A stretch of DNA of 64,000 nt, from the NCBI GenBank assembly GCA_018266295.1, contig JAFEAQ010000011.1, forward strand, positions 843,626 to 907,625, read 5' to 3'. The DNA comes from Bdellovibrionales bacterium. GTDB lineage: Bacteria > Bdellovibrionota > Bdellovibrionia > Bdellovibrionales > Bdellovibrionaceae. The translations under genes and the position numbers were made by a program. Of this stretch, positions 1 to 64,000 are shown piece by piece (position 1 is the first letter of the stretch; the number at the start of each line of letters is the position of its first letter). The notes under the pieces were generated by a model, which was not told the origin of the DNA, did not search any database, and saw only the letters and a program-made list of their open reading frames with translations.

Positions 1-1973
1 GGTTTACGCCCACTTTCATTATAACAGTTCCTTCGCCTGTTACCTGTGGAGTTACCTCAAGTTTCAGGGTTAGTGGCTTAAATTGATACGTTACAATCGG
101 CTGACCATTTGGTTGTGGCGTCAGTGTCTTAACCGGCAACTCATTGGTTTGGCTGATATCCGCTTTTTCATTTGAAAGCGTTACGATTCTTGGCGAGGAA
201 AGAACCTTTACCTTCTCCTCTTTCTCAAAAAGAGCCAATGAGGCAGAGATATCACCAAAGACGTCCAAGGTACCCACATTCAAGCCGAAGCCTAAACCGC
301 CCGGTGTATTTGTCGCCGAACCTACAGACAAGTTGGGACGGAGGTTTACTGGGCCATTAGCACCATTACCAATTTGTACATCAGAACCGGTAAAGCTCCA
401 CTGAACACCAACAGTTCTTTGGAAGCTATCCAAAGCTTCTACAATCTTACCCTCGATCAATACTTGAGGCGGAGCTGCATCCAACCCTTGGATGAGCTTC
501 ATAACACGATTGAGACTCTCTTCAACGTCCGTTACAACAATAGTACTCGTACGCATATCACTAACGACTTTTCCTCTTTCTGTGAGGAAGTCTTTAATTT
601 TTTTATCGAGCTCATCAACCTTTGCGTATGAAATGTTGAATGCACGAACTTTGAGGGGCTCGATATTCTTACGAGCCAATGCAAGTTTCGTTGCATCGTC
701 CTCTTCCTTACGAAGTTCTTCAAGAGGGACAATACGCAAAACGTTTCCTTGGCGGCTGTATCCAAGTTTACGCGCTTTCATGATGACTACGAGCGCTTGG
801 TCCCATGGAACCTGACGGAGCTTCAGGCTGATATTGCCCTTCACGTCGTCTGTGATAACCATGTTCACGCCGCTCTCTTCAGTGATGAACTTCAAGGCAT
901 CACGAACATCGATATTGCTAGTTTCGATAGAGATTTTGCGCCCGTAGAATTTTGTATTACCTGACAAGAATTCTTCGAGAGATTGGCTCGCGAGGATCTT
1001 ATTACTATTAAGATCTACGTTCACTTCACCTTCACCCTTTGTCATAGAAGACTGCTCACCATCATCGTCACCGTGATGAGCTGCACCGGCGTCTGCCACC
1101 ATTTCACCACCATGACCGGAGCTCACGATAAGAAGAGCGTTGCCTTCTTGCTGAACTGTCGGCTCGCCGAAACCATCACGCATTTGAATAACAATGCGAG
1201 AAGTTTTTGAGCCCGGGCTCTGATAAGCGTCAACAGCACCGACGGCACCTTTGATATCTTTAGTATTCAAAGTTCTCTTCAGACGCTTTGGCAGATTTGA
1301 ATTTTGAATTTCAACAATGTACTGCTTCAGATCTGGATTGACACGAGTTGTGTAGTTGAGCGGACCATTTCCTTCAACAATGACGGTACCACCATTGTCG
1401 TTTGCCTTGAATTTCAAACCTGTGATATCCACAGCGCGCTCGCCTGAAGATTGAACTACCGGCTGCTCAGGCGCTGGAACCGGAGCAGTTTCTTCCACAA
1501 CCGCTGGAGGAGGAGGCTCTTCAGCTGCTGGCGGAGCCATCGGCTCTTCGATAGCCGGAGGCGGTGGCTCCTGTGCCACTTGTTTTTCCTCGACAGGTGG
1601 CATTTCCGGTGGCGGAGCCTGCTCTGCTGGAGCCTGAGGCTGCAGCTCATTCTTGGCCTGTGCATCCAAATCATCATTGGCAAACTGCTTATCTGCGGAG
1701 CTTGCCTGATTCATCTCTTCTTCAAGAGCGAGATCTGGATCTTTGCTAGAGGACGATGATTGAGCTTGAGACCCGCCCTTATTACTGCTTCCATTGTCAG
1801 CATTATCAAAGTCCGCGAAATCATCCGAAGAGGATGAGCCGGAGCTTGAAGAGCCGTTATTAGAGTAGGACTCGGTCGTAAGAGAATCGTCTTCTTCAGT
1901 TTGCTGAGACGCGCAGCTCAACAACGACGATGCCAAAGCCCCTATGATCATCAGTCTAATGAATCCTTTCATT
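1..1973 (-). CDS. pilQ: Type IV pilus secretin PilQ (3' end outside window)
   Basis: Outer-membrane secretin through which the type IV pilus leaves the cell. About 657 residues are visible and the end of the secretin ring is cut by the window edge. In order: a signal sequence ending in lipobox LLSC (Cys20), a Ser/Asp-rich and then Pro/Glu-rich low-complexity stretch to about residue 160, an AMIN-type domain (about 165-275), a short secretin STN domain (about 340-400), an N1-like domain, and the start of the secretin beta-domain. The ATG has a GGAGGA Shine-Dalgarno. It is the last gene of pilMNOPQ, 24 bases after pilP. The lipobox and long disordered linker suggest a lipid-anchored secretin, which is inferred. 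The family call is firm. Confidence 0.95.
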
Positions 1974-1997
1974 AGTTCCTCCTGATTCTATGCGAAC

Positions 1998-2756
1998 CTA
2001 TTTCTTAAGTTCGAGTATCTTAACTTCTTTAGTCTGGACGCCTTCATTTTCAATAGTCTCAACAACTACGATCTCGCCCTCACGGATGGCGACAACCTGC
2101 CCTGAGTTACGTCCAATTTTTGTACTTTTACCAATCATATACATCTTGCCATCCGGGTCTTTAACCATCGCTTTTGGATGGCGGATCTCCCACATGATGG
2201 CGACGACATTAAAACGGTCTAGATCCCATCTTTGAAGAGGATCTGACATATCCACCATTTTCGCCGGTCCCGTATTCGTCGGAGTCGGGCGATAAGTACG
2301 GTATGGCTTAAATGGATCACGACGGCCCGTCGGATCGTAAGTGTACTGATCGTCCGAAGCAAACTGCGGAACTATAGGCACGCTAGACTCCATAGGAGGC
2401 GGAGGTGCTACACTTCCCGGCGCGGTCGCCGGCACCATCGGCGGAGTGCCCCCGGCAGCCGGCGGAACATTTGGCGGAGGAGGAGGCGGTGCGGCCTCTG
2501 CGTTTGCCGGTACCTGTGGCGGCTGAGTTGGTGGAGGCGGAATATTTCCTCCCCCTTGAGGCGCCTGCTGTGTCTCCTGCATAAACTCAGGTGGCAAATC
2601 CCCCGGAGATGGCGGTTCCATCTTCTGAGCTCCGGCACCTGCTGGTGGGGTTTGCGTATGCCCCGGAGTCATGAATTTCAAACTCATAAAGAAGGCCACC
2701 CACAGACCTACCGAAGCCATCACAATGTATGTAATCACCCAGCGTGTTGACTTCAC
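1998..2756 (-). CDS. pilP: Type IV pilus assembly protein PilP
   Basis: Inner-membrane/periplasmic pilus protein linking the PilNO platform to the PilQ secretin. 252 residues: an N-terminal membrane segment (about 6-28), a long Pro/Ala-rich linker (about 35-125), then a compact C-terminal domain with a PTGRRDPFKPY stretch typical of PilP before its beta-sandwich. It has no cysteine, so unlike classical PilP it is not a lipoprotein and seems held by the membrane helix. The start is GTG, overlapping the pilO stop as GTGA, which implies coupled translation. Confidence 0.93.
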   Translation of the reverse strand: MKSTRWVITYIVMASVGLWVAFFMSLKFMTPGHTQTPPAGAGAQKMEPPSPGDLPPEFMQETQQAPQGGGNIPPPPTQPPQVPANAEAAPPPPPPNVPPAAGGTPPMVPATAPGSVAPPPPMESSVPIVPQFASDDQYTYDPTGRRDPFKPYRTYRPTPTNTGPAKMVDMSDPLQRWDLDRFNVVAIMWEIRHPKAMVKDPDGKMYMIGKSTKIGRNSGQVVAIREGEIVVVETIENEGVQTKEVKILELKK

Positions 2757-3376
2757 TCAGCCTGCCCTTGTGGATTTGCGGGAGCTGCAGCAGCTCCTTC
2801 TTTTGCTTTCTCTGGCTCAGGTGCAAGTTTGTAACTTACGACTTGGCCTTCGAAACGCAGAGGTTTTTCTTTCGCATCATCTTGCGCTACCACGGAAAAG
2901 TTTAATACGCGTGTTAAGCGTTCAAGATTCGAGGTTAAAAATACAAACTGCGCTATTTGTGAATAACTGCCCTCTAAAGTCACATCGACAGGCAACTCTT
3001 CGACGACTTCTTTTTTTGTCACCGTGCCCGGCTTCTTAAGCTTAACACTGACTCCCGCCATTTTTGCGACGCTATCGATACCCCGAATCATTTCAGAGGA
3101 TTTCAAATCGGAAGGAAGCTTTTTTGCGATAAAAGCATACTGTTCACTCAGTTTACCGACAGCATCCTTCATACGCGCTTCTTCTGCCAAAGTTGCTTCC
3201 GTATCTTTTTTCTTTGTTTCCGCTTGTTGAAGCTGACCAGACAATGCTGCAATCTGCGCCTCAAGAGCCGAACCATCGTCATACATCATAAAGTAGTAAG
3301 CCAGCCCCACCATCAATCCGATGACAAGTGCTTTTCCATTCGACAGCCCTGCTAGTTTTTCAAATAGCTGATTCAT
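2753..3376 (-). CDS. pilO: Type IV pilus assembly protein PilO
   Basis: Inner-membrane platform protein that pairs with PilN. 207 residues from the ATG chosen here: a short cytoplasmic start, one membrane segment (about 16-31), a coiled coil rich in Glu, Gln and Lys (about 36-75), then a ferredoxin-like periplasmic domain (about 85-185) and an Ala/Glu/Pro-rich tail. The reading frame is open about 30 bases further upstream, but ATG at 3376 overlaps the pilN stop as ATGA and matches the usual PilO length. Confidence 0.93.
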   Translation of the reverse strand: MNQLFEKLAGLSNGKALVIGLMVGLAYYFMMYDDGSALEAQIAALSGQLQQAETKKKDTEATLAEEARMKDAVGKLSEQYAFIAKKLPSDLKSSEMIRGIDSVAKMAGVSVKLKKPGTVTKKEVVEELPVDVTLEGSYSQIAQFVFLTSNLERLTRVLNFSVVAQDDAKEKPLRFEGQVVSYKLAPEPEKAKEGAAAAPANPQGQAE

Positions 3377-3987
3377 GGACGTGGCCCCATCTTTTCTAAG
3401 ACACAACTAATTTCAAACTTTTTTAACGTCATACCTTCTTGGATATGCTCGCTGGAGCTTACAAGAACCACTTCCTGCAAGAAAACGCTTTTAGACAAGG
3501 AATCCATAAAGGTAGAAATATCGATATCACTGGTAGAAAATCCCGCGAGAAGAACTTTGCCTTCTTTAATGTCTACGCGAGTAAACCAAACTCTCTCTGG
3601 AATAACCTGCTGGAAAAGATCAAGAACTTTAACCTCGCGGAAGCGATCCTTAGCAAGCTTTTCGAGAACTGTGATGCGTGCTTGGATTTTCTTTTCATCT
3701 TCTTTAAATTTTTTTATCTCTTGAACTGAGTTTTCTGCTTTTGCATTAAAGGCTTGAAGCTCAGTGAGAGCGTTCTGCTTACGAGCAAGCTCGGTTCGAA
3801 TATTTGGGATATTTTGCTGTTCGTAAAAATAAAGGCCAATGGGAGCTAGCAAAATAACTAGCAACTTGACCAGCGCATCCTTGCGGACTTGTTCTGTGAC
3901 GACGATTTCACCGCCGCCCTCGGCGGAGCCGCCGCCTCCGCCACCGCTGGAAATTGGTCTTGAGGTTGCTAAGTTAATACGAATCAT
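3373..3987 (-). CDS. pilN: Type IV pilus assembly protein PilN
   Basis: Inner-membrane partner of PilO; its cytoplasmic N-terminus docks into PilM. 204 residues: the docking motif MIRINLATS at the very start, an unusual Gly/Ser-rich stretch (about 15-25), a membrane segment (about 43-56), a coiled coil (about 65-110) and a periplasmic ferredoxin-like domain. Its ATG overlaps the pilM stop as TAATG. The Gly-rich insert lengthens the cytoplasmic linker between the PilM-binding motif and the membrane. Confidence 0.93.
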   Translation of the reverse strand: MIRINLATSRPISSGGGGGGSAEGGGEIVVTEQVRKDALVKLLVILLAPIGLYFYEQQNIPNIRTELARKQNALTELQAFNAKAENSVQEIKKFKEDEKKIQARITVLEKLAKDRFREVKVLDLFQQVIPERVWFTRVDIKEGKVLLAGFSTSDIDISTFMDSLSKSVFLQEVVLVSSSEHIQEGMTLKKFEISCVLEKMGPRP

Positions 3988-5042
3988 TAGCCATCCCCCA
4001 GCTTGCGCATACCTAGGCCGGTCGCAATAGCGGCAAAATGACTGATTTGACTCAAGTATTCACGAGAGAATTTTTTTGGATTCGCTTTTATTTTTGCAAA
4101 CGGATTAAATGGCTCAAACGGGATCCCCGTCACACGTGAGACGTTGTCGATCAAGCCCGTGGTCGATGAACTGCCACCTGTGTAAAAACAGCGGGTCAAA
4201 GTAAGGCCGTTTGTTGTCGCACTCAAGAAGTCGAGACTGTTACGAACCTCTTCTGTTACCATGTCATTCGTAGATGTAATAATACTATGAACTTCCGCCG
4301 GAACCTCTCCGCGACGAGAGACCGCACTCAATTTCAAGGCCTCGGCTTCTTGAGAGGAAATACCAAGGCTCTTGTGAATCTCGTTCGTGTAGTTCAAGCC
4401 GCCCACAGGAATATCGCGGCAAAAAACCACATCGCCGTTATGGATCACCACAAAGTTAGTGATCGAAGCACCAAAATTTAAAATGCCGACGACATCACGA
4501 GTGAATTTTCCGTAATTCGCTTCAAAACAGTTTGCGAGGGCAAAACCGCTCACATCCAAAACGCTGCATTTTAGGCCTGTGGCTTCAACCACTGCAGAGT
4601 ATTGAAATACGAGTTCGTTCTGAGCGGCGATCAACAATAAATCAATGGTGTCCTCGGAAGAGCTTGTTCCAAGAACGTGGTGGGCAAGACTGATGTTATT
4701 GATATCGAAAGGAATATATTGTTCAGCTTCGAAACGGATCTGATCTTGAATGAGTTTCGGATCCATTTTAGGAATGGTGATTTTCTTAACGATAACCGCT
4801 GTTCCCCACATGCCGGTAGAGACATGCTTTCTCTTGGTACCGATCTCGCCAATGAGACCTTGTACAGCGATACCCACTGAAGTGATGTCAGAGATCTCGC
4901 CGGCCGCGACAGAATTAGCAGGCGTCGGCGCAAATCCAAAAGAATTGAGCTGAGCCCCGCCACGCGAGACATCGAGTTCTGCAATTTTGATAGAACTCGT
5001 TCCAATGTCGAGTCCTAAAACTTTTTTAGACGGAAAAAGCAT
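3987..5042 (-). CDS. pilM: Type IV pilus assembly ATPase-like protein PilM
   Basis: Actin-fold cytoplasmic protein that binds PilN and organises the pilus motor. 351 residues with the first phosphate motif GLDIGTSSIK near residue 10, a second phosphate-type motif NFGASIT in the middle, and an adenosine-type motif YTGGSSSTTGL near the C-terminus. The second motif has Asn where many family members have Asp; whether this matters for ATP use is unknown. First gene of the pilMNOPQ run. No clear Shine-Dalgarno precedes the ATG, and two palindromes lie upstream. Confidence 0.95.
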   Translation of the reverse strand: MLFPSKKVLGLDIGTSSIKIAELDVSRGGAQLNSFGFAPTPANSVAAGEISDITSVGIAVQGLIGEIGTKRKHVSTGMWGTAVIVKKITIPKMDPKLIQDQIRFEAEQYIPFDINNISLAHHVLGTSSSEDTIDLLLIAAQNELVFQYSAVVEATGLKCSVLDVSGFALANCFEANYGKFTRDVVGILNFGASITNFVVIHNGDVVFCRDIPVGGLNYTNEIHKSLGISSQEAEALKLSAVSRRGEVPAEVHSIITSTNDMVTEEVRNSLDFLSATTNGLTLTRCFYTGGSSSTTGLIDNVSRVTGIPFEPFNPFAKIKANPKKFSREYLSQISHFAAIATGLGMRKLGDG

Positions 5043-5061
5043 GTTTTATAGCCACCACTTC

Positions 5062-5128
5062 AGACTCTGGTCTAAAAAATAAAATACTTAGTTAAGGCCT
5101 ATAACCAAATATTTAGACGCAGGTCTAA
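5062..5128. promoter_or_regulatory. Paired palindromic operator-like sites upstream of pilM
   Basis: Two related palindromes lie in the 132-base gap before pilM. Read on the minus strand they are TTAGACCTGCGTCTAA (centre about 5120) and TTAGACCAGAGTCTGA (centre about 5067): 13 of 16 bases match, and each has TAGAC/GTCT arms around a four-base spacer. Their centres are 53 bases apart, close to five helical turns. A further TAGACC half-site lies at 5172-5177. This looks like a paired binding site for a dimeric regulator of the pil operon; the regulator is unknown. No strong -35/-10 pair was seen. Confidence 0.5.
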
Positions 5129-5174
5129 TAGTAAAATTATTTCTGTACGGAGCACGAATGTCAAACGAGTGGGT

Positions 5175-6008
5175 CTAGCTAAAGGCTGGAAGAAACAGAT
5201 TAAAATACCACAGGGCTATAGTCTGGCCGCCAAACATGTAGATAACTGCACCAAGGGCTAGATACGGACCGAAGGGAATCATCGTTTTCAAACCTTCTTT
5301 TTGTTTTCTCGCGAGAATAAGCCCTACGACACTACCGATAATCGCAGAAGTCATAATCACAAATGGGACTGCCTTCCATCCCATGACAGCTCCGATCCAA
5401 GCTAAAAGCTTAATATCGCCGCCGCCCATGCCCTCTTGCTTGGTGAAAACATAATACAGATAGGCCATCGCCCAAAGAAATCCGCCCCCCATAAGAACTC
5501 CAAGAAGTGCGTCTAAAAATTCTCGGTGAGGATTCAGCCACGCTCCAATGAGCCCTATCACAATGCCAGACAATGTAAATTCATCCGGAAGAATCATGTG
5601 ATCAAAATCAATGAAAACGCAACAAACGAGAGGGAATATGAACAGCAACGCTTCCAGCAAATTCCAAGTAAGGCCTAGATAAAAATAAGCCAAAGTAAAT
5701 AAACTGGCTGTCAGCAGCTCGACAAAAAAGTAGCGGAAAGAAAATTTAGCGCCACAGTGGCGGCATTTGCCGCGCAGAATGAGCCATGAAATCATAGGAA
5801 TATTGTCGTACCAAGCCACATTTTTTCCGCAGTTTTGACAATGACTGCGCGGAGTAACGATACTCTCGCCTTTCGGCATACGATAGATAATGACATTGGC
5901 AAAACTGCCAAAGCAGGCCCCGAAAAGAAAGAATACGACGTAGAAAAATCCGTCTAAATCAGACAATGTCTCTTCTCCTAAAAATAAGGCAGGCGAAGAC
6001 AAAGACAA
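5175..6008 (-). CDS. pilD: Prepilin peptidase / N-methyltransferase
   Basis: Membrane aspartyl protease that cuts the leader from prepilins and methylates the new N-terminus. 277 residues with several membrane helices, the zinc-type pair Cys57/Cys60 and Cys82/Cys85 in the methylase loop, the first active-site region DFDHMILPDE (about 134-143) and the second, GGGDIK, with Asp198. The ATG chosen lies 50 bases inside the upstream permease gene; an in-frame TTG about 15 codons later would remove most of that overlap. Its position between an ABC exporter and pilMNOPQ fits a pilus locus. Confidence 0.93.
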   Translation of the reverse strand: MSLSSPALFLGEETLSDLDGFFYVVFFLFGACFGSFANVIIYRMPKGESIVTPRSHCQNCGKNVAWYDNIPMISWLILRGKCRHCGAKFSFRYFFVELLTASLFTLAYFYLGLTWNLLEALLFIFPLVCCVFIDFDHMILPDEFTLSGIVIGLIGAWLNPHREFLDALLGVLMGGGFLWAMAYLYYVFTKQEGMGGGDIKLLAWIGAVMGWKAVPFVIMTSAIIGSVVGLILARKQKEGLKTMIPFGPYLALGAVIYMFGGQTIALWYFNLFLPAFS

Positions 6009-6720
6009 TCAATGCCCAGCCAAAAGAATGTGCAATCATCCACAGAACATCCTGGCTATCAAAACCGAGCTCGAGGAAGTAATAACTTTTCCAATTGAAA
6101 CGGAAAAGATTTGGCGTCACCCAAGTCACAACTTTCACGGCATTAATAAAGATCATGTCCTTACTTTTTTCAGCAAAAAACTGCAAATCAGGAATCCACT
6201 GACCGAGCATCAGAATACCGAAGGCCATCAAAAGGGCTAAAACTGGGCGTACAACTGTGCTAAAAAAGATAACGAGCGATAAGGCGATGGCGGCCTCAAA
6301 CCAAATCGAAGAGAGTATAACGAAAAAACTGCTGAAACTAGGACTCGCACCCAAAAGAAGGTACAGGACGATCCCCAAAGCCAAAACCATTAACGTGTTT
6401 AAGACAAGAATACCGGTTACTTTTCCCATGATAAATTGATCTCGGGAGATAGGGCGCGCCAATACCAGCAACAACGTCTGCTTCTCGATTTCTTTTGAAA
6501 TCAAAAAGGCACCTGCAAAAAGCGAAATACCGACAGAGGCTACTTCAATCGCAGTAAATCCAAGATTGGCTAAAATTCGTTGCTGTTCACTAAAAGAGAG
6601 TGCCCCCAGCAGAAGGCTAATTCCAAAAAGAACCGCCGCCATAAAGACAATCACGATGAACAAGCGCTCACGAATCATCTCTTGAAGGGTCGTCTTAGCA
6701 ATTACTAAAACCTTTTTCAC
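5959..6720 (-). CDS. ABC-2 type transporter permease
   Basis: Membrane half of an ABC exporter. 253 residues with about six hydrophobic segments, starting with a short cytoplasmic stretch and a first helix at about 20-42, as in NosY/GldA-associated ABC-2 permeases. The GTG start overlaps the stop of the ATPase gene (GTGA), so the two are translationally coupled. The substrate cannot be told from sequence. The 3' end overlaps the 5' end of the prepilin peptidase gene, so a link to pilus function is possible but unproven. Confidence 0.85.
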   Translation of the reverse strand: MKKVLVIAKTTLQEMIRERLFIVIVFMAAVLFGISLLLGALSFSEQQRILANLGFTAIEVASVGISLFAGAFLISKEIEKQTLLLVLARPISRDQFIMGKVTGILVLNTLMVLALGIVLYLLLGASPSFSSFFVILSSIWFEAAIALSLVIFFSTVVRPVLALLMAFGILMLGQWIPDLQFFAEKSKDMIFINAVKVVTWVTPNLFRFNWKSYYFLELGFDSQDVLWMIAHSFGWALIVFVFACLIFRRRDIV

Positions 6721-7460
6721 GACACCCCTCCCTCTTTAACCTCTTTGGCAAAGCGGAAAGCGTCCTCAAGACTCGTGTACTGCTTCATAAATGGCGTGAG
6801 ATCGCCGTCGTATATAACGATTCCCTTATTAATGACAACCAAGTGAGAGCAAAGCTCTTCCATGTCCTGCAATAAGTGGCTACTAAAAAACAAGCTAGTT
6901 CCGCGCTTGGCCTCATCACGGAGAATATCTTTTACCAAGCCACGACCGTCGGGATCTAGACCTGACATTGGCTCATCCAAAATAAGCAAATCAGGCTTAT
7001 TGAGAATCGCTTGTGCGATCCCTACCCTTTGCAACATCCCTTTGGAGTATTGACGAAGTTTTTTATCTCGAGCCTCGAACAGATCGACCCGTTTCAAGGC
7101 CTCATGGGCGCGGTCGATAAAATCTTTCTCGGAGTCCTGTACGAGATTCCAATGCAGACGAAGAAACTCCATCCCGCTCAAAAATTCGTACAAATAGGGG
7201 CGCTCTGGCAAATAGCCAATACGTCGTTTGGCATCGAGGTCCAGGGGTTTACCGAAAAAGAGGATTTCCCCGGAGTCTGGCCGCATGAAATCAAGCATGC
7301 ACTTAATTGAAGTTGTTTTCCCGGAGCCATTGCTTCCAACAAAACCTGTGGTCTCGCCGGAGGGGAGGGAAAAGGTTACGTCCTTCAGAACATGGCGGGG
7401 CTTTTCAAACAACCCGCCAGGAAATGTTTTATTTAACTTCTTCACTTCTAGAATAGCCAT
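6717..7460 (-). CDS. ABC transporter ATP-binding protein
   Basis: ATPase partner of the downstream ABC-2 permease. 247 residues with Walker A GSNGSGKTT (about 43-51), signature-region YSKGMLQRVG, Walker B LLILDEPMSG and the switch His in SSHLLQDME. The subfamily resembles CcmA/GldA-type export ATPases. It starts at an ATG 30 bases after the carB stop and runs straight into the permease gene. The exported substrate is unknown. Confidence 0.9.
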   Translation of the reverse strand: MAILEVKKLNKTFPGGLFEKPRHVLKDVTFSLPSGETTGFVGSNGSGKTTSIKCMLDFMRPDSGEILFFGKPLDLDAKRRIGYLPERPYLYEFLSGMEFLRLHWNLVQDSEKDFIDRAHEALKRVDLFEARDKKLRQYSKGMLQRVGIAQAILNKPDLLILDEPMSGLDPDGRGLVKDILRDEAKRGTSLFFSSHLLQDMEELCSHLVVINKGIVIYDGDLTPFMKQYTSLEDAFRFAKEVKEGGVS

Positions 7461-7490
7461 GAAGCTATTTTAGACAGATTCGATAGATTT

Positions 7491-10400
7491 TCAAATAAAG
7501 ACTTCTGTAGCCCTCAAAGGCTGGACATCGCTTTGACCTGTTCTTGCTTTTCTAAGGGCTAGAACAAAGGCTTCAGCGGCATCACTTTCGGTCAAGCACG
7601 GAATGCTATAGTCCGTACATGCCCGACGGATATCGAAACTTGCTTCGATCGCACGACGGCCGGCTGTCGTATTGATAACCAAACTGACATGACCTGAGCG
7701 AATTCTATCCACACAGTGAGGACGGCCTTCATCGACTTTACGAAGCGCCAGACATTGAACGCCTTTCTGATTAAAGTAGGCGGCTGTCCCTGACGTTGCT
7801 GAAATCGTGTAGCCCATCTTCACCAAAATACGGGCCAAGCCAAGCAAGCTCTCTTTATCTTTATCACGCAAGGAGAAGAAGACTTCGCCTTTTTGCGGAA
7901 GAGAAACATTGCTCGAAATAAAGGCTTTCATAAGAGCTTCGGCATAGTCATTACCACGCCCCATGCTCTCGCCCGTCGATTTCATTTCTGGACCAAGAAT
8001 AGAATCGGCCTCTGGGAATTTCTTGAATGGGAAGACAACACCCTTCACAGAAACCGTCGAAGTGTCTCGCCATTGGAGATTCTCAAGTTTCAACTGTGAT
8101 TTGGTCACTCCACAGACGGCAGCAACACCCAAGTCAATCAACGGAATGCCCGTCGCTTTTGCAATAAACGGAACCGAACGGGAACTACGCGGATTGGCTT
8201 CTAGAACGTAGATCAAATCGTTTTTAATCGCCAACTGCAGATTCAGATGGCCGATGACTTTCAAGCGTTCAGCGAGCTGAATACTTAAGAGCTCAATGCG
8301 CTCACACGTAGACTCTTTCAAACGCTGTGGAGGCAAAACCCCCATACTATCGCCAGAGTGTACGCCGGCCGCTTCGATATGTTCAACGATGCCGCCGATC
8401 AGAGTCCAATCCAGGCCACGAACCAAGTCCACGTCCACTTCAAGAGCTCCAACCAAGAACTGATCAATCAGGCAAGGACGCTCAGCGGAGATAAAGTCAC
8501 GATGACGTTCAAAGTAGCTTTGCAGCTCTTCACGATTCTCAACTACTTCCATGCGACGACCACCAAGAACATAGCTTGGGCGAAGAATCATCGGATAGCC
8601 GACAAGAGTTTCTTTTGCCAGGGCCTCGTCGAGGTTTGCTGCCATTGCCGAATTTGGAATTTTCAAATCAAGTTCGCGGCAGATTTTGCTGAAAAGACCG
8701 CGGTCTTCAGCCAACTCAATGGTCTCGAGGTTTGAACCCAAGACTGTGAAACCGGCCTTTTGCAGCTCCGGCGCCAAGTTGATTGGAGTTTGACCACCCA
8801 ACTGAGTGACAAAGCCCATGGGCTTCGCGTAGCGCATAATCTCGATCAAGCTCTCCGCAGTGAGAGGTTCGAAGAACAAAACGTCCGAAGTATCGTAGTC
8901 TGTCGACACAGTCTCAGGATTCGAATTCACCATGATGACCGGATAGCCGGCTTTTTGGAATGCCTTCACCCCACGAACACAAGAGTAATCGAACTCAATC
9001 CCCTGCCCGATGCGATTTGGCCCGCTACCGATAAGTACAACCGGATTTTTGCCTTTCAAAGGCACGCTCTTATTGAACCAGTAGGAAGAGTAAAAATAAG
9101 GTGTTGAAGATTCAAACTCGCCTGCGCAAGTATCCACCTGCTGGAAGCGAGGATGAAGATCGTGCTTATCACGCAGATCGCGAAGATCTTGCTCTGTTTT
9201 GCCAACAAGAGCCGCTAAACGCGCGTCACTAAAACCTTTGCGTTTTGCTTCAAGCAAGAGGTCTTTATTTGCAGGACTGAATTCGGTTTTAAATTTCTTT
9301 TCAAACAACACCAACGCTTCGATTTGTTCGAGGAACCAAGGGTTGATCTGAGTCAAATCCTGCACTTCAGCGACCGTCTTACCTTCACGGAAGCTCTGGA
9401 AGAGATGATAAATACGCTGACTGTTCGGATAAGAAAGTTTATCGATAGAAAGAGTCACATCAGGGACGCCCTGCGGAGTTTTCTCCATCGAGCAAAGAGC
9501 CTTCATCAAAGACTCTTGTAAAGTGCGGCCGATCCCCATGACTTCGCCGACGCTCTTCATTTGTGTATTCAAAGTATCTTTTGAGCCAGGGAACTTCTCG
9601 AAAGCAAAGCGAGGAATCTTAGTAACAACGTAATCCAACGCCGGCTCATAGCAAGAAGGCGTCGTCTTTGTGATATCGTTGCGGATCTCATCTAAGCGGT
9701 AGCCAATTGCCAACATCGCTGCAATCTTGGCAATCGGAAAGCCCGTTGCTTTACTCGCAAGCGCAGAAGAGCGACTCACGCGCGGATTCATTTCAATCAC
9801 CACGCGTTCACCCGTCGTCGGATGAGTCGCGAATTGAATATTCGCGCCACCTGTCGCCAGACCGACTTCATTGATGATTTTGTAAGCTTCATCACGCATG
9901 GATTGATATTCTTGATCGCTCAACGTCTGCTGAGGTGCTACGGTGATGCTGTCACCCGTGTGAACTCCACATGGATCCAGATTTTCAATCGTACAAACAA
10001 CAACGAAAGAGCCCGCAGCATCGCGCATGACTTCAAGTTCATACTCTTTCCAACCGAGAATGCTTTCTTCAACAAGAACTTCCGATGTGGGACTTTCATG
10101 GAGAGCGCCTACCAACATTTTTTGGTAAGCTTCAGGCGTGTAAGCGATACCGCCGCCGCCCCCACCCAATGTGTAGTTCGGACGCAAAATGAGAGGGTAA
10201 CCGAGCTCATCAGCTACCTGCTGACCTTGCTCGTAAGTGCGAACCATGTGGCTCTTTGGATACTTCGCACCGACTTTGTCGAGGATGCCGCGGAAAATTT
10301 CGCGGTCTTCGGCAGCTTCAATCACCGTCGGAGTCGCACCCAAAAGTTCTACTTTGTACTTTTCAAGAATTCCCTGCTTGTGCAACGCAAGCGCAAGATT

Positions 10401-10688
10401 CAAGGCAGTTTGACCACCAAGAGTCGGGATCACCGCATCCGGCTTTTCTTTAGCGATAATTTTTTCGAGGAAATCGACTTTAAGTGGTTCAACATAAACA
10501 CGTGTTGCCACTTCGGGGTCTGTCATGATCGTCGCAGGGTTCGAGTTCACCAGGATGACTTCGAGTCCTTCTTTCATGAGCGCCTTACAGGCTTGGGTTC
10601 CGGAATAGTCAAATTCACAGGCTTGGCCGATAACAATGGGGCCGCTACCGATAATCAAGACTCTTTTAATATCAGCTCTGCGAGGCAA
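7491..10688 (-). CDS. carB: Carbamoyl-phosphate synthase large subunit
   Basis: Makes carbamoyl phosphate from bicarbonate, ATP and ammonia delivered by CarA, feeding pyrimidine and arginine synthesis. 1065 residues, the usual length: two homologous ATP-grasp halves, each opening with a VLIIGSGP or VVLIGSGP nucleotide motif (about 10 and 550), and a C-terminal MGS-like regulatory domain from about 930. The start is TTG with an AGGAG Shine-Dalgarno seven bases upstream. It follows an unknown gene that separates it from carA. Confidence 0.97.
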
Positions 10689-10715
10689 GGAAGACTCCTA
10701 TGGTGCTTGCGAGCT

Positions 10716-11363
10716 CTACAAACCTAGCTTTCCGTCGTTGGTGTAAATCATCTCCGGGTTCACGTGTCTGTACTGCTCGTATTTAAAACGCATTTTAATC
10801 AGGCGAAGCATCATCACATCCGGATCCAAATCCGGATCCTTACGGTGACGCTTCACTTCGTCCAGAATGAACTTTTTCGCCAGTTCTGGATGAAAGCAAA
10901 ATCCACGGGTGAATATAAAAGTATCCCCGTGCGGGATCAGGCGGGCCTCAAAGAGCTCTTCTTCGGCAAATCCAAAAATCCATGGAGAGGATTTCACGAC
11001 AAGCTTCTTATTTGCCAAAAGATCTTTGATGTAAACGTCGCTGCCCTTGATCTTAATAAATTCAAAAATAGAATGACGGTTTTGTTTCAAAACCTCGAGC
11101 TGCTGCACCTCTTCCGGAGAAAAACGCAACTCACGCTCGAGCATGCAGGCTTCTAAGGGAGTTTGCCCATAGCCGCTGAGCTCGCGAGTAAAGAAATACC
11201 AGTCATAGAATTGCGACATGCGCAGTTCATAATACTCTGAATGCTCATCCAAAGTGCCGGAGTTCTCGAAGAATTCCTTTTTGGCACGAGCCAATTCGAT
11301 TTTGAACATATCCCCAGCAAAGTGGTTGAGGATTTTTTCTATGAGCTTTTCGTACTCGTTCAT
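10716..11363 (-). CDS. Conserved-looking hypothetical protein inside the pyrimidine operon
   Basis: Family not recognised. 215 residues, charged, with no signal peptide or membrane segment, so probably cytoplasmic. The N-terminal half is helical and rich in Glu, Tyr and Phe; the middle carries an IKIKGSDVYIKDL-type beta region; the C-terminus is basic, with RHRKDPD near 180. Its ATG overlaps the carA stop (ATGA), and it ends 27 bases before carB. This tight coupling argues for a role tied to carbamoyl-phosphate synthesis or simply for co-expression; no function is claimed. Confidence 0.85.
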   Translation of the reverse strand: MNEYEKLIEKILNHFAGDMFKIELARAKKEFFENSGTLDEHSEYYELRMSQFYDWYFFTRELSGYGQTPLEACMLERELRFSPEEVQQLEVLKQNRHSIFEFIKIKGSDVYIKDLLANKKLVVKSSPWIFGFAEEELFEARLIPHGDTFIFTRGFCFHPELAKKFILDEVKRHRKDPDLDPDVMMLRLIKMRFKYEQYRHVNPEMIYTNDGKLGL

Positions 11364-12427
11364 AAAACTTTCTCTATAAAAAACTTAAACAAGTTCTTGG
11401 CCTCGTGAGGCCCAGGACATGCTTCAGGATGGTACTGAATTCCAAGATATTTCTTCTCAGGATTATAGAACCCCGCCACCGTTCCATCATTCAAATTTAT
11501 CTGGGTGACGCGGGCCTCAACCGGCAAAGTTTTCGGATCCACGGCATAACCGTGGTTTTGGCTCGTTACGTAGATCTGCTCCAGGAGGTCATCCTTAATC
11601 GGATGGTTGGCCCCACGGTGACCGAACTTCAATTTATAGGTTTTAGCCCCCAAAGCGAGCGACAAAACCTGATGACCCATGCAAATCCCGAAAACCGGCT
11701 TTTTGCCAATCAAATCTCGAATGGTCTGTGGCGCCACCTGCACGTCCGCAGGATCCCCAGGGCCGTTTGTCAGCATCACAAAATCAGGATTTGTAGAGAG
11801 AACTTCCTGTGTCGTAGCACGGCTCGGATAAATCGTGAGCTCCGAACAGTATTTCTGCAACTCACGCAAAATGTTCTCTTTGGAGCCAAAATCTAAGACA
11901 GCCACTTTGGGTCCGCCCAAGAAATCGCCACGGCGAGTTTCTTTAGTTTTGCGGCTCGCAAGATAAACCCAGTCTTTGTCGAGTTTTTTCTTTTCAGCAA
12001 TCAGAGCGGACGCCTTTTTCTTAGCATCTGCTTCATTCTCGGCCTGAACAAGGGCGCCCCAAGGGGTTCCTCCTGAACGAAGGCGCAAAACCAGTTCGCG
12101 CGTATCGAGCTCAGAAACTGCTGGAATGCCATTTTCATTGAGACGTTGAATCCAAGTTTTATCGCGGCCAGATTCTTGAAGCTGGAGAGCGATAAAGCCT
12201 TCGATCCACAACCGGCCTGACTCCCAAACTTGGTTATCAACACCGTAGTTCCCCATCATCGGAGCGGTCATCACCACAATCTGGCTGAAGTAAGATGGAT
12301 CTGTGGCAATCTCCTCATACCCAGAGTGAGAAGTATTAAAGACAACCTCTCCCGCGCGGTCTTCACCACCGTGCCATTTTCCAAAATAAACTTCACCAGT
12401 TTCTAAAACGAGAAAAGCTTTTTTCAT
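11360..12427 (-). CDS. carA: Carbamoyl-phosphate synthase small subunit (glutaminase)
   Basis: Hydrolyses glutamine and passes ammonia to CarB. 355 residues: an N-terminal CPSase small-chain domain (about 1-140) and a class I glutamine amidotransferase domain with the nucleophile Cys in GICMGHQ and the His/Glu pair in QYHPEACPGPHE. The frame is open about 60 bases upstream, but ATG at 12427 overlaps the pyrB stop as ATGA and begins with the normal MKKAFLVLETG. Confidence 0.97.
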   Translation of the reverse strand: MKKAFLVLETGEVYFGKWHGGEDRAGEVVFNTSHSGYEEIATDPSYFSQIVVMTAPMMGNYGVDNQVWESGRLWIEGFIALQLQESGRDKTWIQRLNENGIPAVSELDTRELVLRLRSGGTPWGALVQAENEADAKKKASALIAEKKKLDKDWVYLASRKTKETRRGDFLGGPKVAVLDFGSKENILRELQKYCSELTIYPSRATTQEVLSTNPDFVMLTNGPGDPADVQVAPQTIRDLIGKKPVFGICMGHQVLSLALGAKTYKLKFGHRGANHPIKDDLLEQIYVTSQNHGYAVDPKTLPVEARVTQINLNDGTVAGFYNPEKKYLGIQYHPEACPGPHEAKNLFKFFIEKVL

Positions 12428-13326
12428 GACACCACCTTTTGGGACAAAACATTTGCAAGCAAAGCCTGGCGCACATAAGTGCCCCATTTTACCTGCTCGA
12501 GAATCTTACAGCGCGGATCCTGATTCACATCGAGATCTAATTCTACTCCGTAGTTGACCGGGCCTGGATGCATGACCAAGCCATCGGACTTCCAGGATTT
12601 TAGCTTTTGCAAATTCAAACCAAACTGTTCGCGATAACTTGCCACAGAGAACTTCTCGACGTGACGTTCGTGTTGCACTCTCAAGGCCATGATAGACGTA
12701 GCCCACGAAAGGCCTTCGTCTAAGCGAGAGAAATACTTACCTTGATAGCCTTCAGGCAAAAACTCTTTTGGCCCACAAACAGCGATTTCATAACCGAGAA
12801 TCTTCGCAAGCTGAAAGTGAGAGCCGATCACACGGCTATGCTTCACATCACCAATCACGAGCAGCTTTTCTTTTGTAAAATCGCGGCCGTTAGCTTTCAA
12901 GGTCATCGCATCTAGCAAAGCTTGAGTTGGATGAGCCTTCTTGCCCCAACCTGCATTCAAAATCGGCATTTTGATCTTCTTTTGCAGATCATAGAGATCG
13001 ACATCGTCCCCGCAGCGAATAATAACTGCAGCGGGCTCCATCGCCGCGATATTGAGAACCGTGTCCTCAATACTTTCACCTTTTTCCAAACTTGTGCCCG
13101 CAGCACCGTCTAACAACAGCGGATGGACTCCTAAGCGTCCTGCCGCGGCTTCGAAGCTGAAACGCGTGCGAGTGCTGGGCTCAAAAAATAACAACGCCGC
13201 GGTTTTCGCGGCGAAATTTTGAGAGCCCGGGTGCTTGGAAAACTCCAAGGCCGAGAGAAAAATAGACTCAATTTTTGGAAAATCTAGATTTGAAATTTCA
13301 ATCAGTGCCGAGGAAGAATAAGACAT
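12424..13326 (-). CDS. pyrB: Aspartate carbamoyltransferase catalytic subunit
   Basis: Joins carbamoyl phosphate and aspartate, the first committed step of pyrimidine synthesis. 300 residues with the carbamoyl-phosphate loop FFEPSTRTRFSF, the HPTQ motif and HPGPVNYG. First gene of the pyrB-carA-unknown-carB group. No Shine-Dalgarno is visible before the ATG, and the likely promoter lies so close that the transcript leader would be only a few bases. No pyrI was seen. Confidence 0.96.
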   Translation of the reverse strand: MSYSSSALIEISNLDFPKIESIFLSALEFSKHPGSQNFAAKTAALLFFEPSTRTRFSFEAAAGRLGVHPLLLDGAAGTSLEKGESIEDTVLNIAAMEPAAVIIRCGDDVDLYDLQKKIKMPILNAGWGKKAHPTQALLDAMTLKANGRDFTKEKLLVIGDVKHSRVIGSHFQLAKILGYEIAVCGPKEFLPEGYQGKYFSRLDEGLSWATSIMALRVQHERHVEKFSVASYREQFGLNLQKLKSWKSDGLVMHPGPVNYGVELDLDVNQDPRCKILEQVKWGTYVRQALLANVLSQKVVS

Positions 13327-13336
13327 CTGAGATAAG

Positions 13337-13366
13337 AGAATATTGGCTGGGCCTAGAGTGTGTCAA
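13337..13366 (-). promoter_or_regulatory. Possible pyrB promoter
   Basis: On the minus strand a perfect TTGACA (13361-13366) is followed after 18 bases by TATTCT (13337-13342). It sits in the 51-base gap between the end of a signal peptidase gene and pyrB. Transcription would begin within about 5-8 bases of the pyrB ATG, consistent with the lack of a Shine-Dalgarno. Prediction by eye only. Confidence 0.4.
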
Positions 13367-13377
13367 TGGCCGTGAGA

Positions 13378-14064
13378 CTAATGCACGCCAGAAAAAACGC
13401 GTTGCCAACGCACGCTCGGATACCGATCACCGCCCCAACGTTTTTGCCAGTCTAAAGAAAGCCAAACAAAGAGGACTTTGCCATAAATTTGACCAGTTGG
13501 CACAGTGCCCCAGTAGCGGGAATCATCGCTCGCATCACGATTATCGCCCAAAAGAAAGATTTCTCCAGGCGGAACCACCAGGGGGCCGAAATTCTGCTCT
13601 TCACGATTTCTTTGGAAAATCACTCGGCGAAAAGTGCCAAGATCACGTTCAACATAGATATCAAACGCTTCTGGATTTGGGTTGTCTTCGGGACGGGGCG
13701 GATTCTCGATTTCGTAATCGAGCGGAGTTTCGTTAATCACCAGTTTGCCATTCGTGATTTGGATTTTATCTCCTGGCAGACCGATCACGCGCTTCACATA
13801 GCTCGTATCCGGCTGATTAGGATATGAAAACACCACCAAGTCGCCTCTTTCCGGCGTTTTTTCATTCAGAGCAGAGCTCGCCCAGGGAAAACGGAAACCG
13901 TAGGCAAGACGATAAGAAAAAATAAAATCGCCAGCTTTAAGGGTGGGCTGCATAGAGCCCGTCGGTACTTTGTAAGCAGTCATGATGAAGCTTCTGACAA
14001 AAAGTGCCAGCAATACCGAAATCAGAATTGTTACGAGGTAGTCCTTCCATTGACCGCTCAACAT
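13378..14064 (-). CDS. lepB: Signal peptidase I (third of three tandem copies)
   Basis: Membrane serine protease that removes signal peptides from exported proteins. 228 residues with one N-terminal membrane helix (about 10-27), the Ser nucleophile in PTGSMQPTL, the Lys general base in YVKRVIGLPGD, and the box GDNRDASDDSRYWG. All catalytic boxes are intact. Compared with the other two copies the middle insert is Pro/Asn-rich (about 125-145), which may change substrate choice. It lies four bases after the second copy. Confidence 0.94.
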   Translation of the reverse strand: MLSGQWKDYLVTILISVLLALFVRSFIMTAYKVPTGSMQPTLKAGDFIFSYRLAYGFRFPWASSALNEKTPERGDLVVFSYPNQPDTSYVKRVIGLPGDKIQITNGKLVINETPLDYEIENPPRPEDNPNPEAFDIYVERDLGTFRRVIFQRNREEQNFGPLVVPPGEIFLLGDNRDASDDSRYWGTVPTGQIYGKVLFVWLSLDWQKRWGGDRYPSVRWQRVFSGVH

Positions 14065-14068
14065 GGGA

Positions 14069-14770
14069 CTATTGTACTGAATTAAATAGCCTTTGCCAGC
14101 GAATTTGTCTCGGGTCGCAAATATATGAGACGGAAGTGAGGGTGTTTTCGCAGCTCAACCAGATAATAGAAGCTGGACCTACGAGATATTTTTCAGGCAC
14201 AAAGCCCCAGACGCGACCGTCACTCGACTGATCACGATTGTCGCCCATAAAGAAATACTCATGGTCTGGAACTTTATACTCTTTACTTTCACTACTTGCT
14301 GTTGGTGATCCATAGAAGCGCACAACATGCTTTTGTTCGCCGACAGACTCGACGTAATATCTAAAGCCGTCGTCATCAAGCGGCGCATGCTCTTTGAGCG
14401 TCCACTCTTCACCATTCACAGTGATTTTCCCGCTCCCTTGCACGACGACAGTATCTCCAGGCAGGCCGATCAAACGCTTGATATAGAAAACATCCGGATT
14501 TTCTGGGTAACGGAAGACAAGGACCTCTCCACGTTTTGGCGTTCGCCAGCGCGCCAGCCAGTAGTCAGAAAATGGAATCTTGAGGCCTAAAGAGTATTTT
14601 TTAACGAAGATATGATCGTGAACCAGTAGGTTGGGAATCATGCTTCCCGAGGGAATCACAAACGGTTCAATAATAATCCAGCGAATCCCGAACACAACAA
14701 GCAGAGGTAAAAGAAAAGTCCCTATGGCCTGAGGCCAAGTTCCTTTAAGACTTTTCTTTGCTTGATCCAT
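14069..14770 (-). CDS. lepB: Signal peptidase I (second of three tandem copies)
   Basis: 233 residues with one membrane helix (about 15-35), the Ser nucleophile in IPSGSMIPNL, Lys in YIKRLIGLPGD and box GDNRDQSSDGRVWG, so catalytically complete. The last box has Gly where Ser is usual (SDGR rather than SDSR). It starts 24 bases after the first copy. The C-terminal part matches the first copy closely, including a Cys-containing tail ending in a WQRLFNSVQ-like segment, so the two look like recent duplicates. Confidence 0.94.
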   Translation of the reverse strand: MDQAKKSLKGTWPQAIGTFLLPLLVVFGIRWIIIEPFVIPSGSMIPNLLVHDHIFVKKYSLGLKIPFSDYWLARWRTPKRGEVLVFRYPENPDVFYIKRLIGLPGDTVVVQGSGKITVNGEEWTLKEHAPLDDDGFRYYVESVGEQKHVVRFYGSPTASSESKEYKVPDHEYFFMGDNRDQSSDGRVWGFVPEKYLVGPASIIWLSCENTLTSVSYICDPRQIRWQRLFNSVQ

Positions 14771-14794
14771 GGTTCACTCGACTCGCTATTGCGA

Positions 14795-15562
14795 TTAATT
14801 TACAGAGTGGAAGAAACGTCCCCAACGAATCGTCAGAGGGTTGCACAGGACTGGCACCATCGGAATGGTCTCTTCACAGCTGAGCCAAATAAACATCGCA
14901 CGTCCGAGGATGTTTTGCTCTGGCAAAAAGCCCCAGACGCGGCTGTCGGCAGAGTTATTACGATTATCTCCCATTACAAACAGCTGACCATCAGGAACGG
15001 TCACAGGGCCATAGCTTTCGTAGACATCGCCACGGCGAAGAAGAATGCTGTGGTCTTTTGAACCGAGAGCTTCAGTGAAGAAAACATAGTTGTTCTTGTC
15101 GTCACCGAGGTTGCCGTCACGCTGGAAATCCGCATCGCGAAGCCAGTTGAAATCATCTTGGCTGACCGGAACTTTCTTCTCTTGAGGTTTATCATTAATG
15201 AACAAAGTACCGTTTTCGTAATAAATCTTATCACCTGGCTCACCGACCACGCGCTTAATGAAGAACGTGCTCATGTCTTTAGGATATTTGAAAACGATCA
15301 CTTCACCGCGTTTTGGCGTCCCGAACTTGATCAACCAGTTTTCGCTAAAAGGAACACGGATACCGTAAACGAGCTTGTTCACGAAGATATGATCGTGGAT
15401 CAACAAAGATGGCAGCATAGAGCCAGATGGAATCACATAAGCTTCAATGAAGCCCCAACGGATGAACAAGGCGATGAAAACGGCCAAAAAGAGCGAGCCC
15501 CATCCATCTGTCCAAAAGTGCTTCGTACGGAAATCCCAGCTGTTTTTATTTTCGCCGCTCAT
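14795..15562 (-). CDS. lepB: Signal peptidase I (first of three tandem copies)
   Basis: 255 residues, the longest copy. Membrane helix at about 20-38, Ser in IPSGSMLPSL, Lys in FIKRVVGEPGD and box GDNRNNSADSRVWG, so the Ser-Lys dyad is intact. It begins three bases after the lepA stop, which matches the lepA-lepB linkage found widely in bacteria. The tail has a pair of Cys residues near the C-terminus, shared with the second copy. Confidence 0.95.
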   Translation of the reverse strand: MSGENKNSWDFRTKHFWTDGWGSLFLAVFIALFIRWGFIEAYVIPSGSMLPSLLIHDHIFVNKLVYGIRVPFSENWLIKFGTPKRGEVIVFKYPKDMSTFFIKRVVGEPGDKIYYENGTLFINDKPQEKKVPVSQDDFNWLRDADFQRDGNLGDDKNNYVFFTEALGSKDHSILLRRGDVYESYGPVTVPDGQLFVMGDNRNNSADSRVWGFLPEQNILGRAMFIWLSCEETIPMVPVLCNPLTIRWGRFFHSVN

Positions 15563-15565
15563 GCT

Positions 15566-17365
15566 TTAGTCCTCAACCTTCAAAATGGCCAAAAAGGCTT
15601 CTTGAGGCACATCGACAGTACCGATCTGCTTCATGCGCTTCTTACCTTCTTTTTGCTTCTCGAGAAGCTTACGCTTACGAGAAATATCACCACCATAACA
15701 CTTCGCCGTCACGTCTTTTCTGAGGGCCCCGAGGGTCTCACGCGCGACGATCTTAGCACCAATCGCTGCTTGAATAGCGACTTGGTATTGTTGTCGTGGG
15801 ATCAATTCTTTCATCTTCTCAGCCAAAGCACGACCGCGAGTCACTGCCTTAGACCGATGGATGATCAAAGAAAGCGCGTCAATCGGCTCGCCGTTGATCA
15901 AAATATCCATCTTCACAAGGTCAGCCTCTTCGAAATCCATGAATTCATATTCCAAGGAAGCATAACCCTTGGAGATGGACTTCAAACGGTCATAGAAATC
16001 CATCACCATCTCATTCATCGGAAGTTTGTATTCGATGATGACCTTGGTTTCATTCACGTAGTCCATTTTTTGCTGAATGCCACGTTTGTCTTCGCACAAT
16101 TTCAGGATGCCACCGATATACTCCGTCGGAGTATGGACAGTCACCTTCACGAAGGGCTCTTCGAACTTGGCAATCGCTGTTTCTGCCGGCATTTGCGATG
16201 GGTTCTCGAGCATCATTGTCGTGCCGTCGGTTTTTGTGATTCTGTACACAACCGTTGGCGCCGTCGTGATGAGATCGAGATTAAACTCACGTTCGAGACG
16301 CTCTTGCACGATCTCCATATGCAGAAGACCCAAGAAACCGCAGCGGTAACCGAAGCCCAAGGCCATGGATTTTTCTACTTCGAATGTCAAAGACGAGTCG
16401 TTCAAGCAGAGCTTATCCAAAGCATCGCGCAAGCTTTCGTACTCCGAAGCTACGACAGGAAAGATCCCCGCGAAAACCATGGGCTTGATTTTTTGGAAAC
16501 CAGGCAATGGCTCTAAAGCACCATGCTTTGCCGCCGTCACAGTATCGCCGACTTTGACGTCGCGAATATCTTTGATACCACAGATGATAAAACCCACTTC
16601 ACCGGCCTCAAGCACGTCGAGCATATCGGGGAATGGAGTGTATTTACCCATACGCAAAACTTCATAGTCACGGTCTGTGGCCATGAACTTAATGCGGTCG
16701 CCTTTTTTGATCACGCCGTCGACCATGCGGACCAGGACGACAACGCCTTGGTAAGCGTCGAACCAAGAGTCAAAGATCAACGCACGTGGCGTTTTGCTGC
16801 GGTCAGCGTCTGGTGGCGGAACTTTTTGAACGATCGACTCGAGAATATCAGTGATACCGATTTTCTCTTTTGCCGATGCGTGAATGATATCCGTACAGTC
16901 CAAACCAACAGTGTCTTCGATTTGCTTCTTTACTCCTTCTGGATCCGCAGAAGGAAGATCGATTTTATTTAATACAGGAATGATCTCGAGATCATTTTCG
17001 ATCGCAAGATAAACGTTCGCCAAAGTTTGAGCCTCAACACCTTGAGCGGCATCGACCACAAGGATCGCGCCTTCACAAGCGGCAAGGGAACGCGAAACTT
17101 CATAAGAGAAATCCACGTGCCCCGGTGTATCGATCAAGTTGATCTGATACGTGTTGCCGTCTTTGGATTTAAACTTCAGACAAACGGTCTGAGCTTTAAT
17201 GGTGATCCCGCGTTCGCGTTCGAGTTCCATGTTATCCAGGAACTGATCTTTCTTTTCACGGTCAGAAAGCGCTCCCGTCGCTTGAAGAAGCCCATCTGCT
17301 AGAGTGGACTTCCCGTGGTCGATGTGGGCGATGATAGAGAAATTTCGAATAAACTTGGGATCCAT
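15566..17365 (-). CDS. lepA: Elongation factor 4 (LepA)
   Basis: Ribosome-binding GTPase that back-translocates or remodels stalled ribosomes. 599 residues, normal length: G1 AHIDHGKST (about 13-21), G3 DTPGHVDF, G4 NKIDLP, EF-G-like domains III and V, and the LepA-specific basic C-terminal domain. The ATG is preceded by TGGA. It sits between metK and the three signal peptidase genes. Confidence 0.97.
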
Positions 17366-17420
17366 TAAATTCCAGTTCCGCCCGCGAGGGCCGAAGAGTT
17401 CCCTCCCTCAAGGGGAAGGA

Positions 17421-18584
17421 TTAAGCCAAACCTTTGACAGCTTCTTTGAGTTGATCAACCTTGTTCAGTTTTTCCCAAGTGAAGCCTTCTTCGTTACGGC
17501 CGAAGTGACCGTACGCCGAAGTCGCGCTGTAGATGGGGCGAAGAAGATCGAATTCTTTCGTGATTCTTGCAGGACGCAAGTCCCACACTTTACGAACCGC
17601 TTTTTCCAAAACTTCTGCACCGACTTTGCTTGTGCCGTAGTCATTCACAGTGATGCTCACTGGTTCAGCCACGCCGATTGCGTAAGCAACTTGGATCAAG
17701 CAACGGTCCGCAAGGCCCGCACCGACGATATTCTTAGCGATGTGGCGAGCTGCATAGGCTGCAGAACGGTCCACTTTTGAAGGATCTTTACCAGAGAATG
17801 CGCCACCACCGTGAGCACCGTGACCACCATAGGTATCAACGATGATTTTACGGCCCGTCAAACCGGCGTCACCCATAGGACCACCCGTTACGAAACGGCC
17901 GGTTGGGTTCACGTGGAACTTAGTGTTGTTGTCGATCCATTTTGAAGGAATATGCTTTTTGATAAGTTCGTTCACAACGAATTCTTTGATCGTTGCATTG
18001 TTCACGTCTTCAGCGTGCTGAGTAGAAATAACGATGGTGTCGATACGCTTTGCAAGACCGTTTTCATACTGAACCGTGACCTGTGACTTAGCGTCTGGGC
18101 GAAGCCAGTTCACTTTGTTTGCTTTTCTCAAAGCTGCCAACTCACGCACGAGAGTGTGTGACATCGCGATTGAAAGTGGCATCAACTCAGGAGTTTCATT
18201 CACAGCGTAACCGAACATCAAGCCTTGGTCGCCCGCGCCTTGATCATCGCTCAAAGTTTCTTTCACGCCGACAGCGATGTCTGGGCTCTGTTGGCCAACT
18301 GCAACCATCACGCCGCAAGTTTTGTAGTCGAAGCCTTTGTCAGTGTCATCGTAACCGATGCGCTTAACAACGTTACGAGCCACTTCTGCGAAATTCACTT
18401 TCGCGCCCGTCGAGATTTCACCAGCAACAACAACTAAGCCGGTCGTCAGCAAAGTTTCACAAGCAACGCGCCCTTTTGGGTCTTGAGCCAGGATAGCATC
18501 TAAGATGCCATCACTGATTTGATCCGCCATTTTATCTGGGTGGCCTTCAGAAACAGATTCGCTTGTAAAAAGATAGTTTTTCAA
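17421..18584 (-). CDS. metK: S-adenosylmethionine synthetase
   Basis: Makes S-adenosylmethionine from methionine and ATP. 387 residues with SEGHPDK (about 12-18), [12 protein letters not shown] and [16 protein letters not shown], the three family signatures. The start codon is TTG (18582-18584), eight bases after GAGG; no nearby ATG would keep the conserved start of the protein. First gene of the metK-lepA-lepB run. A structured leader and promoter candidate lie upstream. Confidence 0.97.
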
Positions 18585-18592
18585 TTTCGTGT

Positions 18593-18692
18593 CCTCGTTT
18601 GGTAAGCCGACGTAACCATTCTTGTGCTTTGGCCGCCGTGTTGACGATTCTATGACTTTTCCTGTAACGGCGCAAATTAACGCAAACCGAGG
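18593..18692 (-). promoter_or_regulatory. metK: metK upstream region: nested inverted repeats and candidate promoter
   Basis: On the minus strand an outer repeat pairs CCTCGGTTTG (18683-18692) with CAAACGAGG (18593-18601), nine pairs with one bulge; the GAGG arm is the metK Shine-Dalgarno. An inner repeat pairs CGCCGT (18667-18672) with ACGGCG (18634-18639). A competing reading is a promoter with -35 TTGACC (18697-18702), a 17-base spacer and -10 TAATTT (18674-18679), which would leave the left outer arm outside the transcript. It matches none of the known SAM riboswitches I could recall. Translation control is therefore only a possibility. Confidence 0.4.
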
Positions 18693-18702
18693 TAGGGGTC
18701 AA

Positions 18703-18734
18703 TAAAAAGCCCCCGGTTTTTAAGGCCGGGGGCT
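18703..18734 (-). terminator. Rho-independent terminator after hpf
   Basis: Read on the minus strand, AGCCCCCGG (18734-18726) pairs perfectly with CCGGGGGCT (18716-18708) around a nine-base loop, followed by TTTTTATT. It closes the hpf transcript and separates it from metK. Confidence 0.9.
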
Positions 18735-18761
18735 CCAAAGATTTGCTCTATTTTTAAAGAC

Positions 18762-19136
18762 TTAGCCCGCCTTTTTGGCAGTCTTCGCCTCAAACTCCAA
18801 ACGAGAGTTTAATTGATCCATTTTACCCTCGCGGCTGAGTTCAGGCTTCTTATGGTGCTGCATGATTTTGCGGGTTTTTAAGAACTGCTTTTCAAGCTTT
18901 TCCACAACCAAGTCCACCGCCGTATAAGCGTCCATATTGTACGAAGTGGCTTTAAAATATTTTTCGCGGGTATTTACCGTAACCTCCACACAGAATTCAT
19001 TTTTAATTTTACTGAAATAGACATTTCCGTAGCCCTCTTTAAGCAGGAACTTACCGATCTCTTCCATCTTCTCTTCAGTGTAAGTGACCAGCGCATCTGA
19101 GTGATCAAGGTGCTTAAAGGTATAATTGAGTTTCAT
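18762..19136 (-). CDS. hpf: Ribosome hibernation promoting factor, short form
   Basis: Binds the 30S decoding region and helps inactive ribosomes pair. 124 residues: the single beta-alpha-beta-beta-beta-alpha HPF domain (about 1-100) and a short Lys/Glu-rich tail, without the long C-terminal dimerisation domain. The ATG has a GAGGAG Shine-Dalgarno six bases upstream. In many bacteria hpf follows rpoN; here rpoN is about 7 kb away. In a predator it could serve the resting or attack phase, which is inference. Confidence 0.92.
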   Translation of the reverse strand: MKLNYTFKHLDHSDALVTYTEEKMEEIGKFLLKEGYGNVYFSKIKNEFCVEVTVNTREKYFKATSYNMDAYTAVDLVVEKLEKQFLKTRKIMQHHKKPELSREGKMDQLNSRLEFEAKTAKKAG

Positions 19137-19224
19137 GTCTTCTCCTCTGGACGGTTGGGGCCCCTTCTCCAGGGCCTTGGTCTTAGTTTCTTATCGGTCA
19201 AGCTCGACTAAAGATGAGTGGAAC

Positions 19225-19366
19225 TTGGTGGTTTTTATTCGAACATAAAAATGATGCTCTGCCTCCTGTCATGAGTTGAGATCCCGGGGGAGGGGTCTTC
19301 TCATTTTGAGACAGGTCCAGGGTGTAAAAAGGTTAAAACATCACCGCTTTTCCTGAGCGGTGTTTT
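19225..19366 (+). ncRNA. Candidate small structured RNA between hpf and fabH
   Basis: The 380-base divergent gap between hpf and fabH has no convincing coding frame. On the plus strand it holds a weak TTGGTG / TAAAAA promoter-like pair (19225-19251), then a long imperfect hairpin whose outer arms are CCTGTC (19265-19270) and GACAGG (19310-19315), with further pairing inside (ATGAG/CTCAT, and GAGATCCC with GGGGTCTTC using wobble pairs). A perfect seven-base stem CACCGCT/AGCGGTG (19342-19362) followed by TTTT could be its terminator. That would give an RNA of about 110 bases. It did not match 6S RNA or tmRNA. Expression is unproven. Confidence 0.35.
19342..19366 (+). terminator. Stem-loop with short T-run upstream of fabH
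   Basis: CACCGCT pairs with AGCGGTG around a seven-base loop, followed by TTTT on the plus strand and by TGTTTTAA on the minus strand. It could end a small transcript from either side. The T-run is short, so the call is moderate. Confidence 0.5.
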
Positions 19367-19523
19367 GGCGTTGGCCCGAGGAGGCCCACGAAATAGTTTT
19401 CATTCGAGAAATATTTGAAGATGCTGTGTGTTTTTTGTAAACAGCAATTAATCTATAACACTTGGCTTTCAACAAAGTCCGGAGTAGAAACGCCCTCATC
19501 ATCTGCAATGAAAGGTCGTGGCT

Positions 19524-20522
19524 ATGAATCTGTCTTTCGAAGCAAAAATTTCTGGCGTGGGGTCTTACCTTCCACCGCAAACTCTGAGCAATGCTGATCT
19601 TGAAAAAATCGTCGATACCACTGATGCCTGGATTATTGAGCGCACGGGTATTCAGCAGCGTCACGTCTGCCCTCCCGAAGAGGCAACTTCGGATCTCGCG
19701 TACCGTGCGGCACTAATGGCGCTGGATCGCGCCGGCCTTGAAGCAAACGATCTCGATGCGATCATCGTTGCGACGGTGACTCCGGATCAACCGCTTCCGA
19801 GCACTGCGTGCTTTTTGCAGAATCGCCTTGGCTGTCGCCAAATCATGGCATTTGACCTCACCGCCGCTTGTTCGGGTTTTTTGTATGCAATGAATATCGC
19901 GCATGACTTCATTCGCGCAGGCAGCGCCAAGCATGTTTTGATTGTCGGCGCTGAAACGCTGACTCGCTTAGTGAACTATGAAGACCGCGGTTCTTGCATT
20001 TTGTTTGGTGACGGCGCCGGAGCTGCGGTGATTTCTCAGACTCAGCATCAAGATGCGGGTTCACAGATTCTTTCTTCGAAAATGCTGAGCAGTGGAGATT
20101 TCACTTCGATGCTGCAAGTTCCAGCGGGAGCTTCACGCCACCCGGTTTCGGTTTCAAATATCGAAAACAAGCGTCACCTTATTGAGATGCAAGGACGCGA
20201 AGTTTTTAAAACGGCCGTGCAGTTCTTGCGCGACACGTGTGCGGAGGCGCTTGAAAAAGCCCAGCTTACAGTGGATGAAATCGACTACTTCTTTATCCAT
20301 CAGGCAAACCTAAGAATTATTGAAGCCGTTGCCAAACAACTAAAAATTCCTGCAGAAAAAATTCCGACAAACATTGCCGATGTTGGCAACACCTCGAGCG
20401 CGTCGATTCCGATTTTGCTCACTGAAAAAATCGAAGACGGGACTCTGAAACGCGGCCACACGGTTTTGCTTGCGGCGTTCGGGGCAGGTCTCACGAGCGG
20501 GGCCACGGTCCTTCGTTACTAG
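19524..20522 (+). CDS. fabH: 3-oxoacyl-[acyl-carrier-protein] synthase III
   Basis: Condenses acetyl-CoA (or another acyl-CoA) with malonyl-ACP to start fatty acid synthesis. 332 residues with the catalytic Cys in TAACSGFLYA, His in FFIHQANLRI and Asn in NTSSASIP. The ATG at 19524 lies eight bases after AAAGG; a GTG two codons earlier is in frame but too close to that site. The gene stands alone, with no plsX, fabD or acpP beside it, so it may be an extra FabH or act in a special lipid pathway; that is inference. Confidence 0.94.
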   Translation: MNLSFEAKISGVGSYLPPQTLSNADLEKIVDTTDAWIIERTGIQQRHVCPPEEATSDLAYRAALMALDRAGLEANDLDAIIVATVTPDQPLPSTACFLQNRLGCRQIMAFDLTAACSGFLYAMNIAHDFIRAGSAKHVLIVGAETLTRLVNYEDRGSCILFGDGAGAAVISQTQHQDAGSQILSSKMLSSGDFTSMLQVPAGASRHPVSVSNIENKRHLIEMQGREVFKTAVQFLRDTCAEALEKAQLTVDEIDYFFIHQANLRIIEAVAKQLKIPAEKIPTNIADVGNTSSASIPILLTEKIEDGTLKRGHTVLLAAFGAGLTSGATVLRY

Positions 20523-20539
20523 GGTTCCGGTCAAGCACC

Positions 20540-21985
20540 CTACTGCGTGCGATTGAGATACTGAACCATCAAGCTCTTTTCATCCTCGGTCAGAGTGCGG
20601 AACCGGCTTGGTGGCATGACATAGAGACTCTCCTGCGGCAACGCCAGTCGTTCCATGACAGCGTTCTTTTGAGCCGCACTCATCTGATCCATTTTTTCAA
20701 CATTGAACCTAGCTCTCGAGATGGTTTGATCCAGGCTCGAGTTATGGCATTGCATGCACATATTGGCGAAAAGCGTTTTTCCATCGAGCCCTGGCTTTGC
20801 GCGGAAACCCATTTCAGAAAGCGACTTCGCGTCGTCAGGGAAAATCTCGCGAATATCCGGCAGCTGCTGCGACTGAATACTGCCGCTGCGGAAACTTTGA
20901 TAAGCGGCCGTCATCGAAGCAAGCTTACTCGGATCGCTAATTCTATTTTTATAGTAAGGTGGTGCAATGGCTTGCCCACGGACATAGTTGATAAATAATC
21001 CATCCCATGTCGGACTGAAGCCGCGACTTTTCACCTCAGCCTCGACTGTTGCACTCGGAAAGGCGTTCGGTTGATTCCCGAAGCCCGCGTTCTGTACAAG
21101 ACTTGAAAGCAAACGCGGATCTGACTTTGTAATGAGGTTTGCAGGAACTCCGCCGTAGTCCTCGGTACTCCCGTGAGCATTGATGTAATCAGAAATCATC
21201 GCACTGCCTGACTCACTTGCTGTCCAGAAGAAATGCGTAAAAGGAGCCGCAATCTCTTGCATACGCAGGCCCGGGGCCTGATCCGGCCCCTTCGGCTGAT
21301 GGCACTGGCGGCAATCCAAAATAGTATTTGCGAGATCCCCGTCTTCGTAGATTTGAAAGCCCGTCCAATTCTTTTCAACCGCCGGAGTCAATAAATCCCC
21401 GGGTGTACAGGAGTGAGTTTCGTTACAAGCTTGGTCAAATTTGACGACATAGAAATTGAGTTCTCCAGTGTCATCATCCGTCGTTGCAATCTCGACAAAT
21501 TGCTCGCCCCGCGAGTACGACATCACCGTATATGGACTGCCGGGAAAGCTAACATTAGGAGTAAAGATAACCGCGCGCGGATTAATAGATGAAACATTCT
21601 TTGCAACCAGCGAACTTGAATGCCCCGTCAGTACAAAGCCCGGATTTCCGCCACGGCCGTTTTGGCCCGTACGACTGGCGTTCGTAAAACCCAAACCCAA
21701 AGCGTTCTGGAGATCACGAAGACTTGTAACTTGAGGAACGTTGCCTTGGCAAAAGACGCGGCTGATGATGTCATTCCCCAGCGGCGGCGCGCAGAGATTA
21801 TCCATGGCAGCTTGGCCTTGCGGGAAGCTATCGAAAATGTCTTCGGCTTTGCTTTGTGTATAAGAGGAAGGTACGAACGCGTAGGCATTCTGATCTTGAG
21901 GTAATACACCGCCATAGCGACCGCAATTCTGACAAATCACAGCCACCAAAAGAGTTACTTTGAGATAAGTGAAATACCTTCGCAT
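20540..21985 (-). CDS. Exported c-type cytochrome-like protein
   Basis: Probable periplasmic or outer-membrane haem protein. 481 residues with a hydrophobic N-terminal signal (about 7-18) ending near a Cys, a long unrecognised region, one CXXCH haem site (CRQCH) near residue 225 and a second (CMQCH) near residue 410 inside a small class I cytochrome c domain with a late MPPSRF methionine as likely axial ligand. ATG at 21985 was chosen because it opens directly into the signal sequence. No electron-transfer partner lies nearby. The haem sites are seen; the redox role is inferred. Confidence 0.8.
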   Translation of the reverse strand: MRRYFTYLKVTLLVAVICQNCGRYGGVLPQDQNAYAFVPSSYTQSKAEDIFDSFPQGQAAMDNLCAPPLGNDIISRVFCQGNVPQVTSLRDLQNALGLGFTNASRTGQNGRGGNPGFVLTGHSSSLVAKNVSSINPRAVIFTPNVSFPGSPYTVMSYSRGEQFVEIATTDDDTGELNFYVVKFDQACNETHSCTPGDLLTPAVEKNWTGFQIYEDGDLANTILDCRQCHQPKGPDQAPGLRMQEIAAPFTHFFWTASESGSAMISDYINAHGSTEDYGGVPANLITKSDPRLLSSLVQNAGFGNQPNAFPSATVEAEVKSRGFSPTWDGLFINYVRGQAIAPPYYKNRISDPSKLASMTAAYQSFRSGSIQSQQLPDIREIFPDDAKSLSEMGFRAKPGLDGKTLFANMCMQCHNSSLDQTISRARFNVEKMDQMSAAQKNAVMERLALPQESLYVMPPSRFRTLTEDEKSLMVQYLNRTQ

Positions 21986-22216
21986 CAATCCGTTGTCCCC
22001 CGCCCTCAGAGTATGGATGCAAAAGGCGCTCCCGCTCAGAAGCAATTAACAGAGAACCCATGTCAGGATTTTTATCACTGTCTGACTAGTCTTGACAGGG
22101 ACGTTCCCACGCCAGTCAGGAGCCTTCCTCAATTTGAGACACTGACTTTCAACATAAGTGATCCTGCGTTCCTTTGCTTTTTCTCAGTAACACACTTTCA
22201 AACATAGAAAAGAAGT

Positions 22217-22238
22217 CCGAGACCTCTTACTCTCTCGG
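22217..22238 (+). promoter_or_regulatory. Leader hairpin before the 22251 gene
   Basis: CCGAGA (22217-22222) pairs with TCTCGG (22233-22238) just upstream of the GGAGG Shine-Dalgarno. It probably stabilises or shapes the 5' leader. The rest of the 265-base divergent gap (21986-22250) contains a TTGACA without a good -10 partner. Confidence 0.3.
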
Positions 22239-22250
22239 CCTGGAGGAATC

Positions 22251-22691
22251 ATGAAAAGAATTTTATTAAGCACCTTGGTGCTATTGGGTATCAGTTTGCA
22301 AACCATGGCCGCGGAGCTAAGCCCCGGCAATATCGTAGGACACTATAAGGTCTCCGCGAGCGTTGGATTTCAAAAAGTTTATTTGAAGTTCCACATTATC
22401 GACTCTAATGATTTTGAAATTCAAAGAGTTTATCCCAGCGGCAAAGAGGACGAAGTTTGCAATGGCACTTATAATTTGAACACTCAACTGGCGTGGAATA
22501 TGGACACCTTCGCGAATAACACAGTTTTCAAAGGCGTCTTTACTTGTCCTTCAAATCGACAAAAGCGTATCGACTTTGATATCGACTTTAAAAACAAAAC
22601 CATTGAAGACCTTTTGAAAGGCACAAATGTCACTGTGACCAGCTCTCTGGCCCCAGGCTATGCAATCGATGCCTTCGTTAAGAAACAGTAG
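22251..22691 (+). CDS. Small exported protein of unknown function
   Basis: 146 residues with a clear signal peptide (Lys/Arg start, hydrophobic core, cut after TMAA near residue 21). The mature part is about 125 residues, beta-rich, with two Cys (EVCNG and FTCPS) that could form a disulfide. The family is not recognised. It has a strong GGAGG Shine-Dalgarno. The next gene also encodes an exported Cys-containing protein and may be co-expressed. Confidence 0.8.
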   Translation: MKRILLSTLVLLGISLQTMAAELSPGNIVGHYKVSASVGFQKVYLKFHIIDSNDFEIQRVYPSGKEDEVCNGTYNLNTQLAWNMDTFANNTVFKGVFTCPSNRQKRIDFDIDFKNKTIEDLLKGTNVTVTSSLAPGYAIDAFVKKQ

Positions 22692-22730
22692 AAACGTCTC
22701 GATTTGAGAGTGTCTATTGGTTTATATCCC

Positions 22731-22768
22731 CATGATTCCATGGTTTGTTTTATAATTATGGAATCATG
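22731..22768 (+). promoter_or_regulatory. Perfect 11-base inverted repeat covering a start codon
   Basis: CATGATTCCAT (22731-22741) and ATGGAATCATG (22758-22768) are exact reverse complements separated by 16 bases. The right arm contains the GGA and the ATG start of the next gene, and the loop contains TATAAT (22751-22756). As RNA the hairpin would hide the start codon; as DNA it could be an operator around a -10 box. No good -35 is visible. Confidence 0.5.
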
Positions 22769-23572
22769 TCACTCAGTCAGCTCTTACGAAATTCAAGAAT
22801 AGCCGCCGTCAAGAAGGCCGCCGCAGTCACCGTCGTTGCTGGAGCTATTGGCTTCGGTGCCATGACTAAAATGGTGGATTCTAACGGCAATGTAGTGAAC
22901 TCCCCTGCCAGTAGTAACAGCAACACCGCTTCGCCTTCTAATTCCGGAGCCACAGGTTTCGCGAGTTCTAATCCGGTCATTAAACCTGCTTCTGGCGACT
23001 CTTTGGGAGCCTCTGCCAGTTACAGCGCAGAAAACTGCGTAAAGAATCCAACGGTAGAAAACTGCAATTACGGCACAATCACGCAAAAGGACTGGGACGA
23101 GTTCTTGCCACCGAACGGAATCGTCGTGCGTGATGCTCGCGGCAATGTGGTGTTTAAAAAATGCCGTAGCTTGACTGAGGGGGCTGCGGCCGCCAAAACT
23201 GAAATGGACCAAGAAAAGGTCCGCTTCGATAAATTTACGACAGCGATGAATCTGAACACCAGTAGCTATCGTGGTGGCGGTGATTCATCATACGGTGACA
23301 ACTATGAATGCCGAGTTCAGCCAACAGCTGCCGCCCCTAGAGAAGAGCCTTGCCCGACTCTGAAAAACTACACGGAACTGAAAGATTACTATCGTCAGCA
23401 ATACTATCAAATGTCGAATGAGCTGCAAAGCAAGGCCGCTAAGAACTACGATTGTCGTGGAGTGCGAGATACCGTCATGGCTGCTGCAGATCCGAATTGG
23501 AAAAGCGACCGCGGTGTCGCCAGTGAAGTCAAATCCGCGAATGCCGCTTCCGGCAATCGCGGTGTTCAATAA
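22766..23572 (+). CDS. Exported Cys-containing protein of unknown function
   Basis: 268 residues from the ATG at 22766. The frame stays open to a TTG 21 bases upstream, which is less likely. A hydrophobic Ala/Val-rich segment (about 15-33) acts as signal or membrane anchor. It is followed by a Ser/Asn/Pro/Gly-rich stretch to about residue 80 and a region with six Cys (about 88-245), suggesting disulfides outside the cytoplasm. No family is recognised. It lies three bases from the convergent AidB-like gene and is probably in the transcript of the preceding exported protein. Confidence 0.75.
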   Translation: MSLSQLLRNSRIAAVKKAAAVTVVAGAIGFGAMTKMVDSNGNVVNSPASSNSNTASPSNSGATGFASSNPVIKPASGDSLGASASYSAENCVKNPTVENCNYGTITQKDWDEFLPPNGIVVRDARGNVVFKKCRSLTEGAAAAKTEMDQEKVRFDKFTTAMNLNTSSYRGGGDSSYGDNYECRVQPTAAAPREEPCPTLKNYTELKDYYRQQYYQMSNELQSKAAKNYDCRGVRDTVMAAADPNWKSDRGVASEVKSANAASGNRGVQ

Positions 23573-23574
23573 GC

Positions 23575-25272
23575 TTACAAACCTTTGATAATTTCCGCGT
23601 TCGAGAAGCGGTGGCTTGAAGAAGTCTCAGGCACCACAAACAGCGGCGTCCGCGTGCACCAGCGGCGCGCGGTTTCAATATCGCGCAGATCCTTCGTGTG
23701 CAGTGCAAACTCCGTCATCAAAGTCGCCGAGAAAATATTCCCGAGGCTATAGGCAAAGTAACGGGCGCCTGTCTGCAGATCCTCCAACCCCGCGGGGCCG
23801 GCTGAAATCACCTTATGAAAATAAGCCTCAAGGTCTTTGAGTGCTTTTTCAATGGCCAGAACTTCGCCTTTGAGCTGCTGCCCGGCCATAGGCTCTTTCA
23901 TGATGTGTTGCAAACGCATGCCGATTTCTTTCATGAAAGGCACAAAGGCATTTTCCTTCTCGATGGCGCGAAGAACATCAAGACTGAGGACGTTGGTTGT
24001 TCCTTCCCAGATTGAAAACACCTGAGCGTCACGAAGCATGCGAGGCATTTTGGTGTCTTCGACATAACCCGCACCGCCGAAAACCTCCATCACTTCACTA
24101 GTGACCGACATGACCCTTTTTCCCGCAAACAACTTAATCACCGGAGTCAGCAACCGAAGCAAGGCGCTTTCTTCCGGAGTGGCCTTACCGTTTTCTTCTT
24201 TACCGAGAAGCTCAACCGCTCTCATCACGATGTGAAAGCTGGCTGCATAATCCACGTACTGGTCCATCAGCGTTTCAACGTGAAGTGCATGATCGATGAT
24301 CTTTTTACCGAAGGCCACACGACGAGTGGAATAGTCCTTCGCCAAAGCAAGGCCCCGGCGCATATGGCCGATCGAACAGATTGAGTTATACACACGGGTA
24401 ATATTGAATAAGCTTGCGATTTTTTTAACGCCGCCACCTTCTCCGCCGACAAGACGAGCCGGAGTTCCTTGAAGGCTGAGTTCTGCGGTGGGCAGTGGTT
24501 TGGTGCCGAGCTTGTCTTTCAAGCGATGGACCATTATTTTGTTGAGTTCATTTTTGTCATTGCGAAGCTCGAGATAGAAAAGACTTAAACCACGGCTTCC
24601 CGGATCAGAGCCTTCGATACGCGCCAAAGTCATCGCCATTTGCGAAGTCGTCGCAGAAGTAAACCATTTCGTGCCATGAAGCTCGTAATGATCACCGACT
24701 TTTTTTGCGATTGTCGAAGTGCCGCTGACGTCAGAGCCTCCGGTTCTTTCTGTCATCCATTGGCCTGATGTCCAAAAGCTGTTTGGATCACGGCTTGTGA
24801 GATGCTTGTAAGCTTTGTTTTTTAAATAGTCGTCACCATAGAGTTCAATTGCGCGAGCCGCCCCATCAGTCATTGCCAACGGGCAAGAGTAAATCGCCGA
24901 TGACGGATGATAAAGATAGAGCAACGCCATTTGATAGATGCGGGAGTATTCAGCGTATTTACGCTCATAGCCTGCAGCAATGATTCCCTCTTCAGCGGCG
25001 ACTCTTTCAAGGCTCTTCCAGCCCTGACAAGTTTCGATGTCGTCGATACGGCGGCCCCATGGATCATACGGAATATGCTTTGGCGGATTGCGCTCGGCTT
25101 CGTCGGCCCATTCGAGCATCTCAGACACCACTCGTTGCCCGAGGTGCTTCAAGTGAGGCGTGAGATTTGACATAATTTGCGCCGGAATTCTCCAGTGCAA
25201 ATAAGCTTGTAGCAAACGATCTTCCGTATACTGATTTTTCAACTGCGGAGCTTCTTGAAAGAATTCAGACAT
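23575..25272 (-). CDS. Acyl-CoA dehydrogenase family protein, AidB-like
   Basis: FAD flavoprotein of the acyl-CoA dehydrogenase superfamily. 565 residues; signatures include PYDPWGRRIDD near residue 70, MTERTGGSDV, RLKDKLGT, VFGGAGYVED and SIWEGTTNVLSLDVLRA, which fit the AidB/ACAD11 branch rather than short beta-oxidation enzymes. The ATG lies six bases after GGGGG; an upstream in-frame extension of 18 codons looks spurious. It could oxidise acyl-CoA or, like AidB, bind DNA under alkylation stress; the sequence cannot settle this. Confidence 0.88.
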   Translation of the reverse strand: MSEFFQEAPQLKNQYTEDRLLQAYLHWRIPAQIMSNLTPHLKHLGQRVVSEMLEWADEAERNPPKHIPYDPWGRRIDDIETCQGWKSLERVAAEEGIIAAGYERKYAEYSRIYQMALLYLYHPSSAIYSCPLAMTDGAARAIELYGDDYLKNKAYKHLTSRDPNSFWTSGQWMTERTGGSDVSGTSTIAKKVGDHYELHGTKWFTSATTSQMAMTLARIEGSDPGSRGLSLFYLELRNDKNELNKIMVHRLKDKLGTKPLPTAELSLQGTPARLVGGEGGGVKKIASLFNITRVYNSICSIGHMRRGLALAKDYSTRRVAFGKKIIDHALHVETLMDQYVDYAASFHIVMRAVELLGKEENGKATPEESALLRLLTPVIKLFAGKRVMSVTSEVMEVFGGAGYVEDTKMPRMLRDAQVFSIWEGTTNVLSLDVLRAIEKENAFVPFMKEIGMRLQHIMKEPMAGQQLKGEVLAIEKALKDLEAYFHKVISAGPAGLEDLQTGARYFAYSLGNIFSATLMTEFALHTKDLRDIETARRWCTRTPLFVVPETSSSHRFSNAEIIKGL

Positions 25273-25357
25273 TCTGTCCCCCTGAGGCTGCAATTCTATT
25301 CTGATCCGATCCGGTTCCGAGATCAATCATTTGCCTAGTCACAAGGCAAGTTGCAGA

Positions 25358-26092
25358 ATGAGAGCTGTGAAAGCATTGCTTCTATTCCTGACGACCATCA
25401 TGTTGCTTCCTGCGGCCCCTGCGGCTGAGTCGATTCACATTTCTCTGGCGGCCCAGGAAAGCTTTGTTGCGCTCCCGGTCATTATCGACCTCAAAGAATT
25501 CATCACCAATGCACTCAAGAAAGAAAATATCGTTGTGACCTTTGTCCCGCTGCCGGTCACTCGCGGAACCAGTTTAGCGGACAAAGGCGAACTCGATGGA
25601 GAAATGATTCGTGATAAGGAGTCGATTGAAGGCTTCTCAAATCTCATCACCAGCACTCACCCTTTAGCCGTCGTTCACTTTAAGGCCGTCTATCTCAAGA
25701 GTAATACGAAATTTAAGCATGAAAACATGAAAGACTTCCGCTGCGGTACTTTGCTGAATAATCGTCAGGTACAGGCGAAGCTAGAAGCCGACAAAATCAA
25801 ATGTCTGGAATTCAAAAGCCCAATGCAAACATTTCAACTCGTGAAAGCAGGACGGATAGATTATGTGCTCCTCGCGAATGAAATCATCGATGGATTTTTT
25901 GAGAGAAACCCAAGCTGGAAAGAAATTTATGTTATCGATGAAAAACCCTACACCGACATGCGGCTTTATCTCGTGCTAAATAAAAAACGTGCCGATTTGA
26001 TCCCGGTGATTGAAAAGGCGCTCAGGGCCGCCATTAAAAGTGAACTACCTAAATATAAGCGCCTACAACAGGGAATTAATAAGAATTTCTAG
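25358..26092 (+). CDS. Periplasmic solute-binding-protein-like (SBP family 3)
   Basis: 244 residues from the ATG at 25358: a signal peptide (cut near PAAPAAES), then a two-lobe binding-protein fold as in bacterial SBP_3 proteins, with a C-terminal lobe containing IDYVLLANEI and MRLYLVLNKK. No transporter permease or ATPase lies beside it, which fits the many stand-alone amino-acid-binding-like sensors of this clade. It converges on rpoN, the two stops overlapping by a few bases (CTAG). The ligand is unknown. Confidence 0.8.
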   Translation: MRAVKALLLFLTTIMLLPAAPAAESIHISLAAQESFVALPVIIDLKEFITNALKKENIVVTFVPLPVTRGTSLADKGELDGEMIRDKESIEGFSNLITSTHPLAVVHFKAVYLKSNTKFKHENMKDFRCGTLLNNRQVQAKLEADKIKCLEFKSPMQTFQLVKAGRIDYVLLANEIIDGFFERNPSWKEIYVIDEKPYTDMRLYLVLNKKRADLIPVIEKALRAAIKSELPKYKRLQQGINKNF

Positions 26093-27528
26093 AAGAATTT
26101 TTTACGTTGGCTCGAAGGTAAGATCTTCAGCATATCGCGATATTTTGCCACTGTCCGGCGGGCGATTTGAATGCCTTCGACTTTGAGCATCTCCACGATC
26201 TTTTGGTCAGACAATGGATTCTTTGGATCTTCTTTAGCAACCAGATCTTTGATTTTCAATTTCACTGATTCGCTCGCAAGCGCATCACCATCCGATGAAC
26301 TAATGCCGGAATTGAAGAAGTATTTAAGTTCGTAGATACCTTGCGGTGTATGAACATACTTCGCAGTCGTTACACGGCTGACGGTGGATTCATGCATACC
26401 GATATCATTTGCGATGTCTCTGAGGATCATCGGCTTCAAGAATGCCGCGCCTTTTTCAAAGAACTCGCGTTGATGCTTCACGATACTTTCAGCCACTTTG
26501 TAGATCGTTCTTTGTCTTTGATGGATCGACTTGATCAACCAAACCGCAGAACGAAGCTTTTCTTGGATATAGTCATGGGTCTTATCTTCAGACTTTTTAT
26601 CGCCCGATTTTAAAACGTTTTTATAGAAATTTGAAATCTTTAGCCGTGGGAGACCGTCTTCGTTCAAAGAAACAACGAAGTCTTCACCGACTTTATAGAC
26701 ATAAACGTCCGGAGTTACATACTGGGTCTCGTTACTGACGAAGGCGCGGCCCGGCTTCGGATCCATGGAGTAGATGATCTTACACATCTCAACCACTTCT
26801 TCGATATCTCGGCCCATTGCTTTCGCAATCGCATCGTAGTTTTTCTTTTCGAGATCTTTCAGGTGATTATTAATCAAAGTCACAAGATCTTGAGTGTCCT
26901 CTTCAAGGTGCTTCGCCTGAATCAGCAAGCACTCTTTGAGGTCACGGGCACCAACCCCCGGAGGATCGAACTCGTGAATGAGGCTCAATGTATCTTCGAG
27001 GTCAGCGATATCGAGCTTTTCTTCAGCTGCAATTTGCTCAAGCGGAGTTTTGATATAGCCATCGTCGTCCATGAAGTTCAACAACAAGTCAGCGACTTTT
27101 TCTTCGTGCTCGCTGAAGCCATTCATTTTGACCTGCCAATAGAGATGATCATGCAACGTCTGAGACGCGGAAATCGCATTCTCATAGTTCATAATCTCTT
27201 CACTGCCAGCCATGCCCGACTGCGGAGGCTTTTGATTCTGCTCGAAATAGCTTTCCCATTCGAACTCATCTTGTTTTTGCGGGTCTTGGGTGTTGTTATC
27301 CACCACTTCAGCACTGCCACCATCTACTTCGGTCGCAGCATCTTTGGTTCTTTGCAGATCCTCTTCTTTTAGAACTTCAGCTTCTTCGAGAATCGGGTTC
27401 TCTTCGAGCTCAGAACGAACTGCGGACTCAAGCTCCATACGCGACATCTGCAACAGTTTAATAGCCTGTTGCAGCTGCGGTGTGATCACCAAGGATTGGC
27501 TTAAGTTCATCGTCTGGCGAAGAGCCAC
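26089..27528 (-). CDS. rpoN: RNA polymerase sigma-54 factor
   Basis: Alternative sigma factor needing AAA+ activators to open promoters. 479 residues: the Gln/Leu-rich activator region I (TPQLQQAIKLLQMSR, about 17-31), an acidic region II, the core-binding domain, and the RpoN box ARRTVAKYRDMLKI near residues 456-469. The start is GTG with GGAG nine bases upstream, overlapping the lptB end. An unusual activator lacking a sensor domain is at 47299 in this window. Confidence 0.97.
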   Translation of the reverse strand: MALRQTMNLSQSLVITPQLQQAIKLLQMSRMELESAVRSELEENPILEEAEVLKEEDLQRTKDAATEVDGGSAEVVDNNTQDPQKQDEFEWESYFEQNQKPPQSGMAGSEEIMNYENAISASQTLHDHLYWQVKMNGFSEHEEKVADLLLNFMDDDGYIKTPLEQIAAEEKLDIADLEDTLSLIHEFDPPGVGARDLKECLLIQAKHLEEDTQDLVTLINNHLKDLEKKNYDAIAKAMGRDIEEVVEMCKIIYSMDPKPGRAFVSNETQYVTPDVYVYKVGEDFVVSLNEDGLPRLKISNFYKNVLKSGDKKSEDKTHDYIQEKLRSAVWLIKSIHQRQRTIYKVAESIVKHQREFFEKGAAFLKPMILRDIANDIGMHESTVSRVTTAKYVHTPQGIYELKYFFNSGISSSDGDALASESVKLKIKDLVAKEDPKNPLSDQKIVEMLKVEGIQIARRTVAKYRDMLKILPSSQRKKFF

Positions 27529-27540
27529 TAGTTATATCTC

Positions 27541-28263
27541 CTAAAGTCTGAAGTTTTCGCCGAGGTAGAATTTGCGGGCCAGTTCGGAATTAGCGATTTC
27601 ATCGGTGCTTCCGCTGACCTGAATTTTACCGTCTTTCAATATATAAGCATAATCGCAAATGCCCAGAGTCTCACGCACGTTATGATCTGTAATCAAAACT
27701 CCTATACCTTTGGCCTTAAGTTCGCGAATAATACTCTGGATATCATTGACGGCAATCGGGTCAATCCCGGCGAAAGGCTCGTCGAGGAGCAAGAATTTCG
27801 GTGATCCTGCGAGGGCTCGGGCGATCTCGACACGGCGTCGCTCTCCCCCGGAAAGAGCATAACCGTAACTGTCGCGGATATGAGTAATGCGGAAGTCAGA
27901 GAGCAACGCCTCAAGCTTCTCGGCGCGCTGAGCTCCACTGTAACCGTGAGCTTCAAGTGCCACGATAATATTATCGCTTACTGTCAGCTTACGGAAAATA
28001 CTTGGCTCCTGAGCGAGATAGCTCAAACCAATACGAGCACGACGGTACATGGGCTCTTTGGAAATATCCTGGGCATCAAGCTCGATAAGGCCCGAATCCG
28101 GCTTCACGAGTCCCACCACCATATAGAACGATGTCGTTTTACCGGCACCGTTGGGTCCGAGCAAGCCGACGACTTGACCGGACTCTACAGAAAAAGAGGC
28201 TCCATCCACCACTTGGCGTTTTTTGTATGCTTTTGAGATTTCTTTAATCTGTAAGTAGCTCAC
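27541..28263 (-). CDS. lptB: LPS export ABC transporter ATPase LptB
   Basis: Powers LPS extraction from the inner membrane. 240 residues with Walker [12 protein letters not shown] (about 36-46), signature [10 protein letters not shown] and Walker [13 protein letters not shown]. The lptC-lptB-rpoN gene order is the common proteobacterial arrangement. The start is GTG, seven bases after the LptC-like gene. Confidence 0.96.
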
Positions 28264-28270
28264 TCTGTTA

Positions 28271-29275
28271 CTAATCTTTCTTTTCGAGTCTTGCTCGCAC
28301 TTTCTCTACTTTAACCTTTTTTCCGCCATCAAGAAAGATGATTTCCTCGCCAGAGAGCTCATCGTTGTTTTGTATGACCTTCGGTTTTCCGCGGAAAGTA
28401 AAAATATTCTTAAAAAGGTCCAAATTCACCGTCTCGGCGGTCGCCACTTTGTCCATGTCATTAACGCGAACGCCACCCTGCATCTGAATATAGTTGATCA
28501 AATCTGTTTTGCCTTTGTACTGGAAAATCGCGGCTGGACCTTGCATACGCAAGTTATCGTATTTTACCTCGACATTTCCGGTAAACTTCGCCTGGCGGGA
28601 TTGTCCCGAGAAATCCGCTTTGTCACTCACAATAAAGAACTCTTTACCATCTTTGAACTTCTTTGAGCCGCGAACATTTTGAGTCATCGTCATACGATTT
28701 TCGTCGACTAAAACGAGCATATTCACGCCATCCAACACGAAACCGTCGCCCATCTCATCCTTCGGTCCCTGCATATTCACTTTCTCTGGGCTTTGAATCT
28801 GGCGCTTCTTGGCATTGTAGAAAATTGATGGGGTTTTAAAAATGTAGCCATTTTCAGATTTAGTCACAACATTGCCGCGGATATGCAAATCTTTCGACTT
28901 TCCATCAATCGAACCGCGGTCCCCCGTCACTGTAAAGCTCAGCTTTTCTTTATTATAGAAAAGGACCCGCACATTGCGAAGCTCCCAGCTCGAGGCCTGA
29001 TCGCCTTCAGCGGTCTCCGAAAAAAGCTCCCAGTCACGGCTGCCAAGCTGAGTTTCAACAAGATGAACGCCCTTCGCCTTTTGCGACGCCGAAACAATCT
29101 TGCTCTTATCAGGTTCTTTATTTTTATCTTTGTCTTTATCTTCCGCGTTTTCATCGCGGGTCAGCTCGATAGGAGCATCGTCTTTTTTATGTTCGAGTCT
29201 GTTAGGGAAAATAACTAGAACTTCAACGAAGAGAGCGACGAGGAGAATAACGAATAATGTATTTTTGAGGTTCAT
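28271..29275 (-). CDS. lptC: LptC-like protein with C-terminal LptA-like domain
   Basis: Inner-membrane-anchored bridge component for LPS transport. 334 residues, clearly longer than a usual LptC (about 190). Seen: one membrane helix (about 6-23), a Lys/Asp-rich linker (about 32-65), an LptC-like beta-jellyroll (about 70-200) and a second OstA/LptA-like jellyroll (about 210-320) with [18 protein letters not shown] and [10 protein letters not shown]-type repeats. No separate lptA is next to lptB. The fusion would place both bridge pieces on one chain; that reading is inferred from the repeat pattern. Confidence 0.85.
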
Positions 29276-29329
29276 AATCAGCCACGTACCGCGTCTTTGA
29301 CCTCAAGCTGTTAGAACGGTTTCCAATTT

Positions 29330-29352
29330 AAAAAGGGCTTCTTTCGAAGCCC
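29330..29352 (-). terminator. Rho-independent terminator after the gliding operon
   Basis: On the minus strand, GGGCTTC pairs with GAAGCCC around a four-base loop, followed by TTTTTAAATT. It lies just after the last TolR-like gene and before the LptC-like gene. Confidence 0.9.
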
Positions 29353-29360
29353 CTGGAAAA

Positions 29361-29951
29361 CTAATTCGAGGTCTGCTCGTTAGAGCGCTTCATTACGGCG
29401 AAGTTAATCTCACCAGCGCCAGCTTCAGTCACTGTAAACATGACCTTTTTCACCGTCAAGAAGTCCACGTCTTTATCACTTTGAATTGTGACTTTTCTCC
29501 ACGCGTTTTGGTCTTCTTCTTCTTGACCACGAGCATTGTCGACCGCTGTTTTAACTTTGTTCTTCAGGCCGGTCTCATATTCTGCCTTCTTTTTATCCAA
29601 GGCAACCTTGAGAGGTTCATAAAGGTTCTTGATCATCCACTCTTCGTTGCCTTTGACTTCGTCAAAAGTAGCAACGCGCGTCTTATCGATAAGAACTTCT
29701 TTATTCGAAACCGTCACAACGATCGACGGCTTCAACTCTTTTACGATGGCAGCCTTCGGCAGAACCACTTCTTTAGGGATGTAAAGGATCTCACCCGTAG
29801 AGTTGTAGTTTTGCAGAAGAAAGATCACGAGAACCGTGAACATATCCACCATGGCAGTCAGGGAGAGCAAAGCAGTTACGCCACGCTTGCCCCGTTGCTT
29901 CTTCAAAATATTATGATAGCGGTGTCTCTCACCAGGTCTAAAAATCGCCAT
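29361..29951 (-). CDS. TolR/ExbD-like motor protein (AglQ/AglS-type), second copy
   Basis: Stator-type protein that couples proton flow to work in the envelope. 196 residues from the ATG at 29951: a basic cytoplasmic start, one membrane helix (about 27-45) with the conserved proton-carrying Asp36 in TAMVDMFTV, then a periplasmic domain with an added Lys/Glu-rich helical stretch (about 95-150). The gene stops before the terminator and starts one base after the other TolR-like gene ends. With a TolQ-like partner and a second TolR-like protein this matches the AglR-AglQ-AglS gliding motor of Myxococcus. Confidence 0.9.
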   Translation of the reverse strand: MAIFRPGERHRYHNILKKQRGKRGVTALLSLTAMVDMFTVLVIFLLQNYNSTGEILYIPKEVVLPKAAIVKELKPSIVVTVSNKEVLIDKTRVATFDEVKGNEEWMIKNLYEPLKVALDKKKAEYETGLKNKVKTAVDNARGQEEEDQNAWRKVTIQSDKDVDFLTVKKVMFTVTEAGAGEINFAVMKRSNEQTSN

Positions 29952-29952
29952 A

Positions 29953-30429
29953 TTAAATCGGCGCTCCTGTCGCCACTGAGATCGCAGGGAATCCAGACTG
30001 CAAGCAGTCATCCATTCCGCGGATAAGTTGTTCGTATGGCAAGTCGTCAGCCATTGTTACAACTGCATCCGTTTTCTCTGGATAAAGCTGCTTCACTCTT
30101 TGTAACTGAGCCATCAAACCAGCGTCATCGAACTCACCGCCTTTAACAGGCAAACTGATTACCTGTTTACCGACAGTCAGAACATAACCGGTCTCTTTAA
30201 TATCGATTTTCAAAACCACATCCGATTTTGGTGGCGGAGTTGGCTTCTTATCATCGAGCTGCTTTCCGTAGAGAGAGCTACCGATTTGCATCATATTGAC
30301 CTGCGTCCATACGGCGGTGATCAAAAGGAACGTGATCAACACGGACATCAAGTCGATCACGGGAACGAGATTCAACTCTACGTTCTTCGCGCGACCTTTC
30401 TTTTTACCACCCTCTTCTACATGTGCCAT
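29953..30429 (-). CDS. TolR/ExbD-like motor protein (AglQ/AglS-type), first copy
   Basis: 158 residues: a Lys-rich cytoplasmic start, one membrane helix (about 22-42) carrying the proton-relay Asp26 in LVPVIDLMSV, a Pro-rich linker and a TolR-like periplasmic domain. It follows the TolQ-like gene by about 40 bases. Having two divergent TolR-like proteins for one TolQ-like channel is the known arrangement of the Agl motor. Confidence 0.92.
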   Translation of the reverse strand: MAHVEEGGKKKGRAKNVELNLVPVIDLMSVLITFLLITAVWTQVNMMQIGSSLYGKQLDDKKPTPPPKSDVVLKIDIKETGYVLTVGKQVISLPVKGGEFDDAGLMAQLQRVKQLYPEKTDAVVTMADDLPYEQLIRGMDDCLQSGFPAISVATGAPI

Positions 30430-30470
30430 GACTCAATCCTTAAATAAAAATTAGAAATCTAGAGTAAAAA

Positions 30471-31181
30471 TTAGTCTTTAATTTTGTCTCTGTTAGCTAC
30501 TACAAGGTTCAAAAGACTCATGCTAGTTTCTACAACTTCATTTTCTGTCTTTTGAATTTGGTGCTGGAACAAACCGTAAGTAATGATCGCCAAGATCGCT
30601 ACTGAAAGACCAAAAGCCGTACAATTCAAGGCATGCGAGATACCTTCAGAGAGCTTTTGAGCTTTAGTTGCTGGATCGGCTGCAGATACCGCACGGAAGG
30701 AACCGATCATACCGATGATCGTACCCAAAAGACCCGCGAGTACGGCGATGTTACCGAATACCGCCAAGAAAGAAGTCCAACCTTCTACTTTTGGCATTTC
30801 TCTCATGACTGCCGCATCCATCGCCACTTGAATTTCTTCATCTGGGCGTTTGTTCATAGCTTGAACAAGACCGGCTTTTACAGTGTTCGTCAAAGGAGCT
30901 GGACGAGCATCGCAGAACGAAATCGCCTGGCGAAGGTCACCGCTCACAACCATACGGAAGATTTGATCCGTAAAGTCTTTCTTATCAACCGCAAGCGCTT
31001 TGAATTTCATTACGCGCTCAACGATCAAGAAGATCGAGATGATCGCGATCAACGCGATCACGTACATCACAAATCCACCTTCAGTGAAGGCTCTTTGGAT
31101 GAAGTTCATGTTTTCAGTTGCTGCTGCGGCTTGCATAGCTGCCGCTGCGGCTGCATCGATAGGTGTTGCTGTAGGGTTCAC
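30471..31181 (-). CDS. TolQ/ExbB/MotA-type proton channel (AglR-like)
   Basis: Channel subunit of the gliding motor. 236 residues with three membrane segments (about 33-55, 140-165 and 185-205), the second and third forming the pore: AVLAGLLGTIIGMIGSF and a Thr-containing third helix. The start is GTG with a strong AAGGAGG site. It sits between the FHA/AgmX gene and the two TolR-like genes. Confidence 0.93.
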   Translation of the reverse strand: MNPTATPIDAAAAAAMQAAAATENMNFIQRAFTEGGFVMYVIALIAIISIFLIVERVMKFKALAVDKKDFTDQIFRMVVSGDLRQAISFCDARPAPLTNTVKAGLVQAMNKRPDEEIQVAMDAAVMREMPKVEGWTSFLAVFGNIAVLAGLLGTIIGMIGSFRAVSAADPATKAQKLSEGISHALNCTAFGLSVAILAIITYGLFQHQIQKTENEVVETSMSLLNLVVANRDKIKD

Positions 31182-31218
31182 GACTTTCTCCTCCTTAAGG
31201 ATTTTATAAACTTAAAAA

Positions 31219-33420
31219 TTAATTTTCTGCTCTAAAGTAGAATGGGTAGTTAACTTCTGCCACTGTGCCCGCCGGCGGATCCGGGAATCTCCATGTAGAC
31301 AGACGATCTCTTACGCAGTTTTCAACCGCACGATTGTTCAGAGATGAACTCACAACTTTGGCATTCAAAGCGCGTCCATGATCTGCAATCGTCCAACCGA
31401 TAACCACCTTACCCTCAAGACGTTGTGTCTTGTTCAACTTATTCAACTCACGCTCGTAACAACCGCGGATCTCACGAAGACCTGCACGGATCACACGGCG
31501 AACGGCTTCACGGTCGATAGTACCTACGAAGTCTTCTTCGGCACCACCAGGCTCAATCGCCACAGAGTTTTTATCTCCGAGACCATCACCCGTTCCGTAA
31601 CCAGTTCCACGGCCTTTTGTTCCGACACCGGCGATACCCACAGTGGCAGTTCCCTTACCACCGGCACCTGTATCTTTGAACTTACCGCCGATATCATCAC
31701 CCGCACGGTCTGAGTTGGAACCTGCAGTACCTGTTGCACTTGCAGCCGTACCGAGGATTTCACCCGCACCAGAATATGCTTTATCAAGATTCTTTCTGAT
31801 ACCGCCACCACCGAGGGCCGCGAACATACCCACTTTACTGACGTCTTTGTTTTTGCTTTGCGCATTTGCAGACTCAGTAGCACCTTGCTTAACCGCGCCA
31901 CCTTGTTGGTGAACGGAAGTGTAGATCTTAGGTTTGTTTTGCGAGTTCGGCTTCGGAGCAACTTCGGAAGCTGCACCAGCTTTAGAGTTTTTAGACGCTT
32001 GAGCTGGATCCGGCTTCTTCGCCTTGTTCACCACTTCCTGCTGCTTGTCAGCCATCACGACTTTTTTAGGAGTCGGCGTTGGCTTCGGAGGCGCTGGAGT
32101 TGGCGTTTCGATAGGCTTTTCCTCAACCACTTTAATTGGCGGTGGAGTTGGTTTTGGCTTATCGAAGATAACTTGCGCGACGATCTCTTCCTTCTTCTCT
32201 TCTTCCATCATTGAAGGCGATGTTGCGTAAACATACAACGCGAGCAATGCCACAAGAATCAAAGACATCACCATACCAGTCAGCTCGGAACTGCTGAGGA
32301 ACCAAGGCGGAACTGGAATTACTGGAGGCTGAGGTACGAAGCGAACATATAGTTGCAAATCACTGTATGGCAAACCGATGAAGAAGACTTCTTCTTGATC
32401 AAGTTTCATAGTGACAGAATTACCCGTGCGTTGAGCTTTCCCCGAACGCATGAGTTCATCGACACCTTTTTTGCCGGCCTTAGTGATGACTTCAACATTC
32501 ATTTCAGAAGTCGCAGCAACGCGAGTTTCTGGGCCAACCTCTACAAGCGGCCAACCAGTTGGGCAAACACCATCTGGCATGTTGATTTCGTACTGATCGC
32601 CCGGGCCTAAACGCACGATGCCTGGAGTGCGATAGTGGTAAGTCGTCAAGACGCGCTCGCGCCAGCTGACAATAACCTCTACGACATTCCCTTTACCTGG
32701 GCGAAGATGATCACGAAGATCTTTGATCTCGCTGACAGGAGCATATGTTTTTCTATTCTTTTCTTTTCTAAATTTAGAACCTTTGCCTGGAGCACGAGTC
32801 TCAACCTTCGCAGGACCAACAACCGGAGTCGTTGCAATACGAGGTTTCTGCTCCTCTCTTACGACGGCAATCGGCTCATGCTTCACTTCTGCTTTTGGCG
32901 TTTCAAAAACCGGAGTTGCAGCCGGAATGCTCGGAGCGACACTCTTAGGCGCTGCATCCGGAATCGAAATCGGCTGAGCCGAAGTCGGCGGAGGAGCTAC
33001 TACAACCGCAGGTTCTTCATGCTTCGGAGCCTCTGGAATCACTGCTGCTGCCGGAGCAACAGGAGTTGGAGCCGGCGCTGCTGGAGCTTCGACTTTTCCT
33101 GGAGGTGCCGCTTTTGGCTTAGGAATACCTACAAAGAAATTAATTTTGAATGGCCCGATTCCGATTTCATCACCGGAAGTCAGCGCTTCATCAAGAATCG
33201 ATTGGCCGTTCTTGAAAGTTCCTGTGGTTGAGCCAAGATCGCAGACGTAGTAGCCGGCATCTCTCATTTCAATCAAACAGTGAATCGGTGAAACCTCATC
33301 GGCTTCCAGATTCAAACCGACATCGGCGTTACGGCCGATCACGATTTGATCCAGATCGAACTGCTTCACTTCGATCAGTTGAGTACCTTTAAAAACTCTA
33401 AGTATGACAGGAGATTTCAA
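31219..33420 (-). CDS. FHA-domain trans-envelope protein with AgmX/TonB-like C-terminus (GltG-like)
   Basis: Likely link between the cytoplasm and the periplasmic part of the gliding complex. 733 residues: an FHA phosphopeptide-binding domain (about 25-95, with GRN and GSTTGTFKNG), a Pro/Ala-rich linker (about 100-210), a second globular domain (about 245-365), one membrane helix (about 382-400), a Pro/Lys/Gly-rich periplasmic stretch, and an AgmX/PglI-type C-terminal domain (about 640-733) with a REIRGCYERELNK core. The start is TTG overlapping the stop of the small upstream gene (TTGA). The domain order fits Myxococcus GltG/NfsG. Confidence 0.9.
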   Translation of the reverse strand: MKSPVILRVFKGTQLIEVKQFDLDQIVIGRNADVGLNLEADEVSPIHCLIEMRDAGYYVCDLGSTTGTFKNGQSILDEALTSGDEIGIGPFKINFFVGIPKPKAAPPGKVEAPAAPAPTPVAPAAAVIPEAPKHEEPAVVVAPPPTSAQPISIPDAAPKSVAPSIPAATPVFETPKAEVKHEPIAVVREEQKPRIATTPVVGPAKVETRAPGKGSKFRKEKNRKTYAPVSEIKDLRDHLRPGKGNVVEVIVSWRERVLTTYHYRTPGIVRLGPGDQYEINMPDGVCPTGWPLVEVGPETRVAATSEMNVEVITKAGKKGVDELMRSGKAQRTGNSVTMKLDQEEVFFIGLPYSDLQLYVRFVPQPPVIPVPPWFLSSSELTGMVMSLILVALLALYVYATSPSMMEEEKKEEIVAQVIFDKPKPTPPPIKVVEEKPIETPTPAPPKPTPTPKKVVMADKQQEVVNKAKKPDPAQASKNSKAGAASEVAPKPNSQNKPKIYTSVHQQGGAVKQGATESANAQSKNKDVSKVGMFAALGGGGIRKNLDKAYSGAGEILGTAASATGTAGSNSDRAGDDIGGKFKDTGAGGKGTATVGIAGVGTKGRGTGYGTGDGLGDKNSVAIEPGGAEEDFVGTIDREAVRRVIRAGLREIRGCYERELNKLNKTQRLEGKVVIGWTIADHGRALNAKVVSSSLNNRAVENCVRDRLSTWRFPDPPAGTVAEVNYPFYFRAEN

Positions 33421-33746
33421 GTGCCACCCCGAATGCGCTGAATGTCTTCAGATGTCTTTCTCATTTCAGGAATGAAATTTTGTCTCAACTTAATCAAACG
33501 CTTATAGTTGAAATTTTTCTTCTGAAAGAGATAAAACAATTCTGGTTTTTGCGTTCCCCCCTCGACCAACTCATCCTCGAAGTTCAACTTCTGAGTACGA
33601 GTGCCTTTAGGGCGGGATTTTGAGCCCCCTGAGGAAGGAGCCGCTGCGGGAGCGTCGCCACCACCTTCTTCTTGTGCGAACGCAGACGGCGCACTCAAGA
33701 AGATAACTAAGCTGCATGTGATCACCGACAGTAAAAGACGTTTCAT
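33417..33746 (-). CDS. Small exported protein in the F position of the gliding cluster
   Basis: 109 residues: a signal peptide (cut near SAFA, about residue 24), a Gly/Pro/Ala-rich linker, then a compact charged segment with NFEDELVEGGTQKPELFYL followed by a basic helix rich in Lys and Arg. The family is not firmly recognised. Its place between the TPR lipoprotein and the FHA protein equals that of gltF/nfsF in Myxococcus. It overlaps the FHA gene, so the two are co-translated. Confidence 0.75.
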   Translation of the reverse strand: MKRLLLSVITCSLVIFLSAPSAFAQEEGGGDAPAAAPSSGGSKSRPKGTRTQKLNFEDELVEGGTQKPELFYLFQKKNFNYKRLIKLRQNFIPEMRKTSEDIQRIRGGT

Positions 33747-33766
33747 GATCTTTATTCCCCCTCTTC

Positions 33767-34684
33767 CTATTTTAAACCAGCTTTTGCTTTGTTTTCCAAA
33801 GCAATTATGCGGTTACGGGACTCTGAAGGAGGACCTACGAACTTAAGTCTGTTCAGAGCGTCCATGCCCTCTTTGTACTTGTTCATGTGATCTATAAGAA
33901 GAATAGCATAATTCAAGAGCAACTCTCGATTATTATTTTGTTCCTTCATCGCCGCTTGGTAGATCGAGCTTGCCTCGTCGAACTTTCCGACAGCTGTCAA
34001 AGCCACAGCGTAGTTGTTCATAGTTTTAGCATCACGGACACCACCGTTATAAGCGACTGAAAGAACAGAGGCCGCTTTGTTGTAGTCCTTCTCCGCGACG
34101 TAAATCGAGCCCGCGTTCGCAGCGGCGATACTGTCGTTAGAGTTGATATCTAAAGCCTTACGGAAAGCCATGATTGCATCACGTGGCTCATTATTAGCCA
34201 AGTGTACTAAACCCATATTGCTGTAGGCTTCACCGGCATTTGGATTCGCTGCGATTGCCTTGTTCAACAAATACTTCGTGGCATCGATCTTACCTTTTTT
34301 GAAGTAGTACATTGCCATCGCGTTGATTGCTTTCACATCATTCGGATTTTGCGTTAAAAGCTGACCGGCAACTCTAAAGATCTGCTCGTCATTTTGACTC
34401 TTAATTGCGTCAACCAAAGCACCTTGGCTAACAGCTTGGCCTTGAGCCGCTGTCGTTGGCGGGGCTGCTTTTGCAGACTGAGCAAAATTTTGAGAAGCTT
34501 TAGCCGGAGCCGCCGCCGCACCGCTATCGTCACCCATATCAAAGCTGCCAGAAGAGCCAGATCCGCCACTACCGGAAGCGACAGGGCTATAGCCTTCTTC
34601 ACCGCCATCTTTTTGTTTTGGCGAAGATCCGCAGGCTGCCAGCAAACCACTTATTGCTAAAGTTAGGACAATCTTTTTCATCAT
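33767..34684 (-). CDS. TPR lipoprotein (GltE/AglT-like)
   Basis: Periplasm-facing lipoprotein of the gliding complex. 305 residues: a lipoprotein signal with LAAC (Cys18), a Gly/Ser/Ala-rich stretch to about residue 80, then at least four TPR repeats (about 90-290) such as the one reading NPNAGEAYSNMGLVHLANN. Its ATG overlaps the stop of the large TPR gene upstream. Myxococcus GltE is also a TPR lipoprotein in the same position. Confidence 0.88.
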   Translation of the reverse strand: MMKKIVLTLAISGLLAACGSSPKQKDGGEEGYSPVASGSGGSGSSGSFDMGDDSGAAAAPAKASQNFAQSAKAAPPTTAAQGQAVSQGALVDAIKSQNDEQIFRVAGQLLTQNPNDVKAINAMAMYYFKKGKIDATKYLLNKAIAANPNAGEAYSNMGLVHLANNEPRDAIMAFRKALDINSNDSIAAANAGSIYVAEKDYNKAASVLSVAYNGGVRDAKTMNNYAVALTAVGKFDEASSIYQAAMKEQNNNRELLLNYAILLIDHMNKYKEGMDALNRLKFVGPPSESRNRIIALENKAKAGLK

Positions 34685-37600
34685 TGTGCCATCCAGTTAA
34701 TAATTCTTACGTCAGAAGCCTGTTCACCGTTGTTGTAGTACGCACCCGGTTGCAGTCTTGAATATTGGTCCATCGCAATATGGTAACCATCGTTATAAAC
34801 CTGAAGTTCCCAGCCGCGATCGACAGCAAGCTTAAAGCTCTCTTTCGCCTTTTGTACGAACGGCGAAGACATCTGCTCAACACCCGCTTTATATTGCTTC
34901 GTCTCTTCAGCATTCAAACCGGATGGAACAGGTACGGCCATGATAGCTTCGTACATGTGCAAGTTCGACTCACCCAAGAGTGACAATGAGCTGACGATCT
35001 CTTCAGCCGCATCGTACTTGATCACATCAGCAAGTTCTTTATTGAGCTTACCGAGCAATGCGATCTTCTTATCCAGAGTTTCCTTTTGCTTTGCTGGATT
35101 TGCAGAAATACGAGCTTGCTTGTATTCAGCAAATGTTTTCAAAGCGTCTGCGAACTTCAACTTAGCAGCCCATTGAGCGCCCAGTTTCTTTTCGCCGCCA
35201 AGACGTCTTTGAACCGCGATCGTCTTATTAGCCCAAGCTTCAGATTCAGAGATTTGGCGCTTACGCTTCATCATGTCTGAAATCCAATAGTGAGCCTCGA
35301 TCACTTTCTCTGGGTTTGCAGCGCCAGAGCTCAAGTAATCTTTGTATTTATCAATTGCGATGCTTAAGTGGTTTGCCTTACGGTGCATTGTCGCCACCGA
35401 GTAAAGAGCATCACTGGTCTCACTCTTTCTCTTAGCCATCTTGATGAACTCTTCATAAGAATGAATAGCTGCATCGTTCTTACCCAAGGCTTCGTTTAAG
35501 AGAGCCGTATTGTAAATAAAGTTAGGAGCCAATGGATCTTTTGGATTCTCGGTCGCAGCTTGTTTGTACAATCTTGCTGCTTCTTCAAAGTTTCCAGTGT
35601 CCTGATAAAGTTTCGCGAGCAATCGACGTACTTTCGGTTTATTAGACTCCATTTTAGGATCGCCGGACTTCAAAACTTGGTTGTACATCGCGATCGCTGC
35701 CGGAATCATACCTGCACGCTCATAGTTGACGCCGGCATTGAAGATCGCCGTTGTTGCCAACTCAGAACGTGGGTTGGTCTTCGCAAAAGTTTCGAAAGCT
35801 TGAGCGGATTCACCGTACTTCTTCTCAACCTCGAGATCCTGACCTTTTTTGAAGCTTGCTTTCTCCATCACGTTTTTGATGTCGGCGCCCACTTTAGAGC
35901 TAGCGATCGACTGAACCGCGAGGAGCTCCGCACCGGCTTTCTCGAGACCCGCGTAGTCTTTACGCAAGTTGTAGGTATCGAGCAAAAGATTGGCAGAGTA
36001 TTCCGCGTACTTCGTCTTTGGATAGATCTGAACGATTTCGCGGAAAACTTTCGTCGATTCATCGAACTGATTGTGCATGTAGTACAAGCGGCCGATACGG
36101 AACTTGATCTCTGGAGCCTTTTCAGACTTAGGGAACTTCGTAATGTACCATTGGCTGGCTTTAATGAAGCGCTCTACCTTAGGATCCAACGGTTGTGGTT
36201 CCAAAGTATTTGCGACACGTTTTTGCAACTCAGCATCGGAAGGAACCGATTTTTCAAGAGCCAAGATCAAATTGGCGGCCGCTTTATCAGCAAACTTGCT
36301 CTGAGGCGAGTTATCAACGAGCCACTTATACTGTACTGCAGCTTCGTCATAACGTTTCATATCGTAGAGCAACTCACCAAAGTAGAAGTGCATATCTGCA
36401 CCCTGCGGAGAAGCACCGAATTCTTCGAGATAGAATCCGTAACCTTCATACGCGGCCTTCATAGGGCCCGCTGCGTGAGAGTTCTGCGCAGTCTGATGTT
36501 GTTGCAAAACATAGTTACGCAAAGTTGTTTCGCGCATTTTGAAAGAGTTATCGATCAGCTCTTTATTGGCTTTATTCGCTTCGTACCAAGGACTATTAGG
36601 TGCGAAGTTCTTAATCCAGATGTAGAGCTCTTCACGGAACTTCGGAGAGTTCTTCGCGTAGAAGTAGTTCTGAACAATCTGATATTGCCAGTCGAAAGCT
36701 TTTGGACTGTCCGGACGCTCGCCGATCAACATCTTAAAGACGTCGCGGGCATCATCTTTACCACCCTTGTCAGAGTAGTAGTACGCGAGCTTTTCAAGAT
36801 AAGGAACAATATCAGCGTCGCCCAAGAGTCCGCGGAAATATGCCGTCGCATCAGACGCAGGTCTTGCTTCGGCGTAGAAGATCACGATGTCACGAAGTGC
36901 TTCTTGCTCAAGACGGTTTTTGTTAACCGCGCGACGGCTTTGAGAACTTGCTTCTTGCTCGTATTTCGCAGACTTGATGATGTACTCGAGATAAGACAAC
37001 GATTGTTGCGTTTTACCCAAACGGAATAAACACCATGCACCTTTGTACAACGCGAACGTGTTCAAGCGGTGCTTCTTGTCTTTGATTACGTAAGTATATT
37101 CTTTGTAAGCATCCGCCCATTTCTCGTTCTCGAAGTGGTATTCACCCAGCGAGAAATGCGACTCGCCCACGAAGGGGCTATTCGGGAATTGCTTATTTAA
37201 GCGCTGATAATACTCAGCACCTTTATGCGTATCGCCCATTTCGAAATAATTGTAACCAAGGAAGAACAACGCTTGGTCCATCTTTTCGTCTTTAGGGAAG
37301 TCACGCTCGAACCACTCATACAATTGAATTGCACGACGATTGAAGTCTTTTGCTTCAGCTGTGTTCAAAACAGGTTTGATTTTAGTTTTGCCGGCTTTGA
37401 AATCAGCCAACTGCTGATCGTACGCATCTTGTTTACGCGCATCAACGATACCCGCTTTTTCTACGTACAACTCAGCCAAACGAAGCCACAATTCACCGCG
37501 GTTCGGGCTGTTTTTAAATCTTTGAGTTAACTTATAAAGCTCTTGGATCTGCTGATCCAAAACACGCTCGTACTCAGCCTTTGTACCACCGCCACGGCTT

Positions 37601-37953
37601 TGCAAGATCTCGGATGAACGAGGTGGCTTGACCGCTTCAAGGTTGTGAGTGTTTTGGCTTGGTTTAAAGCTATAACCGAACTCAGGAAGTGCCGTATCAC
37701 CCTTTTGCATTTGTACGTTCGCACCACGGCTCTCAGTACTGATCTGATTCAGCAACTGACCGACGGTTTTCTTGCCGGCCGCTTGCGAAGCTGAAGCAGC
37801 GGCAGGGGCCACTCGGCGAGTCGTTGTCGTTTGTACGACTTTCTTCTTTTTCTTATTATTGGTACTAGTCTGTGCAAGCGCACCCTGAGCGGCACCCAGG
37901 GTCATGCTAAGAACTAAGGACGAAATAACAAGTCGGTTCTTTTTATTCATCAT
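34681..37953 (-). CDS. Large periplasmic TPR protein (GltD/AgmU-like)
   Basis: 1090 residues: a signal peptide (cut near residue 27, after GALA), a basic and Ala-rich start, then TPR-type helical repeats over nearly the whole chain, several of the YFEMGDTHKGAEYYQRL form. It is probably a periplasmic scaffold that travels with the motor, as GltD does in Myxococcus. It lies three bases after the preceding TPR gene and overlaps the lipoprotein gene. The family call rests on length, repeats and gene order. Confidence 0.85.
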   Translation of the reverse strand: MMNKKNRLVISSLVLSMTLGAAQGALAQTSTNNKKKKKVVQTTTTRRVAPAAASASQAAGKKTVGQLLNQISTESRGANVQMQKGDTALPEFGYSFKPSQNTHNLEAVKPPRSSEILQSRGGGTKAEYERVLDQQIQELYKLTQRFKNSPNRGELWLRLAELYVEKAGIVDARKQDAYDQQLADFKAGKTKIKPVLNTAEAKDFNRRAIQLYEWFERDFPKDEKMDQALFFLGYNYFEMGDTHKGAEYYQRLNKQFPNSPFVGESHFSLGEYHFENEKWADAYKEYTYVIKDKKHRLNTFALYKGAWCLFRLGKTQQSLSYLEYIIKSAKYEQEASSQSRRAVNKNRLEQEALRDIVIFYAEARPASDATAYFRGLLGDADIVPYLEKLAYYYSDKGGKDDARDVFKMLIGERPDSPKAFDWQYQIVQNYFYAKNSPKFREELYIWIKNFAPNSPWYEANKANKELIDNSFKMRETTLRNYVLQQHQTAQNSHAAGPMKAAYEGYGFYLEEFGASPQGADMHFYFGELLYDMKRYDEAAVQYKWLVDNSPQSKFADKAAANLILALEKSVPSDAELQKRVANTLEPQPLDPKVERFIKASQWYITKFPKSEKAPEIKFRIGRLYYMHNQFDESTKVFREIVQIYPKTKYAEYSANLLLDTYNLRKDYAGLEKAGAELLAVQSIASSKVGADIKNVMEKASFKKGQDLEVEKKYGESAQAFETFAKTNPRSELATTAIFNAGVNYERAGMIPAAIAMYNQVLKSGDPKMESNKPKVRRLLAKLYQDTGNFEEAARLYKQAATENPKDPLAPNFIYNTALLNEALGKNDAAIHSYEEFIKMAKRKSETSDALYSVATMHRKANHLSIAIDKYKDYLSSGAANPEKVIEAHYWISDMMKRKRQISESEAWANKTIAVQRRLGGEKKLGAQWAAKLKFADALKTFAEYKQARISANPAKQKETLDKKIALLGKLNKELADVIKYDAAEEIVSSLSLLGESNLHMYEAIMAVPVPSGLNAEETKQYKAGVEQMSSPFVQKAKESFKLAVDRGWELQVYNDGYHIAMDQYSRLQPGAYYNNGEQASDVRIINWMAQ

Positions 37954-37956
37954 AAA

Positions 37957-39546
37957 TTACTCGCAACTTTGTTTACCTAAATAATGGTAGTTTCCGATTT
38001 CATCCAACCAGTACTCACCCTGGAATGGGTAGTATTCATAGCCGTTCTGCACGTAGAAAGTACGGTCGATTTTGTCGTCAATTTGTTCTGCTGGAAGGTC
38101 CTTACCCGCCAACTTCATTTTCAAGCCTTCTTTTTTACCGTTGATCATCTCGTAACGGATGAAGCCGGCTTGTTCGTACAAGTCACGCAACTCAACACGC
38201 ATGTTCAGCATGTGAGCCTTCGCCATATCGCCCACTGCGAGTTTAGCGTTGCGTTGACGGTTATTAACAACTTTCAAAGCGTATTGGCCAACCGGAGTAT
38301 TTCTGAAACCAGGGTTCGCATCAATTTTCGCCTTTTCATCATTCAGACGCTTGATGTAGTAGAGGGAACGTTTCACGTTACCTTCTTCAGAGATGCTCTT
38401 AATCACGTTGTAAGGGAGTCTCAAAGGCACGTTCTTGTCGGTTTTCTTTATCTGTTGGCCTTTTTCGATTTCCACATAGTATTCCATCGCATCTGTATTG
38501 GCGCGGATAAAATCACCAATCTTCGCACGAACCGGACCATACGTGTTCTCAAACAGACTTAAGACCTTTTCCATCTCGTCGTATTTGCAGATGTACAAAT
38601 AAACAATTGAGCGAAGGAGCAAGGACTCAGGAATGTAGAAGTCATCATAGTAGCTTGAATGCAATGACTGGAAGTTACTAAGCACGGAACGGAAGCGAGC
38701 CGCACGCAACATAGCCCATGAAGATTCAAACAAAGCATCATGCCACAAGAAGTGGTCACGAGGGACCTGTGCATAGGCCTCGATCGCGCCATCCCAATCT
38801 TGCTTTTGATACAAAGCACGAGCGATTGCGATTTGCGCAGCAACGCGGTTGGTATCCGTTACCGGCGCATTGTCACGAGAAGCGAGCAAAGCCTGGAAGG
38901 TTTGAAGAGCCATATCAACTTGATTACCTTCAAGCTCCGCCAAACCACGTTGGAATAGAGCTTGATTGTAGTAACGACTGCCAGAGCTTACTTTCGAGAA
39001 CAACTCAGCGGCTTTCGCGAACTCACGGGATTTCATTTTGATCTCACCGATACGGAAGTACAACATGTCACGGCTGCCCGCTGGGAAGTCATTCAAGTCC
39101 ACTTTCGAAACTGCGTAATTCAACAAAGTATCATCGCCGAGGTTATCGGCCACAATTGAAAGCTTCTCGATCGCGTTCTTCACATAGCGGCTGTTACCCA
39201 TACGGATGACATCCACGAACTGGAAGGCCGCAACTTGATTCAGCTTCATTTCCATCAACATCAAACCAAGTACGTACTTGAGTTGTGGACGTTCTGCTTG
39301 AAGCTCCGAGCGGCGAGCCAGCTGGAACAAAGCATTTGAAGCCGCTTCATACTGCCCGCCTTTTGCGAGAGCCAAAGCTTGATTCACTTGCTGACGAAGC
39401 GGCGAGTTCTTCGCTTGCGGGGCTGCCACCACTGAAGGAGATCCGCCACGACGCTGCTGAGGAGCCGCACGTCTGACTGGCTGGGCTGCGTAAGCTGCTG
39501 GAGCCAAAATACCTACTGCTAAGATAGTTGTGATAAATTTTCTCAT
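37957..39546 (-). CDS. Periplasmic TPR-like protein (GltC-like)
   Basis: 529 residues: a signal peptide (cut near AYAA, residue 20), an Arg/Gln/Pro-rich start, then helical TPR-like repeats to about residue 350, and a C-terminal region with a tyrosine-rich end (FYVQNGYEYYPFQGEYW). Its ATG overlaps the stop of the upstream beta-barrel gene (ATGA). Position and repeats match GltC of Myxococcus, which works in the periplasm and outer membrane. Confidence 0.82.
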   Translation of the reverse strand: MRKFITTILAVGILAPAAYAAQPVRRAAPQQRRGGSPSVVAAPQAKNSPLRQQVNQALALAKGGQYEAASNALFQLARRSELQAERPQLKYVLGLMLMEMKLNQVAAFQFVDVIRMGNSRYVKNAIEKLSIVADNLGDDTLLNYAVSKVDLNDFPAGSRDMLYFRIGEIKMKSREFAKAAELFSKVSSGSRYYNQALFQRGLAELEGNQVDMALQTFQALLASRDNAPVTDTNRVAAQIAIARALYQKQDWDGAIEAYAQVPRDHFLWHDALFESSWAMLRAARFRSVLSNFQSLHSSYYDDFYIPESLLLRSIVYLYICKYDEMEKVLSLFENTYGPVRAKIGDFIRANTDAMEYYVEIEKGQQIKKTDKNVPLRLPYNVIKSISEEGNVKRSLYYIKRLNDEKAKIDANPGFRNTPVGQYALKVVNNRQRNAKLAVGDMAKAHMLNMRVELRDLYEQAGFIRYEMINGKKEGLKMKLAGKDLPAEQIDDKIDRTFYVQNGYEYYPFQGEYWLDEIGNYHYLGKQSCE

Positions 39547-40379
39547 CGGTAAGTAGCCTCCGGATAGAAGAAACTCATGCCCACAGTCAGAAGCAAATCG
39601 CTAAAGCTTTGTGTTGTTCCGTCTGTAGATTTCGCTGAATAGTTCATCATGCTAAAGTCCCAGTTCACAGAGAAGCGCTTAGAAAGAGCGAAGTTCTCGC
39701 CCGTTCCAACGTGAATCGTGAAGCCGCTGCCGCCTGTGCTGACAGATGTATTACCGCCGCCGAAGGTGAAGTAATGCTCAAAAGGAACGATCTTCTTATT
39801 TTGCCAAGTCATCTTGCCGTAGAACGGAGTGTACTTCGCATCAAGGCCGATATAATTTTTCGGGAAACCGAAGCTGTCGGCGCTGACGGCGTTGTTATCA
39901 TGGAGTTCTTGAGCAGACTGTCTTTGAGAACTTGTCATTGTTGTGTAAGTTCCCTCAACACCCCAAGCTTCCGTCAGGTAGTATGCCGCTTTCAAAGACA
40001 CACCCGCCGTCAAGAACCAAGGATTGTTCGTGATCGTCGTGAATGCGCCTGTGAACTGGAAACGACCTGTTTTAGGCAAGAAACGTTTTTGGATTACCGA
40101 GATCTCGCTGAACGGCTGCAACTTCGTCAAACCCGAGAAGTCCGTCAGCTTGTTGTTCTGCTGAGCTTCCGCGCGATCTTCAGCGGCATCCATTTTTTGA
40201 GTTTGCGCGCCCGGAGCGTAACTCGGTTGGGCTTTCGGAGCTGTTTTATCCAACTCCATCTCGATTACGTTCAAATCGTCACCGATCCCTGCGCCGCCGC
40301 CATCTTGCGCCCATGCGGAGTGACTTGCCAGGAGGCCCATCATTGCTGTCATGAAAAGTGTTTTAAAGTGCATCTTCAT
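39543..40379 (-). CDS. Outer-membrane beta-barrel protein (GltB-like)
   Basis: About 278 residues: a signal peptide (cut after HSAWA), an acidic linker with a short coiled region, then alternating beta strands ending in an aromatic C-terminal strand (LLLTVGMSFFYPEATYR). The predicted fold is a small outer-membrane barrel. Two other ATGs, three codons upstream and two downstream, are possible; 40379 sits best after AAGGA. It lies directly after the other barrel gene, like gltA-gltB. Confidence 0.83.
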   Translation of the reverse strand: MKMHFKTLFMTAMMGLLASHSAWAQDGGGAGIGDDLNVIEMELDKTAPKAQPSYAPGAQTQKMDAAEDRAEAQQNNKLTDFSGLTKLQPFSEISVIQKRFLPKTGRFQFTGAFTTITNNPWFLTAGVSLKAAYYLTEAWGVEGTYTTMTSSQRQSAQELHDNNAVSADSFGFPKNYIGLDAKYTPFYGKMTWQNKKIVPFEHYFTFGGGNTSVSTGGSGFTIHVGTGENFALSKRFSVNWDFSMMNYSAKSTDGTTQSFSDLLLTVGMSFFYPEATYR

Positions 40380-40390
40380 CGGCTCCATCC

Positions 40391-41161
40391 TTAAAACATG
40401 TAAGCAAGACCAATATCTAAATTGGTCGTGTAAGTGATACGTTCAGCAAACTGATCATATGGAGGTGCTTTTTTGCCGCCCGGATTGTTCGGATTCAAAG
40501 TGTACTGAGCACTGTCTTGATAGAACGGGATCGGCGCATTGTTGATGAACATGCGAAGGTCCCAACGCAAGCTGAGCTGTCTTGTCAGATAAAACTTCTG
40601 ACCGAGACCCGCTGCAACCCCTGGATAAGTTTTGTTCTGATATTTTACAAACCCAGCAGAAGCCGAACCGAACGTGCTCAAGTTGAACACGATGCTCTTA
40701 CTCAAACTCATTTTGCCGTAGAAAGCTTTGAAGTTGTAGTCAGCCATGAAAGTCGACTGAGGAGCTGGCGCACGAGTGAAATCAAGATGAATGTTACCGC
40801 CGGAAGATCCCGGAACGTCTTTCAACTGCTCACCGTACTTGCTCAAACCCGAAGCGTTGCTTTCAAAGAGAACACCGATCGCATGCTCCTCAGACCAGTG
40901 ATAGTAACCGGCAAAGCCGAATTTGCTGACGTTGAAGATCGGCTCCGTCAAAGCATTACCGTAGTATGCGCCAATTTCAAAGTGGCCGGCAGTGTTGACG
41001 TTTCTGTTCTTCACGCTGACTGGTTTATCAAAAACCGGATAGACCGATTCCTGCGCGAGTTCTTCCGTTGGAAGCTCTACGACTTCAGCTGCAAAAGCGA
41101 CTCTCTGTAAGAGAAAGGCCGCTAAGAATAGACTCAATCCTTTGAGTGCGTTCTTAATCAT
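40391..41161 (-). CDS. Outer-membrane beta-barrel protein (GltA-like)
   Basis: 256 residues with a signal peptide (cut near AFAA, residue 24) and a chain of amphipathic strands ending in a C-terminal Phe (LDIGLAYMF), the classic outer-membrane signature. It shares with the next gene the strand motif FYGKMSLSKSIVFN / FYGKMTWQNKKIVPF, so the two barrels are probably related by duplication. First gene of the Glt cluster, starting directly after the kdsC stop. Confidence 0.83.
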   Translation of the reverse strand: MIKNALKGLSLFLAAFLLQRVAFAAEVVELPTEELAQESVYPVFDKPVSVKNRNVNTAGHFEIGAYYGNALTEPIFNVSKFGFAGYYHWSEEHAIGVLFESNASGLSKYGEQLKDVPGSSGGNIHLDFTRAPAPQSTFMADYNFKAFYGKMSLSKSIVFNLSTFGSASAGFVKYQNKTYPGVAAGLGQKFYLTRQLSLRWDLRMFINNAPIPFYQDSAQYTLNPNNPGGKKAPPYDQFAERITYTTNLDIGLAYMF

Positions 41162-41683
41162 TTATGACCGTCCTGATGATGAAAAGGCTCCGTGTTTATA
41201 AATCAAATCACATACCTCGCGGACAGCTCCGTTGCCGCCAGGCCTTTTTGTTACGTAATCTGCTTCTTCAATAACTTCTTCTACGGCCTCTGGAACTGTC
41301 GCTCCGAAAGCCACCGCCTGAATCAGAGGAATGTCGAAAATGTCGTCGCCGACACAAGCCATTTCCTCTGGCTTCAAACCAGATTGTTTTTGCAAATCAA
41401 TGAATGATGGGACTTTGTCTCCGGCACCTTCGTAGAAGTATTGGATGCCGAGATTCTTCACACGCTGACGAATATCTTCAGCTTTGCTGCCAGTGATCAC
41501 TGCAAGTTTGTAGCCGGATTCAATAAGACGCTTGATACCGACACCATCACGAATAGAAAAAAATCTTTTCCATTCACCATTGGAGTCCATCCAAAGTCGA
41601 CAATCTGTCAACACGCCGTCCACATCAAGGACGAGCATCTTAATGTTTTGCAAACTACTGAGTTTTGAAGCCATCTGTGTCAT
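41162..41683 (-). CDS. kdsC: 3-deoxy-D-manno-octulosonate 8-phosphate phosphatase
   Basis: Removes phosphate from Kdo-8-phosphate in LPS core synthesis. 173 residues, the short C0-type HAD fold with LDVDGVLTD (about 18-26), a TGSK Thr motif, and VGDDIFDIPL. No Shine-Dalgarno is visible before the ATG. The 67-base gap before it contains the palindrome CACCCGGGTG. The next gene begins one base after its stop. Confidence 0.94.
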   Translation of the reverse strand: MTQMASKLSSLQNIKMLVLDVDGVLTDCRLWMDSNGEWKRFFSIRDGVGIKRLIESGYKLAVITGSKAEDIRQRVKNLGIQYFYEGAGDKVPSFIDLQKQSGLKPEEMACVGDDIFDIPLIQAVAFGATVPEAVEEVIEEADYVTKRPGGNGAVREVCDLIYKHGAFSSSGRS

Positions 41684-41750
41684 TGTGAAAAAAATTCAAC
41701 AAGACGGCAAGGTTATCAATGACTTAACTCGACCTTCGTCACCCGGGTGT

Positions 41751-42733
41751 TTATCGAACTTTCGTTCTCAACAGGTCTTGGAAATTCAACATTCCGACTG
41801 GACGTTTTGGATGTTCGCTATTCTTATCAAAGACAAAAAGAATCTGAATGCGAAATTGCTCCATCAAGAAGAGCGCTTTTTCAGCAAGTTCGTTGGCATC
41901 AACTCCGCGCGGATTCGTTGTCATCAAGTCTTTCGCGGTTCCTGTGAATGGATCAGGACTTTTATCGAGGCGACGGCGAATATCACCGTCCGTGATCACA
42001 CCAAGAAGATCGCCGTTGTTATCCAAGACCCCAGCAGTTCCGCGAACATTTCTATGAGTCATGATAGAAAATACTTCGCGCATTGGAGTGTCCAGCTGGA
42101 CTAAAGGCAAGGCATCACCAGTGTGCATGACATCTTTCACTCTGGTCAAAAGTCTGTATCCCAGACTTCCGCCCGGATGATACTCAGCGAACTCTTCCGG
42201 AGAAAAACCTTTTTCATTCAAAACTGCCATTGCCATCGCGTCACCCATGGCAAGAGATGCAGTGCTACTTGCCGTCGGTGCAAGGTTCAAAGGACACGCT
42301 TCCGTTGACACTGACACATTCAAAACAACCTTCGCCGCTTTTGCCAAAGTCGAATTCACATTACCGGTAATCGCAATGACTGCGATATCCTTACGAAGGG
42401 CGAATGCCAATATAGGAGCAAGTTCTGGAGCCTCGCCACCATAACTCAAAGCTAAAATCACATCGCCATTTTGAATGATCCCAAGATCACCGTGAGCACT
42501 CTCTGCAGGGTGCAAAAAAACTGCGGGAGTTCCCGTCGAAGAAAAGGTGCTGGCGAGCTTGCGCGCGATCTGTCCGGACTTTCCCATACCCGTGACGATC
42601 AATTTACCTTCGCAGGCTTGAATCGTTTTAACAGCGGTTTCAAATCCGTCTTTCAAACGCTCTTTCAAAGCCAAAATAGCATTGGCTTCGATTTCCAAAA
42701 CTTGCAGACCTTGCTCGATGATCTTAGAACTCA

Positions 42734-42734
<1 letters not shown>
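41751..42734 (-). CDS. kdsD: Arabinose 5-phosphate isomerase
   Basis: Converts ribulose 5-phosphate to arabinose 5-phosphate for Kdo synthesis. 327 residues: an N-terminal SIS sugar isomerase domain with TGMGKSGQIARK (about 49-60) and STGTPAVFLHPAESAHGD, then two CBS domains (about 210-325). The ATG overlaps the pyrG stop as TAATG. KdsD beside kdsB, kdsC and pyrG gives a near-complete Kdo activation set; kdsA is not in the window. Confidence 0.96.
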
Positions 42735-45128
<2,394 letters not shown>

Positions 45129-45132
<4 letters not shown>

Positions 45133-45707
45133 TGATTCTTCACCCAGTTTTCGTAGAGATACTCTTCGACTTCCTCTTGGCCGATATTCTTCAGCGCCGA
45201 GGTCATAAACACGGCTTCAGTTCCCGCCGCTTTTTTCATTTTAGAAATCGCTTGATTGATTTCATTACGAGTGAGTTTATCCGATTTCGTCAGCACAACC
45301 GCCATCGGAAGACCGCGGGAATCGGTGTAAGCTTTCAAAAGCTCTTCGTCCTCGGTCCATTCACGGCGGGAATCCATCACGAGCACCAAGCCCGCAAGCT
45401 CTTCACGCATGCTGAGGTAGTTTTCAATCATCGTATGCCATTCGCGCATTTCGTCGCCCGAACGAGCCGCAAAACCATAACCCGGCATATCCACCAAAAC
45501 ATAGCTGTCACCACGGCTAAAGAAATTCAGCAAACGCGTTTTTCCAGGAGTATTACTGACTTTCGCAATTTTGCTTCTGGCAATGGCATTGAGGAAGGAA
45601 CTCTTACCCGCATTGGATCTGCCAGCGATGGCGATCTCTTTTTTACCGGTTTTTGGGTAATCTTGGGGAAGAACAGCACTTTTGATGAATTTGACGGCTC
45701 CAGGCAT
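45129..45707 (-). CDS. engB: Ribosome biogenesis GTP-binding protein EngB/YsxC
   Basis: GTPase needed for 50S subunit assembly. 192 residues with G1 GRSNAGKSS (about 29-37), G2-type TPGKT, G3 DMPGYGFA and G4 TKSD. Its ATG is 17 bases after the nnr stop. Confidence 0.95.
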
Positions 45708-45724
45708 GATCAGATCCTAGTCTA

Positions 45725-47134
45725 TCAGCGTCCCTTTTTCAAACTTGTCAGACTCGCATCAATCAATTCTGGAAGATCTGAGGCCATTAAAGTGCGGCTG
45801 GAGTGACCTCGACGGAGCCAGTCATCAGCTATTCTGCCATGGAGATAGGCCCCGAGGACACCTGCTCGATCCGTAGGCAGGCCTTGAGCCATCAAAGAGC
45901 CTATAAAACCGCTTAAAACATCGCCGCTTCCGGCTTTGGCGAGCGCCACATTTCCTGAGCCGATAATGTATTTTCCAACCGCAGTCCCGAGAACCGTGCG
46001 AAAGCCTTTGAGCAAGACCATGCCGCCCAGCTGTTTTTGTGCGCTTGCAACCGCCTGCAATCGATCGGCTTCAAGCTCTTTTGCAGGAGTTCCCACAAAA
46101 CGCGAGAGTTCCCCCGCATGCGGAGTCAGAATCCAGCCCTCCGGCAACAGGCCCAGAGGCTTTTGCGCAAGCACAGTGAGCGCGCCGGCATCCACCAGCA
46201 CCTTGTCATGATGTTTATAGAGGTGCACGAGGATCTGCTCGGTCTGTTTGTTAACACCGAGGCCGGGCCCTACAACGACCGCTTTATATTTTTTCAAATC
46301 GCTCTTAAAAAAATCCGTCAGCGAAAGATTTAAGAAATCCGGACGTGCCTTCTGCCAGACGCTTTTGCTAGGTGAGCACAACGTCACATAGCCGCATCCC
46401 ATGCGTGCCGCAGCCTCGCTGGTTAAAAGTGCCGCGCCCTCCATCCCTTGCGACCCTGCGATCACGAGCAGATGCCCGAAACTGGTTTTATTTGAAGTCA
46501 GTCTCCGCGATGGCAAAAGCTTCTTGGCACTGGCAGAACCGATCAAAAAAACACTCGAAGCTTTAGCTCGTAATAGCTCTGGCGGAAAGCCGATCTGAAG
46601 ACTGCGAATACGCCCGCTCTGCGCCGGCCCCTCTTGCAAAAATAAACCCGGTTTTGCCGGCGCGACAGTCAAAGTCCATGCTGCCTTTACACACGCACCC
46701 AAAATAACACCGCGATTGGCATCAAGACCACTCGGAATATCCAAAGCAATCACCGTGCAATCGGCCTGATTGAGTTCTTCAATTTTCTTTGCCAGCTCGC
46801 CTTCAATCGGGCGATTCAGTCCCACACCAAAAAGGGCATCGACAATAATGTCGTAATCAGTTGTTTTCCATGCAGTTCCTTGAAGAACTTCGACGCGAAA
46901 ATCCTTCTCACGCAAAAGATGCGCCATCACCCGGCCGTCCGCTCCGTTATTGCCAGGGCCACACCACACACCGATGCGCAAAACCCGTAGCCACCCTCGC
47001 TGTCGAAAAATATTTTCAAAAGCTCCGGCCAAGGCAGCCCCGGCCTTTTCAATCAGAAGAGACGAACTCAGTCCGTACTCGTCGGCGGCGGCTTTATCGA
47101 TGCTGTAGATTTCTTCTCGGGTGGCGAGTCGCAT
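45725..47134 (-). CDS. nnr: Bifunctional NAD(P)H-hydrate epimerase / dehydratase
   Basis: Repairs hydrated NADH and NADPH. 469 residues: an N-terminal YjeF epimerase domain (about 1-215, with CGPGNNGADG) and a C-terminal ribokinase-like dehydratase domain (about 225-465, with AGSGDVLSGFIG). First gene of the minus-strand run leading to the Glt cluster. Confidence 0.95.
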   Translation of the reverse strand: MRLATREEIYSIDKAAADEYGLSSSLLIEKAGAALAGAFENIFRQRGWLRVLRIGVWCGPGNNGADGRVMAHLLREKDFRVEVLQGTAWKTTDYDIIVDALFGVGLNRPIEGELAKKIEELNQADCTVIALDIPSGLDANRGVILGACVKAAWTLTVAPAKPGLFLQEGPAQSGRIRSLQIGFPPELLRAKASSVFLIGSASAKKLLPSRRLTSNKTSFGHLLVIAGSQGMEGAALLTSEAAARMGCGYVTLCSPSKSVWQKARPDFLNLSLTDFFKSDLKKYKAVVVGPGLGVNKQTEQILVHLYKHHDKVLVDAGALTVLAQKPLGLLPEGWILTPHAGELSRFVGTPAKELEADRLQAVASAQKQLGGMVLLKGFRTVLGTAVGKYIIGSGNVALAKAGSGDVLSGFIGSLMAQGLPTDRAGVLGAYLHGRIADDWLRRGHSSRTLMASDLPELIDASLTSLKKGR

Positions 47135-47264
47135 ACAGGTATCCTGCCTGAACTCGGAAATGATTCCAAATTCTAAATTTTAAGACGATGCGTTCTCGAA
47201 AATAAGAATCCCGTGTCCGGAGCGAGCTCAAATCAAAATTATCGCACTCTGCAATTGGTCCACT

Positions 47265-47285
47265 TTTTGGAAAAGCCTTTCCAAA
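47265..47285. repeat. Short inverted repeat upstream of the sigma-54 activator gene
   Basis: TTGGAAA and TTTCCAA form a seven-base inverted repeat with a three- to four-base centre, just before the GGAG Shine-Dalgarno of the activator gene. It could be an operator or leader hairpin. Nothing else of note was seen in the 164-base divergent gap, including no good -24/-12 sigma-54 promoter. Confidence 0.3.
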
Positions 47286-47298
47286 TCAAGGAGAACGT

Positions 47299-48327
47299 AT
47301 GTTAGAAAACTCAACGATAACAAACCCACCCGACCAAGAGGAGCTTCCTCACAACAACTCACCGGATTTCTTTCCTTTGACCAGCCGCAATCCTTTATGG
47401 AATGCCGAGCTGCAAAGTCTGAAAAATGTCGCCCAAACCGATTTTCCGGTTCTCTTACTGGGACCTTCCGGAACCGGCAAAGATGTCTTAGCTCAGGCTC
47501 TTCATCAATGCTCTTCACGCCAGCACGCCGCCTTTGTCAGTGTCAACTGCAGCGCTCTGACAGAAACACTGATTGAAAGCGAGCTCTTCGGCCATGTGAA
47601 AGGAGCCTTCACCGGTGCTATTAATGACCGCAAAGGGGCTTTCGAAAGCGCCCGCTTCGGCACTCTGTTCTTAGATGAAATCGGCGACCTGCCTTTCAAC
47701 TTACAGGCAAAGCTCCTCCGAGCGCTTGAGAACAATGAAATTCGTCCCGTCGGCAGTGATCGAATCGTGAATACAAATATTCGCGTGATTGCGGCGACCC
47801 ATCAGAATCTGTCGCTCAAAATCAGCGACGGCACTTTCCGCTCAGATCTCTTCTTTCGCTTGAACGTCGTTTCTGTTTCAGTGCCGCAACTCAAAGATCG
47901 CTCTGAAGACTTTGAAGATTTACTGAACTGCTTTGCCAAGCAAATGCGTGTGCGCTTTTCTTTTGATGCGATTCAAAAACTGAAGATGCATTCTTGGCCT
48001 GGCAATGTTCGCGAGCTCAGAAACCTGGTCTCTCGCGCGGCGGCTGTCTTTCCACAACAGCAAATTGATCTTGATCGGGCCGCTAAACTTCTTAGAAGCT
48101 CTACGGTGCATACGCCTATGACTGAGGAATACGGTGCCTCACGACTTTCTGTCATTAAAGAAGTCGAAAAGCAGATCATTTTAAAAAAACTGCAGGAAAA
48201 TAGAGGCAATCAAAGAAAGACCGCGATGGATCTAAAAATGCCGAAAAGCACTCTCAACGATCGCCTTCGTCAGTATAAAGTCGATCCAAAACTGTATAGG
48301 AATAAAGTGGATGAGATCTTTAACTAA
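47299..48327 (+). CDS. Sigma-54-dependent AAA+ transcription activator without a sensor domain
   Basis: ATP-driven activator of RpoN promoters. 342 residues: only about 30 residues before the AAA+ domain, Walker A GPSGTGKD (55-62), the sigma-54 contact loop GAFTGA (102-107), Walker B GTLFLDEIGD (121-130), arginine-finger region, and a Fis-type HTH (about 300-335). There is no receiver, GAF or PAS domain, so control must be by a partner protein (as for PspF) or by expression. It converges with a FliL-like gene, their ends overlapping by four bases. Confidence 0.93.
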   Translation: MLENSTITNPPDQEELPHNNSPDFFPLTSRNPLWNAELQSLKNVAQTDFPVLLLGPSGTGKDVLAQALHQCSSRQHAAFVSVNCSALTETLIESELFGHVKGAFTGAINDRKGAFESARFGTLFLDEIGDLPFNLQAKLLRALENNEIRPVGSDRIVNTNIRVIAATHQNLSLKISDGTFRSDLFFRLNVVSVSVPQLKDRSEDFEDLLNCFAKQMRVRFSFDAIQKLKMHSWPGNVRELRNLVSRAAAVFPQQQIDLDRAAKLLRSSTVHTPMTEEYGASRLSVIKEVEKQIILKKLQENRGNQRKTAMDLKMPKSTLNDRLRQYKVDPKLYRNKVDEIFN

Positions 48328-49274
48328 GGTTTCAAAACCAGTTCTTTGATGAAAACACGGCGGATTTTCCCCTTCGTCAGATTCATATTCAGAGTCTGCC
48401 GTAGTTTTTCAGTCAACTGCTGCTTGCCTTCAGCCGAATCAAGATCGCTATAGCTCATCTCTTCCAAAGTTCTTTGAAAAAGATCGCGAATCTCGGTTTC
48501 GCGGTCTTTCACCTCGACAATGGCTTCTGGACTAAGACCTTCTAAAAAAAACTCCATGGCGGCCATGGGGTTCGGGCCCGATCCTTGCGAAGGCCGAATA
48601 TTCACAATCATTTTTGGCAACGACATGATGTTTTGAATCGTGCGCGGAGAATCGTAGAAAGAATCCATCTCCGTTTCAGGATCATACTTGTAAGCTTGCG
48701 CCGACCACTCTTCGAGGCTCGCTATCAAGAACTCTTCGTCACCCGGTAAAACCCCGTGAGTTGCGCTTCGATAAACAAAGAACACCGTAAATCCGCAGGC
48801 GATGATCAAGCAAATGGCGACGATCTTTAACGGCCAAGTCAGGCTTTTAAAGCTTGTGATTTTTTGCTTAGAAATTTCAACAGTCGCTTTACCGCCGGAT
48901 TTTAACCCCTGCACAGTTCGTGGCCCCAGTTCGCGAACGAAGGCCTGCGTGCGGGTGCGATACAAATACAAATTCGAGAAAAAATGATGCTGAAAATCCC
49001 AAAGCTTCGGTAGAAACGGCATGATCATTACAAGGAACTTGCGCAGCCCGATCGGGTGATGCCATGGATTTTCATCCGAAGGGATCAGCTGACCATTGTC
49101 GACGACATCCAAATCGATGCTGCCGTCGGAGGGCAATGACTTAACGCTTTTCAAGTCTTCGGCAAAATCCGGCGCCTCAGCCAAGATCATGCTTTCGAGT
49201 TGTTCTAAACTCAAATCGCCTTCTTGGTCTTCCGCCTGGTCCTTTGTCGGGCTTTGATCTGTCGGGTTAGCCAT
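48324..49274 (-). CDS. FliL-like membrane protein with long cytoplasmic extension
   Basis: 316 residues from the ATG at 49274, which follows AAGGA; a longer frame upstream is unlikely. An acidic N-terminal region and a further cytoplasmic stretch (about 1-140), one membrane helix (about 148-170), then a periplasmic domain whose C-terminus has the FliL-type pattern: AAMEFFLEGLSPEAI, RDLFQRTLEEMS, LRQTLN and IRRVFIKELVL. FliL supports the flagellar stator; no flagellar genes are nearby, so this may serve another motor. Function is inferred. Confidence 0.72.
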   Translation of the reverse strand: MANPTDQSPTKDQAEDQEGDLSLEQLESMILAEAPDFAEDLKSVKSLPSDGSIDLDVVDNGQLIPSDENPWHHPIGLRKFLVMIMPFLPKLWDFQHHFFSNLYLYRTRTQAFVRELGPRTVQGLKSGGKATVEISKQKITSFKSLTWPLKIVAICLIIACGFTVFFVYRSATHGVLPGDEEFLIASLEEWSAQAYKYDPETEMDSFYDSPRTIQNIMSLPKMIVNIRPSQGSGPNPMAAMEFFLEGLSPEAIVEVKDRETEIRDLFQRTLEEMSYSDLDSAEGKQQLTEKLRQTLNMNLTKGKIRRVFIKELVLKP

Positions 49275-49381
49275 TTTTTTCCTTGTAGATACCTGACTAT
49301 TGTAAGGAATGGAGGTTGCCACTCGCAAGAATATTCTAATCCAGCCCTACCACGGTTAAACTATCTAAGAGGAGAAATCTC

Positions 49382-50029
49382 ATGAAGTCCTACTCTTTGC
49401 TGGTTATTTTGCCATTGGCCTTGGGCGCTTGCGCTCAATTTCAGAGATCCGTGAACAGCGGTTATGCGAACCGCACGCCTAAAGTGGTGACGACTTACAG
49501 TTCCACTCAGGTTTCTAGTGGCGGCACGGATTCAGAAACAACTCGAACGGCTTATGAAATGGGTTTTAATCCTTCAAATATGTCGGGCGAAGAAGCTCTG
49601 CAGGTTCAACAACGCCGGCAATTGCGCGAACTCGAAAAGACTCTCGATTCACGTCAGGCAAAAGAGCAGTACTCTAAAGTTCTGCCGTGGCTCAAAGACG
49701 ACTCGGAAAAAATCGATTTGCTGAATATTCCGTCCCTCGAAGGACGCCAAGCATGGATTAATCGTAACAATATCTGGAGCCGTGCCCGCGTTCCGGCATC
49801 GCGGATGAAAGAGCTGATTGATTCACAAGATATCGCTGTGGGCATGCCGATGGAATATGTTCGCCGCGCTTGGGGCGACCCGATCGCCGTCGAAGTTTCA
49901 GGCAACCCGGTTTACAAAAACGAGCGCTGGAGATACCTGCGCAACGTCCCTGGCTCTGACGGCTTCCATCAGCAAAAGCGTTTGGTGTACTTCGAAGGTG
50001 GCCGCGTTGTCGGCTGGGATACAGAGTAA
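49382..50029 (+). CDS. Small lipoprotein of unknown function
   Basis: 215 residues with a lipoprotein signal ending LGAC (Cys17), a Ser/Thr-rich linker, a Gln/Arg/Glu-rich helical region (about 75-105) and a C-terminal domain (about 125-215) with VGMPMEYVRRAWGDP, a pattern seen in small outer-membrane-linked SmpA/BamE-like folds. That last similarity is only suggestive. It has a strong AAGAGGAG site. Cellular place: periplasmic face of a membrane. Confidence 0.8.
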   Translation: MKSYSLLVILPLALGACAQFQRSVNSGYANRTPKVVTTYSSTQVSSGGTDSETTRTAYEMGFNPSNMSGEEALQVQQRRQLRELEKTLDSRQAKEQYSKVLPWLKDDSEKIDLLNIPSLEGRQAWINRNNIWSRARVPASRMKELIDSQDIAVGMPMEYVRRAWGDPIAVEVSGNPVYKNERWRYLRNVPGSDGFHQQKRLVYFEGGRVVGWDTE

Positions 50030-50426
50030 CCGCGTCTGACTCCGCCATAGTATAATCTCTTCGCCTTCGCGTTGTTACCTCCGGCGCCGCTACTTTATGA
50101 AACCAGCCCATCACCTCCGGCGCCGATGGCGGTGATGCATTATTTTATAAACGAGAAATAATTCATTTGACAGGGTTTTGGGTGAGTTTTCATTCGATAA
50201 ATTGCAGATGTAGTTAGACGATTTCTGAAGCCTGTATTGAACTCTATTTTCTCTATAAAAGGTTTTTACGCTTGTAGTGAGATCGGACTTGTCTAGTTTG
50301 CAATTTCCTCTATAAACGAGTTTTAGAGAGAAAAATCTCATCTATAAAACCCATGTTATCTTCCTTTACAAGAAGGCTTTTGTCGCAAGAAGCAAATAGC
50401 CTTTCTTATGAAAGGAAAGAAATATA
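50030..50426. other. AT-rich intergenic region before the HNH gene
   Basis: A 397-base gap with no convincing gene. After the GC-rich repeats it becomes AT-rich and carries three TCTATAAA motifs (50252, 50309, 50341), a promoter-like TTGTCT (50289-50294) / TATAAA (50311-50316) pair with 16-base spacing, and a leader hairpin AAGAAGGCT / AGCCTTTCTT (about 50370-50407) just before the AAAGGA Shine-Dalgarno of the HNH gene. The base composition differs visibly from the genes on both sides. Confidence 0.55.
50077..50129 (+). repeat. GC-rich repeat copies A and B upstream of the HNH gene
   Basis: ACCTCCGGCGCCG occurs at 50077-50089 and again at 50113-50125, where it continues as ACCTCCGGCGCCGATGG. 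Copy B is also flanked by CATCACC and GGTGATG, giving a hairpin at about 50109-50137. A near-exact inverted copy (16 of 17 bases) lies inside the HNH gene at 51141-51157. Confidence 0.6.
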
Positions 50427-51404
50427 ATGAAACACATCAGCTACCAGATTGATGAAGATATTAAAAAGCTTTCAGATAAAAACCTCCTTGCACAAATAGA
50501 CCTCTTAGCAAGTGAGCATCGTAAAAATTCAGTTTTGCTACTTCGGCATTTGCGTGAAGTGGAAGTGCGAAGACTCTTTGTTGATTTAGGCTTTTCCTCA
50601 ATGCATAAGTACTGCGTTCAAAAGCTTAAATTCTCTGAAGGGGAAACTCAGCGACGGCTCACGTCTGCAAGACTTCTCACAGAGCTTCCTGAAATTGAAA
50701 ACAAACTTGAATCGGGTGCTTTAAATGTTACGAATCTCTCTAAGATTCAGAGCTTTTTACGCCTGGAAAAAGCGGCCTCGCATCCGCTCACAAAAGAGCA
50801 GAAGCTTGAGATGATTTCAGAGCTTACGGATAAATCCACCCGCGAAGTTGAAAAGGAGCTTGTGGGGAGGTCCCATCAGCCAGCTCTTTTGACTGAGAAT
50901 TTTCACGGACCTCAGGCCTCTAGTTTATTAGGAGAAGAGTTTCAAAAATTTGAAGTAAATTTATCTAAAGAGCATCAGGAACTGTTAGCGGAATTTAGAA
51001 ATCTCTATGCCCATGAACTAAAAGATTCTAGCAATGGCTCAGTCTTAGTGTTCTTACTAGAAAAAGCGGTTCAGTATAAAAAGAAAAAACTCGGGCTCTT
51101 GGAAACTACGCCAAAAGACAAAACCAATGCTGCACCACCACCATCGGCGCCGAAGGTAGTGGCACAAAGAAAATACATCAAAGTCTCAATTAAAAAAGCG
51201 ATTTGGCAAAGAGCCGAAGCTTGCTGTGAGTATCAGGATCCTCAAAGTCAAAAGCGTTGTCGGTCTAAGCAGGCTTTGGAATTAGATCATATTAATCCCG
51301 TGGCACTTGGTGGAAATGATGATCTAGGGAATCTGCAGCTGCTTTGCAGAGCGCATAACTCGCGTCGGGCGGTGAAGACGTTTGGGGTTAGCAACGTTCA
51401 TTAA
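50427..51404 (+). CDS. HNH endonuclease with DUF222-like N-terminus
   Basis: 325 residues. The N-terminal two thirds are helical and charged, with the pattern of the 13E12/DUF222-like helical domain common in HNH proteins (GFSSMHKYCVQKLKFSEGE; RLTSARLLTELPEIE). A short Ala/Pro linker (about 237-247) is encoded by a GC-rich repeat. The C-terminus is a full HNH nuclease: a Cys-containing zinc knuckle (CCEYQDPQSQKRC), LELDHINPVALGG and LQLLCRAHNSRRA. The gene is richer in A and T than its neighbours and stands alone. It could be a mobile or selfish nuclease or a defence protein; the target is unknown. Confidence 0.85.
   Translation: MKHISYQIDEDIKKLSDKNLLAQIDLLASEHRKNSVLLLRHLREVEVRRLFVDLGFSSMHKYCVQKLKFSEGETQRRLTSARLLTELPEIENKLESGALNVTNLSKIQSFLRLEKAASHPLTKEQKLEMISELTDKSTREVEKELVGRSHQPALLTENFHGPQASSLLGEEFQKFEVNLSKEHQELLAEFRNLYAHELKDSSNGSVLVFLLEKAVQYKKKKLGLLETTPKDKTNAAPPPSAPKVVAQRKYIKVSIKKAIWQRAEACCEYQDPQSQKRCRSKQALELDHINPVALGGNDDLGNLQLLCRAHNSRRAVKTFGVSNVH
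51141..51157 (-). repeat. Inverted copy C of the GC-rich repeat inside the HNH gene
   Basis: CCATCGGCGCCGAAGGT is the reverse complement of copy B with one mismatch, and the match extends to 20 of 22 bases with the flanks. It encodes part of the Ala/Pro linker between the helical and HNH domains. Confidence 0.6.
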
Positions 51405-51444
51405 GTAATGACGGACAGAAGCACGTATCCCGTCCCCTCAAAGC

Positions 51445-51505
51445 TTTCCCGAAAATTTCAGTCCCTGCAAGGGGCCGAGGGCAGGAGGCCCGAGTTTTCG
51501 GGAAA
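51445..51505. repeat. Long inverted repeat downstream of the HNH gene
   Basis: TTTCCCGAAAA (51445-51455) and TTTTCGGGAAA (51495-51505) are exact reverse complements with 39 bases between them. The centre is GC-rich and can fold further (CCTGC with GCAGG). No T-run follows on either strand, so it is not a normal terminator. It fills most of the 148-base gap between the HNH gene and the end of polA. Confidence 0.6.
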
Positions 51506-51552
51506 CACAGCCACGGAGGGCTGATCCGAACGGCAGACGAGGATAAAGCGCT

Positions 51553-54204
51553 TTAGTGCGCCTCGTCCCAATTATTGCCAATCGCGTAGTTCACTTTGAG
51601 CGGAACTTTCAACTGCATCACATTCTCCATGATCGTAACCAACGCAGAAACATTCTCCTGAAGAACAGACTCTGTTCCCTCAAAAATCAATTCATCATGT
51701 ACTTGTAAAAGCATATCAACTGGCACATTCGCGCCAATGTCGATCATCGCTTTTTTCACAAGATCACTCGCCGTCCCCTGGATGGGCGCATTGATGGCAG
51801 CGCGCTCTCCGAACTTCTTAAGCATTGGGTTCTTCGAGTTCAGCTCTTCGATATAACGACGGCGTCCAAACAAAGTTTCAACGTAGCCGTTTTCATGCGC
51901 AAGCTTCACAGTGTTATTGATGTACTCACGCACTCCTGCAAACTTTGCGAAGTAACGCTCGATGATCTCTTTTGCTTCTTTATTCGGAATGCCGAGGTTT
52001 TCCGCCAAACCGAAAGCCCCTTGGCCGTATGCAATACCAAAGTTCACCGCTTTGGCACTTCGGCGCTGATCGCTTGTCACATTTTTGAGGTCAACGTTAA
52101 AAATCTCAGCCGCTGTTGCCGCATGGATGTCCAAATCTTCGCGGAACGCCTTTTGCAAGCCTGGATCATCCGAAATATGCGCCAAAATACGCAATTCAAT
52201 TTGTGAATAGTCCATCGAAAGCAGCTTCTTACCTTTATCGGCAATAAAAGCCTGACGAACACGCTGACCGCGCTCAGTGCGAATTGGAATGTTCTGCAAA
52301 TTCGGCTGTGTGCTTGAAAGGCGACCCGTCGTTGTCAGAGCTTGATTGAAGCTCGTATGCACACGTCCATCCGGCATCATGATTTCCGGTAATGCATCTA
52401 CATAGGTCGATTTCAATTTCGAAAGCTCGCGCCATTGCAAAATCTTTTTTGCAATCGGATGCTCGATCTTTTCCAGCACCTCTTCACCGGTTGAATAACC
52501 GGTTTTAGTTTTCTTTCCCGATGGCAGACTCATTTTTTCAAACAGAATCACACCGAGCTGTTTCGGGCTACCGACATTGAAGGATTCACCAGCTAAATGA
52601 TGAATCTCTTTCTCCAGGGCGGCGATTTCTTCTGTGAGTTCCGCCGATTGAATTTGCAAAGCTTCGACGTCGATACGAATGCCTTTGTTTTCCATACGCA
52701 AAAGCACGGGCACTAATGGCAACTCGAGCTCTTTTACGATTTTCTCGCCGCCAAAAAGTCCCAAGCGGTCTTGCAAGACATGCTGTAACTCGACGTGAGC
52801 TTTATAAAGCTGCGCAGGTGTTGCGAACTCAGGCAAAGCCGCGCCGATAAATTTCTTATAGATATCACCGAAGTCCGTGCTGTCACCGGCGCGCACAACG
52901 TACGCTGCCAACGAAGAATCCCATGCAACCTTCGGATGCTCTGCTTTAATTTGATGGAAGAATGTTTTCAGATCAAAACCGGACCACTGAATTTGTTTTG
53001 CATCCGTGCCAGGACCGAGCGTTTCATAACTGCCCTCGACAGCCCAAAGCTCAAGATCACGGCCGATGAATAAGCCGCGCTCATCCGCAAAACCCCACAG
53101 AGAATCTTTACTGTGAAGCTTCTCTAACAAAGCGTCCGCACTGATCGCAGTTTCTTTAAGATGAAGATACTTTTCAACCTTCTCCATGACTTCAGAGTTC
53201 AACGTAGAGATCTTGATCTCGCCTGGAACTTCAACTTCTTGGTTTTTCTTAGGATGAGCCACAGGCTCTTTCACCTCAACAGGCTCGCCCGTTGCAGCAG
53301 CACTGGGCTTATTGCCGTGAATGCTGTCGTGCAAGTTGCCGGAGCCACCATTATCACCGAGCAAAGTCTTTTCAAATGATTTGAAATTCAGCTCCTGTAA
53401 AAGCGCACGAAGATTGTCGGCTTGAATTTGCTTCAAGTGGTAGTCTTCAAAGTTGTCACTCAGAGGTACATCTGTCGCAATCGTCACGAGCTTCTTAGAC
53501 AAGAATGCATTGTCTTTCGACTTGATCAACTTCTCACGGATGCCTTTGGGCTCGACCTTGTCGATATTTTCGTAGATGTCTTCAACCGACTCGAATTGTT
53601 GCAAAAGCTTTTGTGCGCCCTTCGGACCGATACCGTCCACACCAGGCACATTGTCCGAGGTATCACCCATAATCGCGAGATAATCGATGAACTTCTCTGG
53701 TGGAACTCCCCACTTTTCAAGAACGCCGGCCTCGTCGTACTTCACGTCTTTCATCGTATCAAATAGCACAACATGCTTTTGAATCAGCTGACCAAAATCT
53801 TTATCACCGCTGACAATCACCACTTCGTTGTGGTGTTTCAAACCAAGGTGAACAAGTGTTCCGATAATATCATCGGCCTCGTAGTCAGGAACTTCGAGGG
53901 CTGGAATCCCAAGATAGTCTGCGAGTTTTTTGATGTAAGGAATTTGCACGGCCAAATCATCGGGCATCGCTGTGCGATTGGCTTTGTATTCGGCATAAAG
54001 ATTTTTACGGAAAGAAGGCTCTTTACGATCGTAAGTAAAAACCATGTAATCCGGTTTTTCCTCTTTAAAGAGCTTTGTCACCATCGACAAGAAACCGTAG
54101 ACGGCGTTAACTGGAACTCCCGCTGGAGTTGTGAGTGGACGAATAGCGTAGTAAGCGCGAAAGAACATCGAGCTCACATCAACGAGGTAAATCTTCTTTT
54201 TCAT
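51553..54204 (-). CDS. polA: DNA polymerase I
   Basis: Repairs DNA and processes Okazaki fragments. 883 residues: an N-terminal 5'-3' exonuclease (about 1-290), a central 3'-5' exonuclease fold (about 330-480) and a C-terminal polymerase with DYSQIELRILAH, a KAVNFGIAYG O-helix and QVHDELIFE. The proofreading DTE motif appears lost: the equivalent region reads ISADALLEKL and the ExoII Asn/Asp region FDLKTFFHQ, so the central domain is probably inactive, as in Bacillus and Thermus enzymes. The gene ends in a weak GCGC stem around the stop codon. Confidence 0.96.
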   Translation of the reverse strand: MKKKIYLVDVSSMFFRAYYAIRPLTTPAGVPVNAVYGFLSMVTKLFKEEKPDYMVFTYDRKEPSFRKNLYAEYKANRTAMPDDLAVQIPYIKKLADYLGIPALEVPDYEADDIIGTLVHLGLKHHNEVVIVSGDKDFGQLIQKHVVLFDTMKDVKYDEAGVLEKWGVPPEKFIDYLAIMGDTSDNVPGVDGIGPKGAQKLLQQFESVEDIYENIDKVEPKGIREKLIKSKDNAFLSKKLVTIATDVPLSDNFEDYHLKQIQADNLRALLQELNFKSFEKTLLGDNGGSGNLHDSIHGNKPSAAATGEPVEVKEPVAHPKKNQEVEVPGEIKISTLNSEVMEKVEKYLHLKETAISADALLEKLHSKDSLWGFADERGLFIGRDLELWAVEGSYETLGPGTDAKQIQWSGFDLKTFFHQIKAEHPKVAWDSSLAAYVVRAGDSTDFGDIYKKFIGAALPEFATPAQLYKAHVELQHVLQDRLGLFGGEKIVKELELPLVPVLLRMENKGIRIDVEALQIQSAELTEEIAALEKEIHHLAGESFNVGSPKQLGVILFEKMSLPSGKKTKTGYSTGEEVLEKIEHPIAKKILQWRELSKLKSTYVDALPEIMMPDGRVHTSFNQALTTTGRLSSTQPNLQNIPIRTERGQRVRQAFIADKGKKLLSMDYSQIELRILAHISDDPGLQKAFREDLDIHAATAAEIFNVDLKNVTSDQRRSAKAVNFGIAYGQGAFGLAENLGIPNKEAKEIIERYFAKFAGVREYINNTVKLAHENGYVETLFGRRRYIEELNSKNPMLKKFGERAAINAPIQGTASDLVKKAMIDIGANVPVDMLLQVHDELIFEGTESVLQENVSALVTIMENVMQLKVPLKVNYAIGNNWDEAH

Positions 54205-54232
54205 GGATTTACCTATATTGGACTCTTAGAGG

Positions 54233-54541
54233 CTATTCAATATCTTCTTTGATTTCAGAGAATTCAATCTGACCAAGTGCTTTTTTATCGCACAGAGTTT
54301 CAGCAAGTGGTGAAGCATGAACTTCGTGGCTGCAAGCATCGGCTTGTTTTTCGATCAAAAATAATTCGCTAAGGAATTTCGCTGCTGGAGAACCCGAACC
54401 GTTTTCCCACAACTCTACTTCTGTTGAAGCACAAGAAAGACGACGAGCCAAATCCGCTTGGCTCCAGCCAAGACGGAGGCGAAGAGACTTAATCGCATCC
54501 TTGTTAAACGTGCTAGAAACGTCGGTTGTATTCGAAGCCAT
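54233..54541 (-). CDS. Small XRE-type HTH regulator
   Basis: 102 residues from the ATG at 54541, which has GGGAGG eight bases upstream; a longer frame to 54592 lacks such a site. An XRE helix-turn-helix spans about residues 14-45 (LRLRLGWSQADLARRLSCASTEVELWENG). The acidic C-terminal tail may bind a partner. It sits 28 bases before polA and may share its transcript. The target is unknown. Confidence 0.82.
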   Translation of the reverse strand: MASNTTDVSSTFNKDAIKSLRLRLGWSQADLARRLSCASTEVELWENGSGSPAAKFLSELFLIEKQADACSHEVHASPLAETLCDKKALGQIEFSEIKEDIE

Positions 54542-54625
54542 CTGTATAACCTCCCTGATTTCATTCAAAAAATCAGAAAATTTAGAGCTCACATCCTAGT
54601 TTTATAGGAGGTCTCTGGCACGTGA

Positions 54626-54649
54626 CGCTGCAATAAAAATGCTGCAGCG
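54626..54649. repeat. Inverted repeat between an ftsB-like gene and the HTH gene
   Basis: CGCTGCA and TGCAGCG form a perfect seven-base stem around a ten-base AT-rich loop, two bases past the end of the ftsB-like gene. It resembles a terminator stem but lacks a following T-run. Confidence 0.35.
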
Positions 54650-54650
54650 C

Positions 54651-54956
54651 TTACTGCTCTGGGAATACGAAGACGAGGTCCTTTTCGCTCACAAGATCTA
54701 ATTTATCGCGAGCTTGGCGTTCGATAAAGCTTGGGTCTTTCGCTTGCTTAAGCTGTCCATTGAGTTTTTCGATATCAGATTTTGTTCCGGTGATTTCAAC
54801 CGTCAATCTTTCGAAATCTCGGTGCAGTCCCCACAAACGCCACAACAACCCATTCATCATCAACGTTGTCGCGAAAAAGACCATACAGACGACGGCGACT
54901 TTTCCAGGGTGATTCAGAAAACTGCGAAATGAGATAGCCATTTTACGAACAGACAT
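54651..54956 (-). CDS. ftsB: FtsB/DivIC-like septum formation protein
   Basis: Cell-division protein that pairs with FtsL and FtsQ. 101 residues: a short basic cytoplasmic start, one membrane helix (about 20-37), a coiled coil (about 43-70) and a conserved extracytoplasmic tail with FIERQARDKLDLVSEKDLVFVFP. ATG at 54941 (MAISF) is an alternative start; neither has a strong Shine-Dalgarno. In many bacteria ftsB follows eno, which is 7 kb away here. Confidence 0.85.
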   Translation of the reverse strand: MSVRKMAISFRSFLNHPGKVAVVCMVFFATTLMMNGLLWRLWGLHRDFERLTVEITGTKSDIEKLNGQLKQAKDPSFIERQARDKLDLVSEKDLVFVFPEQ

Positions 54957-55003
54957 ACTTTAAAGGTACGCCCGCAAAACCCTGGAATCAACGCGCTGAA
55001 GGT

Positions 55004-55816
55004 CTAGTACTCGAACGGAGCAATCGTACAGCGCTCTTCAATTCTCCCTTTTGCAGCAATATATCCCGGAGTTAAACGTGCTTCGGAGTCCGGTGCTGTC
55101 CATTTAAAATCACGACAGTCAGACCATCCTGGGAAGGCCTGACTCCCATCAACATTCGTTTCAACTTCAGTGGCGTAAACTGTTACGAAATCACTTACAA
55201 AATTTGCAGCATCTGCAGGAGCGACAAAACCCTCGTGACGTAATTGAAGCATCAGGTCCAGCGCGGTCACAAAACCTGTTTGACCAGGCCGGAGCGCTAC
55301 CCCCCTCTCATCGCTACTCCACACAGAATAGGCAATGCGAATGTAAGTCAGGAACAAAGTATTCGGAAATTCTTTAACAATTTGTTCATACACGTAAACA
55401 TCTTTCTCGCCGTTATCACCGACAAGAATCGCGAACTCCGGCTTTTCTGCCTTCAAGATTTTACGAATCTCGGTCACTTTAAAATCTGATTGAAAAAGGC
55501 TTTCACGCAACCGGAGGCTCCCCTTTGGGAAACGATTGTACTTCAAGAAGTCGCGATGATTTGTTTCCATGAAAGACTTCGGTGCATTGGTCACATAATA
55601 GAACTTTATATCAGGCTCCGTATGTGAGACAGCCTCATATAGTGCATTCATCCCGAGTACGAGGTTTTGAATTTTTCCAGCATTAAAAAGAGAATCCGTC
55701 GTATTTAAAACGTGAGAATTCTTTATTGAATCATCGATATCTGAGATCAGAATCGTTTTAGCTTGAGCCTGACCCAGTCCGAGCAGCAAAACTATTAAGA
55801 ATCCATACAGTTTCAT
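55004..55816 (-). CDS. Exported App1/DUF2183-like HAD phosphatase
   Basis: 270 residues with a signal peptide (cut after AQA, residue 19) and a HAD-type active site SDIDDSIK just after it, matching the DxDxT-like start of the App1 phosphatidate phosphatase catalytic domain. Later come YVTNAPKSF and LVGDNGEKDVYVYE, which supply the Lys and acidic residues. It probably acts on phospholipid or phosphorylated host material in the periplasm; the substrate is inferred. Confidence 0.8.
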   Translation of the reverse strand: MKLYGFLIVLLLGLGQAQAKTILISDIDDSIKNSHVLNTTDSLFNAGKIQNLVLGMNALYEAVSHTEPDIKFYYVTNAPKSFMETNHRDFLKYNRFPKGSLRLRESLFQSDFKVTEIRKILKAEKPEFAILVGDNGEKDVYVYEQIVKEFPNTLFLTYIRIAYSVWSSDERGVALRPGQTGFVTALDLMLQLRHEGFVAPADAANFVSDFVTVYATEVETNVDGSQAFPGWSDCRDFKWTAPDSEARLTPGYIAAKGRIEERCTIAPFEY

Positions 55817-55861
55817 AATCTCTCCCGAGAATTGAATCTTTTACTTCGGTGCCCAAGAGTT

Positions 55862-55896
55862 TGACAGCGTAGGACCCTATGATAATCCCTAGGGTG
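55862..55896. promoter_or_regulatory. Divergent control region with TTGACA and an ACCCTA/TAGGGT palindrome
   Basis: A perfect TTGACA (55862-55867) lies in the 161-base divergent gap, followed by an inverted repeat ACCCTA (55875-55880) / TAGGGT (55891-55896). A weak ATAATC lies between the arms. It could be an operator over a promoter for the plus-strand membrane gene. Confidence 0.35.
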
Positions 55897-55977
55897 GGCC
55901 TGGCAATAGCCGGTTATCTTAATAGCAATGCTTAGGCCAAAGCTAGAGGTAATGGTCTCACTCGAGGAGTTTAGTAA

Positions 55978-56553
55978 ATGGTTCAAGTCGACATCTTTTG
56001 GTCGTATGGTTTGAGTGCCGGTTTGGCTCTGGCCGCGGGCAACAAGCTCAAAAAAGAAACCTCTTTTTGGAATAACAAGTTCTTTACACTGAGCCTTTTA
56101 TGGACCGCCATTATCTTTGCACCCTCAGGCTTGTATCTCCTGTGGGCTTTCCCTGGCTGGGAAACAATGTTCGTTGCAGAAACCCACACCTCGATTCCCG
56201 CCTGGCTCGTGTGCTTATTCGGAGTCACCAATGTGACCCAAGGAATTTTAGGTTTCTATGTCACTTGGTACTTCCTCCGCAAAGGAAAGCAGACCGCCGC
56301 CCTCCTGCAAACAGTGTGGAGTCATTTTGCGATGTTGTTTGTGTTAGTTGTTGGCTGGGATGGCACCGGCTACAAACGTTTCTTCTATGCAGGTACGGGC
56401 CCCGATTGGCATCAAGGTGTAGAATACCCAATCAGTGCCTTCTTCTCTGCCCCGATCTTTTTCACATTGCTCGGTCTAGGGGTTGCCTTCATCCCCACTT
56501 ACTTCGGGCTTGTGAAGCACTTTCGTAAACCTGTCTCATCGTCGAGCAAATAA
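55978..56553 (+). CDS. Membrane protein of unknown function
   Basis: 191 residues with about five membrane helices, a conserved-looking WDGTGYKRFFYAGTG loop and a GPDWHQGVEYP loop that could hold a catalytic or ligand site. The family is not recognised. Strong GAGGAG Shine-Dalgarno. The next gene is a ClC channel 29 bases downstream, so co-expression is likely. Confidence 0.75.
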   Translation: MVQVDIFWSYGLSAGLALAAGNKLKKETSFWNNKFFTLSLLWTAIIFAPSGLYLLWAFPGWETMFVAETHTSIPAWLVCLFGVTNVTQGILGFYVTWYFLRKGKQTAALLQTVWSHFAMLFVLVVGWDGTGYKRFFYAGTGPDWHQGVEYPISAFFSAPIFFTLLGLGVAFIPTYFGLVKHFRKPVSSSSK

Positions 56554-56582
56554 GTTTGAAAGTGTGTTAACGCACTGTTTCG

Positions 56583-57938
56583 ATGCGCAGGGCTATGCGC
56601 ATCGATTTGGTCAGTGATATTCTCATTCGAATGCTGACACCTCATCAAATCCTGCAGAATCCTCGCGTTCTCTCTGCTCGAGAGAAACTTGCTCTCAACT
56701 TCCCATTCTGGTTCGCAGCCGGCCTTACGGCGATCGTTTCAGTTTTTTATAACAAGCTTTTTAAAGTTTGCGAGGAGTGGGCGCTTGCCCATGCTTCTGA
56801 TCCGATTTTGCTTTGGACAGCTCCCCTCGCCATCATGGCGTCATTTCTGATAGGATATTTTATTTCACGTGAAGCCATCGGCAGTGGGATTCCTCAGGTC
56901 ATCGCCGCCGTAGAGTCCTCCTCGCCATCACACACTCACGAAAGCCTGCTTAAAAAATTTCTCAGTATTCCAATGATCTTAGCCAAAATTGCGGGCTCTT
57001 GCGTATGTGTCCTTGGCGGCGGCGTTACGGGACGAGAAGGCCCCACCCTACAAGTTGCGGCGGGCATTTTCTATCAAGTTTCTAAATTTTGGCCGAAACG
57101 TTTTTCCAAACCTCAATTGCAAGGCATGATTCTCGCCGGAGGTGCCGCGGGGCTGGCCTCGGCGTTCAACACTCCCTTGGGCGGAATTGTATTTGCCATT
57201 GAAGAACTTTCGAAATCTCACGTCAGCGCGGTTCGTACAGCGGTATTTCAATCGGTGATTATTGCCGGTATTCTGGCGCAACTTTTTCTCGGTAATTACC
57301 TTTATCTCGGCGACACAAAGTTCGGAAGCTTTCCGCTGGAAGTGCTTTTACAAACAATTCTAGTCGCAGGCATTGTCGGAATCGTCGGTTCGGGTTTTGC
57401 TGAAGCCCTCTATCGAGTCACCAAATGGCGTGGCAAAAAGAGTTTCGCCTTTAAGCTGAGTATGACGATTATTTGCGGCCTTTTGATGAGTCTGACAATT
57501 TATCTTTTGGGTCCTGCGACGGTCGGAGCAGGTAAAAGCTTTATGACGGATCTGCTTCACAATCCGGAAGCGGTCAGCAGTCCGCTGATTCCGCTAGCTA
57601 GAATCTTGGGTAACTTCTTTACTTACATTGGCGGCGTGATCGGCGGGGTTTTTGCTCCGGCTCTGGCTAGTGGCGCCGCTCTTGGCCAGTTTCTCGCCCA
57701 GGTTATGGGCTTTGCAAGTGTGAAACTGATGATCCTGGTCGGCATGGTGGCTTTCCTGACGGGAATCACACGAACCCCGTTTACATCGTTTATTCTCGTG
57801 CTCGAGATGAGCAACTCGCATGAAGTGATTTTGTATTTGATGCTGGCGTCAGTGATTGCCAATGTCTGCTCACGTATCGTGAATAGCCAGGGCTTCTATG
57901 AACAGGCGGCTCACGACATTATCGAAGCCGCCAAATAG
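56583..57938 (+). CDS. ClC-type chloride channel / H+-Cl- exchanger
   Basis: Membrane anion transporter. 451 residues from the first ATG; starts at 56595 or 56631 are as likely since none has a good Shine-Dalgarno. Three filter motifs are present: GSGIPQ, GREGP with the gating Glu, and GGVFAPALASG. There is no C-terminal CBS pair. The gating Glu supports coupled exchange; the proton-side Glu was not located with confidence. Confidence 0.93.
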   Translation: MRRAMRIDLVSDILIRMLTPHQILQNPRVLSAREKLALNFPFWFAAGLTAIVSVFYNKLFKVCEEWALAHASDPILLWTAPLAIMASFLIGYFISREAIGSGIPQVIAAVESSSPSHTHESLLKKFLSIPMILAKIAGSCVCVLGGGVTGREGPTLQVAAGIFYQVSKFWPKRFSKPQLQGMILAGGAAGLASAFNTPLGGIVFAIEELSKSHVSAVRTAVFQSVIIAGILAQLFLGNYLYLGDTKFGSFPLEVLLQTILVAGIVGIVGSGFAEALYRVTKWRGKKSFAFKLSMTIICGLLMSLTIYLLGPATVGAGKSFMTDLLHNPEAVSSPLIPLARILGNFFTYIGGVIGGVFAPALASGAALGQFLAQVMGFASVKLMILVGMVAFLTGITRTPFTSFILVLEMSNSHEVILYLMLASVIANVCSRIVNSQGFYEQAAHDIIEAAK

Positions 57939-57945
57939 GATTCAA

Positions 57946-59613
57946 CTACTTAATGACTGATTTCAAAACAGCTTGTACTTGGCTGATGTAAGACTTGTAA
58001 CCGCTGCGAATGTCATCAACTGTGATTGGCAATGAAACATCCGGAGTCACGCCAAGGTTCTCAATCGGATTCTTATCCACACGCTCCGCGATAGAACCTG
58101 TGAATGTCACCATCTCAAGGCCAAAGCTATTCGGGAAGTTCGACTGAAGAACGAAACCACCAGCACCCGCCGTACGAGTTCCAACGACCGTTACGCGCTT
58201 ATTATCCTGCAAAGTCGCCGGCATGAAATCACCGCCAGAAAAATCCAGCTGATTCACGAGGAACACGATTGGCTTCGTGTAGTGAGTCGGATTTGGATTT
58301 ACTTTATCAACGCCCCACAAATAAAGGGGGCTTGAAAGGTTCACACCTTGATGGAACTCGCTTAAGAACTCGCGGCAATGGTTCTGCATTCCGATGGCCA
58401 ACTGGTAAGTCGCTGGAAGACCGCTCAAGTCTTTCATTTTCTCAACAGCGTCTGCATCCGTCTTGATCGATTTCATCTGCTCGATCATATCGAGGCACTC
58501 TTTCGCGCCCCCTGGAGACAAAGCAATGCGATGACGAGGCACCGTCAAAGGCTGGTCCGAAAGCATTGAAGACAAAGCATAGAGATAGAACACCGAACCG
58601 CCAGGATTGTTATTTTGATCAATCACCAAAGCCGACGTGTTCTTTTCTAAATGGGCAATGATACCCGCGAAGTCTTTCACTGCTTTATCGTAATCTGCAA
58701 CAATATAGCCTGGGATACGAACAACACCGATCAATTTGCCGTCGTTATTCAAATAAATATAAGCATCGAACTCATTGTCATCCGCCGTTTGCCAAATACG
58801 CGTACCGAAATCAGGCAAGAAAGATTTTTTACCGCCAAGGCCATATGGATTTGCCGCAGTTTCTGAAGCAAGCTCAGAATAAACCGGGCCAAACATTGGC
58901 GAAGTCACCAGTGGTTGCTGTTGTTGTTTCAAAGCAAATGGCTGGAACTGAGCCGGCACGAGTTGTTCTGGAGTGTATTCCCACGCCAAAGAAATGCTGC
59001 CGACAGTATCGTCTGCCGCGCGCTTAATCGACAACGTCACCGGGCCATGGGGCACGATCAAGTTCGAGCGAGCTCCACGGCGAGTCAGCATCAAATCAGC
59101 AACTGCCAAATCTGTTTCTGGAATATTTGGGCCGCCGTCTTGGATCAACTCTTTAAGAACCTGAGCCACTGGAGTTTGTTCCAAAGTCAGAACTTCATCA
59201 CCGACTTCAAACGGGAATGCCGTCTCAGAAAGCTTATCGCGATCGATGTATACGATCAGAGTTTTGCCTTCAACAGTCTTGACTTGAAAAGGCAAAGTCG
59301 CTTTTTCAGTGGAATAGAACGAAAAAGAAACATGGTAGTCCTTCGTCGACTTAATCAAGCCCGCAACCGCGGCGCGAGCTTCGTGCATGTTTTGCGCCAT
59401 CGCAAGCTTCGTTTGAGCCGTTGCGATCTCCGCAGGAAGATTCCAGCCGAGGTGGGATTCCTTCCACGCTTTAGGAGCATAAACGCTGCCATAGAGCGAA
59501 CCGATATAATCAATCTCTTGCTTCAAGCGAACTTTTTGATTGGCATCCAAAGTCTGAGCAAACACGTGAGTGCTCAGGAAAGCCGTAGCTAAAATAATAA
59601 CAAAAGACTTCAT
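57946..59613 (-). CDS. Exported S41-family protease-like protein
   Basis: 555 residues with a signal peptide (cut after VFA, residue 19), an N-terminal helical domain, a PDZ-like middle part, and a C-terminal tail-specific-protease-like domain with LVIDQNNNPGGS, VFLVNQLDFSGGDFMP (likely catalytic Ser) and GTRTAGAGGFVLQS. Probably a periplasmic or secreted peptidase, of interest for prey digestion; that role is inference. Confidence 0.85.
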   Translation of the reverse strand: MKSFVIILATAFLSTHVFAQTLDANQKVRLKQEIDYIGSLYGSVYAPKAWKESHLGWNLPAEIATAQTKLAMAQNMHEARAAVAGLIKSTKDYHVSFSFYSTEKATLPFQVKTVEGKTLIVYIDRDKLSETAFPFEVGDEVLTLEQTPVAQVLKELIQDGGPNIPETDLAVADLMLTRRGARSNLIVPHGPVTLSIKRAADDTVGSISLAWEYTPEQLVPAQFQPFALKQQQQPLVTSPMFGPVYSELASETAANPYGLGGKKSFLPDFGTRIWQTADDNEFDAYIYLNNDGKLIGVVRIPGYIVADYDKAVKDFAGIIAHLEKNTSALVIDQNNNPGGSVFYLYALSSMLSDQPLTVPRHRIALSPGGAKECLDMIEQMKSIKTDADAVEKMKDLSGLPATYQLAIGMQNHCREFLSEFHQGVNLSSPLYLWGVDKVNPNPTHYTKPIVFLVNQLDFSGGDFMPATLQDNKRVTVVGTRTAGAGGFVLQSNFPNSFGLEMVTFTGSIAERVDKNPIENLGVTPDVSLPITVDDIRSGYKSYISQVQAVLKSVIK

Positions 59614-59782
59614 GGTATCCCCCTATACGTACTGATACTTAGACCCAAAGTTCTATTATCAAAAAACCGGCACGGTCATCATCATACTCACGTTGCCGCA
59701 GTGTCAAAACACCCGAACAGACCATGCTCCGGGAGCCCACGAAAAGGTTGAAGAATCACAGTCTTTCCTCAAAAATGATTAT

Positions 59783-61483
59783 ATGAGATCTAGAAACAGT
59801 CTTTGCCTGCTAGCCATCTTCATCTGCGGTACCTTGTTTTATAGCTTGATCAGCTGGAGCAATCCCTTTGTTTTCGACGACATTCTCAAACTCCAGGAAA
59901 ACAGTGATCTCAAGCCCGGCTCGAGCATTGCCGAAACATTGCTTTACCCATACACCCAGAACGCCACCAATTTACTTCGTAATGATCCCTCACGTCCGCT
60001 GACGTTCTTGATTTACCGCCTGTGCTATCAGATCGGCGACGGCCAGCCTTGGCCTTTTCACGTGACCAGCAGCTTGTTTCATAGCTTAAATGCCATGCTC
60101 GTCTTTTTACTGGTGGGCCTTTTTACTCGCAGAGTTTTTAAAAGCGAATCCGTTGTACCAGGCGTGCTGGCAGCTTTTTTCTTTTTGATGGTGCCGATCA
60201 ATAGCGGCACGGTTCTATATGCATTTGCGTTTTCAGATGTGATTGCCGCTTTCTTTGTGCTCTCAGCGGTGTACATCTTTGTTCGCGAGCCCAGCACAAA
60301 ACCGGCGGCTTATGCGGCCTCAATGGTTCTGTTCTTTTGCGCGCTCTTTTCAAAGCAAAGCGCGATTGTCCTGCCGGCCTTAATCCTGGTGACAGACTTC
60401 TTACTGAATCAAGTCCACCGCAAGCGCGTTTATCAGTACGCGGGCTTTGCAACACTTGCAGTCGTTTACGTCGTGTTCCGCTACGTATTCTTTGGCGGTA
60501 TTGGCGACCTCGAGGGGACTGGCAATACATACGCGGCTCTCGACTATTTAAAGCTTCAGGGCCCCATGATTTTAAAATATGTGATGCTGACGCTGATCCC
60601 GACGGGACTGGCTCTCGATCACGCACCGATCCCCTCCGCTTATCAACTATGGGTGATCGCGCTTTCATGGCTTCTCATTACGAGTCTCGCACTCGTGGCG
60701 CTTAAGTTCCTATATAAAAAGAACATCCCCTGGATTGCGAAACTGAGTGCATGGTTCTGGATTTTCTTTTTAATCACTCTATCGCCGACCAGCAGTTTTG
60801 TTCCAACGGTGGATCTCTTTGTCGAAAGACGCGTTTATATGGGAAGTGTCGCTTTCGCCGCTCTTTTTGGTTTGTTACTCACACGCATCCCGAAAAAGCA
60901 TCTCGGCGTGATTGTGGGCTCGGTGATCCTTGTTCTTCTGACGGCGGTCAGCTGGGGCCGCAGCGAGGTCTACGCAAACCCCGAGCTACTGTGGCTCGAG
61001 TCTGTTCACCAATATCCGCACAGCAAACGGGCGCGAGCGAACATTGCCTATACGTATGATCAGCAAGGCCGCTACGAAGAAGCACGAAAAATCTATGAAG
61101 ACATTTTGCTTCAATATCCGGACGACGCCTTTATTCACACGAAGCTGGCTCTGATTTTTCAAAACCCGCGCTACCAGGGGCATAGCCCACAAAAGGCTTT
61201 TGAATCATATAAGAAGGCTTTGGAGATAAATCCCAACGACATCGTCACTTTGTACAATATGGGGTTGTTATTGCTGGATGCGGGCAGCTACGATCAGGCA
61301 GAAGCTCTCTTCCGTCGCAGTTTAGAAATTAATCCGCGATTTGTGCATGGAGTTTTTGGCTTAGGCATGACTCTGGTGAAAAAAGGCCAAACTGCTGAAG
61401 GTAAAGCTGCGCTTGAAAAAGCCCTCGAGATCGACCCACAATTCCAAGGCGCCCGCGAACAGCTTCAGCTTTTGCAGGAGTAA
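59783..61483 (+). CDS. Membrane glycosyltransferase-like TPR protein (TMTC-type)
   Basis: 566 residues from ATG 59783; a longer frame upstream reads through likely leader. The N-terminal half has about ten membrane helices with an NPFVFDDILKLQ loop near residue 30, as in TMTC/PMT-type O-mannosyltransferases. The C-terminal part (about 430-560) is a run of three to four TPR repeats (EIDPQFQGAREQL at the end). It could glycosylate exported proteins. It ends immediately before the convergent DUF421 gene. Confidence 0.78.
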   Translation: MRSRNSLCLLAIFICGTLFYSLISWSNPFVFDDILKLQENSDLKPGSSIAETLLYPYTQNATNLLRNDPSRPLTFLIYRLCYQIGDGQPWPFHVTSSLFHSLNAMLVFLLVGLFTRRVFKSESVVPGVLAAFFFLMVPINSGTVLYAFAFSDVIAAFFVLSAVYIFVREPSTKPAAYAASMVLFFCALFSKQSAIVLPALILVTDFLLNQVHRKRVYQYAGFATLAVVYVVFRYVFFGGIGDLEGTGNTYAALDYLKLQGPMILKYVMLTLIPTGLALDHAPIPSAYQLWVIALSWLLITSLALVALKFLYKKNIPWIAKLSAWFWIFFLITLSPTSSFVPTVDLFVERRVYMGSVAFAALFGLLLTRIPKKHLGVIVGSVILVLLTAVSWGRSEVYANPELLWLESVHQYPHSKRARANIAYTYDQQGRYEEARKIYEDILLQYPDDAFIHTKLALIFQNPRYQGHSPQKAFESYKKALEINPNDIVTLYNMGLLLLDAGSYDQAEALFRRSLEINPRFVHGVFGLGMTLVKKGQTAEGKAALEKALEIDPQFQGAREQLQLLQE

Positions 61484-61954
61484 TTAGCTATTTTCTTTTT
61501 TGATTACAGAAATCTGGCCATTGCTTTCAAGAATCGCAAAGCGAACCGTGGCCGTGTCCATGACACCTTCTTGACGAAGAGCGAGCTCAAGATCACGCAT
61601 CGTGACCTTTTCATGATCCAACATCTCATGATTTACTTTGCCGTTATGAATGAGCACCTTCGGGCTGCCCTCGACGACCTGCTGGATTTTCTTTGAAGCA
61701 AAGGTTAAACGATCAACTCCCACGTTCAAAGCCACCAGGGTGATGGAAAGAATCAACCCGCCCGTGATGGAGTTATCACCGGCATTCATCGAGTTTTGAA
61801 CGGCATTACCAATCAGGAGTAAAAGAACGAGATCGAAGGGAGTCAGCTGACCTACTTGGCGTTTGCCGGTCAGTCTAAAGAGAATAAAAACGAAAGTGTA
61901 AATGACGGCACCACGAAAAACGAATTCCCACCAAGGTTGCGAGAGTCCCCACAT
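61484..61954 (-). CDS. DUF421 (YetF/YcaP-like) membrane protein
   Basis: 156 residues: three membrane helices (about 10-27, 38-55, 65-83) including FRLTGKRQVGQLTPFDLVLLLLIGNAVQNSM, then a soluble YetF C-terminal domain with VLIHNGKVNHEML and DLELALRQEGV. The GGAGG site is within the hairpin region after eno, 20 bases from its stop. Biochemical role unknown in this family. Confidence 0.85.
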   Translation of the reverse strand: MWGLSQPWWEFVFRGAVIYTFVFILFRLTGKRQVGQLTPFDLVLLLLIGNAVQNSMNAGDNSITGGLILSITLVALNVGVDRLTFASKKIQQVVEGSPKVLIHNGKVNHEMLDHEKVTMRDLELALRQEGVMDTATVRFAILESNGQISVIKKENS

Positions 61955-61966
61955 GGCGCCTCCGAG

Positions 61967-61987
61967 AGCCTTCCCTAGCGGAAGGCT
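61967..61987 (-). repeat. Perfect stem-loop around the eno stop codon
   Basis: AGCCTTCC (61967-61974) and GGAAGGCT (61980-61987) pair exactly around a five-base loop that contains the eno stop codon. No T-run follows, and the next gene's GGAGG starts a few bases on. It may set mRNA ends or limit read-through into the DUF421 gene. Confidence 0.5.
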
Positions 61988-63243
61988 GCTTTATCCCAGT
62001 AAATACCCATGCCCGCGAGATCTTCTTCGATTCTGAGCAATTGGTTGTACTTCGCGATACGTTCAGAACGGCACAAGCTGCCCGTTTTGATTTGTTGGCA
62101 GTTCAAAGCCACTGCCAAGTCCGCGATCGTTGTATCTTCTGTTTCACCAGAACGGTGAGACATCACAGTTTTATACTTATTTCTTTGCGCGAGATTCACG
62201 GCTTCGAAAGTCTCTGTGAGCGTTCCGATTTGGTTTACTTTCACGAGCAATGCATTTGCCGTTTTCTTTTCAATCCCCATACGCAGACGTTTTGGATTGG
62301 TTACGAACAAATCGTCGCCCACCAATTGCAAGTGCGAGCCCAGCTCAGCAGTCGTCGCTGCCCAACCGTCCCAGTCGTCTTCAGAGAAACCGTCTTCGAT
62401 AGAAACGAGCGGATATTTTTCAGACCAAGATTTGTAAACAGCTTGCAATTCTTTCGCAGTGATCAAATTGCCCTGCCATTGGTATTTACCGTCTTTGTAC
62501 ATTTCAGTCGCAGCAACGTCCAAAGCCAAGAACACGTTCTGACCTGGCTCATAGCCTGCTTCGTGAATCGCTTCAACCAACAGGTCCAAAGCTTCTTGGT
62601 TCGTACCGAGCTTAGGAGCGAAACCACCTTCGTCACCGACTGCCGTTGAAAGACCTTTTTTACCAAGGATTTTTTTGAGCGTGTGGAAGATCTCAGCGCC
62701 TGCACGGAGAGATTCCGCGTAAGAGTTATTCACCGTCGGCACGATCATGAACTCTTGAACGTCCATGCCGTTATTGGCGTGAGCACCGCCGTTGATGAGA
62801 TTCATCAAAGGAACCGGAAGGCGGCAAGCTTGTGAGCCACCGACATAACGGTACAAAGGAAGTTTCACGTCCAAAGCCGCCGCTTTCGCCACCGCCAAAG
62901 ACACACCCAGGATCGCGTTCGCCCCCAAGTTTGATTTATTTTCAGTGCCGTCCACTTCGCGCAAGATTTTGTCGATGTAAACTTGGTCCGTCACTGGCAA
63001 GCCCATGATTTCTGGAGCAAGCTTCTCGCGAACGTTATCTACGGCTTTGAAAACACCTTTGCCTTGAAAACGTTTTTTGTCGCCATCGCGAAGCTCGCAA
63101 GCTTCGTGAGCACCCGTTGATGCACCTGATGGAACAGCGGCACGGCCGATGTTGCCAAGGCTCGTGTGAACCTCAACCTCAACTGTTGGGTTTCCACGGC
63201 TATCTAAAATCTCACGGGAGACGACATTCGTAATCTCAGACAT
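61975..63243 (-). CDS. eno: Enolase
   Basis: Converts 2-phosphoglycerate to phosphoenolpyruvate. 422 residues with GNPTVEVEV near the start, the catalytic Glu pair region ([19 protein letters not shown]), metal ligands, Lys in [10 protein letters not shown] and [16 protein letters not shown] precedes the ATG, inside the end of the upstream coiled-coil gene (8-base overlap). Confidence 0.98.
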
Positions 63244-64000
63244 TGGTAACTTCCTCTTTGTTATTTTTTTGTATGAGTTGTGATTGCAAACCTCTCAGAG
63301 AATCCATGATGTCTGAGATAGTTTTTGGGTACTGGGTTTTTACGTGTTCCCAGTCGACACGTCTCATGGCCTCTTTCACTCCAGGGGTCATTTTCCCTTG
63401 AGCGGCGAGCATCGTCACGAGCTGTTGCGCACGCACCATGTAGTCATGCAAGCGCGCGGTGTTTTGGCCGATCACATAGCCCGGGCCTTGGCTATCGAAA
63501 TCCATATTCGATAACGGACCGATTTGTGGCAACAGTGACGGCGCCTTTTCACGCAAGTGAGCCTGCAGATCCATGTGAGCCTGCAAGAGCTCCTCATTTT
63601 TCTTTTGCAGTTCACAGTTGCGTTCTTCCAACTCGCGTTGGTGTTTTTGCAACTCCTCGATCACCGAGTGCATCAGCTGTGGGCTGATCTGGTGACCGGG
63701 ATCAATTTCAAAAATCGATTTTTGCGACTCAGACCAATGGAGCTCCAAATGGATTCCAGTCCATTCACACGTCGCCAGGTTTTGTCCCACGTAAACTGGC
63801 AACGACTCGAAGGCCGCTTTCAGGTAAGTGGTGACGTGAGGATATTGCTCTGCTGGCAGAGGTAGATCAAAGGAGATCGAACTCTCATCTCTGCGAAGAT
63901 TTTCTACAGGCGGTTCCGGAGAGATAAAGTGTGATAGGAATCTCTCGGGTTGGTTGAAAATTTCCTGAGGTCTCGGCATCATTCTCAACACAGAATCGAG
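63236..64000 (-). CDS. Coiled-coil protein of unknown function (5' end may lie outside window)
   Basis: About 250 residues are visible. The frame stays open to the right edge, so the start may lie beyond it; inside the window a GTG at 63991 and ATGs at 63982 and 63979 are candidates, none with a clear Shine-Dalgarno. Residues about 105-150 form a Glu/Gln/Leu coiled coil, followed by a helical C-terminal region. No signal peptide or family was recognised. Its 3' end overlaps eno. Confidence 0.75.

Follow-up and report, generated by a model that had tools for sequence, protein, structure and literature searches.

What machine is encoded by the ten tightly packed genes that lie between kdsC and lptCA in the window (the whole 64,000-nucleotide stretch of DNA from a Bdellovibrionales bacterium that was analysed here), and what does it move? 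The mechanism of the AglRQS-Glt/Nfs machinery has been published (PMC3858216), gliding of Bdellovibrio is on record (PMC3169522), and a well-delimited gliding candidate with class-wide conservation is useful because a 2026 review still terms the Bdellovibrio gliding machinery unidentified (PMC13104615). We consider it probable that the operon encodes a proton-driven, envelope-spanning machine of the Agl-Glt/Nfs class, orthologous to Bd0828-0838 of Bdellovibrio bacteriovorus, which was inserted in the class ancestor and would serve slow movement on surfaces and prey as well as attachment. The Agl-Glt system itself is already known, and publications have covered the HD100 orthologue of the operon since 2010-2011.

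The ten genes run on the minus strand from position 41161 down to 29361, and neighbouring genes lie at most a few tens of bases apart or overlap by no more than that (Table 1). The parts named in the original prediction, which had been made from the letters of the DNA, were all found by profiles and in the order given there: barrels, TPR proteins, a lipoprotein, an exported protein, an FHA/AgmX protein and TolQ- and TolR-like proteins. The tight packing and the end at a terminator were likewise borne out. The run of genes does not start at 41161, however: the gltA-like ATG follows the stop codon of kdsC without a spacer, and in relatives the two genes often overlap by 4 bases. A promoter scan gave matches no more numerous than in shuffled sequences, and no promoter is proposed. 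The open frame of aglS extends to 30011, but its start was placed at 29951 because orthologues begin with MAIxxPG; this is most likely the true start.

Table 1 Features of the operon and its flanks (window positions)
Feature	Position	Strand	Basis
kdsD (upstream flank, Kdo synthesis)	41751-42734	-	Pfam SIS+CBS
kdsC (upstream flank, Kdo synthesis)	41162-41683	-	HAD hydrolase
gltA-like outer-membrane 8-stranded barrel, 256 aa	40391-41161	-	TIGR04565 87 bits; AlphaFold barrel, OmpA/OprF/OmpW-like; start abuts kdsC stop
gltB-like outer-membrane 8-stranded barrel, 281 aa	39543-40388	-	TIGR04565 94 bits; AlphaFold barrel, OmpW/OmpA-like
GltC, exported TPR protein, 529 aa	37957-39546	-	NF033756 180 bits (curated cut-off 450)
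GltD-like large periplasmic TPR scaffold, 1090 aa	34681-37953	-	TPR profiles; blastp to Myxococcus/Anaeromyxobacter counterparts
GltE-like TPR lipoprotein, 305 aa	33767-34684	-	NF033758 45 bits (cut-off 225); lipobox LAAC
CglF/GltF-like small exported protein, 109 aa	33417-33746	-	NF033764 39 bits (cut-off 90)
GltG, 733 aa, TTG start	31219-33420	-	NF033760 242 bits end to end; NF033768 102 bits; FHA 52 bits
AglR, TolQ/ExbB/MotA-family motor subunit, 236 aa	30471-31181	-	PF01618 96 bits; AglR clade; both channel Thr kept
AglQ, TolR/ExbD-family motor subunit, 158 aa	29953-30429	-	PF02472 61 bits; TM Asp kept (alignment)
AglS, TolR/ExbD-family motor subunit, 196 aa from corrected start	29361-29951	-	PF02472 45 bits; TM Asp kept
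Intrinsic terminator after aglS	29333-29354	-	9-bp stem, 4-base loop, T run
lptCA (downstream flank)	28271-29275	-	Pfam LptC + LptD_N/LptA
lptB (downstream flank)	27541-28263	-	ABC_tran
rpoN (downstream flank)	26089-27528	-	Sigma54

The profile search against the Glt, Nfs and Agl families gave matches for GltC, GltG, GltE, CglF and both barrels, although only the two barrels scored above their cut-off. GltC, GltE and CglF (Table 1) and GltG (242 of 650 bits) missed the NCBIfam equivalog cut-offs, as did Myxococcus NfsC with the GltC profile (210 of 450 bits). The GltC match nevertheless spans almost the whole protein, and counterparts of gltA, gltB and gltF (group A genes) were all found, the CglF match being weak. 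The barrel models were predicted by AlphaFold from orthologue alignments; the signal sequence and lipobox of the GltE-like protein were read directly from the translation. For the GltD-like protein, blastp gave 6e-60 against the Myxococcus protein in the NfsD position and 1e-62 against the Anaeromyxobacter protein in the GltD position. GltG has an FHA domain, predicted to be cytoplasmic, one transmembrane segment near residue 380 and a periplasmic AgmX/PglI (TonB-like) tail. No PDB sequence relatives of AglQ and GltC and no phage-borne relatives of GltC were found.

In the AglR tree, Agl-like proteins separate from TolQ/ExbB (support 100/99), and the window clade stands beside AglR of Myxococcus and Anaeromyxobacter (86/95). 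A joined AglRQS tree neither supported nor rejected the pairing with Myxococcus (AU p 0.44); a grouping of the window motor with its paralogues from the same genomes, to the exclusion of Myxococcus, was rejected (p 0.004). Alignment showed that both channel Thr residues of AglR are kept, and the transmembrane Asp is kept in 37 of 37 orthologues of each TolR-like protein, counted by motif and, for two orthologues that the motif missed, by inspection. The assignment to the Agl-Glt/Nfs class was upheld by profiles, gene order and the motor tree, and the outcomes that the original prediction had listed as contrary to it did not occur, the motor standing apart from canonical TolQ. GltC phylogeny tells little more than orthology inside the class, because the GltC tree has several long branches; a tidy clade of GltC from the window, Myxococcus Glt and Nfs, and Anaeromyxobacter was rejected (AU p 0.0004).

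The window and a genome of the same family but a different genus (by the grouping used), which we take to be B. bacteriovorus HD100, were compared with the Myxococcus systems; genome-wide statements refer to searches with chosen queries. With the Myxococcus Agl-Glt gliding machinery the operon shares the AglRQS motor clade, GltA-G counterparts and the channel residues. However, the Myxococcus genes are split over several loci, while in the window the homologues of GltC, D, E and G stand in one locus with the motor, and the Glt profile scores of the window lie under the cut-offs. Full-length GltJ was absent from both genomes by profile search, only C-terminal or linker stretches matching in the window's genome (control: the Myxococcus protein, 561 bits). 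The predicted "complete" cluster was therefore an overstatement: the operon is a ten-gene expanded core, without full-length GltJ, and GltH, I and K, which belong to the full Myxococcus machine, are reported absent from HD100 (PMC3169522). With the Nfs spore-coat complex of Myxococcus the operon shares the single cluster, the C-D-E-F-G order and a similar GltC score, but nfs is without motor genes of its own, whereas the window operon includes aglRQS. The predicted likeness of order to Myxococcus stands for nfsC-nfsG and fails for Myxococcus glt, which is scattered and whose two barrel genes are reversed by best match. MglA was found in the window's genome (63% identity, E 9e-84). The Myxococcus MglA query (best match 92% identical) was used only as a route to named Myxococcota genomes.

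In the comparison genome AglR is 87% and GltC 63% identical to those of the window, and Agl-type motors lie at 398, 787, 1403 and 2282 kb. Four operons of Bdellovibrio have been published, Bd0412-0420, Bd0828-0838, Bd1473-1483 and Bd2368-2377 (PMC2797640), with which these positions scale linearly. Since the orthologue of the window cluster is the one at 787 kb, this cluster corresponds to Bd0828-0838, and by sequence and map position it is the orthologue of that operon, with the same ten genes in the same order and the same flanks of kdsC and lptCA-lptB-rpoN. Luciano et al. (2011) described four expanded core complexes in Bdellovibrio, lacking GltH, I, J and K, and considered Bd0828-0838, closest to Myxococcus aglRQS, the best candidate for the gliding apparatus (PMC3169522).

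Judged from its encoded parts, the operon likely specifies a force-transmitting envelope machine. By analogy with Myxococcus, proton flow through AglRQS would move GltG, which would pull along the parts in the periplasm and outer membrane, and components exposed at the surface would thereby push against a substrate. In this predator lineage the machine, possibly under MglA control, is likely used to move slowly over surfaces and prey and to attach to them. Gliding as its specific use is favoured but unproved, because the paralogous Bd1473-1483-type operon is a competing candidate: bd1480, one of its genes, shows surface induction and requires Bd0367 cGAMP (PMC9140294, Lowry et al. 2022). The alternatives weighed below dispute the output of the machine, not its anatomy, and the confidence placed in them therefore overlaps with that placed in the reading preferred here.

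The window's genome (4.22 Mb) encodes nine MotA/ExbB proteins, four of them in Agl/Glt-like clusters (the window, L013, L014 and L015). L013 is probably of the Bd1473-1483 type. In L013 (2630-3770; G000:C11, about 224.6-225.8 kb) and in its counterpart L258 of the HD100-type genome, one TolR-like subunit lacks the transmembrane Asp (ELDLAPLLAVMVKL) and the other keeps it, which gives a motor with only one half of the normal number of proton sites. Directly upstream of the L013 motor lies a gene for a GYF_2 + PilZ protein (1317-1898), which suggests cyclic-dinucleotide input. In the third paralogous cluster, the GltC-like gene is followed by one for a possible von Willebrand A lipoprotein (L015:5427-6443; weak PF00092 match), a candidate surface adhesin. 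The HD100-type genome also carries a motorless mini-cluster, OMP-GltC-GltF-OMP (L099:7755-11079, about 3.492 Mb), absent from the window's genome and present in three other genomes; its GltC is sister to the window type.

It is conceivable, though we regard it as doubtful, that the L013-type cluster is the main driver of gliding and that the operon in the window is used for attachment to prey or for some other process of contact. The surface induction of bd1480 and the adjoining PilZ+GYF gene fit such a division, as do two phenotypes: loss of MglA blocks entry but not attachment (PMC3983030), whereas an insertion in Bd0838 (AglS), found in a 2019 transposon study to be defective in prey attachment, killing and rounding, does block attachment (PMC6561027). 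However, the L013-type motor falls outside the AglR group of the window and Myxococcus and has the TolR-like subunit without Asp, and its GltG is without the N-terminal half of the profile; among the four clusters only the window's matches the GltG profile over its full length, the paralogues matching in the C-terminal half.

The position of the operon was compared across ten families of the class, in a sample of 40 loci. The upstream series in the window is engB, kdsB, pyrG, kdsD and kdsC, and the downstream one lptCA, lptB and rpoN. In 36 of the 40 loci kdsC or kdsD lies directly upstream in the same direction; lpt/rpoN genes follow in 33 of the 37 loci with the 3' end in hand, with 0.8-3.5 kb of additional DNA in between in several families, and 30 loci have both flanks. 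Almost every sampled genome of the class has a GltC of the window type (E 3e-67 or better), and the matches in other classes of the phylum were much weaker (E 8e-36 or worse). In L268, from another class of the phylum, kdsC overlaps lptCA by 4 bases, lptB and rpoN follow, and no glt gene stands between; Anaeromyxobacter (L271) has kdsB, pyrG, kdsC, lptB and rpoN in order without glt. The ancestral order is drawn from these two genomes, because in ten further outgroup genomes lptB and rpoN were usually adjacent and kdsC was not detected nearby. The simplest reading of these gene orders would be that the glt-agl cassette entered the kdsC-lptCA junction once, in the ancestor of the class, and has mostly been kept there; such an event would be a simple evolutionary marker for the lineage's gain of its main Agl-Glt machine. 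The place of the operon between kdsC and lptCA of a kds-lptCA-lptB-rpoN operon is apparently unreported; a search made largely of non-subscription literature found nothing linking kdsC or lptB with Bdellovibrio gliding. In lptCA (28271-29275) LptC and LptA-like domains (PF06835 + PF03968) are fused in one protein, which was also seen in the outgroup class.

The kds genes and the cassette are probably transcribed together, with lpt mostly shielded from that transcription, because HD100 also has a terminator between aglS and lptCA. Insertion mutants of the operon could still disturb LPS export, and, with LPS-export genes directly downstream, complementation is needed for the published phenotypes of the Bd0838 insertion. 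The link might also have been kept by selection, the Agl-Glt machine of the class being functionally tied to LPS through a dependence on the Kdo/Lpt pathway, either of the machine's production or of the polymer that it handles; we think this unlikely. Similarly improbable is that an Agl-Nfs-like machine moves or arranges surface polysaccharide or LPS instead of driving gliding, the attachment defects then reflecting an altered cell surface. The gene order is indeed that of nfs rather than glt, the GltC score (180 bits) is near that of Myxococcus NfsC (210) and far from Myxococcus GltC (1092), the operon is embedded among Kdo/Lpt genes across the class, and the same motor powers the movement of spore-coat polymer by Nfs (PMC3858216). 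However, the GltC and GltG distances reflect divergence age and do not tell a glt function from an nfs one, linkage in the genome does not amount to function, and Bdellovibrio does glide (PMC3169522).

The preferred Agl-Glt/Nfs machine shares its motor superfamily and channel residues with Tol-Pal and TonB-ExbBD, which form a separate clade with different partners. A modified Tol-Pal/TonB energiser for outer-membrane constriction or nutrient uptake, as the TolQ/TolR-type motor, the YbgF-like TPR repeats and the TonB-like tail might suggest, is very improbable, since the tree excludes the window AglR from the TolQ group, contrary to a motor grouping with canonical TolQR, the scores are far under the cut-offs of the Tol equivalogs (TolQ 87 of 221 bits, TolR 28 and 18 of 127) and of ExbB, and the operon is without a TonB-dependent receptor. 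Canonical Tol-Pal or TonB identity of the motor was ruled out by the same tree and profile scores. No TolA, TolB or Pal is encoded within the operon, and a distinct Tol cluster (L019) lies elsewhere in the genome, its TolQ grouping with that of E. coli and Myxococcus.
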